Below are positions 1 through 64,000 of a stretch of 64,000 bases of DNA, piece after piece (positions within the stretch are counted from its first letter, which is position 1; each line of letters opens with the position of its first letter). Position numbers and translations under genes: made by a program. Source of the stretch: Gammaproteobacteria bacterium (GTDB taxonomy: Bacteria > Pseudomonadota > Gammaproteobacteria > UBA6429 > Thiohalophilaceae); contig JAPHRJ010000056.1 of NCBI GenBank assembly GCA_026196045.1, positions 1 to 64,000 on the forward strand, read 5' to 3'. The notes under the pieces are model-generated. The model was not told the origin of the DNA, did not search any database, and worked only from the letters and a program-made list of their open reading frames with translations.

Positions 1-38
1 CAATACAATCCCCATAGGACGCGTGCAAGCGCGGCATA

Positions 39-102
39 GTCCAACAAACATTTATACCCCATGCTGAACTGCGCACAGCGTATAAATGCTTAGATGTTAG
101 GC
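39..102 (+). other. attC recombination site of a preceding gene cassette
   Basis: The site starts with GTCCAAC (39-45, consensus RYYYAAC) and ends with GTTAGGC (96-102, consensus GTTRRRY). Between them CATTTATAC (49-57) pairs perfectly with GTATAAATG (80-88), giving the extrahairpin shape that integron integrases recognise. Its 64-bp length fits short attC sites. The next gene starts 15 bases after the core, as usual for a cassette. Bases 1-38 would be the tail of the previous cassette. No integrase gene or attI is in the window. Confidence 0.75.
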
Positions 103-116
103 GCTAAGGAATAAAT

Positions 117-809
117 ATGCCAACAAAACAATCAACACCAACAGAAACAGATCGTGCTGAGATTGTTTTAACGCAAGCTAAATCGTCAATAAAGCACTTT
201 AGGGAAGCATTTGCTACCGTAAGAATGGCGAGGAAAGCTTCAGGCCCACCTACCGCAGGTGAACAAGATCTTATAAGAGCATCATTAACCTTTGCTGCCG
301 CTGGCTTAGACTCTATTTTAAAAGAACTCATAAAAGGGTCTATAAAAGCACTTGCAGAAAAAGACACTGACGTCCAAAAAGGACTTGAAGAATATGCAAG
401 ACGTCAACTAAGAGAAGAGACAGATGGTTCATTTGCAAAAAATAGCGCAAACTTTATCGCTAAATTACTAGTTTCACCAAAACCATATGAGCAATTGGTC
501 GAAAATTATACTATCCATTTAACGGGCAGTAGCTTGCAATCGGTTGACCAATTATTTAAAGCATCCAGCGCATTAGGGATAACAATCAAAATAGTAAATG
601 ATAAAAGTAAAGAACTTCGTGAAATCTTTGAAATAAGAAATAAAATCATTCATGAGCTTGATGTTAGATTTGATATAACTCATGGGCAAAAATCTAGAAA
701 CTCTAGAACAAAAAAAGGTTTGGATGAAATGTCGGACTTACTGCTAAAAGTTGCGGCTGAATATATAAAAGCGGTGAATCAGAAGCTTATAAAGGCTGCT
801 GAGAAATAA
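117..809 (+). CDS. HEPN-like cassette protein, possible RNase or abortive-infection type
   Basis: A soluble, mostly helical protein of 230 residues. Near residues 182-190 it carries EIRNKIIHELD, which fits the Rx4H motif (R-NKII-H) of HEPN domains. That superfamily includes many RNases of toxin-antitoxin, abortive-infection and phage-defence systems. The motif sits in the last third, followed by a long terminal helix, as in many HEPN folds. The start is supported by AAGGA at 106-110, six bases before the ATG. It lies directly after an attC core and only 20 bases before the next gene, so both seem to travel in one cassette. The AT-rich sequence and many lysine codons differ from the chromosomal genes. 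No MNT nucleotidyltransferase partner is present. A HEPN assignment from one motif is tentative; the role in defence is inference. Confidence 0.6.
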   Translation: MPTKQSTPTETDRAEIVLTQAKSSIKHFREAFATVRMARKASGPPTAGEQDLIRASLTFAAAGLDSILKELIKGSIKALAEKDTDVQKGLEEYARRQLREETDGSFAKNSANFIAKLLVSPKPYEQLVENYTIHLTGSSLQSVDQLFKASSALGITIKIVNDKSKELREIFEIRNKIIHELDVRFDITHGQKSRNSRTKKGLDEMSDLLLKVAAEYIKAVNQKLIKAAEK

Positions 810-829
810 ATGCATACAAGGGTATTATA

Positions 830-1177
830 GTGAATTCAGGTTCTAGGGCATGTATTGCTTATATCGCAGCAGGCTTATGCGGCTCAAGCAGTTCGCATGT
901 CTATGACTATTCACAATCAAAATATATAAATATCAGCGGTAGTGTAAATTCTGACAATGTAAATATATACGATTATGATCGAGGCTGTCATGTATCCGGC
1001 TCGCCTAATAGTTTATATGACTACTGCAATAGTTCTCATATTCAACTAAGAATGAATGGTTCACAATTCAGTGGCTACGACTATCATTCAAGCAATCATT
1101 TTAGTGGTAACGTGAATGGTAATTCAGTGTCTATTTATGACTATGAAACATCTTCGCATTACAATTACAATGTATAA
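830..1177 (+). CDS. YDY-repeat protein of unknown function (cassette-borne)
   Basis: A 115-residue protein made almost entirely of short repeats. YDY occurs at residues 25-27, 47-49, 63-65, 83-85 and 103-105, at spacings of 22, 16, 20 and 20. Between them lie Ser/Asn/Gly-rich stretches with alternating small and hydrophobic residues, for example SGNVNGNSVSI. This looks like two short beta strands per repeat, so a small beta solenoid or sheet is plausible. The first ~18 residues are weakly hydrophobic but no clear signal peptidase or lipobox site is seen. The start is GTG, preceded by AAGGG at 819-823. It follows the HEPN-like gene by 20 bases with no attC between, so the two may be co-expressed. 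I recognise no family, and the protein could act as a partner or antidote or be unrelated. Confidence 0.6.
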   Translation: MNSGSRACIAYIAAGLCGSSSSHVYDYSQSKYINISGSVNSDNVNIYDYDRGCHVSGSPNSLYDYCNSSHIQLRMNGSQFSGYDYHSSNHFSGNVNGNSVSIYDYETSSHYNYNV

Positions 1178-1179
1178 AC

Positions 1180-1237
1180 GCCTAACAATTCGCTCGTGTG
1201 GGACGCTTGCTTCGCTGCGCGCCCCACAGCTTAAATG
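1180..1237 (+). other. truncated attC closing the cassette
   Basis: GCCTAAC (1180-1186) fits the left attC core and starts three bases after the stop codon of the YDY gene. Stem halves GTGTGGGACGC and GCGCCCCAC follow around a short loop. The site runs to CTTAAATG, where a G^TTRRRY core would be expected, but after this G (1237) comes GTATTTGGGG instead. The right core is therefore lost, and the array seems to end here. Confidence 0.65.
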
Positions 1238-1322
1238 GTATTTGGGGTCAGAGTAAAAACTACTTGTGTTTAACGAGTCACATCTGAGATCAGCAACTAG
1301 TTTTTACTCTGACCCCAAATAC
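1238..1322. repeat. 85-bp inverted-repeat element with GGGGTCAGAGTAAAA arms
   Basis: Bases 1238-1266 and 1294-1322 are 29-bp inverted repeats with one mismatch, around a 27-bp spacer. The arm contains TTTGGGGTCAGAGTAAAAA. I recall this sequence as common near REP-associated tyrosine (Y1/RAYT) transposases in proteobacteria, so this may be a non-autonomous element. No transposase is nearby. The left end abuts the G of the lost attC core. Confidence 0.7.
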
Positions 1323-1361
1323 TTCTGCGTCGCTCTAACTCGCACTTCCTTGTGCTCGTAG

Positions 1362-1382
1362 CCCTCTCCCTGATGGAGAGGG
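1362..1382. repeat. hairpin repeat in the 1178-1482 intergenic stretch
   Basis: CCCTCTCC (1362-1369) and GGAGAGGG (1375-1382) form an 8-bp perfect stem with a 5-base loop. No T-run follows, so a terminator role is doubtful; it resembles dispersed intergenic hairpin repeats. The rest of 1323-1482 holds nothing I recognise. Confidence 0.4.
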
Positions 1383-1482
1383 AACAAGACGAAACCAGTA
1401 CCTCGTGGGCACAAAAATACGTGCTCACCCTACTGTTAAAACCTATAATAAAATCCTCCCAACAACATAACCCTCAGCCACC

Positions 1483-1989
1483 ATGCACATCCGCCCCGAG
1501 CAATCCACTGACATCGAACAAATCCGCAAGGTCAATACAGCCGCCTTCCCCACTGACGCCGAGGCCAATCTGGTTGATAGTCTGCGCAGTGCTGGTATTA
1601 AATTGATTTCATTAGTCGCCGAAGAAAATAATCAAATCATTGGCCATATTTTATTTAGCCCGGTAACTATCGAACCTGAAAGTAAAATAAAGCTAATTGG
1701 TCTGGCACCCATGGCCGTATTACCAGATAGGCAAAGGCAAGGTATTGGGACTCAACTGGTTAATGAGGGGCTTAAGGTCTGTACACAGGCTGGGTATGAG
1801 GCTGTAGTTGTACTGGGCCATCCAGATTATTACCCGCGCTTTGGTTTTGAACCATCGACAAACTTTGGCATCCAATCAGAATATAACGTTCCGGCTGGGG
1901 TGTTTATGGTCAAGGAATTACAACCGGGGGTACTAAGTACAGTATCTGGCACGGTGAAATACCATCCACTTTTCAATGACGCCTGGTAG
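1483..1989 (+). CDS. GNAT family N-acetyltransferase (YhbS-like)
   Basis: A 168-residue cytoplasmic enzyme predicted to move an acetyl group from acetyl-CoA to an amine substrate that cannot be named from sequence. The acetyl-CoA pyrophosphate loop is clear: VLPDRQRQGIGTQLVNEG near residues 79-96 fits the R/Q-x-x-G-x-G/A pattern of GNAT motif A. The later GHPDYYPRFGFEP segment is typical of the YhbS subgroup, and the length fits. It stands alone after the cassette array and is preceded by no obvious strong ribosome binding site. Base composition is closer to the chromosome than to the cassette, so it probably marks the return to core DNA. Confidence 0.8.
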   Translation: MHIRPEQSTDIEQIRKVNTAAFPTDAEANLVDSLRSAGIKLISLVAEENNQIIGHILFSPVTIEPESKIKLIGLAPMAVLPDRQRQGIGTQLVNEGLKVCTQAGYEAVVVLGHPDYYPRFGFEPSTNFGIQSEYNVPAGVFMVKELQPGVLSTVSGTVKYHPLFNDAW

Positions 1990-2058
1990 CACACAATTAC
2001 AATAATTTCCTTTACAAAACCGGGACATAAATACGAAAATATTCACAGATTCATCGGC

Positions 2059-2088
2059 TTAAATATGCTTTAATTAGCAGACTATAAT
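2059..2088 (+). promoter_or_regulatory. candidate sigma70 promoter of the lipoprotein operon
   Basis: A perfect TATAAT lies at 2083-2088, with a weak -35 match (TTAAAT, 2059-2064) 18 bases upstream. It sits 57 bases before the first gene of the operon, which has a strong AAGGAG ribosome binding site. The -35 is poor, so the call rests mainly on the -10 box. Confidence 0.4.
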
Positions 2089-2144
2089 TTCGAATTACTC
2101 ATATTAATATCGCAATTTCTAAAAGTATCTCAAGGAGACCTGTC

Positions 2145-2711
2145 ATGCCACACCCGATCTCAATATTGAAAACCGGCCTGGTCGTCGGTCTGGGGCTGCT
2201 AATGCTGGCCTGTAGCAGCAAAACCGTAGTCGAAAGTGACCTCGGGTTGGATGATGCGCCAGAGTGGGTCAATGAAGGCACCCAGTTCCTGAATGACAAG
2301 GATGGCCGTCTATTCCACGGCGTCGGTCAGGCTCCAGCTATCGGTGATGCCTCTCTGCAAATCTCCACCGCTGATAATCGTGCTCGTGCCGAAGTGGCGC
2401 GTATCCTGAGTTCCTTTATGGACGTGGTCAGTAATGACTACACCGAAGCCGCTGGCAGTGGTAAGGATGCGGTGAGTCAGCAGGCTGTATCACGCCAGAT
2501 CAAAAACCTGACTAAAGTAAATCTAACGGGTGTAAAAATCATTGGCCACTGGAAGAATAAAAAAGACGGTAGCATTTTCTCCATTGCTGAGCTGGATATG
2601 AAACACATGAAAAATACTCTGGGCATGGTCAAGGATATGAATACTGACTTAAGCCGTTATATTAACCAACATGCCGATAACATTTTTGACAAGGTCGCGC
2701 AGGAGAAATAA
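2145..2711 (+). CDS. LPP20-family outer-membrane lipoprotein
   Basis: A 188-residue lipoprotein with a signal peptide ending in the lipobox LMLAC; the acylated cysteine is residue 23. After it comes PEWVN and a domain with a conserved alpha/beta look (DNRARAEVARILSSF), typical of LPP20 lipoproteins, which include the flagellar FlgP and Helicobacter Lpp20. The start is firm: AAGGAG lies seven bases before the ATG. It is the first gene of a four-gene run whose other products also look like envelope lipoproteins; the next gene starts three bases after its stop. No flagellar genes are near, so a general envelope role is more likely than a flagellar one. The exact function is unknown. Confidence 0.75.
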   Translation: MPHPISILKTGLVVGLGLLMLACSSKTVVESDLGLDDAPEWVNEGTQFLNDKDGRLFHGVGQAPAIGDASLQISTADNRARAEVARILSSFMDVVSNDYTEAAGSGKDAVSQQAVSRQIKNLTKVNLTGVKIIGHWKNKKDGSIFSIAELDMKHMKNTLGMVKDMNTDLSRYINQHADNIFDKVAQEK

Positions 2712-2714
2712 TCA

Positions 2715-3314
2715 ATGAAGAATGTCAGCCGTTTTATTAGTCTTGTATTTATCAGCTTTCTGATCGCCGCCTGTGGTACTCAGGTTAAGCGCGTAGATGT
2801 GGAAGAAACAATCGATCTGAGTGGTGCCTGGAACGATACCGATTCCCGCCTGGTATCCGAAGAAATGATCACAGATATGCTGGAACGTCCCTGGTATAGC
2901 ACGCATAGCAAACGCCATAAATCTTCACCTGCCGTGATTGTAGGCACGGTGATTAATAAGAGCCATGAACACATCAACCTGAATACGTTTATTGCAGATA
3001 TTGAACGTGCCATGATTAATTCCGGCAAGATTGAATTTGTGGCTTCCAGTCAGGAACGTCAGGAAATTCGTGATGAACGAAAAGATCAGGATCTGCATGC
3101 GACTGAAGCCAGCCGCAAGGCTATGGGGCAGGAACTGGGTGCTGACTACATGTTAAAAGGTAGCATAAACACCATCATCGATATGGAAGGCAAAACACAG
3201 GTACGTTATTACCAGGTCGATTTAACACTGATCAGTCTTAAGGACAACCGTAAAGTCTGGCTGGGACAGAAGAAAATCAAGAAAGTGGTTAAAAACAGCA
3301 AAATGCGTTTTTAA
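2715..3314 (+). CDS. LpoB-like lipoprotein (penicillin-binding protein activator family)
   Basis: A 199-residue lipoprotein; the lipobox LIAAC places the lipidated cysteine at residue 20. The mature part matches the LpoB fold, with RLVSEEMITDML, VIVGTVINKSHEHIN, the ELGADYMLKG segment and the ending VWLGQKKIKK. In E. coli LpoB reaches from the outer membrane to stimulate PBP1b; many distant homologues exist whose target is unknown. It follows the LPP20 gene by three bases and precedes a TPR lipoprotein gene by 14 bases, so the genes are surely co-transcribed. No penicillin-binding protein gene is near. I therefore leave the gene symbol empty. Confidence 0.75.
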   Translation: MKNVSRFISLVFISFLIAACGTQVKRVDVEETIDLSGAWNDTDSRLVSEEMITDMLERPWYSTHSKRHKSSPAVIVGTVINKSHEHINLNTFIADIERAMINSGKIEFVASSQERQEIRDERKDQDLHATEASRKAMGQELGADYMLKGSINTIIDMEGKTQVRYYQVDLTLISLKDNRKVWLGQKKIKKVVKNSKMRF

Positions 3315-3328
3315 AATATTCCGCTTTA

Positions 3329-4705
3329 ATGATGTATCTTCAAGGAAGATATAAAGTTGTACTGGCGCCCGGCAAATTATTGCTGGGCGTTATGCTTTTG
3401 TTACTGGCCGGTTGTGCCAGCTACAGTCAGTCCCAACACACTATTCAGCAAAGTCTGATTAATCAGAACCCGGCCCAGGCCCTCGAACTACTTGATAAAA
3501 AGAAAAACAATGGCAGTGACCAGTTTCTTTATCATACCGACCGGGCCATGTTATTACGCATGTTGGGAAAATACGCCGAAAGCAATGCGGAAATTGAAAT
3601 TGCAAAGAAACTGGTTGAGGAATTCTCTGCGACCAGTATTACCGAGCAAGGTGCGGCTTTCCTGATTAATGATGCAACACGCACCTATACCGGCACCCCG
3701 GTTGAACAGATAATGTTGCATGTCTATGCGGCATTAAATTATCTTGAACTTGGACAACCAGATTCAGCTCGGGTTGAAATCCTGCAGGTGGATACCCGCC
3801 TGCGTGGGTTTATGCAGGATGATCCCGATAGCCCATTAAGCTTTGACCCCTTCGCACGTTACCTCAGCGGAATAATTTATGAGGACATGGGTGAATGGAG
3901 TGACGCCATGATTGCTTATCGCAAATCCTACAAAGCTTATCAGGCGCATCAGGATCTTTATTCAATCGGCATCCCTGCACAGTTAAAATCCTCACTGATT
4001 CTGATGGCCCACAAAATCGGTTTAAGTGACGAACAGAAGAAATATGAACAGGCATTCAATCTGAAAATCTTGGACTTACTTAATGCCCGAAAAAACCAGA
4101 GTGAACTGGTATTTATGTTTCACAATGGCCTTGCCCCTGTTAAGCGTGAACATGCGGCGCAGATATTTTCCCCTGTTGCCGGACGCCTGATTCGTATTGC
4201 CGTACCGGGCTACTATCGTCGTGACAATTCCATTTCCCGGGTACGTATTAATATTCAAAACCAGAATGAGAAAACTAACCAGTACCTGTACAGCGCGACC
4301 AGCGAAGTCACCGAAGACATTAGTAGTCTGGCAATAAAAACACTGGAAAGTTATATGCCTGCCATTACCGCACGCGCACTGGCCCGTGCTGTGGCTAAAT
4401 ATAAAATGGCCAAAGATGCAGGGGATAAAAACCCTATGGCCGGTTTGCTGGTTAATCTTGTCGGTTTTGTTACCGAACGGGCCGACACCCGCAGCTGGTT
4501 AAGTTTGCCAGCTGAGATCCAGACCGCTCGTTTACCGCTACCACCAGGTAACTACAGACTAATTATCGAATTACTTGGCTATAATAACCATGTTGTCTCA
4601 CAACAAACGGTTGAGAATGTTCAGGTGAAGAAAAGTCAGAAACACTATCTTTCATTTCACTGGACCGCCAGTAGCTTGAACCATGGTCTTGCAGGCCGAC
4701 ATTGA
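3329..4705 (+). CDS. TPR-containing lipoprotein (COG3014-like), partner of LpoB-like protein
   Basis: A 458-residue protein with lipobox LLAGC; cysteine 29 would be lipidated. Residues ~45-230 look like helical TPR-type pairs (ALELLDKKKN, HTDRAMLLRMLGKYAESNAEIEIAKK, LSGIIYEDMGEWSDAMIAYRKSYKAY). The C-terminal half is beta-rich and ends in a segment resembling a small sandwich domain (LPLPPGNYRLIIELLGYNNHVV). Proteins of this type are often encoded beside LpoB-like and LPP20 lipoproteins. The start has no clear ribosome binding site and probably depends on translation of the gene before it. It may be a periplasmic scaffold, but nothing in the sequence shows a catalytic role. Confidence 0.65.
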   Translation: MMYLQGRYKVVLAPGKLLLGVMLLLLAGCASYSQSQHTIQQSLINQNPAQALELLDKKKNNGSDQFLYHTDRAMLLRMLGKYAESNAEIEIAKKLVEEFSATSITEQGAAFLINDATRTYTGTPVEQIMLHVYAALNYLELGQPDSARVEILQVDTRLRGFMQDDPDSPLSFDPFARYLSGIIYEDMGEWSDAMIAYRKSYKAYQAHQDLYSIGIPAQLKSSLILMAHKIGLSDEQKKYEQAFNLKILDLLNARKNQSELVFMFHNGLAPVKREHAAQIFSPVAGRLIRIAVPGYYRRDNSISRVRINIQNQNEKTNQYLYSATSEVTEDISSLAIKTLESYMPAITARALARAVAKYKMAKDAGDKNPMAGLLVNLVGFVTERADTRSWLSLPAEIQTARLPLPPGNYRLIIELLGYNNHVVSQQTVENVQVKKSQKHYLSFHWTASSLNHGLAGRH

Positions 4706-4721
4706 TCATTGGAGTAATACT

Positions 4722-5741
4722 ATGACTTCTCTATTTTCCACAGCGATATTAATTTCTACCATGCTGTTATTAACCGCCTGTACTAGTAAAGGTTCGTTAC
4801 AACCAGACTGGGTTAATGGCAATGCCAGTGATTATCCAGCAAAAAAATATCTAACGGGCAAAGGTCAGGACTCGCATCAGGCCGTGGCACGGGATCGGGC
4901 ACGCGCTGATCTGGCAAAAATATTCGAAGTCAGTATTGCTGAACAAAGTCACGACCAGATCACCTATACCAGTAAATCTGATGGCAAAGCTAAAGTAGTT
5001 CAAATGGACAGTGAGACGGGTCGTGAAATTAGCACACATACGGATCAGATTGTTTCTGGTATCCAGATCAGTGAAACCTGGAAAGATCCAAAGTCCAAAC
5101 AGTTCCATATTCTAGCCACACTGGATCGCATGAAGGCGGCAAACAGTCTGCGTAGTAATATTAACCAGATCGATGAGGCTACCGCCCAGTCCATTCATCA
5201 TTCAAAAAATGAGCGTAATCCACTCAGAAAACTGGGTCATGCCAACAAGGCTCTGCAGTTACAGCTCGAACGCTCAGCCTATCAGAAACACCTAAAAGTG
5301 GTTGATTACACGGGCATGGGATTAAGTTCAAACTACAACATTCCCAAGCTGGCCAATGATCTGGATGGACTGCTGCAACGCATTCACATCAAAATACAGA
5401 TTGAAGCCGACCCCATTGGTGATTTAAGCAACATTGTTACCGGTGCATTAACCAATACTGGCTTTAGTGATGCCACGAACAGTAAACCGGATTACCTGCT
5501 TAACACAGCACTGTCTCTGGACACACAACAGGACCACCAGGGCTGGTATTGGCAACGAGGTACATTGGAACTCACGCTATTTAGCCCCGACAAACAGGAA
5601 ACTTATGGTAGCCGGCGCTGGTCGATCAAGGTTTCATCACAGAACAAAGCTTTATCGGAAAAACGTGTACGTGATAAAATCAACCAGCTTTTGAATAAAG
5701 AACTACGACATACACTGATTCAGTTTGGATCGGCAAATTAG
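4722..5741 (+). CDS. LPP20-family lipoprotein, second copy in the operon
   Basis: A 339-residue lipoprotein. I chose the ATG at 4722 because GGAG lies seven bases before it and the peptide that follows is a good lipoprotein signal (LLLTAC, cysteine 20). A longer reading frame from 4683 overlaps the previous gene and would spoil the signal. The N-terminal half, with QPDWVNG and RARADLAKIFEVSI, resembles the first LPP20 protein of the operon. The C-terminal half (residues ~200-339) is a separate domain that resembles the periplasmic lipoprotein folds related to LpoB. It is the last gene of the lipoprotein operon and precedes nadC by 28 bases. Confidence 0.7.
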   Translation: MTSLFSTAILISTMLLLTACTSKGSLQPDWVNGNASDYPAKKYLTGKGQDSHQAVARDRARADLAKIFEVSIAEQSHDQITYTSKSDGKAKVVQMDSETGREISTHTDQIVSGIQISETWKDPKSKQFHILATLDRMKAANSLRSNINQIDEATAQSIHHSKNERNPLRKLGHANKALQLQLERSAYQKHLKVVDYTGMGLSSNYNIPKLANDLDGLLQRIHIKIQIEADPIGDLSNIVTGALTNTGFSDATNSKPDYLLNTALSLDTQQDHQGWYWQRGTLELTLFSPDKQETYGSRRWSIKVSSQNKALSEKRVRDKINQLLNKELRHTLIQFGSAN

Positions 5742-5769
5742 TCAATTAAACTTAAGACTGAATTAATAG

Positions 5770-6633
5770 TTGAATATATTGAGTACGAAACCACTTACCC
5801 CACCCCCTGCTGATATTATTACTCAACAGGTACAACAGGCATTGGCAGAAGATATTGGCAGCGGTGATGTCAGTGTATTACTGGTACCTGCATCCGAAGT
5901 AGTCACGGCCACTGTGATATGTCGTGATGATGCGGTTATCAGTGGCCGCCCCTGGTTTGATGAAGTCTTTCAGCAAATTGATCAAGATATTGAAATCAAC
6001 TGGCAGGTACAGGATGGTGATCATGTTAATGCTGATACAACGCTATGTCAGTTAACTGGTAATGCACGTCATTTACTTAGTGGTGAACGCAGTGGCCTGA
6101 ATTTTTTACAAACCCTGTCTGCAACGGCAACTCAAACACATCAATTGGTAAAATTACTCGAAGGGACACAAACTCGTTTACTGGATACACGTAAGACCCT
6201 TCCCGGTTTTCGTCAGGCACAGAAATATGCGGTACGTTGTGGTGGTGGCTACAATCATCGTATGGGTCTGTATGACATGGTGTTAATCAAGGAAAATCAT
6301 ATTATTGCCTCGGGTTCGATTAGTCAGGCCGTGACTGATGCCAGACACCATGCTCCGGGTATTCCTGTTGAAGTGGAAGTTGAAAACCTTGCTGAACTAC
6401 AACAGGCGCTGGATGCCAGGGTGGATCGAGTACTGCTGGATAATATGGATACGACCATGTTACGCAAAGCGGTTGAAATTACTGCAGGTACAATACCATT
6501 AGAAGCCTCGGGTGGTATCGATCTGGACTCTATTCGAGGGATTGCAGAAACAGGAGTGGATTATATTTCAGTGGGAAGTATTACCAAGCACATTCAGGCG
6601 ATAGATCTTTCCATGCGTTTTGTAGTTAAGTAG
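5770..6633 (+). CDS. nadC: nicotinate-nucleotide pyrophosphorylase (carboxylating)
   Basis: Converts quinolinate and PRPP to nicotinate mononucleotide, CO2 and pyrophosphate in de novo NAD synthesis. The 287-residue length fits. Family signatures are present: the N-terminal ALAEDIGSGDVS, the LSGERSGLNFLQTLSATAT helix, LLDTRKTLPGFRQAQKYAVRCGGGYNHRMGLYD with substrate-binding Arg and His, the ENH loop, and the C-terminal EASGGIDLDSI and ISVGSITKH phosphate sites. The start is TTG at 5770 with no strong ribosome binding site. It could be read through from the lipoprotein operon 28 bases upstream. It converges with the next gene across a short repeat. Confidence 0.95.
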   Translation: MNILSTKPLTPPPADIITQQVQQALAEDIGSGDVSVLLVPASEVVTATVICRDDAVISGRPWFDEVFQQIDQDIEINWQVQDGDHVNADTTLCQLTGNARHLLSGERSGLNFLQTLSATATQTHQLVKLLEGTQTRLLDTRKTLPGFRQAQKYAVRCGGGYNHRMGLYDMVLIKENHIIASGSISQAVTDARHHAPGIPVEVEVENLAELQQALDARVDRVLLDNMDTTMLRKAVEITAGTIPLEASGGIDLDSIRGIAETGVDYISVGSITKHIQAIDLSMRFVVK

Positions 6634-6663
6634 TAATTGCTCTGGAAAATACTAATTTTCCCA

Positions 6664-6692
6664 TTCACCCTTCGACAGGCTCAGGGCAAACG
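6664..6692. repeat. single copy of a CCCTTCGACAGGCTCAGGG repeat
   Basis: TTCACCCTTCGACAGGCTCAGGGCAAACG matches the reverse complement of 29421-29449 with few changes. It lies between the convergent ends of nadC and the next gene. This motif is a common dispersed repeat in proteobacterial genomes. Only one arm is seen here, so it forms no long palindrome. Confidence 0.6.
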
Positions 6693-6719
6693 TATACATT
6701 AACCAGTATATTGTCTGCT

Positions 6720-8465
6720 TTAATTCAGTGCCGGTGAGCGCACTTCAAAAACAACAAATTCCTTCTTCGACATCAAGACATCGCCCAAACGTAACAATAT
6801 ACGTTCACCTTTGTCGCGCACCAGTGAAAACGGCATACCTGGAACATAGTTTTCAGCCGGACTGGTAATCACAGACCAGTTATCATCCATGCCCCTGTAG
6901 AGGATACACACATTACCTGAATCATTATTGGGTCTGGCCTGATCAAATAAAAATGCAACTTCAGCCTCGGTGGACAGACTCTGTACGGCCACCTCAACAA
7001 AACCATCATCATGTCGTTGCAGGCGAACAACCACACTAACGGTTGCCTTACTGATATTATCTTCTGGTGTAAAAGCCATTACCTGGCCTAACTGAACAGG
7101 GTTGTTAAAACCAGTTTCCCGGGTTCGAATTAACAAACCGCCCGTACTAAAATTCACAATGCGCCAGGCCGCACGCATATGTAAGTTATCATCATTGGCC
7201 AATATGGCTGACTGTTGAGCCAGGGTGTCAATAAATTTTCGAGACTTAGCAACCTGTTCAAGATTACCATGACTGGTATCCGTTAACAGTTGCATAACTT
7301 CATTTTTGCCAAAGTAAACTTTGACCACTTCATCTGAAAAGACGGTATGGCGTTTTTGTTTACGCTTACGAGGATGAAATGCCATGAGCATCATATCCAG
7401 AACGGGAATACGATCTTCTTCATTGAGCTTTAATAATGGTCGACTGATTTTAGTCCCATCAAAATTGGAGATGAATTTCATTTTTCCAATTTCCTCATGA
7501 TCCTTAACCAGAGTATTGAAAAAACCGGTGTAGTCGATTAATGCAGATGGTTCATGCTTTTTAACGGCGCGCTCAGGCCGCATAGGGTAACTTTGATATA
7601 AGTCTGCATATAAAAATCCTGGCTGTAATGGTTCTCCATCATCCAGTGCAAACTTTAAACCCTTCTCACCAAGATACTCCAGATAGGCATCTGGTATCTG
7701 GAACAGACGAATAGGCCAGGTGGAAACATCCATAATGCCAAAGAGTTGTACAGATAAATACAATCTGCGAATCGTTGTTTCCAGTACACCCTTACGCAAT
7801 TCAGTGGAGCTACGCCCACGTAAGCCAATACTACCTTTGAGTCCATGTCGATGATCCAGCATGTTATGGAATGCCATGGAAAAGAAAATATTGTTACAGT
7901 TATTCCAGTCACCCTGTGGTAATTTCTGGTAACGCAAAGCATATATGCGTTGTTTAATTAACAACACTTCCATTATTCTAAATCCGGCAAGACTTAGAGA
8001 TTCCTGAACCTTTTTAACTTTTCTGGTCTGGATAGAAAATAAATCCCGGAAATAATGCTGATAGGCAATGGCTAACTGATTTAGTGCACCAATACAGGCT
8101 ACCAGTGTCGCCCGTCGCTCTTTAGATTCCGGCAGGCTATTCTCAGTCTCCATGTATTTGTAATACCAGATGGCTAATGCAGGATAGACCTGGCTAAAAA
8201 TCATATTTGTGATTTCCAGCCGTTGAGCTGGTTTCATGGTGGTAATATTTAAACTGGTTAGAATACTGGCCGCCTGCTCCAGCATTTGTACTGGATGATT
8301 AGTGACTCGTTCCAGTCTTGTGCGATATGCCTGGATATCAATTTCATTCTTACCCGCCTCACGATAGGCATGAGGCAGGTTAGAAAATTTTGCATAGGGT
8401 GCGCTGATTAGATCAGAATGATCTATTCTTGCGATATTGGTTTTCTTGTTAGAAAAAAATCCCAT
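6720..8465 (-). CDS. uncharacterised 581-aa protein with a degenerate PilZ-like motif
   Basis: A large soluble protein without signal peptide or membrane segments. Residues 1-350 look helical and match nothing I recognise. Around residues 430-445 stands RAAWRIVNFSTGGLLIR, where RxxxR is followed at once by NxSxxG. In PilZ domains, which bind cyclic di-GMP, the same two elements exist but lie further apart. The following strands (VQLGQVMAF, ATVSVVVRLQRHDDGFVEVAVQSLS) fit a PilZ-like barrel. It is the last gene of a short minus-strand pair with pgi, which ends 25 bases upstream of it. A role in c-di-GMP response is possible, and the large GGDEF/EAL protein at 52-55 kb would suit it, but this is inference. 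Confidence 0.5.
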   Translation of the reverse strand: MGFFSNKKTNIARIDHSDLISAPYAKFSNLPHAYREAGKNEIDIQAYRTRLERVTNHPVQMLEQAASILTSLNITTMKPAQRLEITNMIFSQVYPALAIWYYKYMETENSLPESKERRATLVACIGALNQLAIAYQHYFRDLFSIQTRKVKKVQESLSLAGFRIMEVLLIKQRIYALRYQKLPQGDWNNCNNIFFSMAFHNMLDHRHGLKGSIGLRGRSSTELRKGVLETTIRRLYLSVQLFGIMDVSTWPIRLFQIPDAYLEYLGEKGLKFALDDGEPLQPGFLYADLYQSYPMRPERAVKKHEPSALIDYTGFFNTLVKDHEEIGKMKFISNFDGTKISRPLLKLNEEDRIPVLDMMLMAFHPRKRKQKRHTVFSDEVVKVYFGKNEVMQLLTDTSHGNLEQVAKSRKFIDTLAQQSAILANDDNLHMRAAWRIVNFSTGGLLIRTRETGFNNPVQLGQVMAFTPEDNISKATVSVVVRLQRHDDGFVEVAVQSLSTEAEVAFLFDQARPNNDSGNVCILYRGMDDNWSVITSPAENYVPGMPFSLVRDKGERILLRLGDVLMSKKEFVVFEVRSPALN

Positions 8466-8490
8466 TAATTCTATTGTCCACAGGCTGGTT

Positions 8491-10137
8491 TTACTGTTTC
8501 TCCGGCCGATTATTTTTATAGTAATTAATCAATCCATTTGTTGATGAATCATGGACCGTTACTTCGCTGGCATCTTCCAGTTCTGCCTGGATTTTTACAG
8601 CCAGCTGTTTTCCCAGTTCAACGCCCCATTGATCAAAAGAATTAATATTCCAGATTATACCCTGAACAAAGATCTTATGTTCATACATCGCAATGAGTCC
8701 ACCCAGTGTTTTAGGATCTAATGTCTGAAATAACAGGGTATTTGTTGGTTTATTACCCAGAAAAACCTTGTAAGGTAACAGGGCTTCCAGTTGTTCACCA
8801 CTCATGCCTCCAGCTTCCAACTCAGCTCTGACTTCGGATTCAGTTTTACCTTTCATCAGTGCTTCTGTTTGCGCAAATACATTCGACATCAACACACGAT
8901 GGTGACGCATAATACAATGGTAGTCGGTAATAGGTGCCAGAAAGTCAGCTGGAATTAATTTAGTGCCCTGATGAATAAGTTGATAAAACGCATGCTGGGC
9001 GGAAATACCAATTTCACCAAAAATAATCGGGCCAGTACTAATATCAACCTGCTGTCCCTCACGATCAACATACTTGCCATTACTTTCCATATCAGCCTGT
9101 TGCAAATAGGCCGGTAGCCGATGCAGGTGCTGATCATAAGGTAAGATGGCATAGGATTGGGCATTAAAAAAGTTGTTATACCAGACACCTAACAGGGCTA
9201 GCACTACTGGTATATTTTTTTCGAAGGGTTGTTCTTTGAAATGCTGATCCATTTCATACGCGCCCTGCATCATGGCTTCAAAATTATCCATGCCAATCGA
9301 TATAACAATAGGTAGTCCAATCGCAGACCAGAGTGAATAGCGGCCACCAACCCAGTCCCACATCATGAAAATATTTTCAGGGTCAATACCAAATTTAGTT
9401 GCAGCATCACGATTTGAGGTTACTGCTACAAAGTGTTTTTTGATCGCCGAGGTGTCATCTACACTCTTCAAGAACCACTTACGTGCTGTACTCGCATTAA
9501 GCATCGTCTCCTGAGTGGTGAAGGTTTTCGATGAAATGATAAACAGGGTTGTTTCCGGTTTGAGCATTTCCAGTGCAGCCATGATGTGGTTTTCATCCAC
9601 ATTTGAAACAAAATGAAAATGCATGTCATGAATGCCATAAGGCCGCAAAGCATCGGTTACCATTTCCGGTCCCAGACTGGAACCACCGATACCGATATTA
9701 ACGACATCAGTAATAGGCTGGCCACTCACACCACGCCATTGTCGTGAGCGTATAGACTCGGAAAGCTTTCTAATTCGTTGTAGTTCGTTTTTAACCTCGG
9801 GCATTACGTCCTGCCCATCAATCAACATAGGTTTATCAGAAATATTACGTAAGGCACTATGCAGTACTGCTCGATCTTCAGTGTGATTTATTTTTTCACC
9901 ACTGAACATTTTCTGGGTCCATTCTTCCACTTTGGACTCACGAGCCAACTTGAATAGCAGCTCCATGGTTTTATCTGTTATTCGGTTCTTGGAATAGTCG
10001 AGTAAAATGTCATTATGCTCAAGAGAGAATTTTTCAAAACGCTGAGGATCCTGAGCAAACTGATCTCGCATCTGCAGGTCGCATATTTCCTGATAGTGAG
10101 ACTGAAGGGCTTCCCATATTGCGGTTGATTTTGGCAT
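8491..10137 (-). CDS. pgi: glucose-6-phosphate isomerase
   Basis: Interconverts glucose 6-phosphate and fructose 6-phosphate in the cytoplasm. The 548-residue length equals the usual bacterial form. Signatures include GIGGSSLGPEM near residue 150, SKTFTTQETMLNA, the MWDWVGGRYSLWSAIGLP block, FEKNIPVVLALLGVWYNN, the catalytic Glu-containing ESNGKYVDREG, and the C-terminal SFDQWGVELGK segment with the active-site Lys. It is divergent from pgm, 212 bases away. It links gluconeogenic fructose phosphate to glucose 1-phosphate and so to the glycogen genes around it. Confidence 0.97.
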   Translation of the reverse strand: MPKSTAIWEALQSHYQEICDLQMRDQFAQDPQRFEKFSLEHNDILLDYSKNRITDKTMELLFKLARESKVEEWTQKMFSGEKINHTEDRAVLHSALRNISDKPMLIDGQDVMPEVKNELQRIRKLSESIRSRQWRGVSGQPITDVVNIGIGGSSLGPEMVTDALRPYGIHDMHFHFVSNVDENHIMAALEMLKPETTLFIISSKTFTTQETMLNASTARKWFLKSVDDTSAIKKHFVAVTSNRDAATKFGIDPENIFMMWDWVGGRYSLWSAIGLPIVISIGMDNFEAMMQGAYEMDQHFKEQPFEKNIPVVLALLGVWYNNFFNAQSYAILPYDQHLHRLPAYLQQADMESNGKYVDREGQQVDISTGPIIFGEIGISAQHAFYQLIHQGTKLIPADFLAPITDYHCIMRHHRVLMSNVFAQTEALMKGKTESEVRAELEAGGMSGEQLEALLPYKVFLGNKPTNTLLFQTLDPKTLGGLIAMYEHKIFVQGIIWNINSFDQWGVELGKQLAVKIQAELEDASEVTVHDSSTNGLINYYKNNRPEKQ

Positions 10138-10291
10138 TCTTATTTCCTTAGCTTGGGGGCATTCTCAATGGTCTGTAATTCATGAAGGGTCATCACGGAT
10201 ATCTCTCGAACCAGTCATTACATACCTGATTTTACCGAATAACCCTGTCAGGTAAACAGCTTTATTAGCGCTTATCCACATAAAGACGGTA

Positions 10292-10319
10292 TTGGATGAT
10301 TGCTCAACTTAGGTATAAT
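10292..10319 (+). promoter_or_regulatory. candidate promoter of pgm
   Basis: A perfect -10 box TATAAT (10314-10319) is preceded by TTGGAT (10292-10297) at a 16-base spacing. Transcription would start about 25 bases before the pgm ATG, leaving a short leader. The opposite strand of this 212-base region should hold the pgi promoter, which I could not place. Confidence 0.5.
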
Positions 10320-10334
10320 CATAACTCCTTATGA

Positions 10335-11984
<1,650 letters not shown>

Positions 11985-12027
11985 TCAAACACAAGTCCTC
12001 GGTTTGTGTTCAGTACAATTCTGTCTA

Positions 12028-12065
12028 TAGTTAGTAATGGTGATCACGCCATTACATCCTAACTA
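12028..12065. promoter_or_regulatory. palindromic hairpin between pgm and glgP
   Basis: TAGTTAG-TAATGG (12028-12040) pairs with CCATTA (12049-12054) and CTAACTA (12059-12065), with four extra bases (CATC) on the right side. There is no T-run directly after it, though seven or more A residues follow at 12070. It could be an RNA structure in the glgP leader, a weak terminator, or an operator. Confidence 0.4.
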
Positions 12066-12102
12066 TGATCAAAAAAAATAACTCGGCATCTGACAGAGCA
12101 TA

Positions 12103-14655
12103 ATGATAGAAACCCATTTCACGTTTGAAGTACAACCGACCCTGCCTGAATCACTCTCTGGCCTGAATGAGCTGGCAAATAATCTTGTCTATACCTGGGA
12201 TCGCCATATTCGTCGTTTATTTTATCGACTGGATTATGAGTTATGGGAAAGCTGTGGACACAACCCTAAAGTATTTCTACGCCGTATTGCCCAGGAGAAG
12301 CTTGACCTGGCTGCTGAAGATAATATCTTTATGGAAGATTACAAACAGGTCATGTCTTCCTTTAATACTTATCATTCCAATATTGCTAGTTCCGATATAG
12401 AAAAATATCTTAATAGTGAAAATGATCTTATCGCCTATTTTTGTACCGAATTTGGTCTACATGAAAGTATACCAATCTATTCTGGTGGTCTGGGTATCCT
12501 TGCCGGTGATCACTGCAAAGCGGCCACTGATCTGGGACTACCTTTTGTTGCGATTGGTCTGCTTTATCGTCAGGGTTATTTTACTCAAACCATTAATGCT
12601 ACCGGTCATCAACTTGCTAAAAACAAACCCGCCCATTTTAATGATCTTCCAGTCTCCCCGGCAAAGAACCCACAGGGAGAAGACCTCACGGTTACCGTTC
12701 AAATAGAAAACCGTGATGTTTTACTTAAAGTTTGGCAGGCCATTACCGGACATATCACGATTTATTTACTTGATAGTGATCTACCAGAGAACACAGAACA
12801 TGATCGTACCATCACTTTTCAGCTCTATGGTGGTGACAATTCAATGCGTATCCAGCAGGAAATTGTACTGGGCATAGGCGGTGTTCGTGCACTCCGCGCA
12901 TTAGGACTTAAACCTAATATATGGCATATCAACGAAGGCCATTCTGCTTTTCAGATATTAGAACGCTGTCGAGAACATGTCGTAGATGATGAAATGGACT
13001 TTCACAGTGCCCATGAGCTGGTTGCATCGGGAACGGTATTTACTACACACACACCTGTTCCTGCTGGCCATGATATTTTTGACGAACAACTTATGTATCA
13101 ATATTTCAGTCATTATGTTGAGCAACTGGGTATTGATATGGAGACCTTTCTGAAACTGGGAAATACACCGAATTCCGATACTAACTTTAATATGACAACG
13201 CTGGCCCTGTATGGCTCACGCTTTCATAATGGTGTTAGCCGTATTCATGGTAGCGTTGCATCGCAAATGGAAAGTGATATCTGGCCCCAGATCCCGTCGC
13301 GGGAAAATCCCATGTCTTATGTTACCAACGGGGTGCATGCACCCACGTTCCTGGCACCAGAATGGATCAACCTGTTTGATATGCGCTTCAGGGAATGGCG
13401 CAACCAGCTACTGAATCCTGACTACTGGCAATGTCTGGATAAAATTCCCAACCATCGTTTCTGGAGCCTGCGGCAGGAACTCAAATCACAAATGCTGGAA
13501 TACGTAAACTCCAGAATTCTTGCCCGTTGCCTGCGTAATGGTTCCAGTGAAGCGCTGCAAAAGAAAATAACGCTTTATACCTCCCATCCTGAATCTGACG
13601 TACTGGTGCTTGGGTTTGCCCGTCGTTTTGCTACCTACAAAAGAGCGACGCTCTTATTCCGTAATACTGTACGCCTGACACAATTGCTTAATAATCCTGA
13701 ACGTCCCGTGGTATTAATTTTTGCCGGAAAAGCGCATCCAAGTGATGAACCTGGCAAAGAATTAATTCGTACTATCCACGAGTATTCACTACGCCCTGAG
13801 TTTGTTGGCAAGATTATACTGCTGGAAGGTTATGACATGGCCCTGGCAAGAAAACTGGTCAGTGGTGTCGATGTCTGGCTCAACACTCCCGAGTACCCAC
13901 TGGAAGCCAGTGGTACTTCAGGACAAAAAGCGGCTATCAATGGCGTTGTTAATGTGAGTGTGCTTGATGGCTGGTGGGATGAAGGCTTTAATGGCCGCAA
14001 TGGCTGGGGCATTTCACCACATGAACCACACTTTGATGATGAGTACCGTAATCAGGAAGAAGCCAATGACCTAATGGATATTCTGGAACACGAAGTCGTA
14101 CCCATGTTCTTTAAACGCGACACGCAGGGTTATTCGGAAGAATGGGTACAGGTATCAAAAGAATCCATGAAATCCTGTATCCCGGCTTTTAATGCCCAGC
14201 GCATGTTGATGGATTATGTCAGCAAGTTCTACCACCCGGCTAAACTTCATCACAAAAAACTGGGGCTAAAGAAGAAGACACCCGCCATAGAACTCGCGAC
14301 ATGGAAACAAAAAATTATTAATCAATGGAAAAACATCAGCATGGAACGAGTGGATGATATCAATACGGCAATCAAACATGGTGAAACCTTACCGATTCGC
14401 ATCAATGCCTTTTTGAATGGTCTGTCACCAGATGACATCGCCATTGAATGTCTCGTTGGAACAAAAGATAAAGGTGAGTTTATTGCTCACGATCAGCAAT
14501 TTTTACGTTTTATTGAACAACAGGATGATAAGTATTTATTTGCTCTGGATCTTAAACCCAGTTTACCCGGTCTGAACTATTACAAGCTGCGGATGTACCC
14601 CTACCATGAATTGCTTGCGCATATACATGAAACGGGGTGCATGGTCTGGTTATAA
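12103..14655 (+). CDS. glgP: alpha-glucan (glycogen) phosphorylase, DUF3417-type
   Basis: Releases glucose 1-phosphate from glycogen or maltodextrin ends using phosphate. At 850 residues it is of the GT35 subtype with an N-terminal DUF3417 domain (residues ~5-115, including LANNLVYTWDRHIRRLF). The catalytic body has NEGHSAFQ, TTHTPVPAGHD and the PLP site EASGTSGQKAAING near residues 604-617, whose lysine would hold pyridoxal phosphate; a Gln stands where relatives usually have Met. GFARRFATYKRA near 505 binds phosphate. It comes after pgm on the same strand and converges with the metal permease gene, nine bases away. Confidence 0.93.
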   Translation: MIETHFTFEVQPTLPESLSGLNELANNLVYTWDRHIRRLFYRLDYELWESCGHNPKVFLRRIAQEKLDLAAEDNIFMEDYKQVMSSFNTYHSNIASSDIEKYLNSENDLIAYFCTEFGLHESIPIYSGGLGILAGDHCKAATDLGLPFVAIGLLYRQGYFTQTINATGHQLAKNKPAHFNDLPVSPAKNPQGEDLTVTVQIENRDVLLKVWQAITGHITIYLLDSDLPENTEHDRTITFQLYGGDNSMRIQQEIVLGIGGVRALRALGLKPNIWHINEGHSAFQILERCREHVVDDEMDFHSAHELVASGTVFTTHTPVPAGHDIFDEQLMYQYFSHYVEQLGIDMETFLKLGNTPNSDTNFNMTTLALYGSRFHNGVSRIHGSVASQMESDIWPQIPSRENPMSYVTNGVHAPTFLAPEWINLFDMRFREWRNQLLNPDYWQCLDKIPNHRFWSLRQELKSQMLEYVNSRILARCLRNGSSEALQKKITLYTSHPESDVLVLGFARRFATYKRATLLFRNTVRLTQLLNNPERPVVLIFAGKAHPSDEPGKELIRTIHEYSLRPEFVGKIILLEGYDMALARKLVSGVDVWLNTPEYPLEASGTSGQKAAINGVVNVSVLDGWWDEGFNGRNGWGISPHEPHFDDEYRNQEEANDLMDILEHEVVPMFFKRDTQGYSEEWVQVSKESMKSCIPAFNAQRMLMDYVSKFYHPAKLHHKKLGLKKKTPAIELATWKQKIINQWKNISMERVDDINTAIKHGETLPIRINAFLNGLSPDDIAIECLVGTKDKGEFIAHDQQFLRFIEQQDDKYLFALDLKPSLPGLNYYKLRMYPYHELLAHIHETGCMVWL

Positions 14656-14664
14656 GTAAAAAAC

Positions 14665-15429
14665 TCATGGCCTGATAAACTTTTTTGAAAGAACCCAGCT
14701 TGAAAAAAGTGCGATAATCGCCAGGGTATACACAATCATGGCTCCTGCTGGCAGATCCAGTAATGCAGCCATTATAAGGCCCAGGGCATAAGCCACCCCT
14801 CCAATAATGTACCCATAGACCAGTGTGAACCTTGAAATATTTCGTATCGCTAATGCTGGAAATATCAAAGTTGCAAACACCAGGTACACCCCGACAAGTT
14901 GTACTGAAGCCGTAACACTTAAGGCAAACAGCAAATAGAAAAGCAGGGATGAAGATCGATGAGATAGACTAAACCAGATACCGAGTATCACGCTATACAA
15001 AACAGCAACCGGAATAATTTGTCTATAATCAACCCACAGGACCTGCCCTATCAGCAGGTCCTTGAGTTGTTCACCACCATGAGGGTTGCTTGCCAGTAAC
15101 AAAATGCTGCCACTGGACGCTAATACAAACAAAGAACCAATTAAGGCTTCCTGTATCTTCGGCCACTTTTTTTCGGTGTAATTGAGTAAAAGTACACCGA
15201 ATATCGCAGCACTCATAGCAACCACCTGTACTTTCCAGCCATTTGGTTCCCAGTCAAAACTATGCGCCACGATAATGCCTAATCCCGCAATTTGGGCTAC
15301 CGCAAGATCAAGAAAAATAATGCCACGTTCCAGTACACGCTGCCCGAGCGGAACATGTGTCGCTGTCACCAGTAAACCTGCCAGTAATGCAGGACCAAGA
15401 ATTATTATATCAGCAGCGACCCAATTCAC
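14665..15429 (-). CDS. metal ABC transporter permease (ZnuB/TroC family)
   Basis: A 254-residue integral membrane protein with about eight hydrophobic segments, belonging to the ABC-3 family that moves zinc or manganese. Clear segments include ADIIILGPALLAGLLVTA, LLFYLLFALSVTASVQLVGVYLVFATLIFPALAI and YIIGGVAYALGLIMAALLDLPAGAMIVYT. The last two match the conserved ABC-3 region. The start is GTG at 15429, which overlaps the stop codon of the binding protein gene by four bases, so the two are translationally coupled. No ATPase gene is adjacent, which is unusual; the ATPase must be elsewhere, or the system is incomplete. Confidence 0.85.
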   Translation of the reverse strand: MNWVAADIIILGPALLAGLLVTATHVPLGQRVLERGIIFLDLAVAQIAGLGIIVAHSFDWEPNGWKVQVVAMSAAIFGVLLLNYTEKKWPKIQEALIGSLFVLASSGSILLLASNPHGGEQLKDLLIGQVLWVDYRQIIPVAVLYSVILGIWFSLSHRSSSLLFYLLFALSVTASVQLVGVYLVFATLIFPALAIRNISRFTLVYGYIIGGVAYALGLIMAALLDLPAGAMIVYTLAIIALFSSWVLSKKFIRP

Positions 15430-16331
15430 TGAAGCCCGTCCATTAATCTTTGAATGGTAACATCAAACAAACTAAACAAATCGGTCACCCGTTCATCACC
15501 ACCTACTGTATAAGGTAATTCCACAACAGGGATATTTGTCATCTGTGCAAGACGCTTAGCCGCACGAGGATTTTGATAGGTAGTATGCACAATCATTGCT
15601 GCCGGATTTGAGGCCAACGCTTGTTTTAAAGATAACAAATGTCCCACTGAAGTAGGCAATCCAGGTTTGGGTTCTAATGCACCAGCAATTTGTATTCCCA
15701 ACCAGTCGAATAAATACACCCAGTCCCTGTGGTGCACAACAATACGCGTACCCTTTAATTTTTTGGCTTGATACTGCCATTGTTCAGTAGCCTGTTGCCA
15801 ACGTTGATTAAAATCAATCAGACGACTTTGATAATAAGCCTTACCGTCTGGATCGATCTCAATGAGGCGAGTCTGTAATGCCCTGGCAATACCTTGTATT
15901 CGCCGCGGGTCAAGATGTACATGAGGATTACCCTGTGCATGCACATCACCCACACTACGATCAAGAACAACAGGTATATCCAGGCGTTCCACCATAGCTG
16001 CGGCCTCAAAATAACCGGGTTTACCAGGTAATACAGAAGGATTTCCTGCCTGCCTCTGCAGTAATGGTAACCAGCCAACTTCCAGTTCAGCGCCGCTACA
16101 AATAACCAGATCCGCGCGCCTGACCCTGGCAATCAGGCTGGGACGTGCTTCAATATGGTGAGGGTCCTGGAAGGCTGTGGTTGCTGAATAGGTTCTTATC
16201 CTTTCACCACCAATTTCACTGGCTAATGAGGCCCATTCAGGTTCACAGGCAAAGACATTTAATTCAGCCATAGCTGGAATTGTCATGGTAAACAATACCG
16301 CGACTAGAGAAGTAGCCATAAACTTTTTCAT
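15426..16331 (-). CDS. periplasmic metal-binding protein of an ABC transporter (ZnuA-like)
   Basis: A 301-residue binding protein with a signal peptide cleaved after AMA (residue ~22). Likely metal ligands are the histidines of DPHHIEARPS near 57-66, of NPHVHLDPR near 136-144 and of VVHHRDW near 203. This pattern fits the cluster A-I TroA/ZnuA proteins that carry zinc or manganese. It lacks the long His-rich loop of classical ZnuA. It is preceded by the porin gene with a 12-base gap and followed by the permease with a four-base overlap, so the three genes form one operon. Zinc is the best guess but not proven by sequence. Confidence 0.87.
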   Translation of the reverse strand: MKKFMATSLVAVLFTMTIPAMAELNVFACEPEWASLASEIGGERIRTYSATTAFQDPHHIEARPSLIARVRRADLVICSGAELEVGWLPLLQRQAGNPSVLPGKPGYFEAAAMVERLDIPVVLDRSVGDVHAQGNPHVHLDPRRIQGIARALQTRLIEIDPDGKAYYQSRLIDFNQRWQQATEQWQYQAKKLKGTRIVVHHRDWVYLFDWLGIQIAGALEPKPGLPTSVGHLLSLKQALASNPAAMIVHTTYQNPRAAKRLAQMTNIPVVELPYTVGGDERVTDLFSLFDVTIQRLMDGLQ

Positions 16332-16343
16332 CTTATACTCCCC

Positions 16344-17546
16344 TTAGAAACGATGCGCGCTATGTGCACCAAGTGTCACAATGTATTGCAGGAAAAAAAG
16401 ATTATCACTGTCCGTATAGGATTTATCCCTGGCATATTGCATACGAATACGGCTGTATTCACTATGTGAATAGTCCAGCATTAGGGTAGAACGTTCGGGG
16501 GTATGATCTTTATCATCCAGGCTGGCTTCGGTTAATACTGAGGGATCCGATCCAGTATTATCAGCCCTGAGCCGATCATAACGATAGCCAATACGCCAAC
16601 GTGGTTTAAACTGGTAAACAGTTTGCAGATACCAACCAGACTGCTCACCCTCATAAGTCGATGTTTCAAGTGGGCTACTGCCAGCCATATCCACCCTGCC
16701 ATTTTCATCACGGACAAAATATTCCGCCTGAATTTTGAGGTTACGCTCATGCTTGTTACCATTAGGTGCCCATTTCCAGACAAAATCGATACCACTGATC
16801 CTGCTATCACCTGTAAACGTTGGAATTTCGCTAGTAGTGCCATGCGCATGGGCACCCGCGGTACGACCCACTACGTCTGCACGCCAGTGAGAAAATCCAA
16901 GTTGCCAGGCATGACTCACTCCGACATCCCCACCAAACTCAGCAAATACAGCATTCGCCCCTCTGCCATCATTAGCCGCACCACCTGCAGGGAAGCGCTC
17001 ACCTCGTGTAGATTCGATGCCCAATTTAAAGTAAATATCAGTCGGTGCCAGCCAACTGACCTGCAACCCGTCATCAAGGAGCTGGTTTGCAAATAAACCT
17101 CGATAAATCAGCGGAGCATCTGCAAAGTCCCAGGCATGACCATGCTGGTTATTTAAATAACCAACATCCGAGTAAAAGCGTCCTGCCTTGACCGTTACAC
17201 CATACCCCAGTGCAGGCGTTTCGATATAGGCTTCTTCAAGTTCAACTTCAGTTTTCGCTTCATGTTCGGTAATAGCCGTCGTAAATTTGCCATAAAACAT
17301 GTCATCGATATTTGCACTAATGCTAAGTTCGTTATGCCCAAGGTAAAAACCCTTCTCTCCGCGTGATGCTTCACTACCCAGCATAAAACCAGGAAGTTCA
17401 TAGTCACCCGCATTGGAGTAACTGCCATAACGACCATCTAATGTCAGACTAATGTCTGGATTAATACCACTTAGTTTTGAGGCATAACTAATAGAGTTAA
17501 AACAGGCGAATACAATAGCCCCTAAAAATAGAGATTTTGTTTTCAT
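16344..17546 (-). CDS. outer-membrane beta-barrel protein of a metal uptake operon
   Basis: A 400-residue protein with a signal peptide (cleavage after SYA, residue ~22) and an alternating pattern of beta strands through to the last residue, ending in HSAHRF with a terminal Phe as in outer-membrane barrels. Aromatic girdle-like stretches recur, such as WRIGYRYDRLRA and RSTLMLDYSHSEYSRIRMQYARD. There is no TonB box or plug domain, so it looks like a porin. Its place before the metal-binding protein and permease genes suggests that it lets metal ions or complexes into the periplasm. I recognise no named family. Confidence 0.7.
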   Translation of the reverse strand: MKTKSLFLGAIVFACFNSISYASKLSGINPDISLTLDGRYGSYSNAGDYELPGFMLGSEASRGEKGFYLGHNELSISANIDDMFYGKFTTAITEHEAKTEVELEEAYIETPALGYGVTVKAGRFYSDVGYLNNQHGHAWDFADAPLIYRGLFANQLLDDGLQVSWLAPTDIYFKLGIESTRGERFPAGGAANDGRGANAVFAEFGGDVGVSHAWQLGFSHWRADVVGRTAGAHAHGTTSEIPTFTGDSRISGIDFVWKWAPNGNKHERNLKIQAEYFVRDENGRVDMAGSSPLETSTYEGEQSGWYLQTVYQFKPRWRIGYRYDRLRADNTGSDPSVLTEASLDDKDHTPERSTLMLDYSHSEYSRIRMQYARDKSYTDSDNLFFLQYIVTLGAHSAHRF

Positions 17547-17619
17547 AAAATCGTCTTCCTAAAACAAACATATTTTTAACTTGCCTGCCGATATATAACC
17601 GGAGGCATCCATGTGTGAT

Positions 17620-17886
17620 TCAGAGAAAACGGGGGGGAGCACGAACGGCGTAGTAACGAAGGTTGCTTTCAGCAACGAATACCCTGGTAGGTTGAGCCTG
17701 CCAATAAGGCTCATTTATTGAAAAGACGGTTTGAACCGATGTTGTAACTGCGTTATCTAAAGGTTGTGCGCTGAGACAATAACCACAAACTTCATCACCT
17801 TCATGATCATGGTAGAGATGATCAAAGCTCCCAAACTGACTGAACAGCAGGAATAAACTTAGAAATATCAGTTGTAATCGTTTCAT
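17620..17886 (-). CDS. small secreted His/Cys protein, candidate metal-binding peptide
   Basis: An 88-residue protein with a hydrophobic N-terminus (residues 4-19) that should act as a signal peptide or anchor. Just after it stands H23-x2-H26-x-H28 followed by C34-GY-C37, a compact set of ligands suited to zinc or copper. The C-terminal part (residues 45-88) has no recognisable motif. It lies 73 bases before the porin gene and starts only 18 bases after malQ ends. Small proteins of this kind are often found with metal-uptake genes, so a periplasmic metal carrier is plausible. No function is established. Confidence 0.6.
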   Translation of the reverse strand: MKRLQLIFLSLFLLFSQFGSFDHLYHDHEGDEVCGYCLSAQPLDNAVTTSVQTVFSINEPYWQAQPTRVFVAESNLRYYAVRAPPRFL

Positions 17887-17903
17887 TATCGGTATAACAA
17901 ATA
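17883..17903 (-). promoter_or_regulatory. weak Zur-box-like dyad at the start of the metal operon
   Basis: On the minus strand TTTGTTATACCGATAATGAAA shows a good left half of the gammaproteobacterial Zur site (TGTTATA) and a poor right half (ATAATG for ATAACA). It overlaps the start codon of the small His/Cys protein, where a repressor could act. Because it is only partly palindromic, this is a suggestion. Confidence 0.25.
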
Positions 17904-17904
17904 A

Positions 17905-19407
17905 TCAGGCGGGTTTGCGTCCATAGCGTTTAATAAGAACCTGCATTTTTTCTGCTAGCCCAGCAGGAATTTGCTCCCACTCAAACCGCCAGTTCCAGTT
18001 GCCCTCTGTGGTACCGGGTTTATTCATTCGATGCTCGCCATCCAGTGCCAGAATATCCTGCATGGGTAATACCGCCATGTCGGCCACTGACGCCAGAGCC
18101 ATTTTAATAATGGGCCAGGGCATATCAGCATCACTTTTACAGCCCATGTATTCCAGAATCTGCTTCTGCTGCTCTTCGGGTAAAGAGGTATACCATGACA
18201 GGGTTGTATCATTATCATGGGTTCCGGTGTAGACCACGCTACAGGCTTCATGATTGTGTGGCAGGTAAGGATTGGAAGCATCACCACCAAAAGCAAACTG
18301 CAAAATCTTCATTCCCGGTAAGTGAAAATCCTTTCTAAGTGCGTCGACTTCGGCGGTAATAATACCCAGGTCTTCCGCGACCAAAGAAAGATCAGAGAAT
18401 GTTTCATATAAAGTTTTTAACAGGGCTTCACCGGGAGCTTTTACCCAATGACCATTAATGGCAGTTTCTTCTGTAGCGGGGATTTCCCAATACGCTTCAA
18501 AACCACGAAAGTGATCCACTCGGACAATATCAAATAGTTCAAGCTGAGTTCGTATACGGTCAACCCACCACTCGAACCCATTTTCTATCATGAGTGGCCA
18601 GTTATATAATGGATTACCCCAACGTTGTCCGGTTTCAGAAAAATAATCAGGTGGCACTCCGGCGATGACCGTGGCCTGTCCCTGCTCATCCAGTAAAAAG
18701 TACTCCTGCTTACTCCAGACATCGGCGCTGTCATGAGCAACAAAAATGGGCATATCACCAAAAATGTATACGCCATGCTGGTGCGCATAATCTCTGATTT
18801 CAACCCATTGCGAGAAAAAGATAAACTGTTCAAAACGAGCCTGTTCAATCTTGTCTGCCAATGCCTGTGATATTTCCTCTAGTGCGTTGGGGTCACGTAG
18901 GCGCAAGGGTGTGGGCCAATCCGTCCAGCCCTTTCCATTATAATGTTGCTTGATGGCGACAAATAAACAGTAATCATCCAGCCAGCCCTGATGTCGTGAA
19001 CAAAACTCCGTGTAAGCCTGTTGTTGTTCGCTATCGGCCTGTTGCGTAAATCCAGCCAAAGCCTGTTTTAAACATTGCTCACGATATTCCGGTTCTGTTT
19101 TGTCTGAAGTTATTAAGGAGACATCTAGCCAGTTTTTATCTATTAACCAGTCAAGGCTGATTAAATCCGGATTACCCGCATGGGCGGACAAACACTGATA
19201 AGGGGAACCATCTTCATGTGTAGGACCTAGAGGTAAGGTTTGCCAGACGCTAATTCCACTGGCGGCAAGAAACTCAATAAAACGATATGCATCATGCCCC
19301 AGATCACCATGATCCTGTCCACCGGGTAATGAAGTTGGATGTAGAAGAATACCTGCTCGTCGATGTTCTGAAAAATTAAATGCCTTAATCTTGCCTGTCC
19401 CTGTCAA
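17905..19407 (-). CDS. malQ: 4-alpha-glucanotransferase (amylomaltase)
   Basis: A GH77 enzyme of 500 residues that joins and rearranges maltodextrin chains and frees glucose, helping GlgP to use short chains. The N-terminal RRAGILLHPTSLPGG is typical, and the catalytic motifs are present: IVRVDHFRGFEAYW near residues 290-303 (nucleophile Asp), VAEDLGIIT near 341 (acid/base Glu), and TGTHDNDTTLSWY near 390. It follows the GH57 gene with two bases between stop and start and precedes the metal operon by 18 bases. It belongs to the minus-strand run glgC, GH57, malQ. Confidence 0.95.
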   Translation of the reverse strand: MTGTGKIKAFNFSEHRRAGILLHPTSLPGGQDHGDLGHDAYRFIEFLAASGISVWQTLPLGPTHEDGSPYQCLSAHAGNPDLISLDWLIDKNWLDVSLITSDKTEPEYREQCLKQALAGFTQQADSEQQQAYTEFCSRHQGWLDDYCLFVAIKQHYNGKGWTDWPTPLRLRDPNALEEISQALADKIEQARFEQFIFFSQWVEIRDYAHQHGVYIFGDMPIFVAHDSADVWSKQEYFLLDEQGQATVIAGVPPDYFSETGQRWGNPLYNWPLMIENGFEWWVDRIRTQLELFDIVRVDHFRGFEAYWEIPATEETAINGHWVKAPGEALLKTLYETFSDLSLVAEDLGIITAEVDALRKDFHLPGMKILQFAFGGDASNPYLPHNHEACSVVYTGTHDNDTTLSWYTSLPEEQQKQILEYMGCKSDADMPWPIIKMALASVADMAVLPMQDILALDGEHRMNKPGTTEGNWNWRFEWEQIPAGLAEKMQVLIKRYGRKPA

Positions 19408-19409
19408 TT

Positions 19410-21101
19410 CTATTCCTGCCCTTTGCGCATTACACCGCCCATTGTGGGTGCCCCACTACCGTGAGCAAATACTTCAGATAGATAAGCGGGTGGTTCTTCA
19501 CCTAATACTTGATACAAATTTGACAAATGCATTCGATAAATCGACTCAAAGTCACTAACCGACTCTGCCGAATTATAATCACCAAACCACCAGAACCAGT
19601 CTGAACCTTCACATATGGCCAGCTGTTTTTCGGCCTGTAATATATGTTTCTTATCCAGCTTGCCACTTTTTATTACGCTATCAAAACATTTCTTCGCATC
19701 ACCCAGCATATCCCAGGCACGGTTTTTATCCTTGTCACCAATCCAGGTTGAAAATGTCCCATACACCCAGCTACCCGAAACCAGTGTTGTCAGCGTTTCC
19801 GGTTTTTCTTCTATACATTCTGAAAAGGTGGTCAGTTCCAGACCTGGATGGGCTGCAATTTCTTTATACAATGCACGCAAAAAATAATAACCATTTTCAG
19901 GATAAAACTCCCAGGCATTTTCTCCATCCAGGATCAAAGAGACCACGGCATTGTCTTTACCTTTACAGGCATCGGCAATATTCTCCAGGTGCCCCACCAT
20001 ATTGGCGGCAGCATCATCGGCATGCCAGTCGGAATAGGTAAAGCCAATTAAATCTGACAGGCCATCATCACGGAAGAAACAGTTAAGTTCAGTATCTTCC
20101 AGTTGATAGGCGTTATGAATACACGGGTTTTCTTCCGTCTCCTGTTGTGAAACCGATAGACTATTACGTAAAACAGCTTCACCCGAAGCTGCCCATTTAA
20201 AACCGGCCTCTGATAATATTTTTAATGTTGGAGCACTGATACTGCCTTCTGAAGGCCAGCACCCAATTGGGCTTATGCCAAAATATTTTTCAAAGGTTTT
20301 CATGCCCTGTTTGATATGCCAGTGTACTCGTTCTTCTCCTCCCGGATAAGATTCCATGATAGGCAGGCTCACCTCGGGTATGGCTTCTTTTGCACTATTG
20401 ATGTCCAGTAATAATGGCATAATAGGATGAGCATAAGGTGTCATGGATAATTCGATCTGGCCTTTTTCCGCCAGCTTCCTGTAACGCTCAATAACAGAAC
20501 CTAACAACTCACCGATAATCGTTAAAAGTTCTCGTCGATCATGCAGAGAGAACCCCGACTGTTTTTTCAATAGCTGCTTAATACGATCATCTTTACGATG
20601 TACAGTCTCTCCGACCCAGGCCAGGTGATACCAGACAAGAAGATCAACCAGGTACTGGTTATCGATGTAACGCATCATCTCCGGTAATTCAGAAATACTG
20701 TCCGCAATATCTGCCAGCTTACGATAAGCTGGAAAACGGTTTACCAGTCGTGATTCATTAAGGCGTAAACAAACGCGTACCAGATGTGCCCGACCCTCAT
20801 CATTTGCCGGTAAGACAGGCCCCGCCAGTGCAGCCAATAAGGGATCACTGAGTGCTGAACTGTTGTTTAAAAAACTTTTTACCTGTTGGCTATAGTCATC
20901 GATCTGTTCGATCAAGGTAGGAACAAAGTTAACCACAGCTCGTGCTTCGGGCAGGTCTTCGATATGGGCAACCATATCGACATAATCCTTCATCCCATGT
21001 AAATACGTCCAGGGCTGGAAATATTCACCACTGCGCAGATCTCGGTACTCGGGTTGATGCATGTGCCAATACAGCACGACCTTCAAAGGTTTATCTGACA
21101 T
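19410..21101 (-). CDS. GH57 family glucanase (alpha-amylase or amylopullulanase type)
   Basis: A 563-residue cytoplasmic glycoside hydrolase of family 57. Family motif 1 is HMHQPEY (residues 13-19), motif 3 is GCWPSEGS with the nucleophile E285, and motif 4 is LDGENAWE with the acid D392. The domain boundary leaves a helical C-terminal part, as in this family. No signal peptide is seen, so it acts inside the cell, presumably on glycogen or maltodextrin; alpha-amylase, branching or debranching activity cannot be told apart from sequence alone. Since a GH13 branching enzyme is encoded next door, hydrolysis or debranching is more likely. It overlaps glgC by 11 bases. Confidence 0.88.
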
Positions 21102-22359
21102 AGTGTAATTCTTGTCCCAACATTCCTGGTGTTACCAAAACAACACCATTTGGACTGACATAAAAACGTTTCGCGTCTTCTTCCAGATTTTTACCGATTA
21201 CTGTTCCATCCGGTACCAGACAACCTTTATCCAGTATGGCTTTTTTAATTTTACAGTTTTCACCGACAATCACATCAGGCAAGACCACGGTATCCTTGAT
21301 AGAAGAATAAGAATGTATGCTCACATTAGAAAACAATAAAGAATGATGAATCTTCGCGCCAGAAATAATACAACCACCAGAAACCATGGAATCCACCGCC
21401 ATACCACGCCGATCATCATCGTCAAACACAAACTTGGCTGGTGGTAATTGTTCCTGATAAGTCCAGATTGGCCAGCTGTTATCATAAAGATTCAATTCTG
21501 GTGTTACGCCAATCAATTCCATATTGGCTTCCCAGAAAGCATCAACGGTTCCCACGTCACGCCAGTAGGCCTGCTCATTAGTTTCCGGATCCTGGAAAGG
21601 GTAAGCATAAGCTCGATAGCGCTCGATAACCGCAGGAATAATATCCATGCCGAAATCATGGCTGGACTGCGGCATATCCGCGTCCTTGATTAACTGTTCA
21701 AACAGGAAGTCTTTATTAAACACGTAAATTCCCATAGAACATAAAGAGGCATCAGTTCGCCCTGGCATAAGTGCAGGATCACTCGGTTTTTCCGCAAAGT
21801 TCTTAATGCGCCCATCTTCCTCCACACCCATGACCCCAAATGCCTTTGCCTGTTCTATTGGAACTTCAATACAACCCACGGTCATATCGGCCTGATTCTC
21901 TACGTGGTAGGCCAGCATTTCACCATAGTCCATTTTGTAAATATGGTCTCCCGCCAGAATTAGTATATATTCCGGATTATGGCTACGAATAATATCCAGG
22001 TTCTGGTAAATGGCATCAGCCGTACCGGCATACCATGAAGTGGCAATACGCTGCTGCGCTGGTAACAGTTCAACGAACTCTCCAAACTCACCACGTAAAT
22101 GTCCCCAGGCCTGCTGGATGTGTGTGATCAATGAATGAGCTTTGTATTGTGTTAACACCCCAATACGACGAATACCGGAATTAACACAATTTGATAACGG
22201 AAAATCAATAATGCGGAACTTGCCACCGAAAGGCACCGAAGGTTTGGCTCGCCATTGTGTGAGTTGTTTAAGCCTGGAACCACGTCCTCCTGCCATAATT
22301 AAAGCCAGAGTGTCACGAGTCAGGCGACTAACAAAACGAGGAGATTGCTCTAGTTTCAT
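21091..22359 (-). CDS. glgC: glucose-1-phosphate adenylyltransferase
   Basis: Makes ADP-glucose from glucose 1-phosphate and ATP, the committed step of glycogen synthesis. The ATG at 22359 gives 422 residues, the usual length; an extension to 22482 would add 41 hydrophobic residues not found in this family. Signatures are [17 protein letters not shown] near residue 19, [15 protein letters not shown], the [12 protein letters not shown] site near 150, and the C-terminal beta-helix ([15 protein letters not shown]). The enzyme is usually controlled by allosteric sugars such as fructose 1,6-bisphosphate. It is divergent from glgB and first in the run glgC-GH57-malQ. Confidence 0.96.
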
Positions 22360-22685
22360 GAGGATGATTCCATAAATTTTTATTACGATTATTAAAACAG
22401 CAAAAAAGGTACAAATAATACGTCGACCTTTATCGCAAGCGTTATAACACAAGCCTGTGCGTAAGGCTTGGTTATTCACCAAACCAGAGAACCTGTTACC
22501 AAATATTATCCTCTAAACCCTTTTGTACTGTGTTACAGCATACACTGTATACCACTATTAATTATTACGTTTATATCAAAAATAATAAAGTTTTAATGCA
22601 AAAAAATCTTTCACATGGCAGTCCTCATCACGGTAGAATAACTATGTCTTTTCATTCTCCACTTGTGTAACCGGTCTCTCCCTTT
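22360..22685. promoter_or_regulatory. divergent control region between glgC and glgB
   Basis: A 326-base AT-rich gap between two divergent glycogen genes, so it must carry promoters in both directions. I see no strong -35/-10 pair and no named operator. There is a dyad-rich stretch at about 22520-22555, around TGTGTTACAGCATACACTGTATACC. The glgB start has no good ribosome binding site. Confidence 0.4.
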
Positions 22686-24869
22686 ATGAGTAAAAATAAA
22701 TCTGACAAATTACAACTGACTCCGGAAATGCAGTTAATTCTGGATGCCCGTCATCATGATCCATTTTCAGTACTTGGCCCGCATATCGAAGGAGATAAGG
22801 CCCATGTCTGTGTATTTAAGCCCGCCATTACCGCTCTGCATTTTGCCGAACAACAACTGACACGCGTTCCCAACAGTGACTTTTTTGTCTGGGAAGGAAA
22901 AGCCAAAGATATTCCAGAAAATTATCAACTGCAATGGCAGGACAACCATGGCCAGTCTCATTCGGCTTATGACCCTTATTGTTTCCCTGCACAGGTTTCT
23001 GATTTTGATTTACATCTGTTTGCTGAAGGTAAGCACTGGCATATCCAGCAAATACTCGGTGCTCATGTACATAAAATCGGTAATGTAGAAGGAATACTCT
23101 TTGCCACCTGGGCCCCCAATGCAGAACGAATCAGTGTTATCGGTGACTTTAACCAGTGGGATGGCCGCCAGCACCCAATGCGCGTTCGTGGTGCAACCGG
23201 GGTCTGGGAATTGTTCATCCCGGGGCTGGAAGCTGGGACACTTTATAAATTTGAAATTCGTAACCGCCAAACGGGTCATATACACACAAAAACCGATCCT
23301 TATGGGCAGGCTTTTGAAAACCGTCCCAAAACAGCCTCCATTGCGGTGGGTAATACAAGCTACCAATGGACAGATACGGACTGGATGGAAGCACGCCAGC
23401 AACATGACTGGTTACATCAGCCCACTTCCATTTATGAAGTCCATTTAGGCTCATGGCAACGTGACGCCAATGGGAACTTTGTAAATTATCGCGAACTCGC
23501 TCATAAACTGGTTGAGTATGTCAGTGAGCTTGGCTTTACCCATATCGAACTGTTACCAATCACCGAACATCCACTTGATGCTTCCTGGGGATACCAGACA
23601 ACAGGCTATTTTGCCCCGACCTGCCGTTTTGGCTCTCCTGATGATTTCCGCTATTTTGTGGATCACTGTCACCAGCATAATATCGGCATCTTACTCGACT
23701 GGGTTCCAGCACACTTTCCAAAAGATGAACATGGCCTGGCCCGTTTTGATGGCAGTGCGTTATATGAGCATGAGGATCCCCGCAAAGGTGAACATCGTGA
23801 CTGGGGTACCCTGATTTATAATTTTGGCCGCAATGAAGTGAAAAACTTCCTTCTTGCCAATGCCCTGTTCTGGCTGGAAGAATTTCATCTTGATGGCCTG
23901 CGTGTCGATGCTGTGGCCTCCATGCTTTATCTGGATTATTCCCGTGAACAACATGACTGGGTGCCCAATATTCATGGCGGTAATGAAAATCTTGAAGCCA
24001 TCGACTTCCTGCGTGACCTTAATACACTGACTCATACTCAGCAGCCAGGCACGATTGTTGTTGCAGAAGAATCTACCGCCTGGCCTCAGGTAACTCGTCC
24101 AACGGATACGGGTGGACTGGGTTTTTCCATGAAATGGAATATGGGCTGGATGCATGACACCCTGAAATATATGTCGGAAGATCCTGTCCACCGCCAGTAC
24201 CATCAGAGCCAGCTGACCTTTGGCCTGCTTTATGCCTTTACCGAGAATTTTGTTCTGCCCTTTTCACATGATGAAGTTGTCCATGGCAAGGGTTCCATGC
24301 TCAATAAAATGCCCGGTGATGACTGGCAGCGCTTTGCCAACCTGCGATTACTCTACACTTATATGTTTACCTATCCAGGAAAAAAACTGCTGTTTATGGG
24401 CTGTGAGTTTGGTCAGGGCGATGAATGGAACCATGATAAAAACCTTGACTGGTACGTGCTGGATTATCCCCTGCATCAGGGTTTAAAAAATATGGTTTCT
24501 GATCTAAATAGTTTGTATCGCAGGGAACAATGTCTACACCAACATGACTTTGAACATCAGGGTTTTGAATGGATCGATTGCAATGACACCCAGCATTCCA
24601 CTCTGTCTTATATACGAAAATGTGAGGATGGTTTTATTGTAGTCGTGCTTAACTTTACCCCTGTACCACGTGAAAACTACCGCATCGGTGTACCCATGTC
24701 AGGACAGTATAAGGAAGCCATTAACTCAGACTCCGAATACTATGCGGGTAGCAATATGGGCAATGCTGGTGTGATTCATACGGACAATATCCCCTGCATG
24801 GGACACAATAGTTCAATCACATTAAACTTACCTCCACTGGCCGGACTTGTATTAAAGCGCATCAACTAA
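22686..24869 (+). CDS. glgB: 1,4-alpha-glucan branching enzyme
   Basis: Moves chain segments to form alpha-1,6 branches in glycogen. At 727 residues it matches the E. coli type, with an N-terminal GlgB domain, a CBM48 domain ([19 protein letters not shown]) and a GH13 core. The four GH13 regions are present: [17 protein letters not shown] (nucleophile Asp near residue 405), VVAEESTAW (acid Glu near 459), and [10 protein letters not shown]. It is followed by glgA after 31 bases and forms with it the synthesis unit, opposite in direction to glgC. Confidence 0.97.
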
Positions 24870-24900
24870 TTATCAACATTCATGTTTGTCAGGTTTGCTC

Positions 24901-26364
24901 ATGAGTAAAATATTATTTGCCACCAGTGAAGCCTACCCCTTAATTAAAACCGGGGGGCTGGCTGATGTCTCAGGTAGTCTTCCCCGTGCTCTGGTTTCGC
25001 AAAAACAGGATGTACGACTGATCCTGCCAGCCTATGCTGATGTGATGGAAAAAGTCGGTTCCTGTAAAACGATTGCAAGCCAGGTTGTTGACGGTTTAAC
25101 TGTTAATATTCTTGAAACTCGTCTGCCCGGAACCAAAGTCAAAACATGGCTGGTTGATTGTCCCGAATACTTTGATCGTCCTGGTAACCCCTATCTTGAT
25201 GAACACAACGAAGACTGGCATGACAATGCCGAGCGCTTTACACTTTTTTGTCGTGTTGTGGTAGCTGTCGCATTAAACCAGCTCGAACTAAACTGGCAGC
25301 CCGACCTTGTTCATTGTAATGACTGGCAAACAGGACTGGTTCCGGCTTTACTCGATGAGGCCCCTCAACGTCCAGCTACCCTGTTTACTATTCATAACAT
25401 GGCTTACCAGGGTCTGTTTCCTTTTGATACCTTTGCCAAATTAAGTCTGCCGGATCATTTCTGGCATCATGAAACCCTGGAATTCCATGATTATTTTTCA
25501 TTTATGAAAGGTGGACTGGTTTATGCTGACAGTATTAACGCGGTTAGCCCCACCTATGCAGAAGAAATTAAAACACCTGAATTTGGTTACGGACTTGATG
25601 GTTTACTTCGTTATCGCCAGTCTGTTGTAAGCGGTATTTTAAATGGTATTGATACGACCGAATGGAACCCTGGCACGGATAAATATTTAGTACAAACCTA
25701 TAACCGTCGCACACTGAGCAAAAAGCAGATCAACAAAGCTGCACTCCAGCAGCACTTTAGCCTGCCTGCTGAACCAGATACCTTATTACTTGGATTTATT
25801 GGTCGCCTGGTAGAACAAAAAGGGGTCGATGACATCCTGCAGGCTCTGCCCGCATTAATGGAACTACCCATACAGATCGCTATCCTGGGAAGTGGCCAAC
25901 CATATTACGAGCAGGACTTTTTAGACTGGGCACAACGTCACCCACAGAAAATAGCCATCACTGTGGGTTATGATGAAGCCCTCGCCCATCAGATTGAAGC
26001 CGGTAGCGATGCTTTTTTGATGCCATCCCGTTTTGAACCCTGCGGACTAAACCAGCTTTACAGTTTGCGTTATGGGACGTTGCCAGTCGTACGTGATGTG
26101 GGAGGACTTAAGGATACGGTGACAGATAGTCAGGTTGAAACTCTGGAAAATAATTCAGCAACCGGGATTGTATTTTCAAAAGATGAAACCCTGGTTGAAG
26201 CAATACAACGCCTGCTTACTTTGTACAAAGACACACCAAAATGGAAACAGGTACAACACAATGCCATGCAGCAGGATAATTCCTGGTCACACAGAGCCTG
26301 TGCGTATATTGAACTTTATGAGCAGACGACTGGCCGGAATCCCCGGCCAGTCAAAAATGCTTAA
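24901..26364 (+). CDS. glgA: glycogen synthase (ADP-glucose)
   Basis: A GT5 glucosyltransferase that adds glucose from ADP-glucose to the growing chain. The ATG at 24901 gives 487 residues and the standard start MSKILFATSEAYPLIKTGGLADVSG, in which KTGGLAD binds ADP-glucose. A TTG 15 bases upstream is less likely. FIGRLVEQKGVDDI near residue 300 and the EPCGLNQLYSLRYGTLPVV block near 378 complete the active site. Its stop overlaps that of the SAP-like gene on the other strand (TTAA). Confidence 0.96.
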   Translation: MSKILFATSEAYPLIKTGGLADVSGSLPRALVSQKQDVRLILPAYADVMEKVGSCKTIASQVVDGLTVNILETRLPGTKVKTWLVDCPEYFDRPGNPYLDEHNEDWHDNAERFTLFCRVVVAVALNQLELNWQPDLVHCNDWQTGLVPALLDEAPQRPATLFTIHNMAYQGLFPFDTFAKLSLPDHFWHHETLEFHDYFSFMKGGLVYADSINAVSPTYAEEIKTPEFGYGLDGLLRYRQSVVSGILNGIDTTEWNPGTDKYLVQTYNRRTLSKKQINKAALQQHFSLPAEPDTLLLGFIGRLVEQKGVDDILQALPALMELPIQIAILGSGQPYYEQDFLDWAQRHPQKIAITVGYDEALAHQIEAGSDAFLMPSRFEPCGLNQLYSLRYGTLPVVRDVGGLKDTVTDSQVETLENNSATGIVFSKDETLVEAIQRLLTLYKDTPKWKQVQHNAMQQDNSWSHRACAYIELYEQTTGRNPRPVKNA

Positions 26365-26567
26365 CTTGCCTTTGCTTTTTTAGCACTCGCAGTACAATCG
26401 TCCCGCCACAGACACTCTGTCTGATCGCAGGTTCCATCCACATCTGTCGCAAAGCACTCAAGGTTTCCTTCTGTTCTCTGGATAGCACGAACCAGGTTAA
26501 CCTTGCTCATTCGACCTGCTTTAATCCCATTTTCCTGAGCAATATTCCGAATTAATTGCATATGCAT
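26361..26567 (-). CDS. small SAP-like protein with four cysteines
   Basis: A 68-residue protein. Residues 3-33 (QLIRNIAQENGIKAGRMSKVNLVRAIQ) have the helix-extended loop-helix form of a SAP domain, a fold that often binds nucleic acid. The second half has C38, C47, C52 and C58 in ECFAT...CDQTECLWRDDC, suggesting a metal site or disulfides. The start is firm: GGAGAG lies seven bases before the ATG. Similar short SAP-plus-cysteine proteins are annotated in many proteobacteria without known function. It ends head-on with glgA, sharing bases of the stop codon. Confidence 0.7.
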   Translation of the reverse strand: MHMQLIRNIAQENGIKAGRMSKVNLVRAIQRTEGNLECFATDVDGTCDQTECLWRDDCTASAKKAKAS

Positions 26568-27000
26568 AACACTCTCCTTTTACTCCTTTTATTACATCTA
26601 TCTAACAACATATCGCACACATTATGCTGTGCGTCGCTAATCATACCCCAGTTCCAAAATAATGTAACCGTCCATATGGGCTCGTTTACCTGCCAGAAAA
26701 ACCCTTTTTTACAAAGCCTGAACTATGCACATGTTATGTGCATTAAAAGCAGAGTTTGCACAATTTTTTAGCCAATTCAGCTTAATTAATACCACGATGC
26801 GCCAAAAAAGTTCGTTAACTTTTTGTAATTGTGGCCGAAATAGTAACTGTAAATAAATGTTTCAGATTCAAACTCCTCTGAATTCATACTAACAAACAAC
26901 TTAATGGGAAGTTTGACAATCCAGTAATAACTGTCAATCTTAAGTAAATTCTAAAAAACCAGAAGACTCATAACTTTTGGCCACCGCAAGGAATAGTGAT
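26568..27000. promoter_or_regulatory. long intergenic region before gnd, with a perfect dyad
   Basis: A 433-base AT-rich gap between the divergent SAP-like gene and gnd. The clearest signal is AAAAAGTT-CGTT-AACTTTTT (26805-26824), an 8+4+8 perfect inverted repeat that could be an operator or a weak bidirectional terminator. No convincing ORF or RNA gene is seen. The gnd ribosome binding site AAGGA precedes the ATG at 27001 by about eight bases. Confidence 0.4.
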
Positions 27001-27915
27001 ATGCAAATTGCAGTTATTGGATTAGGAAAAATGGGCGCCAATATGGCCCGTCGACTCTGCCGACATGGGCACGACGTTATTGGCTATAACCGTTCCGCAG
27101 ACATCACCCAGCAGCTAGCCAAAGAAGAAGGCCTGACCCCGGCAAAAGATTTAAAAGATGTTATCAGCTTGTTAAAAGGCCCACGTTTAATCTGGCTGAT
27201 GCTCCCCAGCGGTGATGTTACCGAATCGGTATTTCAGGAATTTCTTACCTTACTGGATAAAGGCGATGTCATCGTCGATGGCGGAAATGCCAACTACCAT
27301 GAGAGCCAACGACGAGCCGAACAGGCCGTCGCAAAGCAAATCGGTTTTGTTGATGCCGGTACGTCTGGAGGAGTATGGGGACTGGATAATGGCTACTGCA
27401 TGATGGTGGGTGGTGACAAATCTCATGTGAGCCTGGTTGAGCCTGTATTAAAATCGCTGGCTCCCGCAGAAGATCGAGGCTGGGCACATGTGGGGCCTGC
27501 TGGTTCCGGACACTTTACCAAGATGATACATAATGGTATCGAATACGGGATGATGCAGGCCATGGCAGAAGGTTTTGCGCTGCTTGAAGGTAAGAAGGAG
27601 TTCAATCTCGACCTTGCCGAAATTTCTGAAATATGGCGCCATGGTTCAGTCGTACGAAGCTGGTTATTAGATCTTAGTGCTGAATTTCTTAAGCACGATC
27701 AAACACTGGAAAATAGCAGTGCCTATGTTGCTGACTCAGGCGAAGGCCGCTGGACACTGGAAGAAAGTATTAGCCAGGGTATACCAGCCCCAGTCATGGC
27801 TCTGGCATTAACCATGCGTTTTGCCAGTCAGAACCCTGAAGGCTATGGCAACCGCATGTTATCGATGATGCGTAACGCTTTTGGTGGCCACAACATACAA
27901 AACAAGGATAGTTAA
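27001..27915 (+). CDS. gnd: 6-phosphogluconate dehydrogenase (decarboxylating, short form)
   Basis: Oxidises 6-phosphogluconate to ribulose 5-phosphate and CO2 with NAD(P)H formation. The 304-residue length fits the short GndA/YqeC-type enzyme rather than the 470-residue E. coli form. [17 protein letters not shown] is the dinucleotide site, GTSGGVWG (near 122-129) and [14 protein letters not shown] (near 170-183) are substrate and catalytic blocks with the Lys and Asn. I chose ATG 27001 because AAGGA lies in front of it; a TTG eight codons upstream is possible. zwf starts one base after its stop codon. Confidence 0.94.
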
Positions 27916-27916
27916 A

Positions 27917-29389
27917 ATGAACGAAGCCTGCACCTTTGTTATTTTTGGCGCGACCGGAAATCTTGCTCGGATCAAGCTGCTACCCGCACTTTACCACCTG
28001 GAAGAAGCTGGACGCCTGTCAGAAAACACCGCCATTCTTGGTTTTAGCCGCAAGGAGCTTGGACAGGATGAATGGCGTAATCTCATGGATGAACATCTCT
28101 CAAGCAAGGCTCGAGGTGGTATTAAACCGGATGTACTTGATCGCCTACATAAACGCATGCATATGCATGCGGGTGAAATGACGGATGCAGAAAGTCTGCG
28201 CAAACTGAAAGATCGAATTTATTCCGATAGTAATCTGCCCAATAATCTAATTCTTTATATGGCCATCCCCCCTTCATTTTATAGCCGAGTTAGTCAGGCA
28301 ATGGCCGATGCTGAATTGAATAATGAGGATCATGGCTGGAAACGTGTCGTTATCGAAAAGCCTTTTGGCTATGACATTGAAAGTGCAATTCAACTCAATG
28401 ACAGCCTGCATAAACACTTTAAAGAAAATCAGCTTTTCCGTATTGATCATTATCTGGGTAAAAGCATGGTGCAAAACGTTCTGGTTTTTCGTTTTGCCAA
28501 CCTGATGCTTGAACCTTTATGGAACCGAAACTACATCGATCATGTTCAGATCACCCATTCAGAGTCACAGGGTATCGCCGGACGAGCAGGCTTTTATGAT
28601 GGCGCGGGTGCATTACGTGATATGTTACAAAGTCATTTACTACAGATGATGACACTGGTTGCGATGGAACCTCCTGCTAACATGGATGCAGAATCTCTTC
28701 GTGATGAAAAAGTAAAAGTCCTTAAATCACTACGTCCTATTTCACGTCGAGCGGTAAATGCTCATGCCTTTCGTGCGCAATATACAAAAGGTGAAATTGA
28801 TGGTGAACAGGTACCTTCCTATCTTGAAGAAGACGATATTCCTGAAAGTAGTACCACTGAAACCTATGCAGCACTGAAACTATATATCGATAACTGGCGC
28901 TGGCGTGGCGTGCCCTTTTATTTGCGCACGGGCAAGCGTATGGCAAAAAATAGTTCGGTCATCAGTATTCGGTTTAAACACCCACCACAACAGCTATTCC
29001 GCAAAACCCAGATTGAACAAATCAAGCCTAACTGGTTACTACTGGGAATTCAGCCACAGGAATGTGTGCGCCTTGAAATGCAGGTTAAAGAACCGGGACT
29101 GGAAATGCGTACCCATACGACTACACTGGATGCCAGCTCCTGTTCTGTTTCAAACTTACAACTAGATGCGTATGAAGGCCTGTTACTTGATGTTATCGAA
29201 AATGATCGCTCATTATTCCTACGCTATGATGAAGTGAGCTGGGCCTGGGAAGCCGTTGATCCAGTATTAAAAGCCTGGGACAGTGAATGTGATTTTATTC
29301 ATACTTATCCAGCGGGAAGCTGGGGACCCGACGGTGTACAGAAGCTGTTTGATCAGGAAGATCATTACTGGCGCAATTCGCTGGACTAA
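27917..29389 (+). CDS. zwf: glucose-6-phosphate 1-dehydrogenase
   Basis: First enzyme of the oxidative pentose phosphate pathway, making 6-phosphogluconolactone and NADPH. The ATG at 27917 gives 490 residues, the family length. [18 protein letters not shown] is the coenzyme site, EKPFGYD near residue 150 is conserved, and [13 protein letters not shown] near 180 carries the catalytic His. In most relatives this last block reads DHYLGKE, so the Ser after Lys is a change to note. It is coupled with gnd and converges on glk across a palindromic repeat. Confidence 0.96.
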
Positions 29390-29393
29390 ATAA

Positions 29394-29544
29394 ATGTTCC
29401 TAAAAGGTGACCAGTTTAGACCGTTCGCCCTGAGCTTGTCGAAGGGTGAATACAAGTTAATATAGATATTTTACGCATCCCCTTCATGGTTCGACAAGCT
29501 CACCACGAACGGGTGGTTTGAAGGCGGTTAGTCATTAGGAACAT
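29394..29544. repeat. REP-like palindromic element between zwf and glk
   Basis: The outer ends are a perfect 10-bp inverted repeat, ATGTTCCTAA (29394-29403) and TTAGGAACAT (29535-29544). Inside, 29421-29443 and 29490-29512 are 23-bp inverted repeats with three mismatches, containing the GAGCTTGTCGAA/TTCGACAAGCTC core. It lies between two convergent genes, where it may also end transcription on both strands. A single arm recurs at 6664-6692. Confidence 0.75.
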
Positions 29545-29589
29545 ATATTTATTTTTTTCTCAACAGCATATTATATGTGATATTATATC

Positions 29590-30576
29590 TTACTGGTTTA
29601 ACAACACGTATTGCAGGGCTCCCAGTAAACCTACATGTTCGTTCAGAACCACTTTAACTGGAATATCCCTTACTAGATTAGCCATCTTGCCTTTCTGATT
29701 GAAGGCCGTGAGAAAGGAACCTTCAGAAAATTTACTAATAATTTTTGGTGCAATACCGCCCGCAATATAAACACCACCTGTAGCAAGATAGCTCAGTGCA
29801 ACATTCCCTGCCTGAGCACCATAAATTTTGATAAAACAGTCCAGTGTTTGAACCGCTAATTCATCCTTTCCTGACAAAGCATATTCTGTAATTAATGCAG
29901 GCAGGTCTTCATTCTCAAGGCGTTCTGTAAATTCACGCGATGGTGATATCTTTTTACTATCGCGTAAAAACGTATAGATATTTATCAGGCCCGGTCCAGA
30001 TAGCACCATTTCATAACTAACATGTGTATGGTTTAATTTTAGATATTGTAATAATTCCATCTGTAATTCATCGGCTGGCGAAAAATCTACATGTCCGCCT
30101 TCTGTTGGCAAGGGAACATAATGTGACTCCCGCCAGGTCAGCAGTGTTTCACCTAAGCCTGTGCCAGCACCAATCAACGCCATATGTCCATGCTGTACTG
30201 GCTTGCCATGCTGTAGAGTGACAATATCATTCTCTTCAAGTGCTGAGATGCCATAGCCAATCGCCTGAAAATCATTAATCAGAAAAATCTGGGGTATTTG
30301 CAACTCCATTTTCAATTCTTCGGCATTTAAGTCCCAGGGCAGGTTTGTCACACTCGCACTAGACCCTTTTACGGGGCCAGCGACTGCAAAACAGGCCGCA
30401 TCAATAGTTATATTTGACTCTGTTTGTTCAATGAAATGTTTAACTATCGTAGCCAGGTTTTTATAATTCTGACTGGGATAGGATATACGTGCATGATAGT
30501 CAATTTTTCTGTCTACAGTTTCAACCAATTGCAAACGTGTATTGGTACCACCGATATCACCTATTAATATCCACAT
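29590..30576 (-). CDS. glk: glucokinase
   Basis: Phosphorylates glucose with ATP, probably glucose freed by MalQ and the GH57 enzyme. The ATG at 30576 gives 328 residues and starts MWILIGDIGGTNTRLQL, with the phosphate-binding loop. LINDFQAIGYG near residue 95, ALIGAGTGLGETLLTW near 130, and LPTEGGHVDFSPAD near 150 are glucokinase signatures of the Glk (ROK-unrelated) family. The pgl stop and this ATG are one base apart (TGATATG), so the genes are translationally coupled. Confidence 0.95.
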   Translation of the reverse strand: MWILIGDIGGTNTRLQLVETVDRKIDYHARISYPSQNYKNLATIVKHFIEQTESNITIDAACFAVAGPVKGSSASVTNLPWDLNAEELKMELQIPQIFLINDFQAIGYGISALEENDIVTLQHGKPVQHGHMALIGAGTGLGETLLTWRESHYVPLPTEGGHVDFSPADELQMELLQYLKLNHTHVSYEMVLSGPGLINIYTFLRDSKKISPSREFTERLENEDLPALITEYALSGKDELAVQTLDCFIKIYGAQAGNVALSYLATGGVYIAGGIAPKIISKFSEGSFLTAFNQKGKMANLVRDIPVKVVLNEHVGLLGALQYVLLNQ

Positions 30577-30577
30577 A

Positions 30578-31351
30578 TCAGTTCCCTGCCTCGATCTCAG
30601 CAACCGCGGCTTTATCCGTATACCAGTTAGCTGATTCCAGAAAGGCAATTCGACTCATGGGCAAATCTTTGACTGAACGTTCTTTGTTAAATATCTTCTT
30701 CAATACAGGTGCCTTATTATCACCACAGGCCATAATCAATAAATCATCACAAGTTTCAAGCACAGGGTAAGTCAGGCTGATTCGCCAACTATCCAGTTTC
30801 TCCACATACACTTTAGCAACAGCCTTCTTTTCTTCATTAAGAATGTCCGTATGGGGAAATAATGAAGCGGTATGGCCATCATCCCCCATACCCAGCATGA
30901 TCAAATCAAACTTTGGTAAACCAGAGTCTGTCACGTCTAAATACCTGTGTAAGTTTTCTGTATATTTCTGTACATAGTTTTCAATATCATTCTCTGAAAA
31001 ACTATCGCCAACCACCATAGGAAAAACCTGCTCTGCAGGAACAGGGATATGATCAATCAATGCTTCTTTCGCCATAAGATAATTACTATCTTTATGATCA
31101 ACCGGCACCATTCGTTCATCCCCCCAAAACAGATATACCTTAGACCAGTCAATCTGACCGGCATACTTATCTTCAGCCAGCATTTGATATAACGGTTTTG
31201 GGGTTGAGCCGCCGGTCAGGGCAACGCAAAATTTTCCTTTTTGCTTTATCGCCTGTGTCGCAGCCGCTACCCAGTAATTGGCCGCTTCAACAAGTAACGT
31301 CGATTGATCAGAAAAAATATTTAAGTGAGGTGGTACTGAAGACACTGGCAT
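30578..31351 (-). CDS. pgl: 6-phosphogluconolactonase
   Basis: Hydrolyses 6-phosphogluconolactone to 6-phosphogluconate, between Zwf and Gnd. At 257 residues it is of the DevB type. Signatures are ALTGGSTPKPLYQML near residue 43, YLFWGDERMVP near 72, and LIMLGMGDDGHTASLFPHT near 150, with the catalytic His. It forms a two-gene operon with glk, converging with gnd-zwf; together they supply the whole oxidative branch. A perfect palindrome lies 28 bases upstream of its start. Confidence 0.95.
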   Translation of the reverse strand: MPVSSVPPHLNIFSDQSTLLVEAANYWVAAATQAIKQKGKFCVALTGGSTPKPLYQMLAEDKYAGQIDWSKVYLFWGDERMVPVDHKDSNYLMAKEALIDHIPVPAEQVFPMVVGDSFSENDIENYVQKYTENLHRYLDVTDSGLPKFDLIMLGMGDDGHTASLFPHTDILNEEKKAVAKVYVEKLDSWRISLTYPVLETCDDLLIMACGDNKAPVLKKIFNKERSVKDLPMSRIAFLESANWYTDKAAVAEIEAGN

Positions 31352-31379
31352 CTCCCTGATAAGTTATTGACTCCCATGC

Positions 31380-31399
31380 TATCAAACCCTGGTTTGATA
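31380..31399. promoter_or_regulatory. perfect palindrome upstream of pgl-glk, candidate operator
   Basis: TATCAAACC-CT-GGTTTGATA is a perfect 9+2+9 inverted repeat, 29-48 bases before the pgl ATG. This is the right size and place for a dimeric repressor or activator site. I cannot assign it to a known regulator. No T-run follows on either strand, so a terminator is unlikely. Confidence 0.5.
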
Positions 31400-31435
31400 A
31401 CTAAGCACTTTTGTCAAAAGAATAATCGGCTACAG

Positions 31436-31451
31436 AAAAAAAGGGGGGGGG
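31436..31451 (+). repeat. A7G9 homopolymer tract
   Basis: Seven A residues are followed by nine G residues in the gap between pgl and the Fur-type gene. Such G runs can slip during replication. It lies more than 80 bases upstream of the pgl start and behind the Fur-type gene, so any effect would be on transcription. Confidence 0.6.
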
Positions 31452-31543
31452 CTAGCTATGATAAAGAATGAGGATGCGATGACAGATTAATGTCCAGCCT
31501 TTAAATGAATTTATAAATTCACATAATAAAAGGTGTATGCTGA

Positions 31544-31984
31544 CTAGTTGCTTTTATTTTTGATGCGGAAAATAATATCCACACTTTCAGCAACTGTACC
31601 ATCAGGTAAGTTCGGCAGATTGTCCACGACCATATTGCTGTCGGCAGGTACATCAAACAATTTACCAGTATCGACATTATAAAAGTGATGGTGGTCACTG
31701 GTGTTGGAATCATAGAAAATCTTGGTCGGATCGACAATTAATTCACGTACCAGACCTTTTTGGGCAAATAAACCCAGCGTATTGTAAATCGTTGCCTTGG
31801 AGGCCTTTGGACGTTCTTCATTGAGCCGGGACAGTACTTGCTCTGCCGATAAATGTTGTGGGCGTGCAAACAGGATCTGGGCAATTTCCAGTCGCTGTTT
31901 TGTGGGCGTAATACCGTGTTCTAACAAAAGGCCACGTACGTCTGTTCGGGTCAAGCCCGTAGTCATCATGCTGAGATTTTCCAT
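31544..31984 (-). CDS. Fur-superfamily regulator, Irr-like, without cysteine
   Basis: A 146-residue winged-helix regulator. The DNA-binding domain spans residues ~10-90 (GITPTKQRLEIAQILF, KATIYNTLGLFAQKGLV). DHHHFYN near 98-104 is the metal or haem region typical of Fur/Irr proteins. There is no cysteine at all, so the structural CxxC zinc sites of Fur and PerR are missing, as in Irr-like members. A good promoter lies so close upstream that the mRNA would begin at about the first ATG; translation from the Met at 31969 or 31966 is also possible. The target is unknown; neighbours are pgl and thiO. Confidence 0.85.
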   Translation of the reverse strand: MENLSMMTTGLTRTDVRGLLLEHGITPTKQRLEIAQILFARPQHLSAEQVLSRLNEERPKASKATIYNTLGLFAQKGLVRELIVDPTKIFYDSNTSDHHHFYNVDTGKLFDVPADSNMVVDNLPNLPDGTVAESVDIIFRIKNKSN

Positions 31985-31991
31985 AGGCCTG

Positions 31992-32021
31992 AGTATAGCG
32001 CAGGTTTTTTGAATTTGTCTA
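31992..32021 (-). promoter_or_regulatory. candidate promoter of the Fur-type gene
   Basis: On the minus strand TAGACA (32016-32021) and TATACT (31992-31997) are separated by 18 bases, each with five of six consensus matches. Transcription would start near 31985, at or next to the annotated start codon, which suggests a leaderless message or a start a few codons later. Confidence 0.5.
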
Positions 32022-32053
32022 TTTCTAAACTACAGTCGAAATTATTATTCAAG

Positions 32054-33142
32054 CTATTGATTAATCAAAATTTTGTACACCTGAGGGTCAATAACAGGAT
32101 TTCGCATTAACATGATATCCGTCAATAAATGTGCAGATGCCAGGCCCAGAACGACACCATTTCTAAAATGCCCTGAATTCACATACAGGTTCTTTACTAA
32201 TGGATGTTCACCAATATATGGGATCCCAGTCGGTGATCCTGGCCGCAGTCCTGCCCAGTGATGTTCAACTTCATAATTGGCCAACGCCGGCACCAGCCGT
32301 TGAGCTTCTTGCTGTAATTCTTCCCGTGCTTGCTCCGTCGTCGATTTATCAAACCCCGTTTCCTCCAGGGTGCTGCCGATCAAAACCCGGCCATCACGCC
32401 TGGGAATAAGATAGCGATCTCGACTGAGTAAAATACGAGATACCACGCCGGGTTTGGCTCGATACAGCAGCATTTGCCCTCGAACGGGACGCACGGGTAA
32501 GGTGACTCCCGTTTCAGCCAGTAAATTTGAACTCCAGGCCCCACCAGCCACGATCACTGTATTAGCAGTTAATGTTTCTCCTTCGAGCATCACACCGTCT
32601 ATCTGGCCTTTTTTGATTGACAGTTTTTTGACGGACGTATTTTCAAGGATGTTAACCCCCTGTTTTAAAAGGCTCTCCTTTATTGCTTTTATAAATCTCG
32701 GATTACGCACATGCCCCACATCCGGCATCCAGATGGCCGAGTCAGGCACCTCTCCCAGTTCTGGAGCCAACTCCTGAATCTGGACCGGGGTAATTTCAGA
32801 TACATTTCGCCCAAAGCGTAGTCCCCAATCTACTGCGGCCTGATTATTATCTGCATGCAGGATCATGAGTCCATTTTGTTCCAGTTCCGGATCGAGTCCT
32901 GTCTCCTTATATATAGAACTGATTAAATTGGGATAAACGGCCTGTCCCCAATTTGCCAAAGCCGTCACGGCCTCGTCATATCGCCAGGGATATAAGGGAG
33001 AAAGAATTCCCCCTCCCGCCCAGGATGACTCCTGCCCACATTGGCCCTGTTCAACGATGGTGACAGATAGCCTCGCGGCACACAGTTCTCGGGCGGTTAA
33101 CATTCCTATCAATCCCCCACCGATGACCAGACAATCCCGCAT
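32054..33142 (-). CDS. thiO: glycine oxidase, thiamine biosynthesis
   Basis: An FAD enzyme of the DAO family that oxidises glycine to the imine used for the thiazole ring of thiamine. The N-terminal CLVIGGGLIGMLTARELC is the FAD-binding loop, ESSWAGGGILSPLYPW near residue 40 is the ThiO signature, and HHWAGLRPGSPTGIPYIG near 310 completes the FAD site. The 362-residue length fits. No other thi gene is near. thiO beside the minor pilin genes is also the order I recall in Pseudomonas aeruginosa. Confidence 0.9.
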   Translation of the reverse strand: MRDCLVIGGGLIGMLTARELCAARLSVTIVEQGQCGQESSWAGGGILSPLYPWRYDEAVTALANWGQAVYPNLISSIYKETGLDPELEQNGLMILHADNNQAAVDWGLRFGRNVSEITPVQIQELAPELGEVPDSAIWMPDVGHVRNPRFIKAIKESLLKQGVNILENTSVKKLSIKKGQIDGVMLEGETLTANTVIVAGGAWSSNLLAETGVTLPVRPVRGQMLLYRAKPGVVSRILLSRDRYLIPRRDGRVLIGSTLEETGFDKSTTEQAREELQQEAQRLVPALANYEVEHHWAGLRPGSPTGIPYIGEHPLVKNLYVNSGHFRNGVVLGLASAHLLTDIMLMRNPVIDPQVYKILINQ

Positions 33143-33320
33143 TTCGACCTCTTTATGTGTTGAAAACGCCTATTATGCCACTTTTATACGCCAGGCTGGC
33201 AGCCACTAAAAATGTTAATCCATCCACATATTTTCGCTCACTTTGACCGCTTATCCGGTATTTGAAAGGGCTTGTCTGATACAAAATGAACTGAAGTGGG
33301 TTTTCAACTATAAATTCATT

Positions 33321-33953
33321 ATGAAAAAAGAACGCGGACTAACTCTGATCGAACTGATGGTGACGCTGGTGATTTTTATCCTCATCACCTCGCTGGCATT
33401 CCCAGGTTTCCAGTTGTACAAGCAAAACAGTAACCGGGTGACCCAGACTAATGATTTGATCAGCGCACTCAACCTGGCTCGTAGTGAAGCCGTGCAACGA
33501 AACCTGAATATTGCAGTCTGTGCCAGTGTAGATCTGGCGACATGCAGCGAGGTTAATGACTGGACCACAGGCTGGATTATGTTTATCGATGACAACCAGA
33601 ATGGTGTAGCTGATGCCACAGATGGCAATGGTCTTATTGATGGTGGCGAAGCAACGCTTCTAACAAGACATGGTCGCTTATCTGGAGCCAATTTAGTCTA
33701 TACCGATGTAGACAATGGCGCTGTTTCTGTCCGGTTTGATTCAGGTGGTATGCCATCAGTTTTTAATGCCGCTGGCGCAGCAACAACCAGCGCAACATTT
33801 ATGCGTTGCGATGATCGACGAAACACAGATGCGCTCCCAAACCAGCATGCCCGTGCGGTGCTTTTAACTCGAACTGGCCGAGTCAGAATATCGAATGATA
33901 ATGATGATAACGGTGTACATAATGGGTTAACCGCTGAACTGGCTTGCCCTTAA
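33321..33953 (+). CDS. fimT: type IV pilus minor pilin, FimT/GspH family
   Basis: A 210-residue prepilin. I chose the ATG at 33321, which gives the short basic leader MKKERG and the prepilin peptidase site G^LTLIELMVTLVIF with Glu at +5. The following hydrophobic helix and the NDLISALNLARSEAVQRN segment are typical of GspH/FimT proteins. The globular part has paired cysteines (VCASVDLATC). The gene begins the operon fimT-pilV-pilW-pilX-small protein-pilY1, whose products form the pilus tip complex. It could equally be named fimU. Confidence 0.85.
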   Translation: MKKERGLTLIELMVTLVIFILITSLAFPGFQLYKQNSNRVTQTNDLISALNLARSEAVQRNLNIAVCASVDLATCSEVNDWTTGWIMFIDDNQNGVADATDGNGLIDGGEATLLTRHGRLSGANLVYTDVDNGAVSVRFDSGGMPSVFNAAGAATTSATFMRCDDRRNTDALPNQHARAVLLTRTGRVRISNDNDDNGVHNGLTAELACP

Positions 33954-33986
33954 GGTCATAACCCAAATTAATTTTGGTTATTTAAC

Positions 33987-34523
33987 ATGTTTAATATGAT
34001 TAACACAAAAAAACAACAAGGTCTGACACTGGTCGAAGTCATGGTTGCCCTGGTGATTCTGTCAGTGGGGTTGCTGGGGCTGGCCGGTCTGCAAATCAGT
34101 GGCATACGCGGTGCCTCTGGTTCTAATTATCGTGTACAGGCCGTACTCGCTGCTAATGATCTTGCTGACCGCATGCACACCAATGTTTCCTCTGTTGATG
34201 ATGACAATTCATTTGCAGCACAGGCAATAACTACGGATGACTGTGCTAACAATGCCCCTGCTGCCGTGGATTGTACTGCCAACAACTGCAGTAATACTCA
34301 AATGGCCGCTTTTGATCTCAATGATGTTTGCCTTAACGTTGCGAGTACCTTACCTCAACCTGCGACCATCACCACCACCTGTGTTGATAATAATACAGGG
34401 GACGGTGATGTCTGTACTAATGGCTCCACCCATACAATTAATATCACCTGGAATGAAGTGACTGATACTAGCGTTAATGGTGGTAACCGAGTTCAAACTG
34501 TCAACATTGTAGTAACGCCATGA
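33987..34523 (+). CDS. pilV: type IV pilus minor pilin PilV
   Basis: A 178-residue prepilin with leader MFNMINTKKQQG and the cleavage site G^LTLVEVMVALVILSVGLLGLAGLQ, which is characteristic of PilV. RVQAVLAANDLADRMHTN follows as in this family. The globular domain has several cysteines (DDCANN, DCTANNCSN, DVCLN, TTCVD, DVCTN). It helps prime pilus assembly and links PilY1 to the minor pilins. Its stop overlaps the pilW start (ATGA). Confidence 0.88.
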   Translation: MFNMINTKKQQGLTLVEVMVALVILSVGLLGLAGLQISGIRGASGSNYRVQAVLAANDLADRMHTNVSSVDDDNSFAAQAITTDDCANNAPAAVDCTANNCSNTQMAAFDLNDVCLNVASTLPQPATITTTCVDNNTGDGDVCTNGSTHTINITWNEVTDTSVNGGNRVQTVNIVVTP

Positions 34524-35254
34524 AAATGAATCACACAATTAACAGGCAACAAGGTCTAACGTTAATTGAGCTAATGGTAGCTCTATTGATCAGCCTGCTT
34601 ATACTGGCTGGTTTAATCACAGTTTATCAATCTAATAACCGAGCCATGCGCACCAGTGATAGTCTGATCCGAATACAGGAAAGTGGACGATTTTCGATGG
34701 ACTTTATTATTCGTGACTTACGCATGGCAGGCTTCCCCGCTATTGATACCAGTCTACATAACCAGGTTGCAGGTACTGATGGCGGTGGCACGGCAAGCGA
34801 TACCCTGAACATCGTTAACAATACCGGCACCGACTGTCTCGGTGATGCGGTTGCCGGTGTAGTTACCAATACCTACACGGTTGCAAATACACCCAGACTA
34901 AACAGACAGGGCACCCTTATCCCTGCTCTTTTTTGTAATAATGTTGAGCTGGTTGAAGGTATTGAAAATATGCAAGTGCTGTATGGCATTGACACAGATG
35001 CAAAACGGGATGGTGTTCCAAACCGCTACACAACCGCCAACAATGTGGTAGCCATGGCCGGTGGCTGGGAACGTGTTGTTGCGGTCCGTATTGCCATGCT
35101 AGCCACTAGTGTTGATGCATTTTTAGCAGGTACCAGTACTCGAACATATCGAATGTTAATCCCAGGAGGCCTGGGAGCTATTAATGACAACATAATGCGC
35201 CGTGAATACACAACTACTGTGTCATTAGAAAACTATCTGTATGAATACAACTAG
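34520..35254 (+). CDS. pilW: type IV pilus minor pilin PilW
   Basis: A 244-residue prepilin with leader ending QQG and G^LTLIELMVALLISLLILAGLITVYQ, followed by RIQESGRFSMDFIIRDLRMAGF, a block typical of PilW. VELVEGIENMQVLYGID in the C-terminal half is also conserved in this family. Length is somewhat short compared with the ~275 residues of P. aeruginosa PilW, but no frameshift is seen. Translation is coupled with pilV by a four-base overlap. Confidence 0.88.
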   Translation: MKMNHTINRQQGLTLIELMVALLISLLILAGLITVYQSNNRAMRTSDSLIRIQESGRFSMDFIIRDLRMAGFPAIDTSLHNQVAGTDGGGTASDTLNIVNNTGTDCLGDAVAGVVTNTYTVANTPRLNRQGTLIPALFCNNVELVEGIENMQVLYGIDTDAKRDGVPNRYTTANNVVAMAGGWERVVAVRIAMLATSVDAFLAGTSTRTYRMLIPGGLGAINDNIMRREYTTTVSLENYLYEYN

Positions 35255-35285
35255 TCGAATAGTATCTCTATCCAGGAAAGTAGAA

Positions 35286-35780
35286 ATGAAAAGCATGATT
35301 CAACAACGACCCGCTCAGCAACAAGGTATTGTACTCGTTGTCGCCTTATTGATCCTGATGGTTATGACTGTCATCGGAACCTCCATGCTAAGCACCGCGA
35401 CTATGGAAGAGCGTATGGCCAACAATCTGCAAACATCCAATGCTGCATTCCAGGCAGCAAACTCCTGTTTTAAAGATACTATTAATACACCACCTGGACA
35501 GGATTATTCCATAACCCTCTCAAATGCCATCAATGATATGAATAATAATCAATTCAATCAATGTGATGATCCTGCTGCACCCGGCACAGATCTATATGGT
35601 ACCGCCCTGGATACCCAGGCAATAGCAAATGCCAGCAGTACCCAGCCCTTCCAGCCCCGAGGTTATGAACTTAGCCTTTTCAAAGGGGTGAGTGTTCCCA
35701 TTTCCGTAACGGCTAATCTTGCTAATGCCAGCACAAGCGTAACTTTACAAATAACTGGTGGGGTCATTATCCCACAGTAA
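35286..35780 (+). CDS. pilX: type IV pilus assembly protein PilX
   Basis: A 164-residue PilX-type protein. The ATG at 35286 is preceded by AGGAAAG; an earlier ATG at 35241 lies inside pilW and is less likely. The N-terminal QQQG^IVLVVALLILMVMTVIGTSMLSTATMEERMANN is the PilX signature, with Ile after the cleavage Gly and no Glu at +5. ANNLQTSNAAFQAANSC follows as usual. It is thought to work at the pilus tip with PilV, PilW and PilY1. Confidence 0.88.
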   Translation: MKSMIQQRPAQQQGIVLVVALLILMVMTVIGTSMLSTATMEERMANNLQTSNAAFQAANSCFKDTINTPPGQDYSITLSNAINDMNNNQFNQCDDPAAPGTDLYGTALDTQAIANASSTQPFQPRGYELSLFKGVSVPISVTANLANASTSVTLQITGGVIIPQ

Positions 35781-35827
35781 TATACCGAAAGCGGATTTTG
35801 TCCGCATTCTGTTAAAGGAGTATACCG

Positions 35828-36145
35828 ATGAAAACATTTACTTATATCTTGTCACTACTTGCCTTGCTGGCTTTTCCAGTTGTTGGGCACAGCGATTTTG
35901 TCGTTGTTAATGAATCTGTAGAAGCGGCTTATATTAGTGTCCGCATCGATAAGTCATTAAACGGCACAATATCTGTTTCTGACTGTGCAAAATGTAAAGC
36001 CCTAAAATTGAAGATTAATCCTGATACCAAAGCAAAGCATAAAGGCAAGCCTGTACATTTATATAAAATAAAAGAATTGAATGGCGTACCCGGAACCGTC
36101 ACCTATGACGTAAAAACTAAAACCGCCGTCAGAGTTAGATGGTAA
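35828..36145 (+). CDS. small secreted protein between pilX and pilY1
   Basis: A 105-residue protein with a strong ribosome binding site (AAAGGAG) and a signal peptide probably cleaved near GHS, residues 20-22. The mature part is basic, with a CAKC pair near residues 54-57 and lysine-rich strands (KAKHKGKPVHLYKIKEL, TVTYDVKTKTAVRVRW). Pseudomonas aeruginosa has a similar-sized protein, PilY2, but that gene lies after pilY1, and I cannot show homology. The location makes a pilus-related or PilY1-related role likely. No known domain is recognised. Confidence 0.6.
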   Translation: MKTFTYILSLLALLAFPVVGHSDFVVVNESVEAAYISVRIDKSLNGTISVSDCAKCKALKLKINPDTKAKHKGKPVHLYKIKELNGVPGTVTYDVKTKTAVRVRW

Positions 36146-36199
36146 CCATTCATTGCGTAAGTAATTTTTAGTTATAAAATTGAAATCATGAGGTGCGTC

Positions 36200-39100
36200 A
36201 TGCGTACATTATTTAAAAAATTCACTCTTAGCCTGGCTACCAGCCTGTATATTCTTATGGCAAGCCCGGTGATGGCCGAAGATACTGAACTCTTTATTGG
36301 CTTAAGCGCTGGTACAAATGAAGTGCGCCCTAATATTCTTTTTATTATTGATACCTCGGGTAGTATGGATGGTGATGTCATCGTGCCCACTGGAACGTAT
36401 CAACCAGGGACAACTTACTCAGGGGCTTGTAGTTCTTCTCGCTATTATTACAGCACCTCTGGCAATCCCCCTAACTGTAGCTATACCACCTCCTATATAC
36501 CTGTCGCTGATTACCATTGTGCTGATGCCTCCTCAGCACTGGGAAGCACTGGTAGCGGCTATTATGTCGGTCGGCATGCACGCTATAGAAATAGCTCGCC
36601 TGATTACTGGACCAGCTTTTATAGATATTATGGTGACCAATTCGAATGTGAAGCCGACTATGGTAACCATGGTGATGGCACCGCTGGCGAAGTATACCCT
36701 GCCAATGAATCCAATGGTGGCCCATGGAACTCAACCGACACCAACAGTATCTCCTGGACCAGCACCGGATCTATCTACACAATATACACGGCCAATTATA
36801 TCAACTTTTTGAATACAGCAGGTAATAGTGAAACCTGGACTCGCCTGCAAGTTGTCCAGCATGCGTTAAAAAATATTATCGACAGCACTTCCGGTATTAA
36901 TGCGGCATTAATGCGCTTTGATTCGAGATACTCCGGTAATGAAGGCGGCTACTTTGTTCAGGGTATGAAAGAAATGACGACTACCCCGACTGATACACGC
37001 ACGCCATTCAAGGCATCCATTGATGCGCTGGATCATGAAGGTTATACTCCGCTGGCAGAAACCCTGTATGAAGCCATGCTCTATTATCAGGGTAAAGCAC
37101 CTCATTTTGGTAACAATGCCTTACCAGATGGTAATGTTGCTGAAGTGATTGTTAATTCTTCTGATGTTGCTGCTGATCCAGATCTTGTTGTTGGTAATTA
37201 CAAAAGCCCGATTGAATTTCAATGTCAGAAAAACTTTGTCGTATTACTGACGGATGGTACCCCAGTCAATGACGATGATGCTGATACGCTAGTCAACACT
37301 ATCCCTAACTTTACTACCCTTACCGGAAATGGCACTGCATGCGCTCATTCCGCAGATAACTGCCTGGATGAAATTGCCCACTTCATGTATGAAACAGACC
37401 AAGATCTTAAACAGGGCGATCAAAATGTGTCTACCTACACCATCGGTTTCGCTACTAACCAGACTTTACTGTATGATACGGCCCTCAAGGGAGGGAGTAC
37501 TGGTGGTATAGGGGGTAGCGGCTATTTTCTTGCTAACTCACTTGAAGGACTAACCAGTGCTTTTACGTCCATTATTACGAATATTCTCGCGATTAATTCA
37601 ACCTTCGTGGCACCGGCCGTTTCAGTCAATGCCTTTAACCGCTTAACTCATCGAAATGAGCTATATTTTGCCCTCTTCCGTCCGGAAGAAAGTACACGCT
37701 GGTCCGGTAATCTTAAGCGCTACAAGTTAATGCGCAGCGACCCGCTTGATCTAACCTCAGAGCTCATTGTCGCGGATGTTAATGATGAAGATGCGGTTGA
37801 TCCAGCAACAGGTTTCTTCAAAGATACGGCACAAAGTTACTGGAGTAGCACCATTGATGGCAGTGATGTATCCCTCGGTGGTGCAGCAGAAAACTTGCCG
37901 TTGGACCGAACTGTGTATACTTATACCGGTGCAACTGCAGCTAACAACTCGCCTCTTAATATTGATACTAACAAACTGCATGAAGACAACGATGTATCTG
38001 ACGCCGGTGGCACCGGCACCCTGACCAATACTTTACTTGGGCTAGCGGCTACCACAACCGATGCAGATCGTATCGAGCTTATTAAATGGGCTCGCGGTAT
38101 TGATATCCATGATGATGACGAAGATAATTCAACAACGGATGCTCGTCAGTTCATAGCGGACCCACTACATAGTAAACCCAATGTGGTCACCTATGCGGGT
38201 ACGGATGAGACCGATCTGGATGTTACCGTTTATATAACAACCAATGAAGGTCATTTACATGCCATTGCCGCAGAAACCGGTGTTGAACAGTTCTCCTTCG
38301 TTCCGACCGAGTTATTGCCTAACCTTAATGTCATGAAAATTAACCAAAGTACCGGCTTCCATACTTATGGGCTAGATGGCCCTCTAACCACCTGGCATAA
38401 CGACCTCAATAATAATCTCAAGCTCATGGACAGTGCTGGTAATATTGATACTGTTGACAGTGTTGAAGAACACATCTACCTGTATTTCGGCATGCGCCGT
38501 GGGGGCAATAACTACTATGCCCTGGATGTCACAAACCGTAATAGTCCAAAACTGAAATGGGTTATCAAAGGTGGTGTTGACGGTGGTGACTTTGAAGAAC
38601 TGGCACAAACCTGGTCAAAACCTACCTTAGCTAAAATTATGTTCAATGGTCACCCTGAGAATGTGCTAATTTTTGGTGGTGGTTATGACACAACTCAGGA
38701 CAATGCAAGCTTGCCTGCAGATGACGTGGTTGGCCGCGCTATTTATATCGTCGATGCCGATACCGGTGTTCGTTTATGGTGGGCGGGTCCTACCGGATCA
38801 GGTGCAAACCTGGAACTGGCAGATATGAAAAATAGTATTGCCGCTGATATTAAACTTGTTGATAGCAATCTCAATGGTGTTATCGATCGTTTATATACCA
38901 CCGATCTGGGCGCCCGCGTCTGGCGTGTTGACCTGGATGAAGATCATACTGGTAATGATGCTAATACGTTAGCTACAGCCGGTGCCATCGCGGACCTGGG
39001 TGGTGCTGATGCAGAAAACAACCGTCGCTTCTATTACGCACCCAGTGTCTCCTTTGCTGCTAGACATGGTGAGCGTTTTTATGCCATCGCCGTTGGATCA

Positions 39101-39766
39101 GGTTATCGCTCACATCCTCTGGACGCGGTTATTCAGGATCGATTCTACATGATCCGTGATACAGATATTGATGTGGGTCCACCAAAAGATGCCGATGGTA
39201 ATCCAACATCATATACAACACTAACTGAGGCTGATCTTTATGATGCGACAGATAATACCATTGGTGAAGGTGATCAGACTCAATCGGCTGCAGCCACTTC
39301 CAGTTTAACTTCATCCCATGGCTGGTATTTTGAACTCAATGAGCTGGATGGTAGTTACATAGGAGAAAAAGTGATGTCATCTCCAGTAACTTTTGCCGGT
39401 GTCATTATATTCCCGACCTTCACCCCAGTAGCATCAACGGATTCCACCAGTTGTGCACCAAGCCAGGGAACATCTTATGGTTATGTAGTCAGTCTGTATG
39501 ATGCTACTCCGGTATTTAACTATGATAGTAACCCTGACCTAACTAGAGTTGACCGACGTACTGAGCTTAAAGGACTACCAACTGAGCCTTCTATTATCTT
39601 TGTAGAAGGTGGTATGACGGCTTTCTTTGGTACACAACAGTTGCCTAAAGGCAACAATACAACAGGGTGCACAGACTTAACATGTTTGCATGAACAGAGT
39701 GAAGGCAAACAAGGTGGTCGTGATACAAAATATATTACTGAGTCAGTGGATATAAGAAATCCATAA
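36200..39766 (+). CDS. pilY1: type IV pilus tip adhesin and assembly protein PilY1
   Basis: A 1188-residue secreted protein. The ATG at 36200 is preceded by GAGGTG at a good distance; an ATG four codons upstream is less likely. A signal peptide ends near VMA, residue ~26. A von Willebrand factor A domain begins at NILFIIDTSGSMDGD near residue 45, with the MIDAS motif DTSGS. The C-terminal PilY1 beta-propeller (residues ~650-1060) has a calcium loop DSNLNGVID near 888, equivalent to the site that controls pilus retraction in P. aeruginosa. It follows the small secreted protein by 54 bases and ends at a strong terminator. Confidence 0.93.
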   Translation: MRTLFKKFTLSLATSLYILMASPVMAEDTELFIGLSAGTNEVRPNILFIIDTSGSMDGDVIVPTGTYQPGTTYSGACSSSRYYYSTSGNPPNCSYTTSYIPVADYHCADASSALGSTGSGYYVGRHARYRNSSPDYWTSFYRYYGDQFECEADYGNHGDGTAGEVYPANESNGGPWNSTDTNSISWTSTGSIYTIYTANYINFLNTAGNSETWTRLQVVQHALKNIIDSTSGINAALMRFDSRYSGNEGGYFVQGMKEMTTTPTDTRTPFKASIDALDHEGYTPLAETLYEAMLYYQGKAPHFGNNALPDGNVAEVIVNSSDVAADPDLVVGNYKSPIEFQCQKNFVVLLTDGTPVNDDDADTLVNTIPNFTTLTGNGTACAHSADNCLDEIAHFMYETDQDLKQGDQNVSTYTIGFATNQTLLYDTALKGGSTGGIGGSGYFLANSLEGLTSAFTSIITNILAINSTFVAPAVSVNAFNRLTHRNELYFALFRPEESTRWSGNLKRYKLMRSDPLDLTSELIVADVNDEDAVDPATGFFKDTAQSYWSSTIDGSDVSLGGAAENLPLDRTVYTYTGATAANNSPLNIDTNKLHEDNDVSDAGGTGTLTNTLLGLAATTTDADRIELIKWARGIDIHDDDEDNSTTDARQFIADPLHSKPNVVTYAGTDETDLDVTVYITTNEGHLHAIAAETGVEQFSFVPTELLPNLNVMKINQSTGFHTYGLDGPLTTWHNDLNNNLKLMDSAGNIDTVDSVEEHIYLYFGMRRGGNNYYALDVTNRNSPKLKWVIKGGVDGGDFEELAQTWSKPTLAKIMFNGHPENVLIFGGGYDTTQDNASLPADDVVGRAIYIVDADTGVRLWWAGPTGSGANLELADMKNSIAADIKLVDSNLNGVIDRLYTTDLGARVWRVDLDEDHTGNDANTLATAGAIADLGGADAENNRRFYYAPSVSFAARHGERFYAIAVGSGYRSHPLDAVIQDRFYMIRDTDIDVGPPKDADGNPTSYTTLTEADLYDATDNTIGEGDQTQSAAATSSLTSSHGWYFELNELDGSYIGEKVMSSPVTFAGVIIFPTFTPVASTDSTSCAPSQGTSYGYVVSLYDATPVFNYDSNPDLTRVDRRTELKGLPTEPSIIFVEGGMTAFFGTQQLPKGNNTTGCTDLTCLHEQSEGKQGGRDTKYITESVDIRNP

Positions 39767-39780
39767 TTATAGTGATATAA

Positions 39781-39815
39781 AATGAGCCGGATAATTTTCT
39801 CCGGCTCATTTTTTG
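39781..39815 (+). terminator. Rho-independent terminator after pilY1
   Basis: AATGAGCCGG (39781-39790) and CCGGCTCATT (39801-39810) form a perfect 10-bp stem with a 10-base loop, followed by TTTT. It lies 15 bases after the pilY1 stop codon and should end the minor pilin operon. Confidence 0.88.
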
Positions 39816-39857
39816 TATCCCCCATAAGTAACAATTCTGACTAACAGCAGGCCGAGC

Positions 39858-40301
39858 ATGAAGAGAACATTAACAAAAGGTTTTACCCTTATTGAAGTAA
39901 TGGTCACGCTTGTTATTCTCGCTATTCTCGTCTCAATAATGTGGAACTTTTTTGACGACTACCTTAGAAAGAATACAAGAGGACAGGCTGTACATGCTTT
40001 GAGTCTGCTTCGTCAGGAAATGCAGCGTTGTGCTTCCAATAATAACGGCAACTTTACTGGTTGTAATAACACCTATACTACATTTGTTCAGCCTATTATG
40101 AACCGCCAGTATCCCAATTTTTCCTATATTGTCACAACGACTGTCGATACGGTTAATGGTGTTGTTGGTGCAGGTTATACATTAAGGGCTACAAATACAG
40201 GAAATGATCCTGATTGTTTAACGCTGGAGATTGATGAACTGGGAAATAAAACATTTACAGGAACCAGTACAAATACAATACGCTGCTGGGGTTCTAACTA
40301 A
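39858..40301 (+). CDS. pilE: type IV pilin of PilE type
   Basis: A 147-residue prepilin with leader MKRTLTKG and cleavage site G^FTLIEVMVTLVILAILVSIMWNFF. Glu at +5 and the C-terminal globular part with RCASNNNGNFTGC and the late ...DCLT...RCW cysteines are pilin-like. It lies after the pilY1 terminator and so has its own promoter. Its place beside ispH matches pilE of P. aeruginosa, a minor pilin. It may be a structural or minor subunit; I favour minor. Confidence 0.85.
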   Translation: MKRTLTKGFTLIEVMVTLVILAILVSIMWNFFDDYLRKNTRGQAVHALSLLRQEMQRCASNNNGNFTGCNNTYTTFVQPIMNRQYPNFSYIVTTTVDTVNGVVGAGYTLRATNTGNDPDCLTLEIDELGNKTFTGTSTNTIRCWGSN

Positions 40302-40364
40302 ACAGCGGTAATAATTTTAATCTCTTAGGGTTTTATTCCCCCACAGCTTGCAGCGATGTGCGCT

Positions 40365-40462
40365 GTAGGTACGCCTTCAGACGTACACCATAGATAACCC
40401 GGTAAGTACGCCTGAAGGCGTACCTACATAATTGGATACCCCGTCAGCTTGCTGCGGGGTAG
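40365..40462. repeat. nested palindromic repeat after pilE
   Basis: GTAGGTACGCCTTCAG (from 40365) to 40386 is repeated inverted at 40406-40427 over 22 bases with one mismatch. A second hairpin, CCCCG-T-CAGC-TT-GCTG-CGGGG, lies at 40438-40460. Both types are common dispersed intergenic repeats. They sit between the convergent ends of pilE and ispH. Confidence 0.6.
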
Positions 40463-40480
40463 TTTATTACTGCTTAAAGC

Positions 40481-40510
40481 AAAACCGGCATTAAATGCCG
40501 GTTTTTTTAT
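40481..40510. terminator. bidirectional terminator between pilE and ispH
   Basis: AAAACCGGCA and TGCCGGTTTT (40481-40504) pair perfectly around TTAA-type loop bases, with T runs on the plus strand and A runs on the left for the minus strand. It can stop transcription from both pilE and ispH, which converge here. Confidence 0.85.
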
Positions 40511-40531
40511 TTTTGATTTAAGTAAGTAACA

Positions 40532-41464
40532 TTATTGTAGTTCTTTAGGAATTGGAAACACTACATTCTCAAGAGCTCCGCCATCCTGCTCAACTGTTTC
40601 AATCCCCCATTCCCCGAGTTGCTTGATAACATCATCTACCAGAACTTCTGGGGCTGAGGCTCCCGCCGTTACACCCACTTTATTCTTTCCTGTTAACCAC
40701 TCAGGTTTTATTTCGCTGGCGTTGTCAATTAAATACGCGGGTATCGACATACGTTCAGCGACTTCTTTTAAACGGTTTGAATTAGAACTGTTGGGTGAAC
40801 CAACAACTAAAACCAGATCGCATTGTTCCGCCAGTGACTTAACGGCATCCTGGCGATTTTGTGTCGCATAACAAATATCATTTTTTTTAGGACCTGAGAT
40901 TAATGGAAAACGTTTCCTCAGGGTGTCAATAATGGTAGAGGTATCATCCATCGATAACGTTGTCTGAGTAACATAAGCCAGTTTTTCTGGATTCTCGACA
41001 ACAAGTGTTTGTGCATCTTCTTCTGTTTCAATCAGATAGATTTTTCCACCCTCACTATCATCAAACTGGCCCATGGTGCCTTCTACTTCAGGATGACCGG
41101 CATGACCTATCAGAATACATTCATTCCCGGCCTTGCTATAGCGAGCTACTTCCAGATGAACTTTAGTCACCAATGGACAGGTGGCATCATAAACCTTGAG
41201 GCCACGTGCACCGGCTTCCTCCTGTACAGATTTGGGAACCCCATGCGCACTGAATATGACCGTTGCACCATCGGGAACTTCATTGAGTTCTTCTACAAAT
41301 ACAGCCCCTTTTTCCCGAAGGTTGTTGACGACAAAACGGTTGTGTACCACTTCATGACGAACATAGATGGGTGCACCAAAGATTTCTAATGCACGCTCAA
41401 CAATTTCAATCGCCCGATCAACACCTGCACAAAAACCACGTGGATTTGCAAGAACAATACTCAT
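40532..41464 (-). CDS. ispH: 4-hydroxy-3-methylbut-2-enyl diphosphate reductase
   Basis: Last step of the MEP isoprenoid pathway, giving IPP and DMAPP; an iron-sulfur enzyme. The three cluster cysteines are in NPRGFCAG (C12), DATCPLV (near 96) and [11 protein letters not shown] (near 197). HEVVHN (near 41), [16 protein letters not shown] and [12 protein letters not shown] are the substrate-binding blocks. The 310-residue length is usual. It is the last gene of the run ribF-ileS-lspA-fkpB-ispH. Confidence 0.96.
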
Positions 41465-41466
41465 AA

Positions 41467-41922
41467 TTATATTTTGTTCGGATTAATTTCCAGGATTTCA
41501 ACTTCAAAAATAACGTTATGACCTGCAAGGGGGTGGTTAAAATCTACGATCACTTTATCGTCCAGTACTTCCTGTATCCGCCCTGGAATTTCCTCTCCTG
41601 ATGGAATACTAAAATTAACGATATTATCAACCTGTAAATCAATGTCATCAGAAAATTCGCTACGGGGCATTTCATGTATATTTTCCTGTTCAGGAAAACC
41701 AAAAGCATCTCGTGGTTCCAGTGACAGACATTGCTGTTCGCCCGACTTCAATCCATACATGGCCTGCTCCAGACCTTCAATAACACTGCCATCACCCATT
41801 GAAAAACAAACAGGGTCATGTCCTCTTGTTGTTTCAATGATGGTTCCATTATTAAGGCTGAGAGTAAAATGCATAGTGACCTCAGAATCTGGGCCAATTG
41901 TTAGTGCGTCGATGGTTGCCAT
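41467..41922 (-). CDS. fkpB: FKBP-type peptidyl-prolyl isomerase, SlyD/SlpA type
   Basis: A 151-residue cytoplasmic prolyl isomerase and chaperone. The ATG at 41922 gives a normal N-terminus ([22 protein letters not shown]); a longer frame would run into lspA. The FKBP core wraps an insert-in-flap domain (residues ~70-125, [18 protein letters not shown]). [20 protein letters not shown] is the typical end. Position between lspA and ispH is conserved in gammaproteobacteria. The His-rich tail of SlyD is absent. Confidence 0.92.
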
Positions 41923-41935
41923 AACGAAAAAGTTT

Positions 41936-42451
41936 TCAATCCTGTTTAGTTGATATTTTCCGTGTTGCACGGAGGCTATCAATAATTAATAAGGTTACGC
42001 CGACTGTAATTGCTGAATCAGCAATATTAAAGGCAGGCCAATACCATTGATCGTAATACCACTGAATAAAATCAATAACGTATCCAAACAGAATACGATC
42101 AATCACATTCCCAATCGCACCACCTAATACCATTGCCAGTGCAATAGCCTGCAGTTTTTCAGTGCGATCCAGTTTCTTTATCCAGAAAAAAATAACGGTA
42201 CTGACTACTACAGCAATAACGGTAAAAAACCAACGTTGCCAGCCGCCCGCATCACTCAGGAAACTAAATGCGGCTCCAGTATTATGCATGAGCGTCATAT
42301 TAAACATGGGCATAACGGGAACGGGTTGATGCATCTGTAACAGGTTACTGGCCAGTACCTTTGTAATCTGGTCCAGCACAATAATTAATCCAGACAGCCA
42401 TAACCACTTCAGCATGGTCGACTGTTTATCGGTCAAACTATTATCAGGCAT
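41936..42451 (-). CDS. lspA: lipoprotein signal peptidase (signal peptidase II)
   Basis: An inner-membrane aspartyl protease with four membrane segments that cleaves the signals of lipidated prolipoproteins, such as those at 2-6 kb. Conserved parts are [32 protein letters not shown] with the first catalytic Asp, and [12 protein letters not shown] with the second. I start at 42451, which overlaps the ileS end by eight bases and gives 171 residues; the longer frame to 42472 is less usual. Confidence 0.94.
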
Positions 42452-45305
42452 ACTGACGCTGTTCACCGTCACCGGCTACATTCTCAACACAACGACCACA
42501 AAGTTCGGGATGCTCACTATGGCTACCCACATCTTCACGATGGTGCCAGCAACGTACACATTTTTCATGTCCAGAGGCTGAGACACTGATCCAGATTTCA
42601 TCATTATCTGATAATGTATAATGCGCAGCTTCATCAGGCGGCGTGCCCGCAACATAAATTCGAGCATAAGATGTAATCAAAGCAAAGCGCAATTCATCAC
42701 CTAATGTGGCTAATAAATCGTGGACTTCACGACCACAATACAGGCCGACTTCTGCATCCAGGCCAGAACCAATCCCACCAGCCACACGTAAGCTCTCAAG
42801 TTCCTTGTTCACAGCATCACGAATCTCAACAAGCTGCTTCCAGAATGATAATGCTTTCTCTTTATCCTCATTGGAGCCATACATGTCCGGCAATTCATAC
42901 CATGTATTCAGGAACACCGATTCATTGTGATAGCCCGGTAATACCTGCCAGATATCTTCTGCGGTAAAGCTTAAGATAGGTGCTAACCAGCGAACCATGG
43001 CTTCTGCTATATGATACATCGCTGTTTGTGCTGAACGTCGAGCCACACTATTGGCCTGTGTGGTGTACTGACGATCTTTTGTAATATCCAGATAGAAGCT
43101 ACCCAGTTCCCCTGCACAAAAATTATGTATCAGTTGATAGATAGTATGAAATTCATATTCATCATAAGCCTGTTTGATTTGTTCCTGTAGCAGCTGCGTT
43201 TGGGCCACCGCCCATTTATCCAGTGATAACATTTTATCAGCGGGTAACATGTGCTCGGCGGGATCAAAACCATTCAGGTTAGATAACAGGTAACGAGCCG
43301 TATTACGAATACGACGATAGGCATCTGAAGCACGTTTCAGAATTTCATCAGACACTGTCATCTCGCCACGATAATCCGTTGCCGCGACCCAGAGTCGTAG
43401 AATATCTGCACCCAGATTGTTAACTACTTTTTGTGGCGCAACGACATTGCCTTTGGACTTGGACATCTTCTGCCCTTTAGCATCTACCGTAAAACCATGC
43501 GTCAATACTGACTTGTAAGGGGCAACACCATTTATGGCAACCGAAGTTAATAATGATGACTGGAACCAGCCTCGATGTTGATCCGAACCTTCAAGATATA
43601 AATCAGCTAATGGATAACCTTCCATTCCTTCGCGCTGATTCAATACGGTAAAGTGAGTAACACCCGAATCAAACCACACATCCAGTGTATCCGATACTTT
43701 GACGTATTGATCGGCATCATCATTCAATAACTCTTTTGTATCCAGAGAGAACCAGGCATCAATGCCTTTCTCTTCAACACGTTTTGCCACTTCTTCGATC
43801 AATTCAATCGTACGTGGATGTAACTTATTTGTTTCTTTATGAATGAACAGTGTAATTGGAACACCCCAGGTACGCTGACGTGAAATACACCAGTCAGGAC
43901 GACCTTCGACCATACCCGTGATACGTGCCTGCCCCCAGTCCGGCATCCAATGGGTATTTTTAATGGCCTCTATTGCCTTACTGCGAAGATCCTTTTGCTC
44001 CATACTGATAAACCACTGTGGAGTCGCGCGGAAAATAATTGGTGTTTTATGACGCCAGCAATGAGGATAGCTATGATTAATTGCTTCTTCATGCACCAGC
44101 TGATTTTTCACTTTTAATACTTCAATGACTGAGGCATTGGCTTTAAATACATGCTGGCCTTCAAATAGTGGTGTACCTTTAATAAAGGTACCATCACCAC
44201 CCACTGGATTATCAACCTTTAAATTGTACTGCTGGCCTGCTACATAATCTTCCTGACCATGTCCAGGAGCCGTATGTACCGCACCAGTACCTGCATCGAG
44301 TGTGACATGATCACCAACAATCACTGGTACCTGGCGATTATAAAAAGGATGAGCCAGTTTCAGGCCTTCCAGATCTGAACCGCGACAATAAGCGATAACC
44401 CGATAATTCTGAAGATCATAACGGCCTGCCACTTCTTTTAATAATTCACTGGCCACGATCAAACGTTCAGGCACGTGTTCACCGACACCTTCACATTGAA
44501 TAATGGAGTATTCCAGATTTGGGTTTACGGCAACGGCCTGGTTGGCCGGTAAGGTCCAGGGAGTTGTTGTCCAGATCACAACCGAAACGGGGCCAGTGCC
44601 TTCATGTCCTTCAACATGATGACAGCGTGACATTAAGGCTTCTTCATCCAGCACATTGAAGCGCACATCAATGGCCGGTGAGGTTTTATTTTCGTATTCA
44701 ACTTCAGCCTCGGCTAATGCTGAACCACAATCAACACACCAGTGGACAGGTTTGGCACCTTTATGCAGGTGGCCATTATCAATGATCTTGCCAAGCGCAC
44801 GAATAATATCCGCTTCAAACTGGTAGTCCATGGTCAGATAAGGTCGATCCCAGTCTCCCAGCACACCTAAACGAATAAAGTCCTTACGTTGGCCGTCAAC
44901 CTGTTTACGCGCATACTTACGACAGGCATCACGAAATTCTGGTGGACTAACCTTAACGCCAGCTTTACCGACTTTCTTTTCTACCTGCAACTCAATAGGT
45001 AAACCATGACAATCCCAACCAGGGATATAAGGTGCATCAAAGCCACTTATGGTTTTTGATTTAACAATGATGTCTTTTAAAACTTTATTAACAGCATGAC
45101 CAATATGAATATCACCATTGGCATAAGGAGGGCCATCATGCAACATGAAAGAAGGACGTTGTTGCTGTTTTCCTAACTGGCGTAATTTGCCATACAGATC
45201 CATATCATCCCAACGCTTGAGAAATTCCGGTTCACGATTAGCAAGATTGCCACGCATAGGAAAATCTGTTTGCGGAAGGTTAAGTGTTTTTTTATAGTCG
45301 GCCAC
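42444..45305 (-). CDS. ileS: isoleucyl-tRNA synthetase
   Basis: Charges tRNA-Ile; 953 residues, class I. The HIGH motif is [11 protein letters not shown] near residue 64, the editing domain includes [14 protein letters not shown] near 245 and [16 protein letters not shown] near 335, and the KMSKS motif is [11 protein letters not shown] near 615. The C-terminal zinc site CVRCWHH...CGRC is present. It lies between ribF and lspA as usual. No T-box or leader attenuator is seen, which fits a gammaproteobacterium. Confidence 0.97.
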
Positions 45306-45346
45306 GTTTTATGCTTCTTTCATTTTGTTAAGTTAAAATTCTATAT

Positions 45347-46276
45347 TCATCTCAATGCAAACCAGGCTTTGGCATCATTTACATCTTTTTCAATTTGTAC
45401 TCTCAGGGCTTCAATCGAATCAAAGCGTTCTTCATCACGTAACTTGTGTAAAAAACTTACCTGAATATGTCGTCCATAAATTTCCTGATCAAAGTCAAAC
45501 AGATAGACTTCAAGCAAGGTACCAGTACCGTCTACTGTTGGTCGGGTTCCAAGACTCGCTACACCGGTAAGCGGTTCCTGATCGAGCCCAAATACTTCAA
45601 CTGCAAAAATGCCCTGTAGCGGTGAGACCTTACGATGCAGGTGAATATTAGCTGTTGGAAAACCAAGTTGACGTCCCAGCTTTTCACCATGCGCCACTCG
45701 CCCACTCATGCGGTAATCACGACCGAGAAGTTCTTCGGCTCCAGTCATGTCGCCCTGTTCGAGCGCTTTACGAATCCGAGTACTACTCACGCGTTCTGCA
45801 CCAACGGCAAAAGTGTGCATATTCACAACCTGGAAGCCATGCCTCTGACCCGCTGCCTGCAAATCATTAAAACAGCCTGCTCGCTTACAACCATAACGGA
45901 AGTCATCACCCACAACCAGATATCGCAGTCCCAACCCATCGACCAGAATTTTTTTAACAAAATCTTCTGGTGACATTGTGGCCAGCGCTTTATTAAAGGG
46001 CAAACATAGCACCCGGTCCACCGCGTAGCGACGCAGGGACTGGATCTTCTCCCTGAAGCGCATCAACCTGGGCGGCGAGGACTGCTGCCCAAAATATTCC
46101 TGTGGCTGCGGTTCAAAGGTGATCAAAACCATGGGTAGACAAAGCTCATCGGCTTTTTCCGCCAACTGGCCTAATACGGCCTGATGACCAAGATGCACCC
46201 CATCAAAATTTCCAATGGTCCCCACACAACCTCGATGTTGTTCACGAAGGTTGTGCAGCCCCCGAATCAGTTCCAT
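45347..46276 (-). CDS. ribF: bifunctional riboflavin kinase / FAD synthetase
   Basis: Makes FMN and then FAD from riboflavin. The ATG at 46276 gives MELIRGLHNLR, the usual start, with GGAG seven bases before it. Residues ~15-170 are the FAD synthetase part (GTIGNFDGVHLGHQAVL, SSTRIRKAL), and residues ~185-300 the riboflavin kinase (GRVAHGEKLGRQLGFPTANIH). 309 residues is the normal length. ThiO and other flavoproteins depend on its product. Confidence 0.95.
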   Translation of the reverse strand: MELIRGLHNLREQHRGCVGTIGNFDGVHLGHQAVLGQLAEKADELCLPMVLITFEPQPQEYFGQQSSPPRLMRFREKIQSLRRYAVDRVLCLPFNKALATMSPEDFVKKILVDGLGLRYLVVGDDFRYGCKRAGCFNDLQAAGQRHGFQVVNMHTFAVGAERVSSTRIRKALEQGDMTGAEELLGRDYRMSGRVAHGEKLGRQLGFPTANIHLHRKVSPLQGIFAVEVFGLDQEPLTGVASLGTRPTVDGTGTLLEVYLFDFDQEIYGRHIQVSFLHKLRDEERFDSIEALRVQIEKDVNDAKAWFALR

Positions 46277-46378
46277 CCCCAGCTCCAGCATGCCACCACA
46301 AATTTAAAAAGAGTGAAATTATATAACAAGTTAGCGAGGTTGCGTGAAAATCAACCTGTAGAACTTTGAAACCTGCAC

Positions 46379-47935
46379 TTATTCCTGCGGCCGATGAAAA
46401 TGACTGAATCGAATACCCATAATCCACAGGGCCACAAAGTAGACTCCAGCTCCAGCCGGAACAATGATGGCTAACCGACCTACTCGTTCCAGTGGCTCAG
46501 CATTTAACCAGCTTGAGAGATCACCACCCAGCCATAGTAACCCTGCCAGCATCGCCGAACAGGCGAGTAGCACCTGAATAAACAGACGTAACCAGCCACG
46601 GCTGGGTAAATAGACATTTTGTCGACGCAAACCACGATACAACAGGCTTGCGTTCAATAAGGCCGACATGGTCGTCGCCAGCGCCAAACCCGCATGTTGA
46701 CCTTCAAAGTCCAGTGCCATCATCCCAAACACAAAAATCACGTTAAACAGCATATTAGCTGCCATCGCAATTAACGCAATTCGTACCGGGGTTTTTGTAT
46801 CCTGCCGTGCAAAATAGCCCGGTGCCAGCACCTTGACCATAATAAAACCCAGCAGGCCGATCGAATATGCCATTAAGCTCAGAGTCGACATGTGCACATC
46901 CTGTTCAGAGAACTGACCATGGTAGAACATTGTGCTAATTAATGGCCCAGCCAGTACCGCCAGTGCTACCGCCGCCGGTGTGGCAATCAGGATGACCCAG
47001 CGCAGCGCCCAGTCCAGCATGTGAGAGAAGGCCTGCGGGTTACCCTGTGCATGTTTCTCCGACAGATTAGGCAAAATCACCGTGGCCAGCGCAATACCAA
47101 ATACCCCCAGAGGAAACTCCACCAGTCGATCCGAATAATATAGCCAGGAAATACTGCCTGAGACTAAAAACGAGGCAATCAAAATATCAAACAGCAGGTT
47201 GATCTGCATGGCGGAGGAACCCACGATCCCGGGTAACATCAGTTTCATCACCCGTCGAACCCCCTGGTGGTGCCAGCCCCAGCGAGGCCAGCGCAAAAAT
47301 CCCAGTTTGTATAATGCTGGAAGCTGAAAACCAAGTTGCACGATCCCGGCAATGAATACACCCCAGGCCAGGGCAAAAACCGGTTCATCCAGTTTTGGTG
47401 CCAGCCAGATAGCCGCTGCTATCAGGATCAGGTTCAAAAAAACCGGGGTAAACGCTGGTACGGCAAATCGGCCATAGCTATTGAGTAAACCGGCTACCAG
47501 CGCAGCGAGAGAAATAAACAATATATAAGGAAAGGTAATACGCAGCATCGATGCCGTCATATCAAACTTCAGAGGATCATTTAGATAGCCAGGAGCAATA
47601 ATGGTAATCAGCACAGGAGTCGCGAATACGGCCACCACAGTCAGAATAGAGAGAAGTCCAGCCAGTGTGCCAGCCACATGACGAGCCAGATCGACGACAT
47701 CTTCCCGTTCTTTCTGAACTTTATATTCGGTCAGTACTGGCACAAAAGCCTGGTTGAATGCACCTTCGGCAAACAGGCGACGCAGGAAATTGGGGATTTT
47801 GAAGGCCACAAAAAAAGCATCCGTCCCCACACCAATGCGGAATACATAAGCCATAACTATATCCCGCAGCAATCCGGAAATCCGGGATACCAGGGTCATC
47901 GCGCTGACAATGGCTGTGGATTTAAACAGGCTCAT
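46379..47935 (-). CDS. murJ: lipid II flippase MurJ
   Basis: A polytopic inner-membrane protein of 518 residues, about 14 membrane segments, which flips the peptidoglycan precursor lipid II. The N-terminus ATVSAMTLVSRISGLLRDIVMA-type block and the RRLFAEGAFNQAFVPVLTEY segment are the MurJ/MviN signature. It is divergent from rpsT, the conserved order in gammaproteobacteria, and precedes ribF after about 100 bases. Confidence 0.95.
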   Translation of the reverse strand: MSLFKSTAIVSAMTLVSRISGLLRDIVMAYVFRIGVGTDAFFVAFKIPNFLRRLFAEGAFNQAFVPVLTEYKVQKEREDVVDLARHVAGTLAGLLSILTVVAVFATPVLITIIAPGYLNDPLKFDMTASMLRITFPYILFISLAALVAGLLNSYGRFAVPAFTPVFLNLILIAAAIWLAPKLDEPVFALAWGVFIAGIVQLGFQLPALYKLGFLRWPRWGWHHQGVRRVMKLMLPGIVGSSAMQINLLFDILIASFLVSGSISWLYYSDRLVEFPLGVFGIALATVILPNLSEKHAQGNPQAFSHMLDWALRWVILIATPAAVALAVLAGPLISTMFYHGQFSEQDVHMSTLSLMAYSIGLLGFIMVKVLAPGYFARQDTKTPVRIALIAMAANMLFNVIFVFGMMALDFEGQHAGLALATTMSALLNASLLYRGLRRQNVYLPSRGWLRLFIQVLLACSAMLAGLLWLGGDLSSWLNAEPLERVGRLAIIVPAGAGVYFVALWIMGIRFSHFHRPQE

Positions 47936-48101
47936 TTCATTGCTAGTCGAATAGTTGGCCGGGCCGTCTGCAAAAAGGATTGGAAAGTCACTTAAGTCTC
48001 TGTTTTTATTTGCTTATTATTCAGTAATGCGCAAGCATATCATGCCCATTACTTAACACAGAAGCAGAACTACAAATATTACGCTATTTTCCCACAGGGC
48101 A

Positions 48102-48130
48102 TTGACAATCAGGGGCAGAAGTCCCAAAAT
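48102..48130 (+). promoter_or_regulatory. candidate promoter of rpsT
   Basis: A perfect TTGACA (48102-48107) is followed after 17 bases by CAAAAT (48125-48130), a fair -10 box. Transcription would begin about 38 bases before the rpsT start. The gap of 238 bases to murJ should also hold the murJ promoter. Confidence 0.5.
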
Positions 48131-48173
48131 ACGCCGCTTTCCGAGTCCAGTTGCCTGCTTTTAGGAGATTACT

Positions 48174-48434
48174 TTGGCTAACTCAGCACAATCAAGAAAA
48201 CGCGCCCGTCAGGCCGAAAAACGTCGTCAGCACAACGCCAGCCTGCGTGCTCATTTCCGTACTTTTGTTAAAAAAGTAATTGGTGCTATCCGTGCCGGTG
48301 ACAAAGAACAGGCTCAGGCCGCTTATCAGACTGCCGCAGGTATCATTGATAAAACCGCGCAGAAAGGCCTGATTCACAAGAACAAGGCTGCTCGTCATAA
48401 AAGCCGTCTGAATACCCGCATTCGTGCAATGTAA
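48174..48434 (+). CDS. rpsT: 30S ribosomal protein S20
   Basis: A basic 86-residue ribosomal protein that binds 16S r[29 protein letters not shown] and [17 protein letters not shown] are standard. The start codon is TTG at 48174 with AGGAG eight bases before it; E. coli rpsT also starts with UUG, a feature used in its autoregulation. It ends at a strong terminator. Confidence 0.97.
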
Positions 48435-48464
48435 TCCTTTTATTGTTTAAGGTTTACATAAGAT

Positions 48465-48494
48465 AAAAAAACCGGTCATTTGACCGGTTTTTTT
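48465..48494 (+). terminator. Rho-independent terminator after rpsT
   Basis: A perfect 14-bp stem, AAAAAAACCGGTCA (48465-48478) with TGACCGGTTTTTTT (48481-48494), around a two-base loop. It lies 30 bases after the stop codon and works in both directions by sequence. Confidence 0.9.
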
Positions 48495-48582
48495 ATCTCT
48501 GATAATAACAGGAACGCCGTATCTAACCGGGCTAAACTAACAATAGGGAATTCGCCATCGTAGTTAAGAATGAGGCCATTCC

Positions 48583-49077
48583 ATGGTATTCGATGTTGAA
48601 GCGTCAGAAGTAAAACCCGCAAAAAATGCCCATGAATTGTTTATGGTAAGCCTTGGAGCATTATTGCTACTCGGCCCGATGACGATTTTTCTGGAAATGG
48701 GGCGTATTAGTCTCCTCATCCCACTACTCTTTTCCTCAGCCTTTGCCCTGTATACTTATCTAAGAATCCCTCACAGCCAGAGCTGGTTCATCCAAATGCA
48801 CTGGCGTCTTGCACTACGCAACTATCGTTGGCTTTTTCTTGGTTATGCTATTACCAGCGTACTGTTAATCGGAAGCTGGCTGATAGAGACGACAAGCCAT
48901 ACAGATAGTCCTGCTCAACTTCTTGCTATAGCCCTCATTCGCATTGGCCTGATGCCAACCATCATTATGGTCTTCGCCTGTTTTGTCATGGAGAACGGTG
49001 CTCTTAATCAGGCTTTACGTCATGAAGTCCCTGAAGGACTGGTCAAATTATTCCCGCCTCCTGAAAACTCGGTCTAA
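48583..49077 (+). CDS. membrane protein of unknown function
   Basis: A 164-residue protein with about four hydrophobic segments: LFMVSLGALLLLGPMTIFL, SLLIPLLFSSAFALYTYL, LFLGYAITSVLLIGSWLI and LIRIGLMPTIIMVFACFVM. No motif or family is recognised. It is the first gene after the rpsT terminator and begins the accessory stretch to 55.4 kb. The next gene, the decayed nhaD, follows after 180 bases. A transport-related role is only suggested by the neighbours. Confidence 0.65.
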   Translation: MVFDVEASEVKPAKNAHELFMVSLGALLLLGPMTIFLEMGRISLLIPLLFSSAFALYTYLRIPHSQSWFIQMHWRLALRNYRWLFLGYAITSVLLIGSWLIETTSHTDSPAQLLAIALIRIGLMPTIIMVFACFVMENGALNQALRHEVPEGLVKLFPPPENSV

Positions 49078-49258
49078 ATTAAATCATATGCACGTGATAC
49101 TCATTGTTATCAAAATAATTACAACCGCATAGACCGTAGATTTACTGATTGCCTTAATTAGCAGACCTGTCTCATAACATAATTCTGAACTAATATTAGT
49201 ATGATAAATATTATTTAGCCTTAGCTGCTCAACAATCAGACAGTACAATAATAAAAAT

Positions 49259-50127
49259 ATGAAAATCTTAAAATCAGGCTTTTCAATTTTTCTATTTCTT
49301 CTTACCCCTCTTACCCTTGGGGCGGCTACCAGTTCAGGGGCAGACAACTATCTGGATCTCACCACCCATCCTGTAGGTCTGTTGTCACTCGTTCTATTTA
49401 TCATTGCCTACGCCGTAGTGATATGTGAGGAATGTACTCAACTACGCAAATCAAAACCAGTTATCCTCGCCGCAGGCATCATCTGGGCCATGATTGCCAG
49501 TCTCGCCTGCGTAAATATTGTTGTTGCAGCCAACGCCGGAGGAGCCTTTAGTCCATTTGGCGACATCACAACATTGATGGTCTGGCAAAAAGGTGCTGTC
49601 GAATTTCAGACTTTCTTTTTACTGTTCATTCCTTCGCTGGTTAATTTTCTGGTACCCGCCACCCTGATACACTTTTTCGTACCCCATGGCACACCTGAGC
49701 CTGACAATGGACGGGTAAAACTCTACCGTGGTGCCTATGTCATAATATTCCTGTTTGTCTGCACCATTGTCACTGCCGTTAGCTTCCATAGTATTTTACA
49801 TCTGCCCCCCATGTTAGGGATGATGGCGGGTCTCGCTTATTTACAGTTCTATGGTTATTACCTGAAAAGAACCCATGTCCCTACCCCTGAAGATCATCCC
49901 GACTATGGCACAGTAGACGATATGATGCATTCAGGTAGAAAAACACGTAAGCCCTTCGATATTTTCGGTCGTCTCGCTCGCGCTGAATGGGGCAGGCACG
50001 AGGCATGTATACCTTTTTCACTCACCTTAAATGGACGCCGGTAATCATGCTGGGTTATGCGGCAAGTATTCTCACTCATATCTGGATAAATGCAGACACC
50101 TACCAGATACCTGTCATGGGAGGTTAA
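49259..50127 (+). pseudogene. nhaD: NhaD-type Na+/H+ antiporter gene with two internal deletions
   Basis: The 5' part codes for the NhaD start (DLTTHPVGLLSLVLFIIAYAVVICEE...LRKSKPVILAAGIIWAMIA). At about 49500 it jumps in frame to ACVNIVVAANAGGAFSPFGDITTLMVWQKG, which in NhaD lies roughly 130 residues further on. A second jump near 49990, after RLARAEWG, removes about 100 residues and shifts the frame: the ORF then ends at 50044 with a foreign tail. In the shifted frame the real NhaD C-terminus is intact, ARGMYTFFTHLKWTPVIMLGY to VMGG and a stop at 50127. The remaining protein lacks several transmembrane helices and cannot be a normal antiporter. The ends still read cleanly, so the decay is recent, or the deletions are assembly errors. 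Confidence 0.82.
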
Positions 50128-50132
50128 TAGCT

Positions 50133-50681
50133 ATGCTTGATGATCTTAAGGTCAAAGATGTCTATCTCAAGACGGAGGACTACCCGAATATTTCAGTCAA
50201 TGCTCCACTGGGACAGGCTTTCCATCTGATGCACCATGTACTGGAAGATAAAACCAAGTTCCGCACCATTCTGGTACTGGACGATGATAACCGCTTAAAA
50301 GGTTATCTGTCTCTACGAGATCTTATTAGTGCAGTAGGACCGGACTACCTGAAAAAATGTCATCCACATTTCATGCGGAATCAGCCTATCAGTGGTTTTT
50401 GTCAGGATCTAACCTCACTTTCGGTAATCTGGCAGGAGGGATTTACTCTTAAATTACATGATGAGTTGAACAAACCTGTATCCGAATGTATGACTCCCAT
50501 GGAAGACCTGGTTATTCTGGATGACCCTATTGCAAAATGTCTCTATACCATGCTCGCTAATGATGTACTCGTGCTTCCTGTTGTTGAAGACGAACACGTT
50601 ATTGGCGTCATACGTCTGGTCGATCTGTTTGAACGAATTGCTGATAACGTTGAACAGGCGTGGATGCCTGAACAGAAGTAG
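50133..50681 (+). CDS. CBS-domain protein
   Basis: A 183-residue cytoplasmic protein with two CBS domains. The first covers residues ~8-65 (SVNAPLGQAFHLMHHVL, TILVLDDDNRLKGYLSLRDLI), the second ~115-175 (CLYTMLANDVLVLPVVEDEHVIGVIRLVDLFERIA). Such pairs bind adenine nucleotides and often control a transporter or enzyme. The ATG at 50133 has GGGAGG nine bases before it, inside the end of nhaD. It is nine bases before the transporter gene, so a regulatory link with that transporter is likely. No enzyme domain is attached. Confidence 0.82.
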   Translation: MLDDLKVKDVYLKTEDYPNISVNAPLGQAFHLMHHVLEDKTKFRTILVLDDDNRLKGYLSLRDLISAVGPDYLKKCHPHFMRNQPISGFCQDLTSLSVIWQEGFTLKLHDELNKPVSECMTPMEDLVILDDPIAKCLYTMLANDVLVLPVVEDEHVIGVIRLVDLFERIADNVEQAWMPEQK

Positions 50682-50690
50682 AGGTAAACT

Positions 50691-52178
50691 ATGTCAGAAC
50701 AACCCGAACAAAAATATATTCAATTTACGCTTCCGATTACGGTTCTTGATCTTAAACGTATCGGCTTTATCACCCTGGGTCTGTTTCTTTTCTTCTGGCT
50801 TTATCTTGCCGATCCACTTCCCGATGCGATCGATCCACTTGGTGAACATTTCCCATTAAGCCGTGAAGGTAAAGCCGCTATTGCATTATTTTTATTGGCC
50901 GGTACCTGGTGGGTATTTGAAGTAGTCCCCATTGGCGTAACCAGCCTGGCTATTGGTGTTGTCCAGGCACTATTTTTAATCCGACCAGCCAGCGTTGCTT
51001 TCAAAGATTTTATGGATCCATCTGTACTGTTTATTTTTGGTTCTCTTGTTATTGGTATGGTATTCACCAAAGTTGGCCTTTCGCGACGAGTCTCATATAA
51101 GATGCTGACAATTGTGGGGGAAAAGACCAGCATGATTTATCTGGGCTGTTTCATTGTTACGGCCATTCTCACACATTTCATGGCACATACTGCGGTTGCT
51201 GCGACCATGTTCCCTATTTTAATGGCCATTTACACGCTGTACGGTGAGACTGATAAACCAACAAAATTTGGTAAGGGTTTATTTATTGGTATGGCCTTTG
51301 TTGCCGGTGCCGGTAGTATGATCACCTTATTAGGCGCTGCACGTGGTGCAGTTGCACTTGGCTTCTATAATGATATTGTCGATCGTAATATTTCCTTTTT
51401 TGAATTAAGTTATTACATGTTTCCCATTGGCTGGATAATGGTCTTCCTCTGCTGGGTACTCATAATGCTAATGTTCAAACCTGAGAAAGCAGAAATTCCC
51501 GGTCTACGGGAAAAAGCTAAACGCCTGTACAAAGAAGCCGGCCCCATCACCCGTGATGAAATCTTTGTCGTTGGAGTAGTACTGGCGGTGATTGTTACTC
51601 TGTCACTAAAATCATTCATCCCCGAAATGGAATTCATCGATAAAACCTCAGTCATTCTACTTTCAACAATTATCTTTTTCATGTTCAAGATCCTGACCAT
51701 TAAGGAACTGGAACAGATCCCCTGGAATATTATCCTTCTTTTTGCCGGCGCAATGAGTATCGGTTTCTGTTTATGGGAAACGGGTGCCGCCAGGTGGCTA
51801 GCGATTAACTGGTTAGCCATGTTTAAAGAATCTAACTGGTTTATTTTTGTGTTAGGGATTTCCTTCTTTGTCATGATTATGACCAACTTCATCATGAATG
51901 TCGCCGCTATTGCGATTTCACTCCCCGTCGCACTGGTAATTGCACCATACCTTGGCGTTGCACCGGATGTTGTGTTGTATTCATCCCTGATCGTTTCCGC
52001 CTGTCCATTCCTGTTACTGGTGGGTGCCGCACCCAATGCGATTGCCTATGACTCAAAGCAGTTCACCACTGGACAGTTTTTCGTGGCGGGTATTCCTGGC
52101 AGTATTGTACTGATGGCGGTTACCGCACTGGCGGTGGGTATCATCTGGCCATTGATGGGGATGCCCATTACCCAATAA
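50691..52178 (+). CDS. DASS/SLC13 family anion transporter
   Basis: A 495-residue membrane protein with about 12 hydrophobic segments, of the divalent anion:Na+ symporter family (NadC, CitT, SLC13). Signatures include AIALFLLAGTWWVFEVVPIGVTSL, LTHFMAHTAVAATMFPI, an SxT-like GAGSMITLLGAA loop and a second half ending NFIMNVAAIAISLPVA...LLVGAAPNAIAYDS. The classical SNT motifs are altered (TAVAAT, MNVAAI), so the substrate may be a dicarboxylate, sulfate or another anion. A ribosome binding site (GAGGTAA) precedes it. It forms an operon with the CBS protein. Confidence 0.85.
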   Translation: MSEQPEQKYIQFTLPITVLDLKRIGFITLGLFLFFWLYLADPLPDAIDPLGEHFPLSREGKAAIALFLLAGTWWVFEVVPIGVTSLAIGVVQALFLIRPASVAFKDFMDPSVLFIFGSLVIGMVFTKVGLSRRVSYKMLTIVGEKTSMIYLGCFIVTAILTHFMAHTAVAATMFPILMAIYTLYGETDKPTKFGKGLFIGMAFVAGAGSMITLLGAARGAVALGFYNDIVDRNISFFELSYYMFPIGWIMVFLCWVLIMLMFKPEKAEIPGLREKAKRLYKEAGPITRDEIFVVGVVLAVIVTLSLKSFIPEMEFIDKTSVILLSTIIFFMFKILTIKELEQIPWNIILLFAGAMSIGFCLWETGAARWLAINWLAMFKESNWFIFVLGISFFVMIMTNFIMNVAAIAISLPVALVIAPYLGVAPDVVLYSSLIVSACPFLLLVGAAPNAIAYDSKQFTTGQFFVAGIPGSIVLMAVTALAVGIIWPLMGMPITQ

Positions 52179-52347
52179 AACCATAATCAGGTTTCATCTA
52201 ACCAGAATCATAATGTGTCTATATAGATAATATTAACTGCATTTATCGCCTATACTTTAACTTGAATGTAATTACTCTCATATAAGGATGCTAAAGAAAC
52301 TATATACCTCGGAAGAAGGAACATATCCGTGACATCGATTCAATATT

Positions 52348-55329
52348 ATGGCCTTAATCCCACATACACCCGAGACAACCCCCCATACCCCACGCTTCTG
52401 GCATCTTTTATGTAAGATGCGCATCCGGCAATTATTATTGCTGGTTCTTGGTCTATTAACCCTCATATCTATCATGGCTCTTGGTTGGAATGTTATCCAC
52501 GTATTACATCAGTATGAGGATGCCGAATATATGGCTGGCTCAAGCGATATCGGGCAACAGGCGCTGGCTCTCAATGCCCTGCTAGCTCGTGAACGTGGCC
52601 TGGCCGCGGCACTGCTTGCAAACCCGAAAACTTATAATGCAAAGACAAAGATTCACCTGAAACAATTACGTCAGGATGCTGATAAAGCTATGTACAGCCT
52701 CTATCAAAAACTGAAAGAAAACACTAGCCTGGTGACTATTCCGACGATCCATCCCCATCTTGATAGCGTGGTTCAACGCCTGAGTGACAACCGTCAACAG
52801 GTAGATCAAAACCTCAATAATAATGATGCCTCCATGACCTACAGTAGCTGGATCGATGCAATCAGCCAACGTATTGAAGAAATAGCGATGATCAATCGTA
52901 TTGTCATGGCTCCCGTCAAAGAAGAAGAACATGCATCACGTTATGGCATATTTATTAAGGAGGCTTTTTTTAGCTACAGTGAGAATGCAGGCCATGAGCG
53001 GGCTCTACTTAGTGCCGTCATTGCCCAACAGCGATCTTTCCGTCAGGAGGAATACCAGCAACTCGATATTTACCTCCATACCAGTCAACTGATAGAAAAA
53101 CGACTTAATGTGATACTGGATTTTTTTCCATCAACCCCTGCCATCCGCCAGGCACGGACTGAGTTACAACGCACCTATAAGGAGGGGTACATGGCTCTGC
53201 GAACCGCCATAGTCCAGAGCAGTCTTAATGGCCAACCCTATCCGATTACTTCTACTGAGTGGTTTAACCAGGCTACTGAGGCCGTTAACGCCATCCTTAA
53301 TCTCTCAGATGCCGTTAACCTGCATATTAATGATGATATTGATATCATAAAAAATCGAAGCCGCAATACAATTGTTGCTCTGATTATTACCCTACTGCTG
53401 GTTATTACCATTTTTATAGTTGCCTTTATGGTGACCTACCGCCGTATTCTGATGCCACTACAACAACTGGAATGCTCGGCTCACACGATTTCCGGTGGCA
53501 ACCTTACCCAGCCTATACAAATCCTGGCCCAGGATGAGTTTGGTGATGTTGCTGAAGCTTTTGAAGTGATGCGTGATTATCTGTTTCATGACCGTGAAAA
53601 ACGGCAGAAGGCAGAATATGAATTGCGTAAACTCTCCACCGCTATTGAACAGAGTGTTAGTTCTATTATTATCACTGATATCAATGGTGTTACAGAATAT
53701 GTCAACCCACAGTTCTATAAAACCACTGGTTACAAACCCGAAGAAGCGATTGGCCACAAGGCTAACCTGCTGCGTTCAGATAAAACTCCTTTATCTACCC
53801 ATACCCATCTCTGGGATACCATTAGAAGTGGGCAGGTCTGGCATGGTGAAATACTCAATAAAAAGAAAAATGGAGAACTATTTTGGGAGCTGGTTTCCAT
53901 TTCACCAGTACGAAACCGTGAAGGCCAGATTGCGAATTTTATTGGCATCCAGCATGACATTACTGAACGCAAGAAACTTGAAGAACGCCTCAACTTTATG
54001 GCTTACCATGATGAGCTTACTGAATTACCCAATCGGACTCTGTTGCTCGATCGCTTTGAACAACTAACAACACATGCCCAGCGAGCTAACCATAAAGTTG
54101 CTCTGCTAATTCTTGACCTGGATCGTTTTAAACTAATCAATGACAGTCTTGGTCACCGTATTGGAGACCAGCTACTTATTGAGATAGCCAAACGTCTTAA
54201 ACATACAGCACGTAGCAGTGATACGATTGCACGTTATGGTGGTGATGAGTTTGTCATACTGGTCAGCGATCTTACCGATACTGATTCGCTAATTAATCTT
54301 TCCAAACGACTGGTAGACATCATTAGCGAACCCATGACTATTTCTGAACACCATCTACATATCTCTGCCAGTATTGGTATCAGTATCTGGCCAGATGATG
54401 GCGATGATATGGATACACTATTACGTCTGGCTGATACCGCCATGTACCACGCCAAAGATCTGGGCCGAAATCAATTTCAGTTCTATACTCCGGAACTAAA
54501 CCTGCAAACCAGCCAACGACTCCGCCTTGAGAATGATCTCCGTGTCGCCCTCGATAACCAGGAACTTGAACTCTATTACCAGCCACAGGTTCATCTAAAA
54601 GATAATAAAATTATTGGTGCCGAAGCGTTAATACGCTGGAACCATCCTGAGTTTGGTCTGATATCTCCCATTCAATTTATTCCCCTGGCAGAAGATACCG
54701 GACTTATCCGACCCATCGGTGAATGGGTATTACTTAGTGCCTGTACCCAGGCTATGGAATGGGAAAAGGATGGTTACTCTGATCTGTCTATCGCTGTGAA
54801 TGTTTCGGTACGTCAACTTGATGATATCAACTTTCTCTCCAGCCTCAAACGTACACTACAACAAAGCGGCCTTGATGCCGGACGCCTGGAAATTGAAATC
54901 ACAGAAAGTTCGGTGATGGAACAACCCGAAAGAATGCTGGAGGTACTCAATACCATCAAGCAGCTAGGTATAAAACTGGCCCTTGATGATTTTGGTACGG
55001 GTTATTCTAGTTTATCCTATCTGCGCCGCTTCCCTTTCGACAAGCTCAAGATTGATCGTTCATTTATCAAGGACATCACAAATAAACCTGAAGATGCCGC
55101 CATTACACATACCATTGGTGAAATGGCGCATAGTCTGAAGATGACTGTTATTGCAGAGGGTGTAGAGACTGAATTACAGGCGACCTACCTAAGACGTTCT
55201 GCCTGTGATGAGATACAGGGTTATCTGATCAGTAAGCCAGTTCCTGCTGCAGAATTTATGCGGCTGCTTCAGCACCCAGTACAATATTTTGATCACATTG
55301 AAGAAGATACATCTGATATTTTTAGTTAA
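52348..55329 (+). CDS. c-di-GMP signalling protein: NIT, HAMP, PAS, GGDEF, EAL
   Basis: A 993-residue inner-membrane protein. TM1 (residues ~28-50), a nitrate/nitrite-sensing NIT-like periplasmic domain to ~335 (LNALLARERGLAAALLAN), TM2 (~342-362), a HAMP domain (~363-415), a PAS/PAC pair (~427-545), GGDEF (~550-715) and EAL (~725-975). GGDEF is intact (ARYGGDEFVIL near residue 628), as is EAL (GAEALIRWNHPE near 756, with DDFGTGYSSLSYL). Both synthesis and breakdown of c-di-GMP are thus possible, controlled by an outside signal. It comes after the transporter operon on the same strand. Confidence 0.92.
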   Translation: MALIPHTPETTPHTPRFWHLLCKMRIRQLLLLVLGLLTLISIMALGWNVIHVLHQYEDAEYMAGSSDIGQQALALNALLARERGLAAALLANPKTYNAKTKIHLKQLRQDADKAMYSLYQKLKENTSLVTIPTIHPHLDSVVQRLSDNRQQVDQNLNNNDASMTYSSWIDAISQRIEEIAMINRIVMAPVKEEEHASRYGIFIKEAFFSYSENAGHERALLSAVIAQQRSFRQEEYQQLDIYLHTSQLIEKRLNVILDFFPSTPAIRQARTELQRTYKEGYMALRTAIVQSSLNGQPYPITSTEWFNQATEAVNAILNLSDAVNLHINDDIDIIKNRSRNTIVALIITLLLVITIFIVAFMVTYRRILMPLQQLECSAHTISGGNLTQPIQILAQDEFGDVAEAFEVMRDYLFHDREKRQKAEYELRKLSTAIEQSVSSIIITDINGVTEYVNPQFYKTTGYKPEEAIGHKANLLRSDKTPLSTHTHLWDTIRSGQVWHGEILNKKKNGELFWELVSISPVRNREGQIANFIGIQHDITERKKLEERLNFMAYHDELTELPNRTLLLDRFEQLTTHAQRANHKVALLILDLDRFKLINDSLGHRIGDQLLIEIAKRLKHTARSSDTIARYGGDEFVILVSDLTDTDSLINLSKRLVDIISEPMTISEHHLHISASIGISIWPDDGDDMDTLLRLADTAMYHAKDLGRNQFQFYTPELNLQTSQRLRLENDLRVALDNQELELYYQPQVHLKDNKIIGAEALIRWNHPEFGLISPIQFIPLAEDTGLIRPIGEWVLLSACTQAMEWEKDGYSDLSIAVNVSVRQLDDINFLSSLKRTLQQSGLDAGRLEIEITESSVMEQPERMLEVLNTIKQLGIKLALDDFGTGYSSLSYLRRFPFDKLKIDRSFIKDITNKPEDAAITHTIGEMAHSLKMTVIAEGVETELQATYLRRSACDEIQGYLISKPVPAAEFMRLLQHPVQYFDHIEEDTSDIFS

Positions 55330-55407
55330 TTATTTATGTTCATAAAAGCAATATGAATTTCGACCTGACTGTTTTGCTTCATACATCGCCCTATCGGCAT
55401 AAGATAA
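55330..55407 (-). pseudogene. 3' remnant of a GGDEF diguanylate cyclase gene
   Basis: The minus strand reads LSYADRAMYEAKQSGRNSYCFYEHK and a stop. ADRAMYEAKQSGRN is the classic end of a GGDEF domain (AD-x-A-x-Y-x-AK-x-x-GRN). A stop codon lies directly before it (55408-55410), so only the last 25 codons remain. It starts one base after the stop of the big GGDEF/EAL gene, on the other strand, and differs from that gene's own GGDEF end (ADTAMYHAKDLGRNQ). Confidence 0.8.
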
Positions 55408-55437
55408 TTATTATTTGAATATACTCTGAACCGAATA

Positions 55438-56559
55438 CTAACTTAGCACCAGATTATCTCGGTGGATCAATTCAGCTTCATCTACATAACCCAATAATTC
55501 TTCAATGCGCTCACTGGCCTGGCCTTTGATCAATCGAACTTCAGCAGCGCGATAGTTAACCAGGCCACGGGCAACTTCATTACCCTGCTGGTCAACACAG
55601 GCCACCACTTCACCACGTTCGAAACTCCCATCAACTGAAACAACGCCAACAGCCAGTAAACTTTTACCTGATGTTTTTAATACTTTAACCGCACCATCAT
55701 CCAGCACCAGCTTTCCACGCATTTGCAAATGACCCGCTAGCCACTGCTTGCGTGCAGTCACAGGTTCCTGTGCGGCTTTTAATAAAGTCCCAACAGAGTT
55801 CCCCGCCAGAATTTCAGCCAGGACCTGTGACTTACGACCAGACGCAATAATCGTTGATGTACCAGACCGTGCAGCCAGGCGTGCGGCACGTATTTTAGTT
55901 GTCATACCACCCTGACCTAATGTACCCGCTCCACCAGCCGCCATACCATCAAGAGAAGGTTCACTAACCAGGGCTTCCTGAATTAATTTCGCATCGGTAT
56001 GTTCACGAGGATCACGGTCAAACAAGCCTTCCTGATCCGTCAGGATTATGAGCCGGTCAGCTTCAACAAGATTAGCGACTAATGCGGCGAGGGTGTCATT
56101 ATCACCAAAACGGATTTCATCTGTCACTACCGTATCGTTTTCATTGACGACAGGCACCACACCTAATTCCAGCAAACTTCGAATTGTTGTGCGTGCATTC
56201 AGGTAACGTTCACGACTGGATAGATCGCTGTGAGTCAGAAGTATTTGAGCAGTATGATGTCCATACTTTGCAAAGCAGGATTCATAAGTCTGCACAAGTC
56301 CCATTTGTCCAACTGCCGCTGCCGCTTGTAATTCATGAACCGCATGTGGACGCTGTTTCCATCCCAATCGGCACATTCCTTCTGCTACTGCACCGGATGA
56401 TACCAGTACCACTTCAATACCCTGATCCAGCAGGCCCTTCATTTGTTCGACCCAATTACAAATACTGCCCAGATCCAGGCCAGCGCCATCCTGGGTTAAC
56501 AAGGCACTACCGATCTTGATAACCCAACGTTGTGACTGTCTGTTTTGTTGTTCACTCAT
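55438..56559 (-). CDS. proB: glutamate 5-kinase
   Basis: First step of proline synthesis: phosphorylates glutamate. 374 residues from the ATG at 56559; two upstream in-frame ATGs would overlap obg[31 protein letters not shown], the [10 protein letters not shown] block with [33 protein letters not shown], and [17 protein letters not shown] form the kinase. The C-terminal PUA domain (residues ~280-360) is present. It lies 37 bases after obgE, the usual neighbour. Confidence 0.95.
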
Positions 56560-56596
56560 GATTGTATAGATACCCATAAAGTCTTCTGCAAAAGAC

Positions 56597-57661
<1,065 letters not shown>

Positions 57662-57676
57662 TCAGTTCCAGGGAAT

Positions 57677-57740
57677 GAAGGACGAGTAACGAGGAAAACC
57701 TTCTGTGTTTTGTACCTCGTAACCTGTCACTCGTCCCTTC
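57677..57740. repeat. inverted GACGAGTAACGAGG repeat upstream of obgE
   Basis: GAAGGACGAGTAACGAGG (57677-57694) is matched in inverse orientation by CCTCGTAACCTGTCACTCGTCCCTTC (57715-57740) with an insertion. The same CTCGTCCC sequence occurs inside the 3' end of obgE (56611-56640). It is a dispersed repeat type common in proteobacterial intergenic regions. Confidence 0.6.
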
Positions 57741-57752
57741 TATGTTATAAAC

Positions 57753-57779
57753 AAAAAACCCCGTTAAAAAACGGGGTTT
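57753..57779 (-). terminator. terminator of the rplU-rpmA operon
   Basis: On the minus strand GAAACCCCGTT-TTTTAA-CGGGG is followed by a run of T. The stem of about 9-10 bp lies 28 bases after the rpmA stop. obgE must then have its own promoter or depend on read-through. Confidence 0.85.
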
Positions 57780-57806
57780 CGAGTGAATCTGACATTCCGC
57801 AAAATA

Positions 57807-58064
57807 CTATGCAGGTATCACACTCACATGCTGGCGGTTTTTCGGACCTTTTATTTCAAACTTGACCGTGCCAGAGATCTTGGCAAACAGTGTGTCGTCT
57901 TTACCCTTACCAACATTCAAACCTGGGTGTACTTTAGTACCACGCTGACGGATCAGAATATTCCCAGCCAGTACTTCCTGACCACCGTAACGTTTTACGC
58001 CCAGGCGCTTGGCGTTGGAATCGCGACCGTTACGAGTACTACCACCTGCTTTCTTATGAGCCAT
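57807..58064 (-). CDS. rpmA: 50S ribosomal protein L27
   Basis: An 85-residue ribosomal protein whose N-terminus reaches the peptidyl transferase centre. [28 protein letters not shown] and [15 protein letters not shown] are standard. There is no extra N-terminal leader as in Firmicutes. It is 22 bases after rplU. Confidence 0.97.
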
Positions 58065-58086
58065 TGTATTACCTCTTCAAAATGCC

Positions 58087-58398
58087 TTAGCCGGCAATGC
58101 CGGTGATTTCCAGTTCTGTATAGGCCTGACGATGGCCCTGAGTCTTTTTATGGTGCTTACGACGACGGAACTTGATGATGCGAATTTTCTTACCACGACC
58201 ATGTTCAGTAATAGTGGCCGTTACCTTGCCACCATCAATATATGGTGCACCAATTGTGACATTGTCACCGTCTGCAATCATCAGCACTTTATCCAGTTCT
58301 ACACTAGCACCGGATTCCGCATTGATTTTCTCAACACGAAGTTTCTGGCCCTGCTCAACTTTGTACTGTTTGCCACCGGTTTTGATTACCGCGTACAT
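58087..58398 (-). CDS. rplU: 50S ribosomal protein L21
   Basis: A 103-residue ribosomal protein that binds 23S r[27 protein letters not shown] and [16 protein letters not shown] are family signatures. It is first in the operon with rpmA and has a good promoter upstream, divergent from ispB. Confidence 0.97.
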
Positions 58399-58460
58399 GT
58401 AATTTCTCCAAACTTAACCCCCGCCCACGGCGAGAGAGACAGAATTCGTAAAAGCGCGCA

Positions 58461-58489
58461 ATTTTACCCCTTCACCTGCCACGGGTCAA
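58461..58489 (-). promoter_or_regulatory. promoter of rplU-rpmA
   Basis: On the minus strand TTGACC (58484-58489) and TAAAAT (58461-58466) are 17 bases apart, each with five of six matches. The message would start about 55 bases before the rplU ATG. Confidence 0.6.
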
Positions 58490-58558
58490 AGTATTTTCCC
58501 GATTTTAGCCATGTTTCCCACTAAAATCAGCTGGAATCGACTCCTATATAATATTGCC

Positions 58559-58587
58559 TTGACAGCGCACCGGGCGCGCCCTAGCAT
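58559..58587 (+). promoter_or_regulatory. candidate promoter of ispB
   Basis: A perfect TTGACA (58559-58564), a 17-base GC-rich spacer and TAGCAT (58582-58587). Transcription would start about 33 bases before the ispB ATG. Confidence 0.5.
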
Positions 58588-58626
58588 GCAGGCCAAATTT
58601 TATATCGTCCAACCGACTAAGTATTG

Positions 58627-59595
58627 ATGAACATTGAAGAAATCTACAGCCTGATTGCCGCTGATATGGACAAGGTTAATGCCTGTATCCAGAGTCGCCT
58701 GCAGTCGGAAGTCGTGCTCATCAACCAGATCGGGGCGTATATTATCAACAGTGGTGGCAAACGCCTGCGCCCGGTAATTCACTTACTAGCCGCCCGCGCC
58801 CTTGATTATCAGGGAAGCCAACATATTGATCTGGCAACAATTATTGAATTTATCCACACCGCCACTCTGCTCCATGATGATGTGGTCGATAGCTCAGAAT
58901 TACGTCGAGGACAGGAAACCGCCAATCACCTGTTTGGCAATGAAGCCAGTGTACTGGTCGGGGATTTCCTCTACTCTCGAGCTTTTGAAATGATGGTCGA
59001 CGTCAACCGCATGCCTGTAATGGATATCATGGCCCACGCCACCAACACCATTGCAGAAGGTGAAGTCCAGCAACTCCTCAACGTGCATGACGCTGACACT
59101 ACCGAAGCTCGCTATCTGGAAGTCATTCACAACAAGACCGCAAAATTATTCGAATCCGCTTCCCAGCTTGGAGCCGTGATTGCCGAACGAAGCAAAACCG
59201 AAGAACAGGCCATGAAAGCCTATGGCATGCATCTGGGCTGCGCTTTCCAGCTCATTGATGATGTACTGGATTACAGCGCCTCCAGCGAGGAACTCGGCAA
59301 AAATGTCGGTGATGACCTGGCCGAAGGCAAACCTACCATGCCGCTAATTTATGCCATGCGTAACGGAACCACAGAAGAAGCAGCCGTCGTTCGTCATGCC
59401 ATTGAAAAAGGGGGTTTAGAACAAATTGAAGGAGTTTGTGCCGCCATTGAATCGACCGGAGCTATCGACTACACCGCCCAGTGTGCCCGTGTTGAAGCAG
59501 ATAAAGCGATTGAAGCCCTCAATATTATTCCAGCATCTAAATACAAAGATGCACTTAGCTTTTTAGCTGAATTCTCGGTAAATCGCTCATACTAA
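58627..59595 (+). CDS. ispB: octaprenyl diphosphate synthase
   Basis: Makes the isoprenoid side chain of ubiquinone from IPP and FPP; uses the products of IspH. 322 residues. The two Asp-rich motifs are LLHDDVVDSSELRRG near residue 83 and LIDDVLDY near 211, with SGGKRLRP near 42. I start at the ATG at 58627; a TTG directly before it is possible. It converges with tetR across a tRNA relic. Confidence 0.95.
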   Translation: MNIEEIYSLIAADMDKVNACIQSRLQSEVVLINQIGAYIINSGGKRLRPVIHLLAARALDYQGSQHIDLATIIEFIHTATLLHDDVVDSSELRRGQETANHLFGNEASVLVGDFLYSRAFEMMVDVNRMPVMDIMAHATNTIAEGEVQQLLNVHDADTTEARYLEVIHNKTAKLFESASQLGAVIAERSKTEEQAMKAYGMHLGCAFQLIDDVLDYSASSEELGKNVGDDLAEGKPTMPLIYAMRNGTTEEAAVVRHAIEKGGLEQIEGVCAAIESTGAIDYTAQCARVEADKAIEALNIIPASKYKDALSFLAEFSVNRSY

Positions 59596-59687
59596 ATTCT
59601 CTATCTCTGGCATGAGCCGCTTCAGTTGCTTGTTTGGTTTAGGTTACTCAAGCGAGAAATGACAAGGCAAAAACTTTGAGAGAAAAA

Positions 59688-59718
59688 GGGTCGGAGGTTA
59701 AAATCCTCGCGCCGACCA
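59688..59718 (+). pseudogene. 3' relic of tRNA-Pro, possible old attachment site
   Basis: GGGTCGGAGGTTAAAATCCTCGCGCCGACCA closely matches the T-arm and acceptor end of gammaproteobacterial tRNA-Pro, in which I recall GGGTCGGAGGTTCAAATCCTCTCGCGCCGACCA. Here the invariant C of the T-loop is A and two bases before the acceptor stem are lost. No 5' half is present upstream. GGTCGG and CCGACC still pair, and AATTTTT follows, so it may serve as the ispB terminator. Such 3' relics are typical of integrated elements that were later lost. Confidence 0.6.
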
Positions 59719-59727
59719 ATTTTTATT

Positions 59728-60300
59728 TTACTGCAGAAGACTATCTAACCAGGATTTAACCGTCTGAACTTCTTTTTCCAGAAACGTACGATCATTATAA
59801 ACATGGCTTAACATCGCTGCACCCTGCAACATAGCCAACTGATGCATGGCGAGAAAGCGTGATTCCTCACCTTTACCCAGTGCCATAAATTGCTGCTCAC
59901 ACCAGTCGACAAGCAGGTCAAACATTTGTGTCGCATGAGCCTTCAGTTCTTCCTGGGTCTTGCCTAACTCCGCATTAAGTGTCCCCATAGGGCAACCATG
60001 ATGCAGAACATTGTCCGCTTCATTTACCAGGATATCTGCTACACGATAGAGGCGTTCTAGCGGTTGTTGATAATTTGCTTCACATTCGGAAAGCAGATTT
60101 CTAAACAGCTCAATGCGCGAGTCAATAACGGCATTCAGTAACTCATCCTTACTTTTGAAGTAGTAATAGAAATTGCCTTTGGGGATGCCCGACGCATCAG
60201 CCACTTCGGAAAAAGACGTTTGATTAAACCCTTTGTGGTAAAAAAGGTTATCGGCAGCCTCAACAATGCGTTCGCGGTTTTGTTTGCCTTTGGTACTCAT
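59728..60300 (-). CDS. TetR family transcriptional regulator
   Basis: A 190-residue repressor-type protein. The helix-turn-helix is FSEVADASGIPKGNFYYYFKSKDELLNAV at residues ~30-58. The ligand domain has GCPMGTLNAELGKTQEEL near 104, seen in a large group of TetR proteins with thiol- or quinone-like inducers. It is transcribed in the same direction as dsrE2-tusA but 240 bases after them, with hairpins in between and a -10-like ATTATA (TATAAT on minus, 60332-60337) before it. The target is unknown; tusA-dsrE2 is one candidate. Confidence 0.88.
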   Translation of the reverse strand: MSTKGKQNRERIVEAADNLFYHKGFNQTSFSEVADASGIPKGNFYYYFKSKDELLNAVIDSRIELFRNLLSECEANYQQPLERLYRVADILVNEADNVLHHGCPMGTLNAELGKTQEELKAHATQMFDLLVDWCEQQFMALGKGEESRFLAMHQLAMLQGAAMLSHVYNDRTFLEKEVQTVKSWLDSLLQ

Positions 60301-60425
60301 TTTTGACTATAACCAATATAAATGCCGATTAATTATACCTGTATCTTAGTTAGCTCCCCTGTTTTTGACAAGCCTAATAAAATGTAAGCCTGTCTGTTAT
60401 TATGTGGCTCAATATATAATAAACA

Positions 60426-60535
60426 ATGGTTTTACTGAAAAACCATGTAGTAGTCTAATCGTTACACCATAGGATTTACCCTTGTTAAATAGTGACACTG
60501 AATGGGTATTCATATGTAATGAGCTACCCATTCAG
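60426..60535. other. two hairpins between tusA and tetR
   Basis: CTGAATGGGTA (60498-60508) and TACCCATTCAG (60525-60535) form a perfect 11-bp stem with a 16-base loop, starting eight bases after the tusA stop. ATGGTTTT (60426-60433) and AAAACCAT (60439-60446) form a second 8-bp stem. Neither has a proper T-run. They could stabilise the tusA message or mark transcript ends. Confidence 0.45.
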
Positions 60536-60542
60536 AATCGTC

Positions 60543-60776
60543 TTAGTTTTTCTTCATGGTAAAAACAAACTCACCTTCACCTTCTTCAGAGGAAAGTAAT
60601 TCCGTTCCAGTCTGATTACAGAAAGCAACAATGTCTTTAACAGAACCCGGATCTGTTGCGCGCATGCGCACAACTTCCCCTGTCTGAAGAGTATTCAATG
60701 CTTTCTTAATTCGTAATATGGGTAATGGACAATTTAAACCACGTGCATCCACTTCCTGATTAATGGCTTGTTCCAT
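60543..60776 (-). CDS. tusA: TusA-family sulfur carrier protein
   Basis: A 77-residue cytoplasmic sulfur carrier. The CPxP motif is CPLP with the sulfur-carrying C16, in DARGLNCPLPILRIKKAL. VVRMRATDPGSVKDI follows as usual. In sulfur oxidisers TusA passes sulfane sulfur from rhodanese and DsrE-type proteins to the Dsr or Hdr-like oxidation system. Here a DsrE2-like gene precedes it by 110 bases; no rhodanese gene is seen. It could also serve in tRNA thiolation, but the DsrE2 neighbour favours sulfur oxidation. Confidence 0.9.
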   Translation of the reverse strand: MEQAINQEVDARGLNCPLPILRIKKALNTLQTGEVVRMRATDPGSVKDIVAFCNQTGTELLSSEEGEGEFVFTMKKN

Positions 60777-60886
60777 GAGTCACCTCGTTCGTTGTTGTAT
60801 AGATTTCTTGTTAATTGATAAATGCCGAAGTCTGATTAAGTTCTTTAAATGGGAGAACACAGCCAGAACCGTCTAAGAAACTTAAT

Positions 60887-61522
60887 TCAAATAAACAGAC
60901 TGACATCTGATTTCTGTGCGATCGGTAAAAATGTTGTCGCACCAATCCAGTCTGCAATTTCAGGAATAAACTCATCCTGTTTAAACCCAAACAGATCGAC
61001 TGTCATTTGACAGGCCACCATACGCACACCCGATTCAACACAGATGTCACGCAATTCCTGCACACTGGCAACGCCTTTATTCCTTGTTGTTTTTTTCATT
61101 AATGAAGTTGCCAGATTCTCAAAACCAGGCACATTGCCCATTACTATATTGGGAATGTTCCAGTTAATGTCCTGAAACCATTGAGGTCCAAATGGCATTT
61201 TCATCGGCATAGCCGGGTTACCCATGGGCGATACCGCCAGATCATTCAGTTCTTTTTTCAGTAACTGCAATCCATAGAATGTAAAAAACAGATCCACTTC
61301 CCAACCCAGCGCGGCGGCGGTCGAAGCGAGGATAAAAGGCGGATAGCCCCAATCCATGGTTCCTTTGGTTACGACAATGGATAAAGAAGGAATATGGTTT
61401 TCTTCAATTTCCCTCATTTTTTCTTCAAAGCGCTGATCAAACCACTGGTTCATCTGTGCCGGGTTCATTCCTGTCGGCAAGTCAGCCAGTTTTTCTTCTA
61501 CCTCTGATTTTGTAATCGCCAT
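60887..61522 (-). CDS. DsrE2-like sulfurtransferase
   Basis: A 211-residue protein of the DsrE/DsrF-like group. An N-terminal extension of ~45 residues is followed by LSIVVTKGTMDWGYPPFILASTAAALGWEVDLFFTFYGLQLL, typical of DsrE2, and later RDICVESGVRMVACQMTVDLFG with two cysteines, of which the C in VACQM is the likely active one. DsrE2 proteins bind sulfane sulfur and work with TusA. A strong ribosome binding site (AGGAGGT) precedes the ATG. DsrE2A forms often have membrane segments; I see only one moderately hydrophobic stretch. Confidence 0.85.
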   Translation of the reverse strand: MAITKSEVEEKLADLPTGMNPAQMNQWFDQRFEEKMREIEENHIPSLSIVVTKGTMDWGYPPFILASTAAALGWEVDLFFTFYGLQLLKKELNDLAVSPMGNPAMPMKMPFGPQWFQDINWNIPNIVMGNVPGFENLATSLMKKTTRNKGVASVQELRDICVESGVRMVACQMTVDLFGFKQDEFIPEIADWIGATTFLPIAQKSDVSLFI

Positions 61523-61553
61523 GTCCTACCTCCTGTTCGATATCTTCAAATAG

Positions 61554-61607
61554 TCAGACTTATGTCTGATATTAGTTATATCTAATACATGCATCTGACT
61601 TTGTCAA
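61554..61607 (-). promoter_or_regulatory. promoter and dyad upstream of dsrE2-tusA
   Basis: On the minus strand TTGACA (61602-61607) is followed after 17 bases by TAGATA (61579-61584). Just downstream lies TCAGAC-TTAT-GTCTGA (61554-61569), a perfect 6+4+6 dyad placed where a repressor would block the polymerase. A related TCTGAC half-site occurs at 61594-61599. Confidence 0.45.
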
Positions 61608-61713
61608 ATAAGATTTTTTGCTAGATCCGTTCTATACTCCCTATTCAAACTAAAAAAACAGCCGTATCCCTTTGATATTTCCACACTATTTTTTAGGTAT
61701 CGGAGTATTGGGC

Positions 61714-62214
61714 ATGAAAACACTAACTTTGATTCGACATGCAAAATCTGACTGGGGTAACCCAGGTTTGTCTGATTTTGAAAGGCCATTAAATGCCCGG
61801 GGTGTAAGAGATGCACCAGGAATAGGCCGGGCGTTACTGGAGTCGGGTAAAGAAATTGATCGGTTATTATGTAGTACTGCAAAACGTGCTCGAGAAACAC
61901 TGGGGTTATTACAGTCGACTCTAAAACTGGATGAGTCATGTATCCAGTATCTGGATGGTCTCTATGGCGCGTCCTCCTTTGAACTCGTTGAAATCATTGA
62001 ATCTGTCCCGGACATTACAGGTAGCCTGGCCATCGTCGCACATAACCCCGGGCTGGAAATGTTGGCAATACAATTACTTGGTAATGACATCGGTAAATTT
62101 CCAACCTGTGCGGTTCTACAAATATCGCTCAATATAGATAGCTGGCAAGATATTAAAAACTCAACGGGCACACAAATCCTTTTCCTTCGTCCCAAAGAAC
62201 TGGCGTCAACTTAG
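61714..62214 (+). CDS. sixA: phosphohistidine phosphatase SixA
   Basis: A 166-residue member of the histidine phosphatase family that removes phosphate from phosphohistidine proteins, such as NPr or ArcB-type phosphotransfer domains. LTLIRHAKSDWGNPGLSDFERPLNARG holds the catalytic H9, CSTAKRARETLG the second Arg, and IVAHNPGLEML the second His. The ATG at 61714 has GGAG eight bases before it. It is divergent from dsrE2 by 191 bases. Confidence 0.9.
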   Translation: MKTLTLIRHAKSDWGNPGLSDFERPLNARGVRDAPGIGRALLESGKEIDRLLCSTAKRARETLGLLQSTLKLDESCIQYLDGLYGASSFELVEIIESVPDITGSLAIVAHNPGLEMLAIQLLGNDIGKFPTCAVLQISLNIDSWQDIKNSTGTQILFLRPKELAST

Positions 62215-62266
62215 AAGTAAGCACTAACTTTTATCTGCACAGAGTCGTTCCTGCCAGTATTCTCAC

Positions 62267-62298
62267 TTGACAAATCTCTATCTTAATATAGATTTATA
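62267..62298 (+). promoter_or_regulatory. MerR-type promoter with dyad operator
   Basis: TTGACA (62267-62272) and TTTATA (62293-62298) have a 20-base spacing, longer than normal, as MerR regulators need. The spacer contains the dyad AATCTCTAT...ATATAGATT (62273-62294). It precedes the merR-like gene by 25 bases, so the regulator should control its own operon. Confidence 0.5.
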
Positions 62299-62322
62299 TA
62301 TTCTTAATACTGGAATAGAGCT

Positions 62323-62784
62323 ATGAAGATCGGTGAAATCGCCAGAGAACTCGGAACGACAGTTACAGCCCTGCGTTTCTACGAAAATAAAGGCCTGGTG
62401 AAACCCAAACGCTCAGCAAAAGGAACCCGATTATACGATGAGGAGACTCTGCTCCGGTTTGAGGCCCTTCTGGACTTAACGGCACTGGACATCCCGCTTG
62501 AGCAAATCCATCGTTTAACAGGCATACGAAACCAGCATTCCAGCGGTGATAGCGCCAGTCGAGAAGTCGAAATTCACTTAAATGAACTAGAGCTGGCCCT
62601 GCAGAAAAAACTACACAAGCTGCAACATAATCTTGCAGATATTCAGAATGCCAGGGTGCAGTTAGAACATTGTCATGGTTGTACAAAGCAACCGACTCGA
62701 ACTATCTGTGCGAGCTGTCCAGACAGTCCGGCCTTACTCTCGAGTCAGGTCATGCATCTTGTCTGGGATGAGGAAACACCATGA
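62323..62784 (+). CDS. MerR family regulator with C-terminal CxxC pairs
   Basis: A 153-residue regulator. KIGEIARELGTTVTALRFYENKGLVKP is the winged helix-turn-helix (residues 2-28), then a coiled-coil of about 40 residues (83-115). The C-terminus has C117-x2-C120-x8-C129-x2-C132, a likely site for metal or an iron-sulfur cluster. The spacing differs from MerR (mercury), CueR and SoxR patterns I know. It overlaps the next gene by four bases. What it senses is unknown; a thiol-bound metal or redox signal is plausible. Confidence 0.85.
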   Translation: MKIGEIARELGTTVTALRFYENKGLVKPKRSAKGTRLYDEETLLRFEALLDLTALDIPLEQIHRLTGIRNQHSSGDSASREVEIHLNELELALQKKLHKLQHNLADIQNARVQLEHCHGCTKQPTRTICASCPDSPALLSSQVMHLVWDEETP

Positions 62785-63500
62785 TTAGTAATCCGGCTCA
62801 AAATACAGAATGCTCAAGTGTCTCAATCCCGGTCACCTACTACAAAGAATGGCAGGACGGCTTTGGTGCACAGGGATGGAAGCTCAACTGTAGTATGGAT
62901 GATCCCTTTGTTATTGCATCAACAGCAGAAACAGGCCCGGTCATTAATACCTCGGTTCTCATTCATGACATGCTTGATCATTATTTATGCGGGCTTCCCA
63001 TGAGTGGACACCGTAACGAGGCCATTGCCTTAATTCAGCTTGCCTCACGAACCGGTACCGATCCACGTCCTGACTTTACCCAAATGGTAGATGAAGATCT
63101 GATGCATGGGAACGTCACTGGAGAACCTCTATTCGAGTTTATATCTGAAGAGCTTCAGAGTTATTTGCCATTTGAATTAAAAAATGGTCAGGAAATTATT
63201 CAGTTCCTTGGTCAACGAATAGGAAAAGATAATTTACGCCAAAAACTTGTCCAGTGTTTTTTTGATATTGGTTTGCAAAATTCGGAGTCGGCAAAACAAT
63301 ACTATGAAAAATCAGGGCTTGATTATCAGCGGCGAAAAAATCTTGGCCTCGCACTTCAAAAATTATTATGCAAGGTCGACCAGTTAGCTGAAAAGCATGA
63401 ATGGGACAAAGCCGCTGGCATGTTTTTTCTTAAGTCAGAGGCCTGCGCACTAAATATTACATACCCTCAACAAGTAGAATTTTTCGATACATATCAATGA
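62781..63500 (+). CDS. unknown protein in the MerR operon
   Basis: A 239-residue soluble protein without signal peptide. It has HDMLDHYLCGLPMSGHRNEAIALIQLASRTG near residues 54-84, with several histidines and acidic residues that could bind metal, then FTQMVDEDLMHGN. The C-terminal half is helical. Five cysteines are spread along the chain. No family is recognised. It is coupled to the MerR gene (ATGA overlap), so it is very likely the target of that regulator. Confidence 0.6.
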   Translation: MISNPAQNTECSSVSIPVTYYKEWQDGFGAQGWKLNCSMDDPFVIASTAETGPVINTSVLIHDMLDHYLCGLPMSGHRNEAIALIQLASRTGTDPRPDFTQMVDEDLMHGNVTGEPLFEFISEELQSYLPFELKNGQEIIQFLGQRIGKDNLRQKLVQCFFDIGLQNSESAKQYYEKSGLDYQRRKNLGLALQKLLCKVDQLAEKHEWDKAAGMFFLKSEACALNITYPQQVEFFDTYQ

Positions 63501-63509
63501 GAAAAAACC

Positions 63510-63719
63510 ATGACCGCAAACCGACTCTTATATCTATCTTTTGCCCTTATTCTATTAACCGGAATTAGTTTAACTGGCTTCGAGCAGGTTCACTGGATAC
63601 TCTATGTTCCTCTTGTTTTTGCAACATTGGCAGGTGTGACTGGTTTTTGTGTGAACTTATGGCTGTGGAAAAAATTAGGTTTTAAAGAAGTCATACAGTG
63701 TTCCAGTCACCATAAATAA
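63510..63719 (+). CDS. small two-helix membrane protein in the MerR operon
   Basis: A 69-residue protein with two hydrophobic segments, LLYLSFALILLTGISLTGF and WILYVPLVFATLAGVTGFCVNLWL, followed by a short tail ending CSSHHK. It lies nine bases after the 239-residue gene, with GAGAAA before the ATG. No family is recognised. It may be a membrane partner of that protein, with the Cys/His tail as a possible ligand set. Confidence 0.55.
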   Translation: MTANRLLYLSFALILLTGISLTGFEQVHWILYVPLVFATLAGVTGFCVNLWLWKKLGFKEVIQCSSHHK

Positions 63720-63753
63720 ATATTCCACACGCTTCTAACAATGCTAATTATAA

Positions 63754-64000
63754 TCAGGATTCGTACTGAATATCGGTAATAAAATAAGACTGCTCACCCT
63801 GCGGGGTAGTCACTTGAATTTCATCATCGATCTGTTTTTTTAATAATGCTTTCGCCATGGGTGAATCCATACTGATTAAACCTTGCTTCGGGTCCAGTTC
63901 ATCAGGACCGACAATACGATACTTATGTGAAATTCCCTTTTCATCTTCGAGTGTGACCCACGCGCCAAAGAAAACCGTACTTTGATCGGTTGGCGGTTTT
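63754..64000 (-). CDS. greB: transcription elongation factor GreB, 3' part
   Basis: The last 82 codons of a Gre factor; the 5' part lies beyond the window edge. VFFGAWVTLEDEKGISHKYRIVGPDELD, SMDSPMAKALLKKQIDDEIQV and a final TDIQYES match the C-terminal FKBP-like domain of GreB better than GreA (FGAWVTLEDE in place of the GreA form). GreB helps stalled RNA polymerase cleave its backtracked RNA. It converges with the 69-residue gene; no clear terminator lies in the 34-base gap. Confidence 0.88.
   Translation of the reverse strand, partial: KPPTDQSTVFFGAWVTLEDEKGISHKYRIVGPDELDPKQGLISMDSPMAKALLKKQIDDEIQVTTPQGEQSYFITDIQYES

Follow-up and report, generated by a model that had tools for sequence, protein, structure and literature searches.

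At the start of contig C77 of a genome whose gene content points to the Gammaproteobacteria lies an integron cassette which carries a HEPN gene (ORF1) together with an independent second gene (ORF2). The explanation that we favour, with a confidence somewhat better than even for the whole of it, is that a chromosomal integron here carries a gene cassette with two ORFs, probably the final one of its array; most likely this cassette is an ordinary defence-type one, holding one HEPN RNase and a passenger gene which moves independently. The window, by which we mean the whole stretch of DNA analysed, consists of bases 1–64000 of contig C77 (80,416 bases), window base 1 being contig base 1, and the genome comprises 2.7 Mb in 151 contigs. 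The cassette is thus located at the very start of the contig, a place where an assembly break inside a cassette array would be expected.

The first attC site and the integron integrase

A complete attC, that of the preceding cassette, is present at 39–102 on the forward strand, with R'' (GTCCAAC) at 39–45 and R' (GTTAGGC) at 96–102, and the cassette studied here begins at about position 97. The site is 64 nt long. Folding gives an imperfect hairpin of −26.9 kcal/mol for the bottom strand, as against −13.2 kcal/mol for the top strand. It was the sole site in the 64-kb window which passed a filter for R''/R' boxes plus hairpin, and 3 of 200 block-shuffled windows contained any attC-like site passing that filter, a comparison which holds for a length-normalised score, since under a length-biased score the shuffles equalled the real site. 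The complete attC that the preliminary description had placed upstream of the cassette is thus confirmed by its boxes, its hairpin and the shuffled windows.

An integron integrase in the flanks had been proposed as a check. It was absent from the window, but a profile search of the same genome detected one on contig C11 (17182–18123, minus strand; TIGR02249, 456 bits against a cut-off of 265), so that an attC and an integrase in one genome together support the reading as an integron cassette. The 5' end of the integrase gene is 377 bp from the end of this 18,500-bp contig, and attI and the first cassettes would sit past that end. The integrase frame is extended at its N-terminus, spanning 424–440 aa against the 315 positions of the model. 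These observations fit one integron divided over contigs C11 and C77, the join between them being putative. We also sought a direct link between the two contigs through relatives, which was rejected because RimO, the neighbour of the integrase, is not adjacent to the genes downstream of the cassette in those relatives that have them. A single pattern match to a further attC in the genome, on contig C148, was unconvincing by eye, and out of 12 matches to the R' pattern in the genome an attC-like fold was seen in contig C77 alone. No plasmid match was found to either attC or to the palindrome described below.

A second attC interrupted by a REP-like palindrome

The second attC of the preliminary description stands in part. 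At 1180–1237 (forward strand) there are an R'' box (GCCTAAC) and hairpin arms, and the stem is strong in a fold of these positions, but the site is incomplete, as a palindrome of 85 bp (1238–1322), which the preliminary description does not mention, breaks into its R' box directly after the first G. The arms of the palindrome, 1238–1266 and 1294–1322, are 29 nt each and 97% complementary. After CTTAAATG, GTATTTGGGG stands in place of the R' box, and there the palindrome starts. When the palindrome is removed, the joined flanks read ...CTTAAATG and then TTCTGCG, which would place the palindrome at G^TT, the cutting point of the integron integrase; this is suggestive only, TT after the G having a chance expectation of 1/16. 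The sequence past TT is a poor R' consensus, as we would expect at the end of an array.

Elsewhere in this genome, contigs C91 and C112 together carry three related palindromes, shorter at 66 bp, and the 85-bp palindrome is therefore regarded as a repeat of the REP kind. Rfam matches to microRNA families at 1232–1327 were far under their gathering scores, and were discarded as caused by the palindrome. An attC interrupted precisely where recombination takes place would make the cassette immobile, a possible way in which arrays become fixed.

ORF1 encodes a HEPN protein

Two genes lie 20 bp apart, as described earlier, and no attC intervenes: ORF1 occupies 117–809 and ORF2 830–1177, both on the forward strand. 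ORF1 starts 14 nt past the first attC, with AAGGA upstream, and encodes a protein of 230 aa which matched PF18735 (HEPN_RiboL-PSP) with 31.4 bits against the Pfam cut-off of 28.4. Two of its relatives, L055 (35.4) and L058 (30.7), also passed this cut-off. The Rx4H motif noted in the first product is indeed there, as R174-NKII-H179, and both R174 and H179 were invariant in all 10 aligned sequences, which include relatives down to 25% identity; the other invariant residues of this alignment were D51, R54, A55, F59, A62, G63, D65, F171, L181, D182 and R197. Such invariance of the motif across distant relatives argues that catalysis is probably retained.

The AlphaFold model of ORF1 (pLDDT 81.4) was all-helical, with helices at 12–39 and 47–82, a helical insert at 84–162, a helix at 164–184 bearing R174 and H179, a loop, and a last helix at 199–229. 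HEPN domains commonly contain an insert that separates helix 2 from helix 3, and their motif lies towards the end of the latter (PMC3710099); the helix order of ORF1 fits this arrangement on both counts. On the other hand, a structure search with the model gave no significant match (best E 0.31 in the PDB and 0.083 among viral structures); an annotated phage HEPN protein was among its matches with TM 0.49/0.53 and E 1.7. Similarly, none of the solved HEPN structures matched ORF1 in sequence at E ≤ 5. The structural check of the HEPN fold proposed earlier is hence weakly positive overall, the helix order agreeing and the structure search giving no significant hit. Judged from its sequence, ORF1 is a probable stand-alone HEPN RNase of the RiboL-PSP family. 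No phage record matched the protein of ORF1 or of ORF2, and a comparison of ORF1 with PADLOC-DB 2.0.0 gave no match above noise.

Relatives of ORF1 were found at 15 loci, with identities from 49% to 25%, most of them being distant at 25–32%, and they come from Streptomyces genomes and plasmids, a Holophagae MAG and IMG/VR contigs. The closest full-length relative (L055, 49% identity) is on a prophage-like contig, where the HEPN gene stands alone, with a phage integrase gene on one side and a DnaB helicase gene on the other. The relative L058 shares its contig with an N6/N4 DNA methylase gene, and genes for an NYN-domain protein and for DUF1156 accompany a short form of the HEPN protein in L030. 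Taken together, such neighbourhoods are in keeping with a function in conflict with phage or foreign DNA. The short form itself (381–779, Holophagae, 133 aa) lacks everything between helices 2 and 3, AGLDSALKP being joined in frame to IFDARNQIIHELD. One candidate relative (L010, in genome G190) was rejected, as the open frame there is that of a Lon-like protease.

Within the class, the HEPN profile was matched in 1 of 369 genomes, the window's own. This genome has a second PF18735 gene (L018, G000:C62, about 38997–39569, minus strand), which is followed by an ORF of 91 aa without a Pfam match and by a GmrSD_N/DUF262 gene. In another genome (G435, L017) a DUF262 gene precedes the PF18735 HEPN gene, and transposase-like genes flank the pair. 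The GmrSD_N/DUF262 neighbours at both places agree with the ParB-type operon reported for the RiboL-PSP family. We found no relative inside another integron, nor any attC-like site in the seven closest loci tested.

ORF2 encodes a YDY-repeat protein

ORF2 begins with GTG and encodes 115 aa with five YDYxxxx(H/Y) units, preceded by a conserved N-terminal segment of the TRACIAYIA type. Its AlphaFold model, of very high confidence (pLDDT 94.3), consists of an N-terminal helix and 10 strands, and no solved relative was apparent in the PDB, where the best match (E 0.013, TM 0.45) was a designed protein. No antitoxin or defence family was matched by ORF2. A weak similarity to DUF5334 (PF17268) was seen in the final YDY repeat of ORF2 and in that of two relatives, all matches being under the cut-off and about 20 residues long.

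Relatives of ORF2 occur at six loci with 56% to 25% identity. Two are solo cargo on prophage contigs, namely L025 (1657–2007, 56%), beside portal and terminase genes, and L054 (768–1163, 45%), near a phage integrase gene. Others belong to gammaproteobacterial genomes (L026, 55%; L027, 35%) and to Novosphingobium (25–28%), and one chromosomal relative lies between genes which we assigned by eye as YdcF-like and O-antigen-ligase-like. Of the genomes searched, 1 of 40 from the order had a YDY gene, namely the genome of the window itself, as did 3 of 369 from the class. ORF2 is a small predicted beta protein, probably cytoplasmic, and belongs to a mobile family distinct from that of ORF1. This YDY family, for which no Pfam model scores over its cut-off, is small, mobile and uncharacterised, and is seen in prophages, in chromosomes and in the present cassette.

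Origin, function and independence of the two genes

How two unrelated ORFs came to share one cassette is a question of origin only. They may be two former single-gene cassettes fused through loss of the attC between them, since each gene is solo elsewhere, but the 20-bp spacer holds no remnant of an attC and capture of a two-gene fragment explains the arrangement equally well. We consider fusion a possible though not the probable origin, and it is compatible with our favoured explanation.

According to that explanation, ORF1 would be inactive or unexpressed during normal growth and, like other HEPN enzymes, would cut RNA through R174 and H179 in a metal-free manner. A phage or a stress may trigger it and thereby halt translation, which would make it an abortive-infection or dormancy factor. 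A consensus scan revealed no forward sigma-70-like promoter ahead of ORF1, and it would therefore be expressed from the integron promoter, through transcription that reads into the cassette when this is near attI; ORF2 would be carried on the same transcript but would not be needed by ORF1. An anti-phage or defence role of ORF1, as argued from its family and neighbours, is plausible.

The lack of an evident promoter also bears on a different and less probable proposal, that ORF1 is a housekeeping-stress or catalytically idle HEPN protein rather than a defence RNase, and the cassette a silent passenger. Integron cassettes in distal positions are mostly silent (PMC11023631), and with its terminal attC interrupted this one may have lost its mobility. 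Retention of the Rx4H motif down to 25% identity argues against an idle enzyme, as does the placing of relatives close to a DNA methylase gene and as cargo in prophages.

It had further been suggested that the two genes encode a pair which must stay together, such as a toxin and its antidote. We searched for both window proteins by tblastn, and none of 21 loci contained HEPN and YDY genes together: the HEPN gene was without ORF2 in 15 of 15 loci, a number which includes near copies and hence fewer independent cases (L056 appears to be the same as the Streptomyces plasmid L021, both having a record length of 151,949), and ORF2 was without the HEPN gene in 6 of 6. The claim of an obligate pair is not supported by these counts, as homologues of the first gene occurred without the second in every locus found within the searchable data, and the pairing was rejected on co-occurrence. 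A toxin–antitoxin or two-part defence system, with the HEPN RNase as toxin and the YDY protein as its inhibitor or sensor, is favoured by the 20-bp spacing of the two genes, their common orientation and the lack of an attC in between; some two-ORF cassettes are toxin–antitoxin systems (PMC8618304), and both families are found as prophage cargo. But, apart from the separate distribution of the genes, ORF2 has no match to an antitoxin or defence family and is unlike the MNT nucleotidyltransferase, the best-known antitoxin partner of HEPN proteins (PMC3710099), and there is no promoter-like site before ORF1, while integron toxin–antitoxin cassettes have promoters of their own (PMC11023631). A toxin–antidote pair is therefore unlikely. 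Still less credence is given to a new two-part cassette defence in which the YDY protein is phage sensor or inhibitor of the HEPN RNase, though if true it would make the YDY family a new class of phage- and integron-encoded conflict protein.

Comparison with known systems

The nearest known system is the RiboL-PSP HEPN family (PF18735; Anantharaman et al. 2013, PMC3710099), with which ORF1 shares the profile match, the Rx4H motif and the predicted order of helices. Members of this family are reported either as fusions to endoRNase L-PSP or as sharing an operon with a gene of the ParB type (PMC3710099), whereas ORF1 is solo and accompanied by an unrelated ORF. Neither integron HEPN cassettes nor integrons as stores of anti-phage genes are new, both being already described. 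A description of HEPN domains encoded by integron cassettes (PDB 3jrt) dates from 2013 and proposes that they are dormancy-inducing RNases (PMC3710099); like ORF1, the 3jrt protein is an Rx4-6H HEPN in a gammaproteobacterial integron cassette, but Pfam places ORF1 in another HEPN family. Integrons as anti-phage gene stores were reported by Darracq et al. 2025 (reviewed in PMC12409362), and the anti-phage cassettes of sedentary integrons treated there resemble ORF1, a putative defence gene, in that a small defence-type gene is kept as a cassette. If ORF1 indeed protects against phage, it would add a PF18735 HEPN to the defence genes borne by integrons, and would support the role of integrons as defence-gene stores outside Vibrio.
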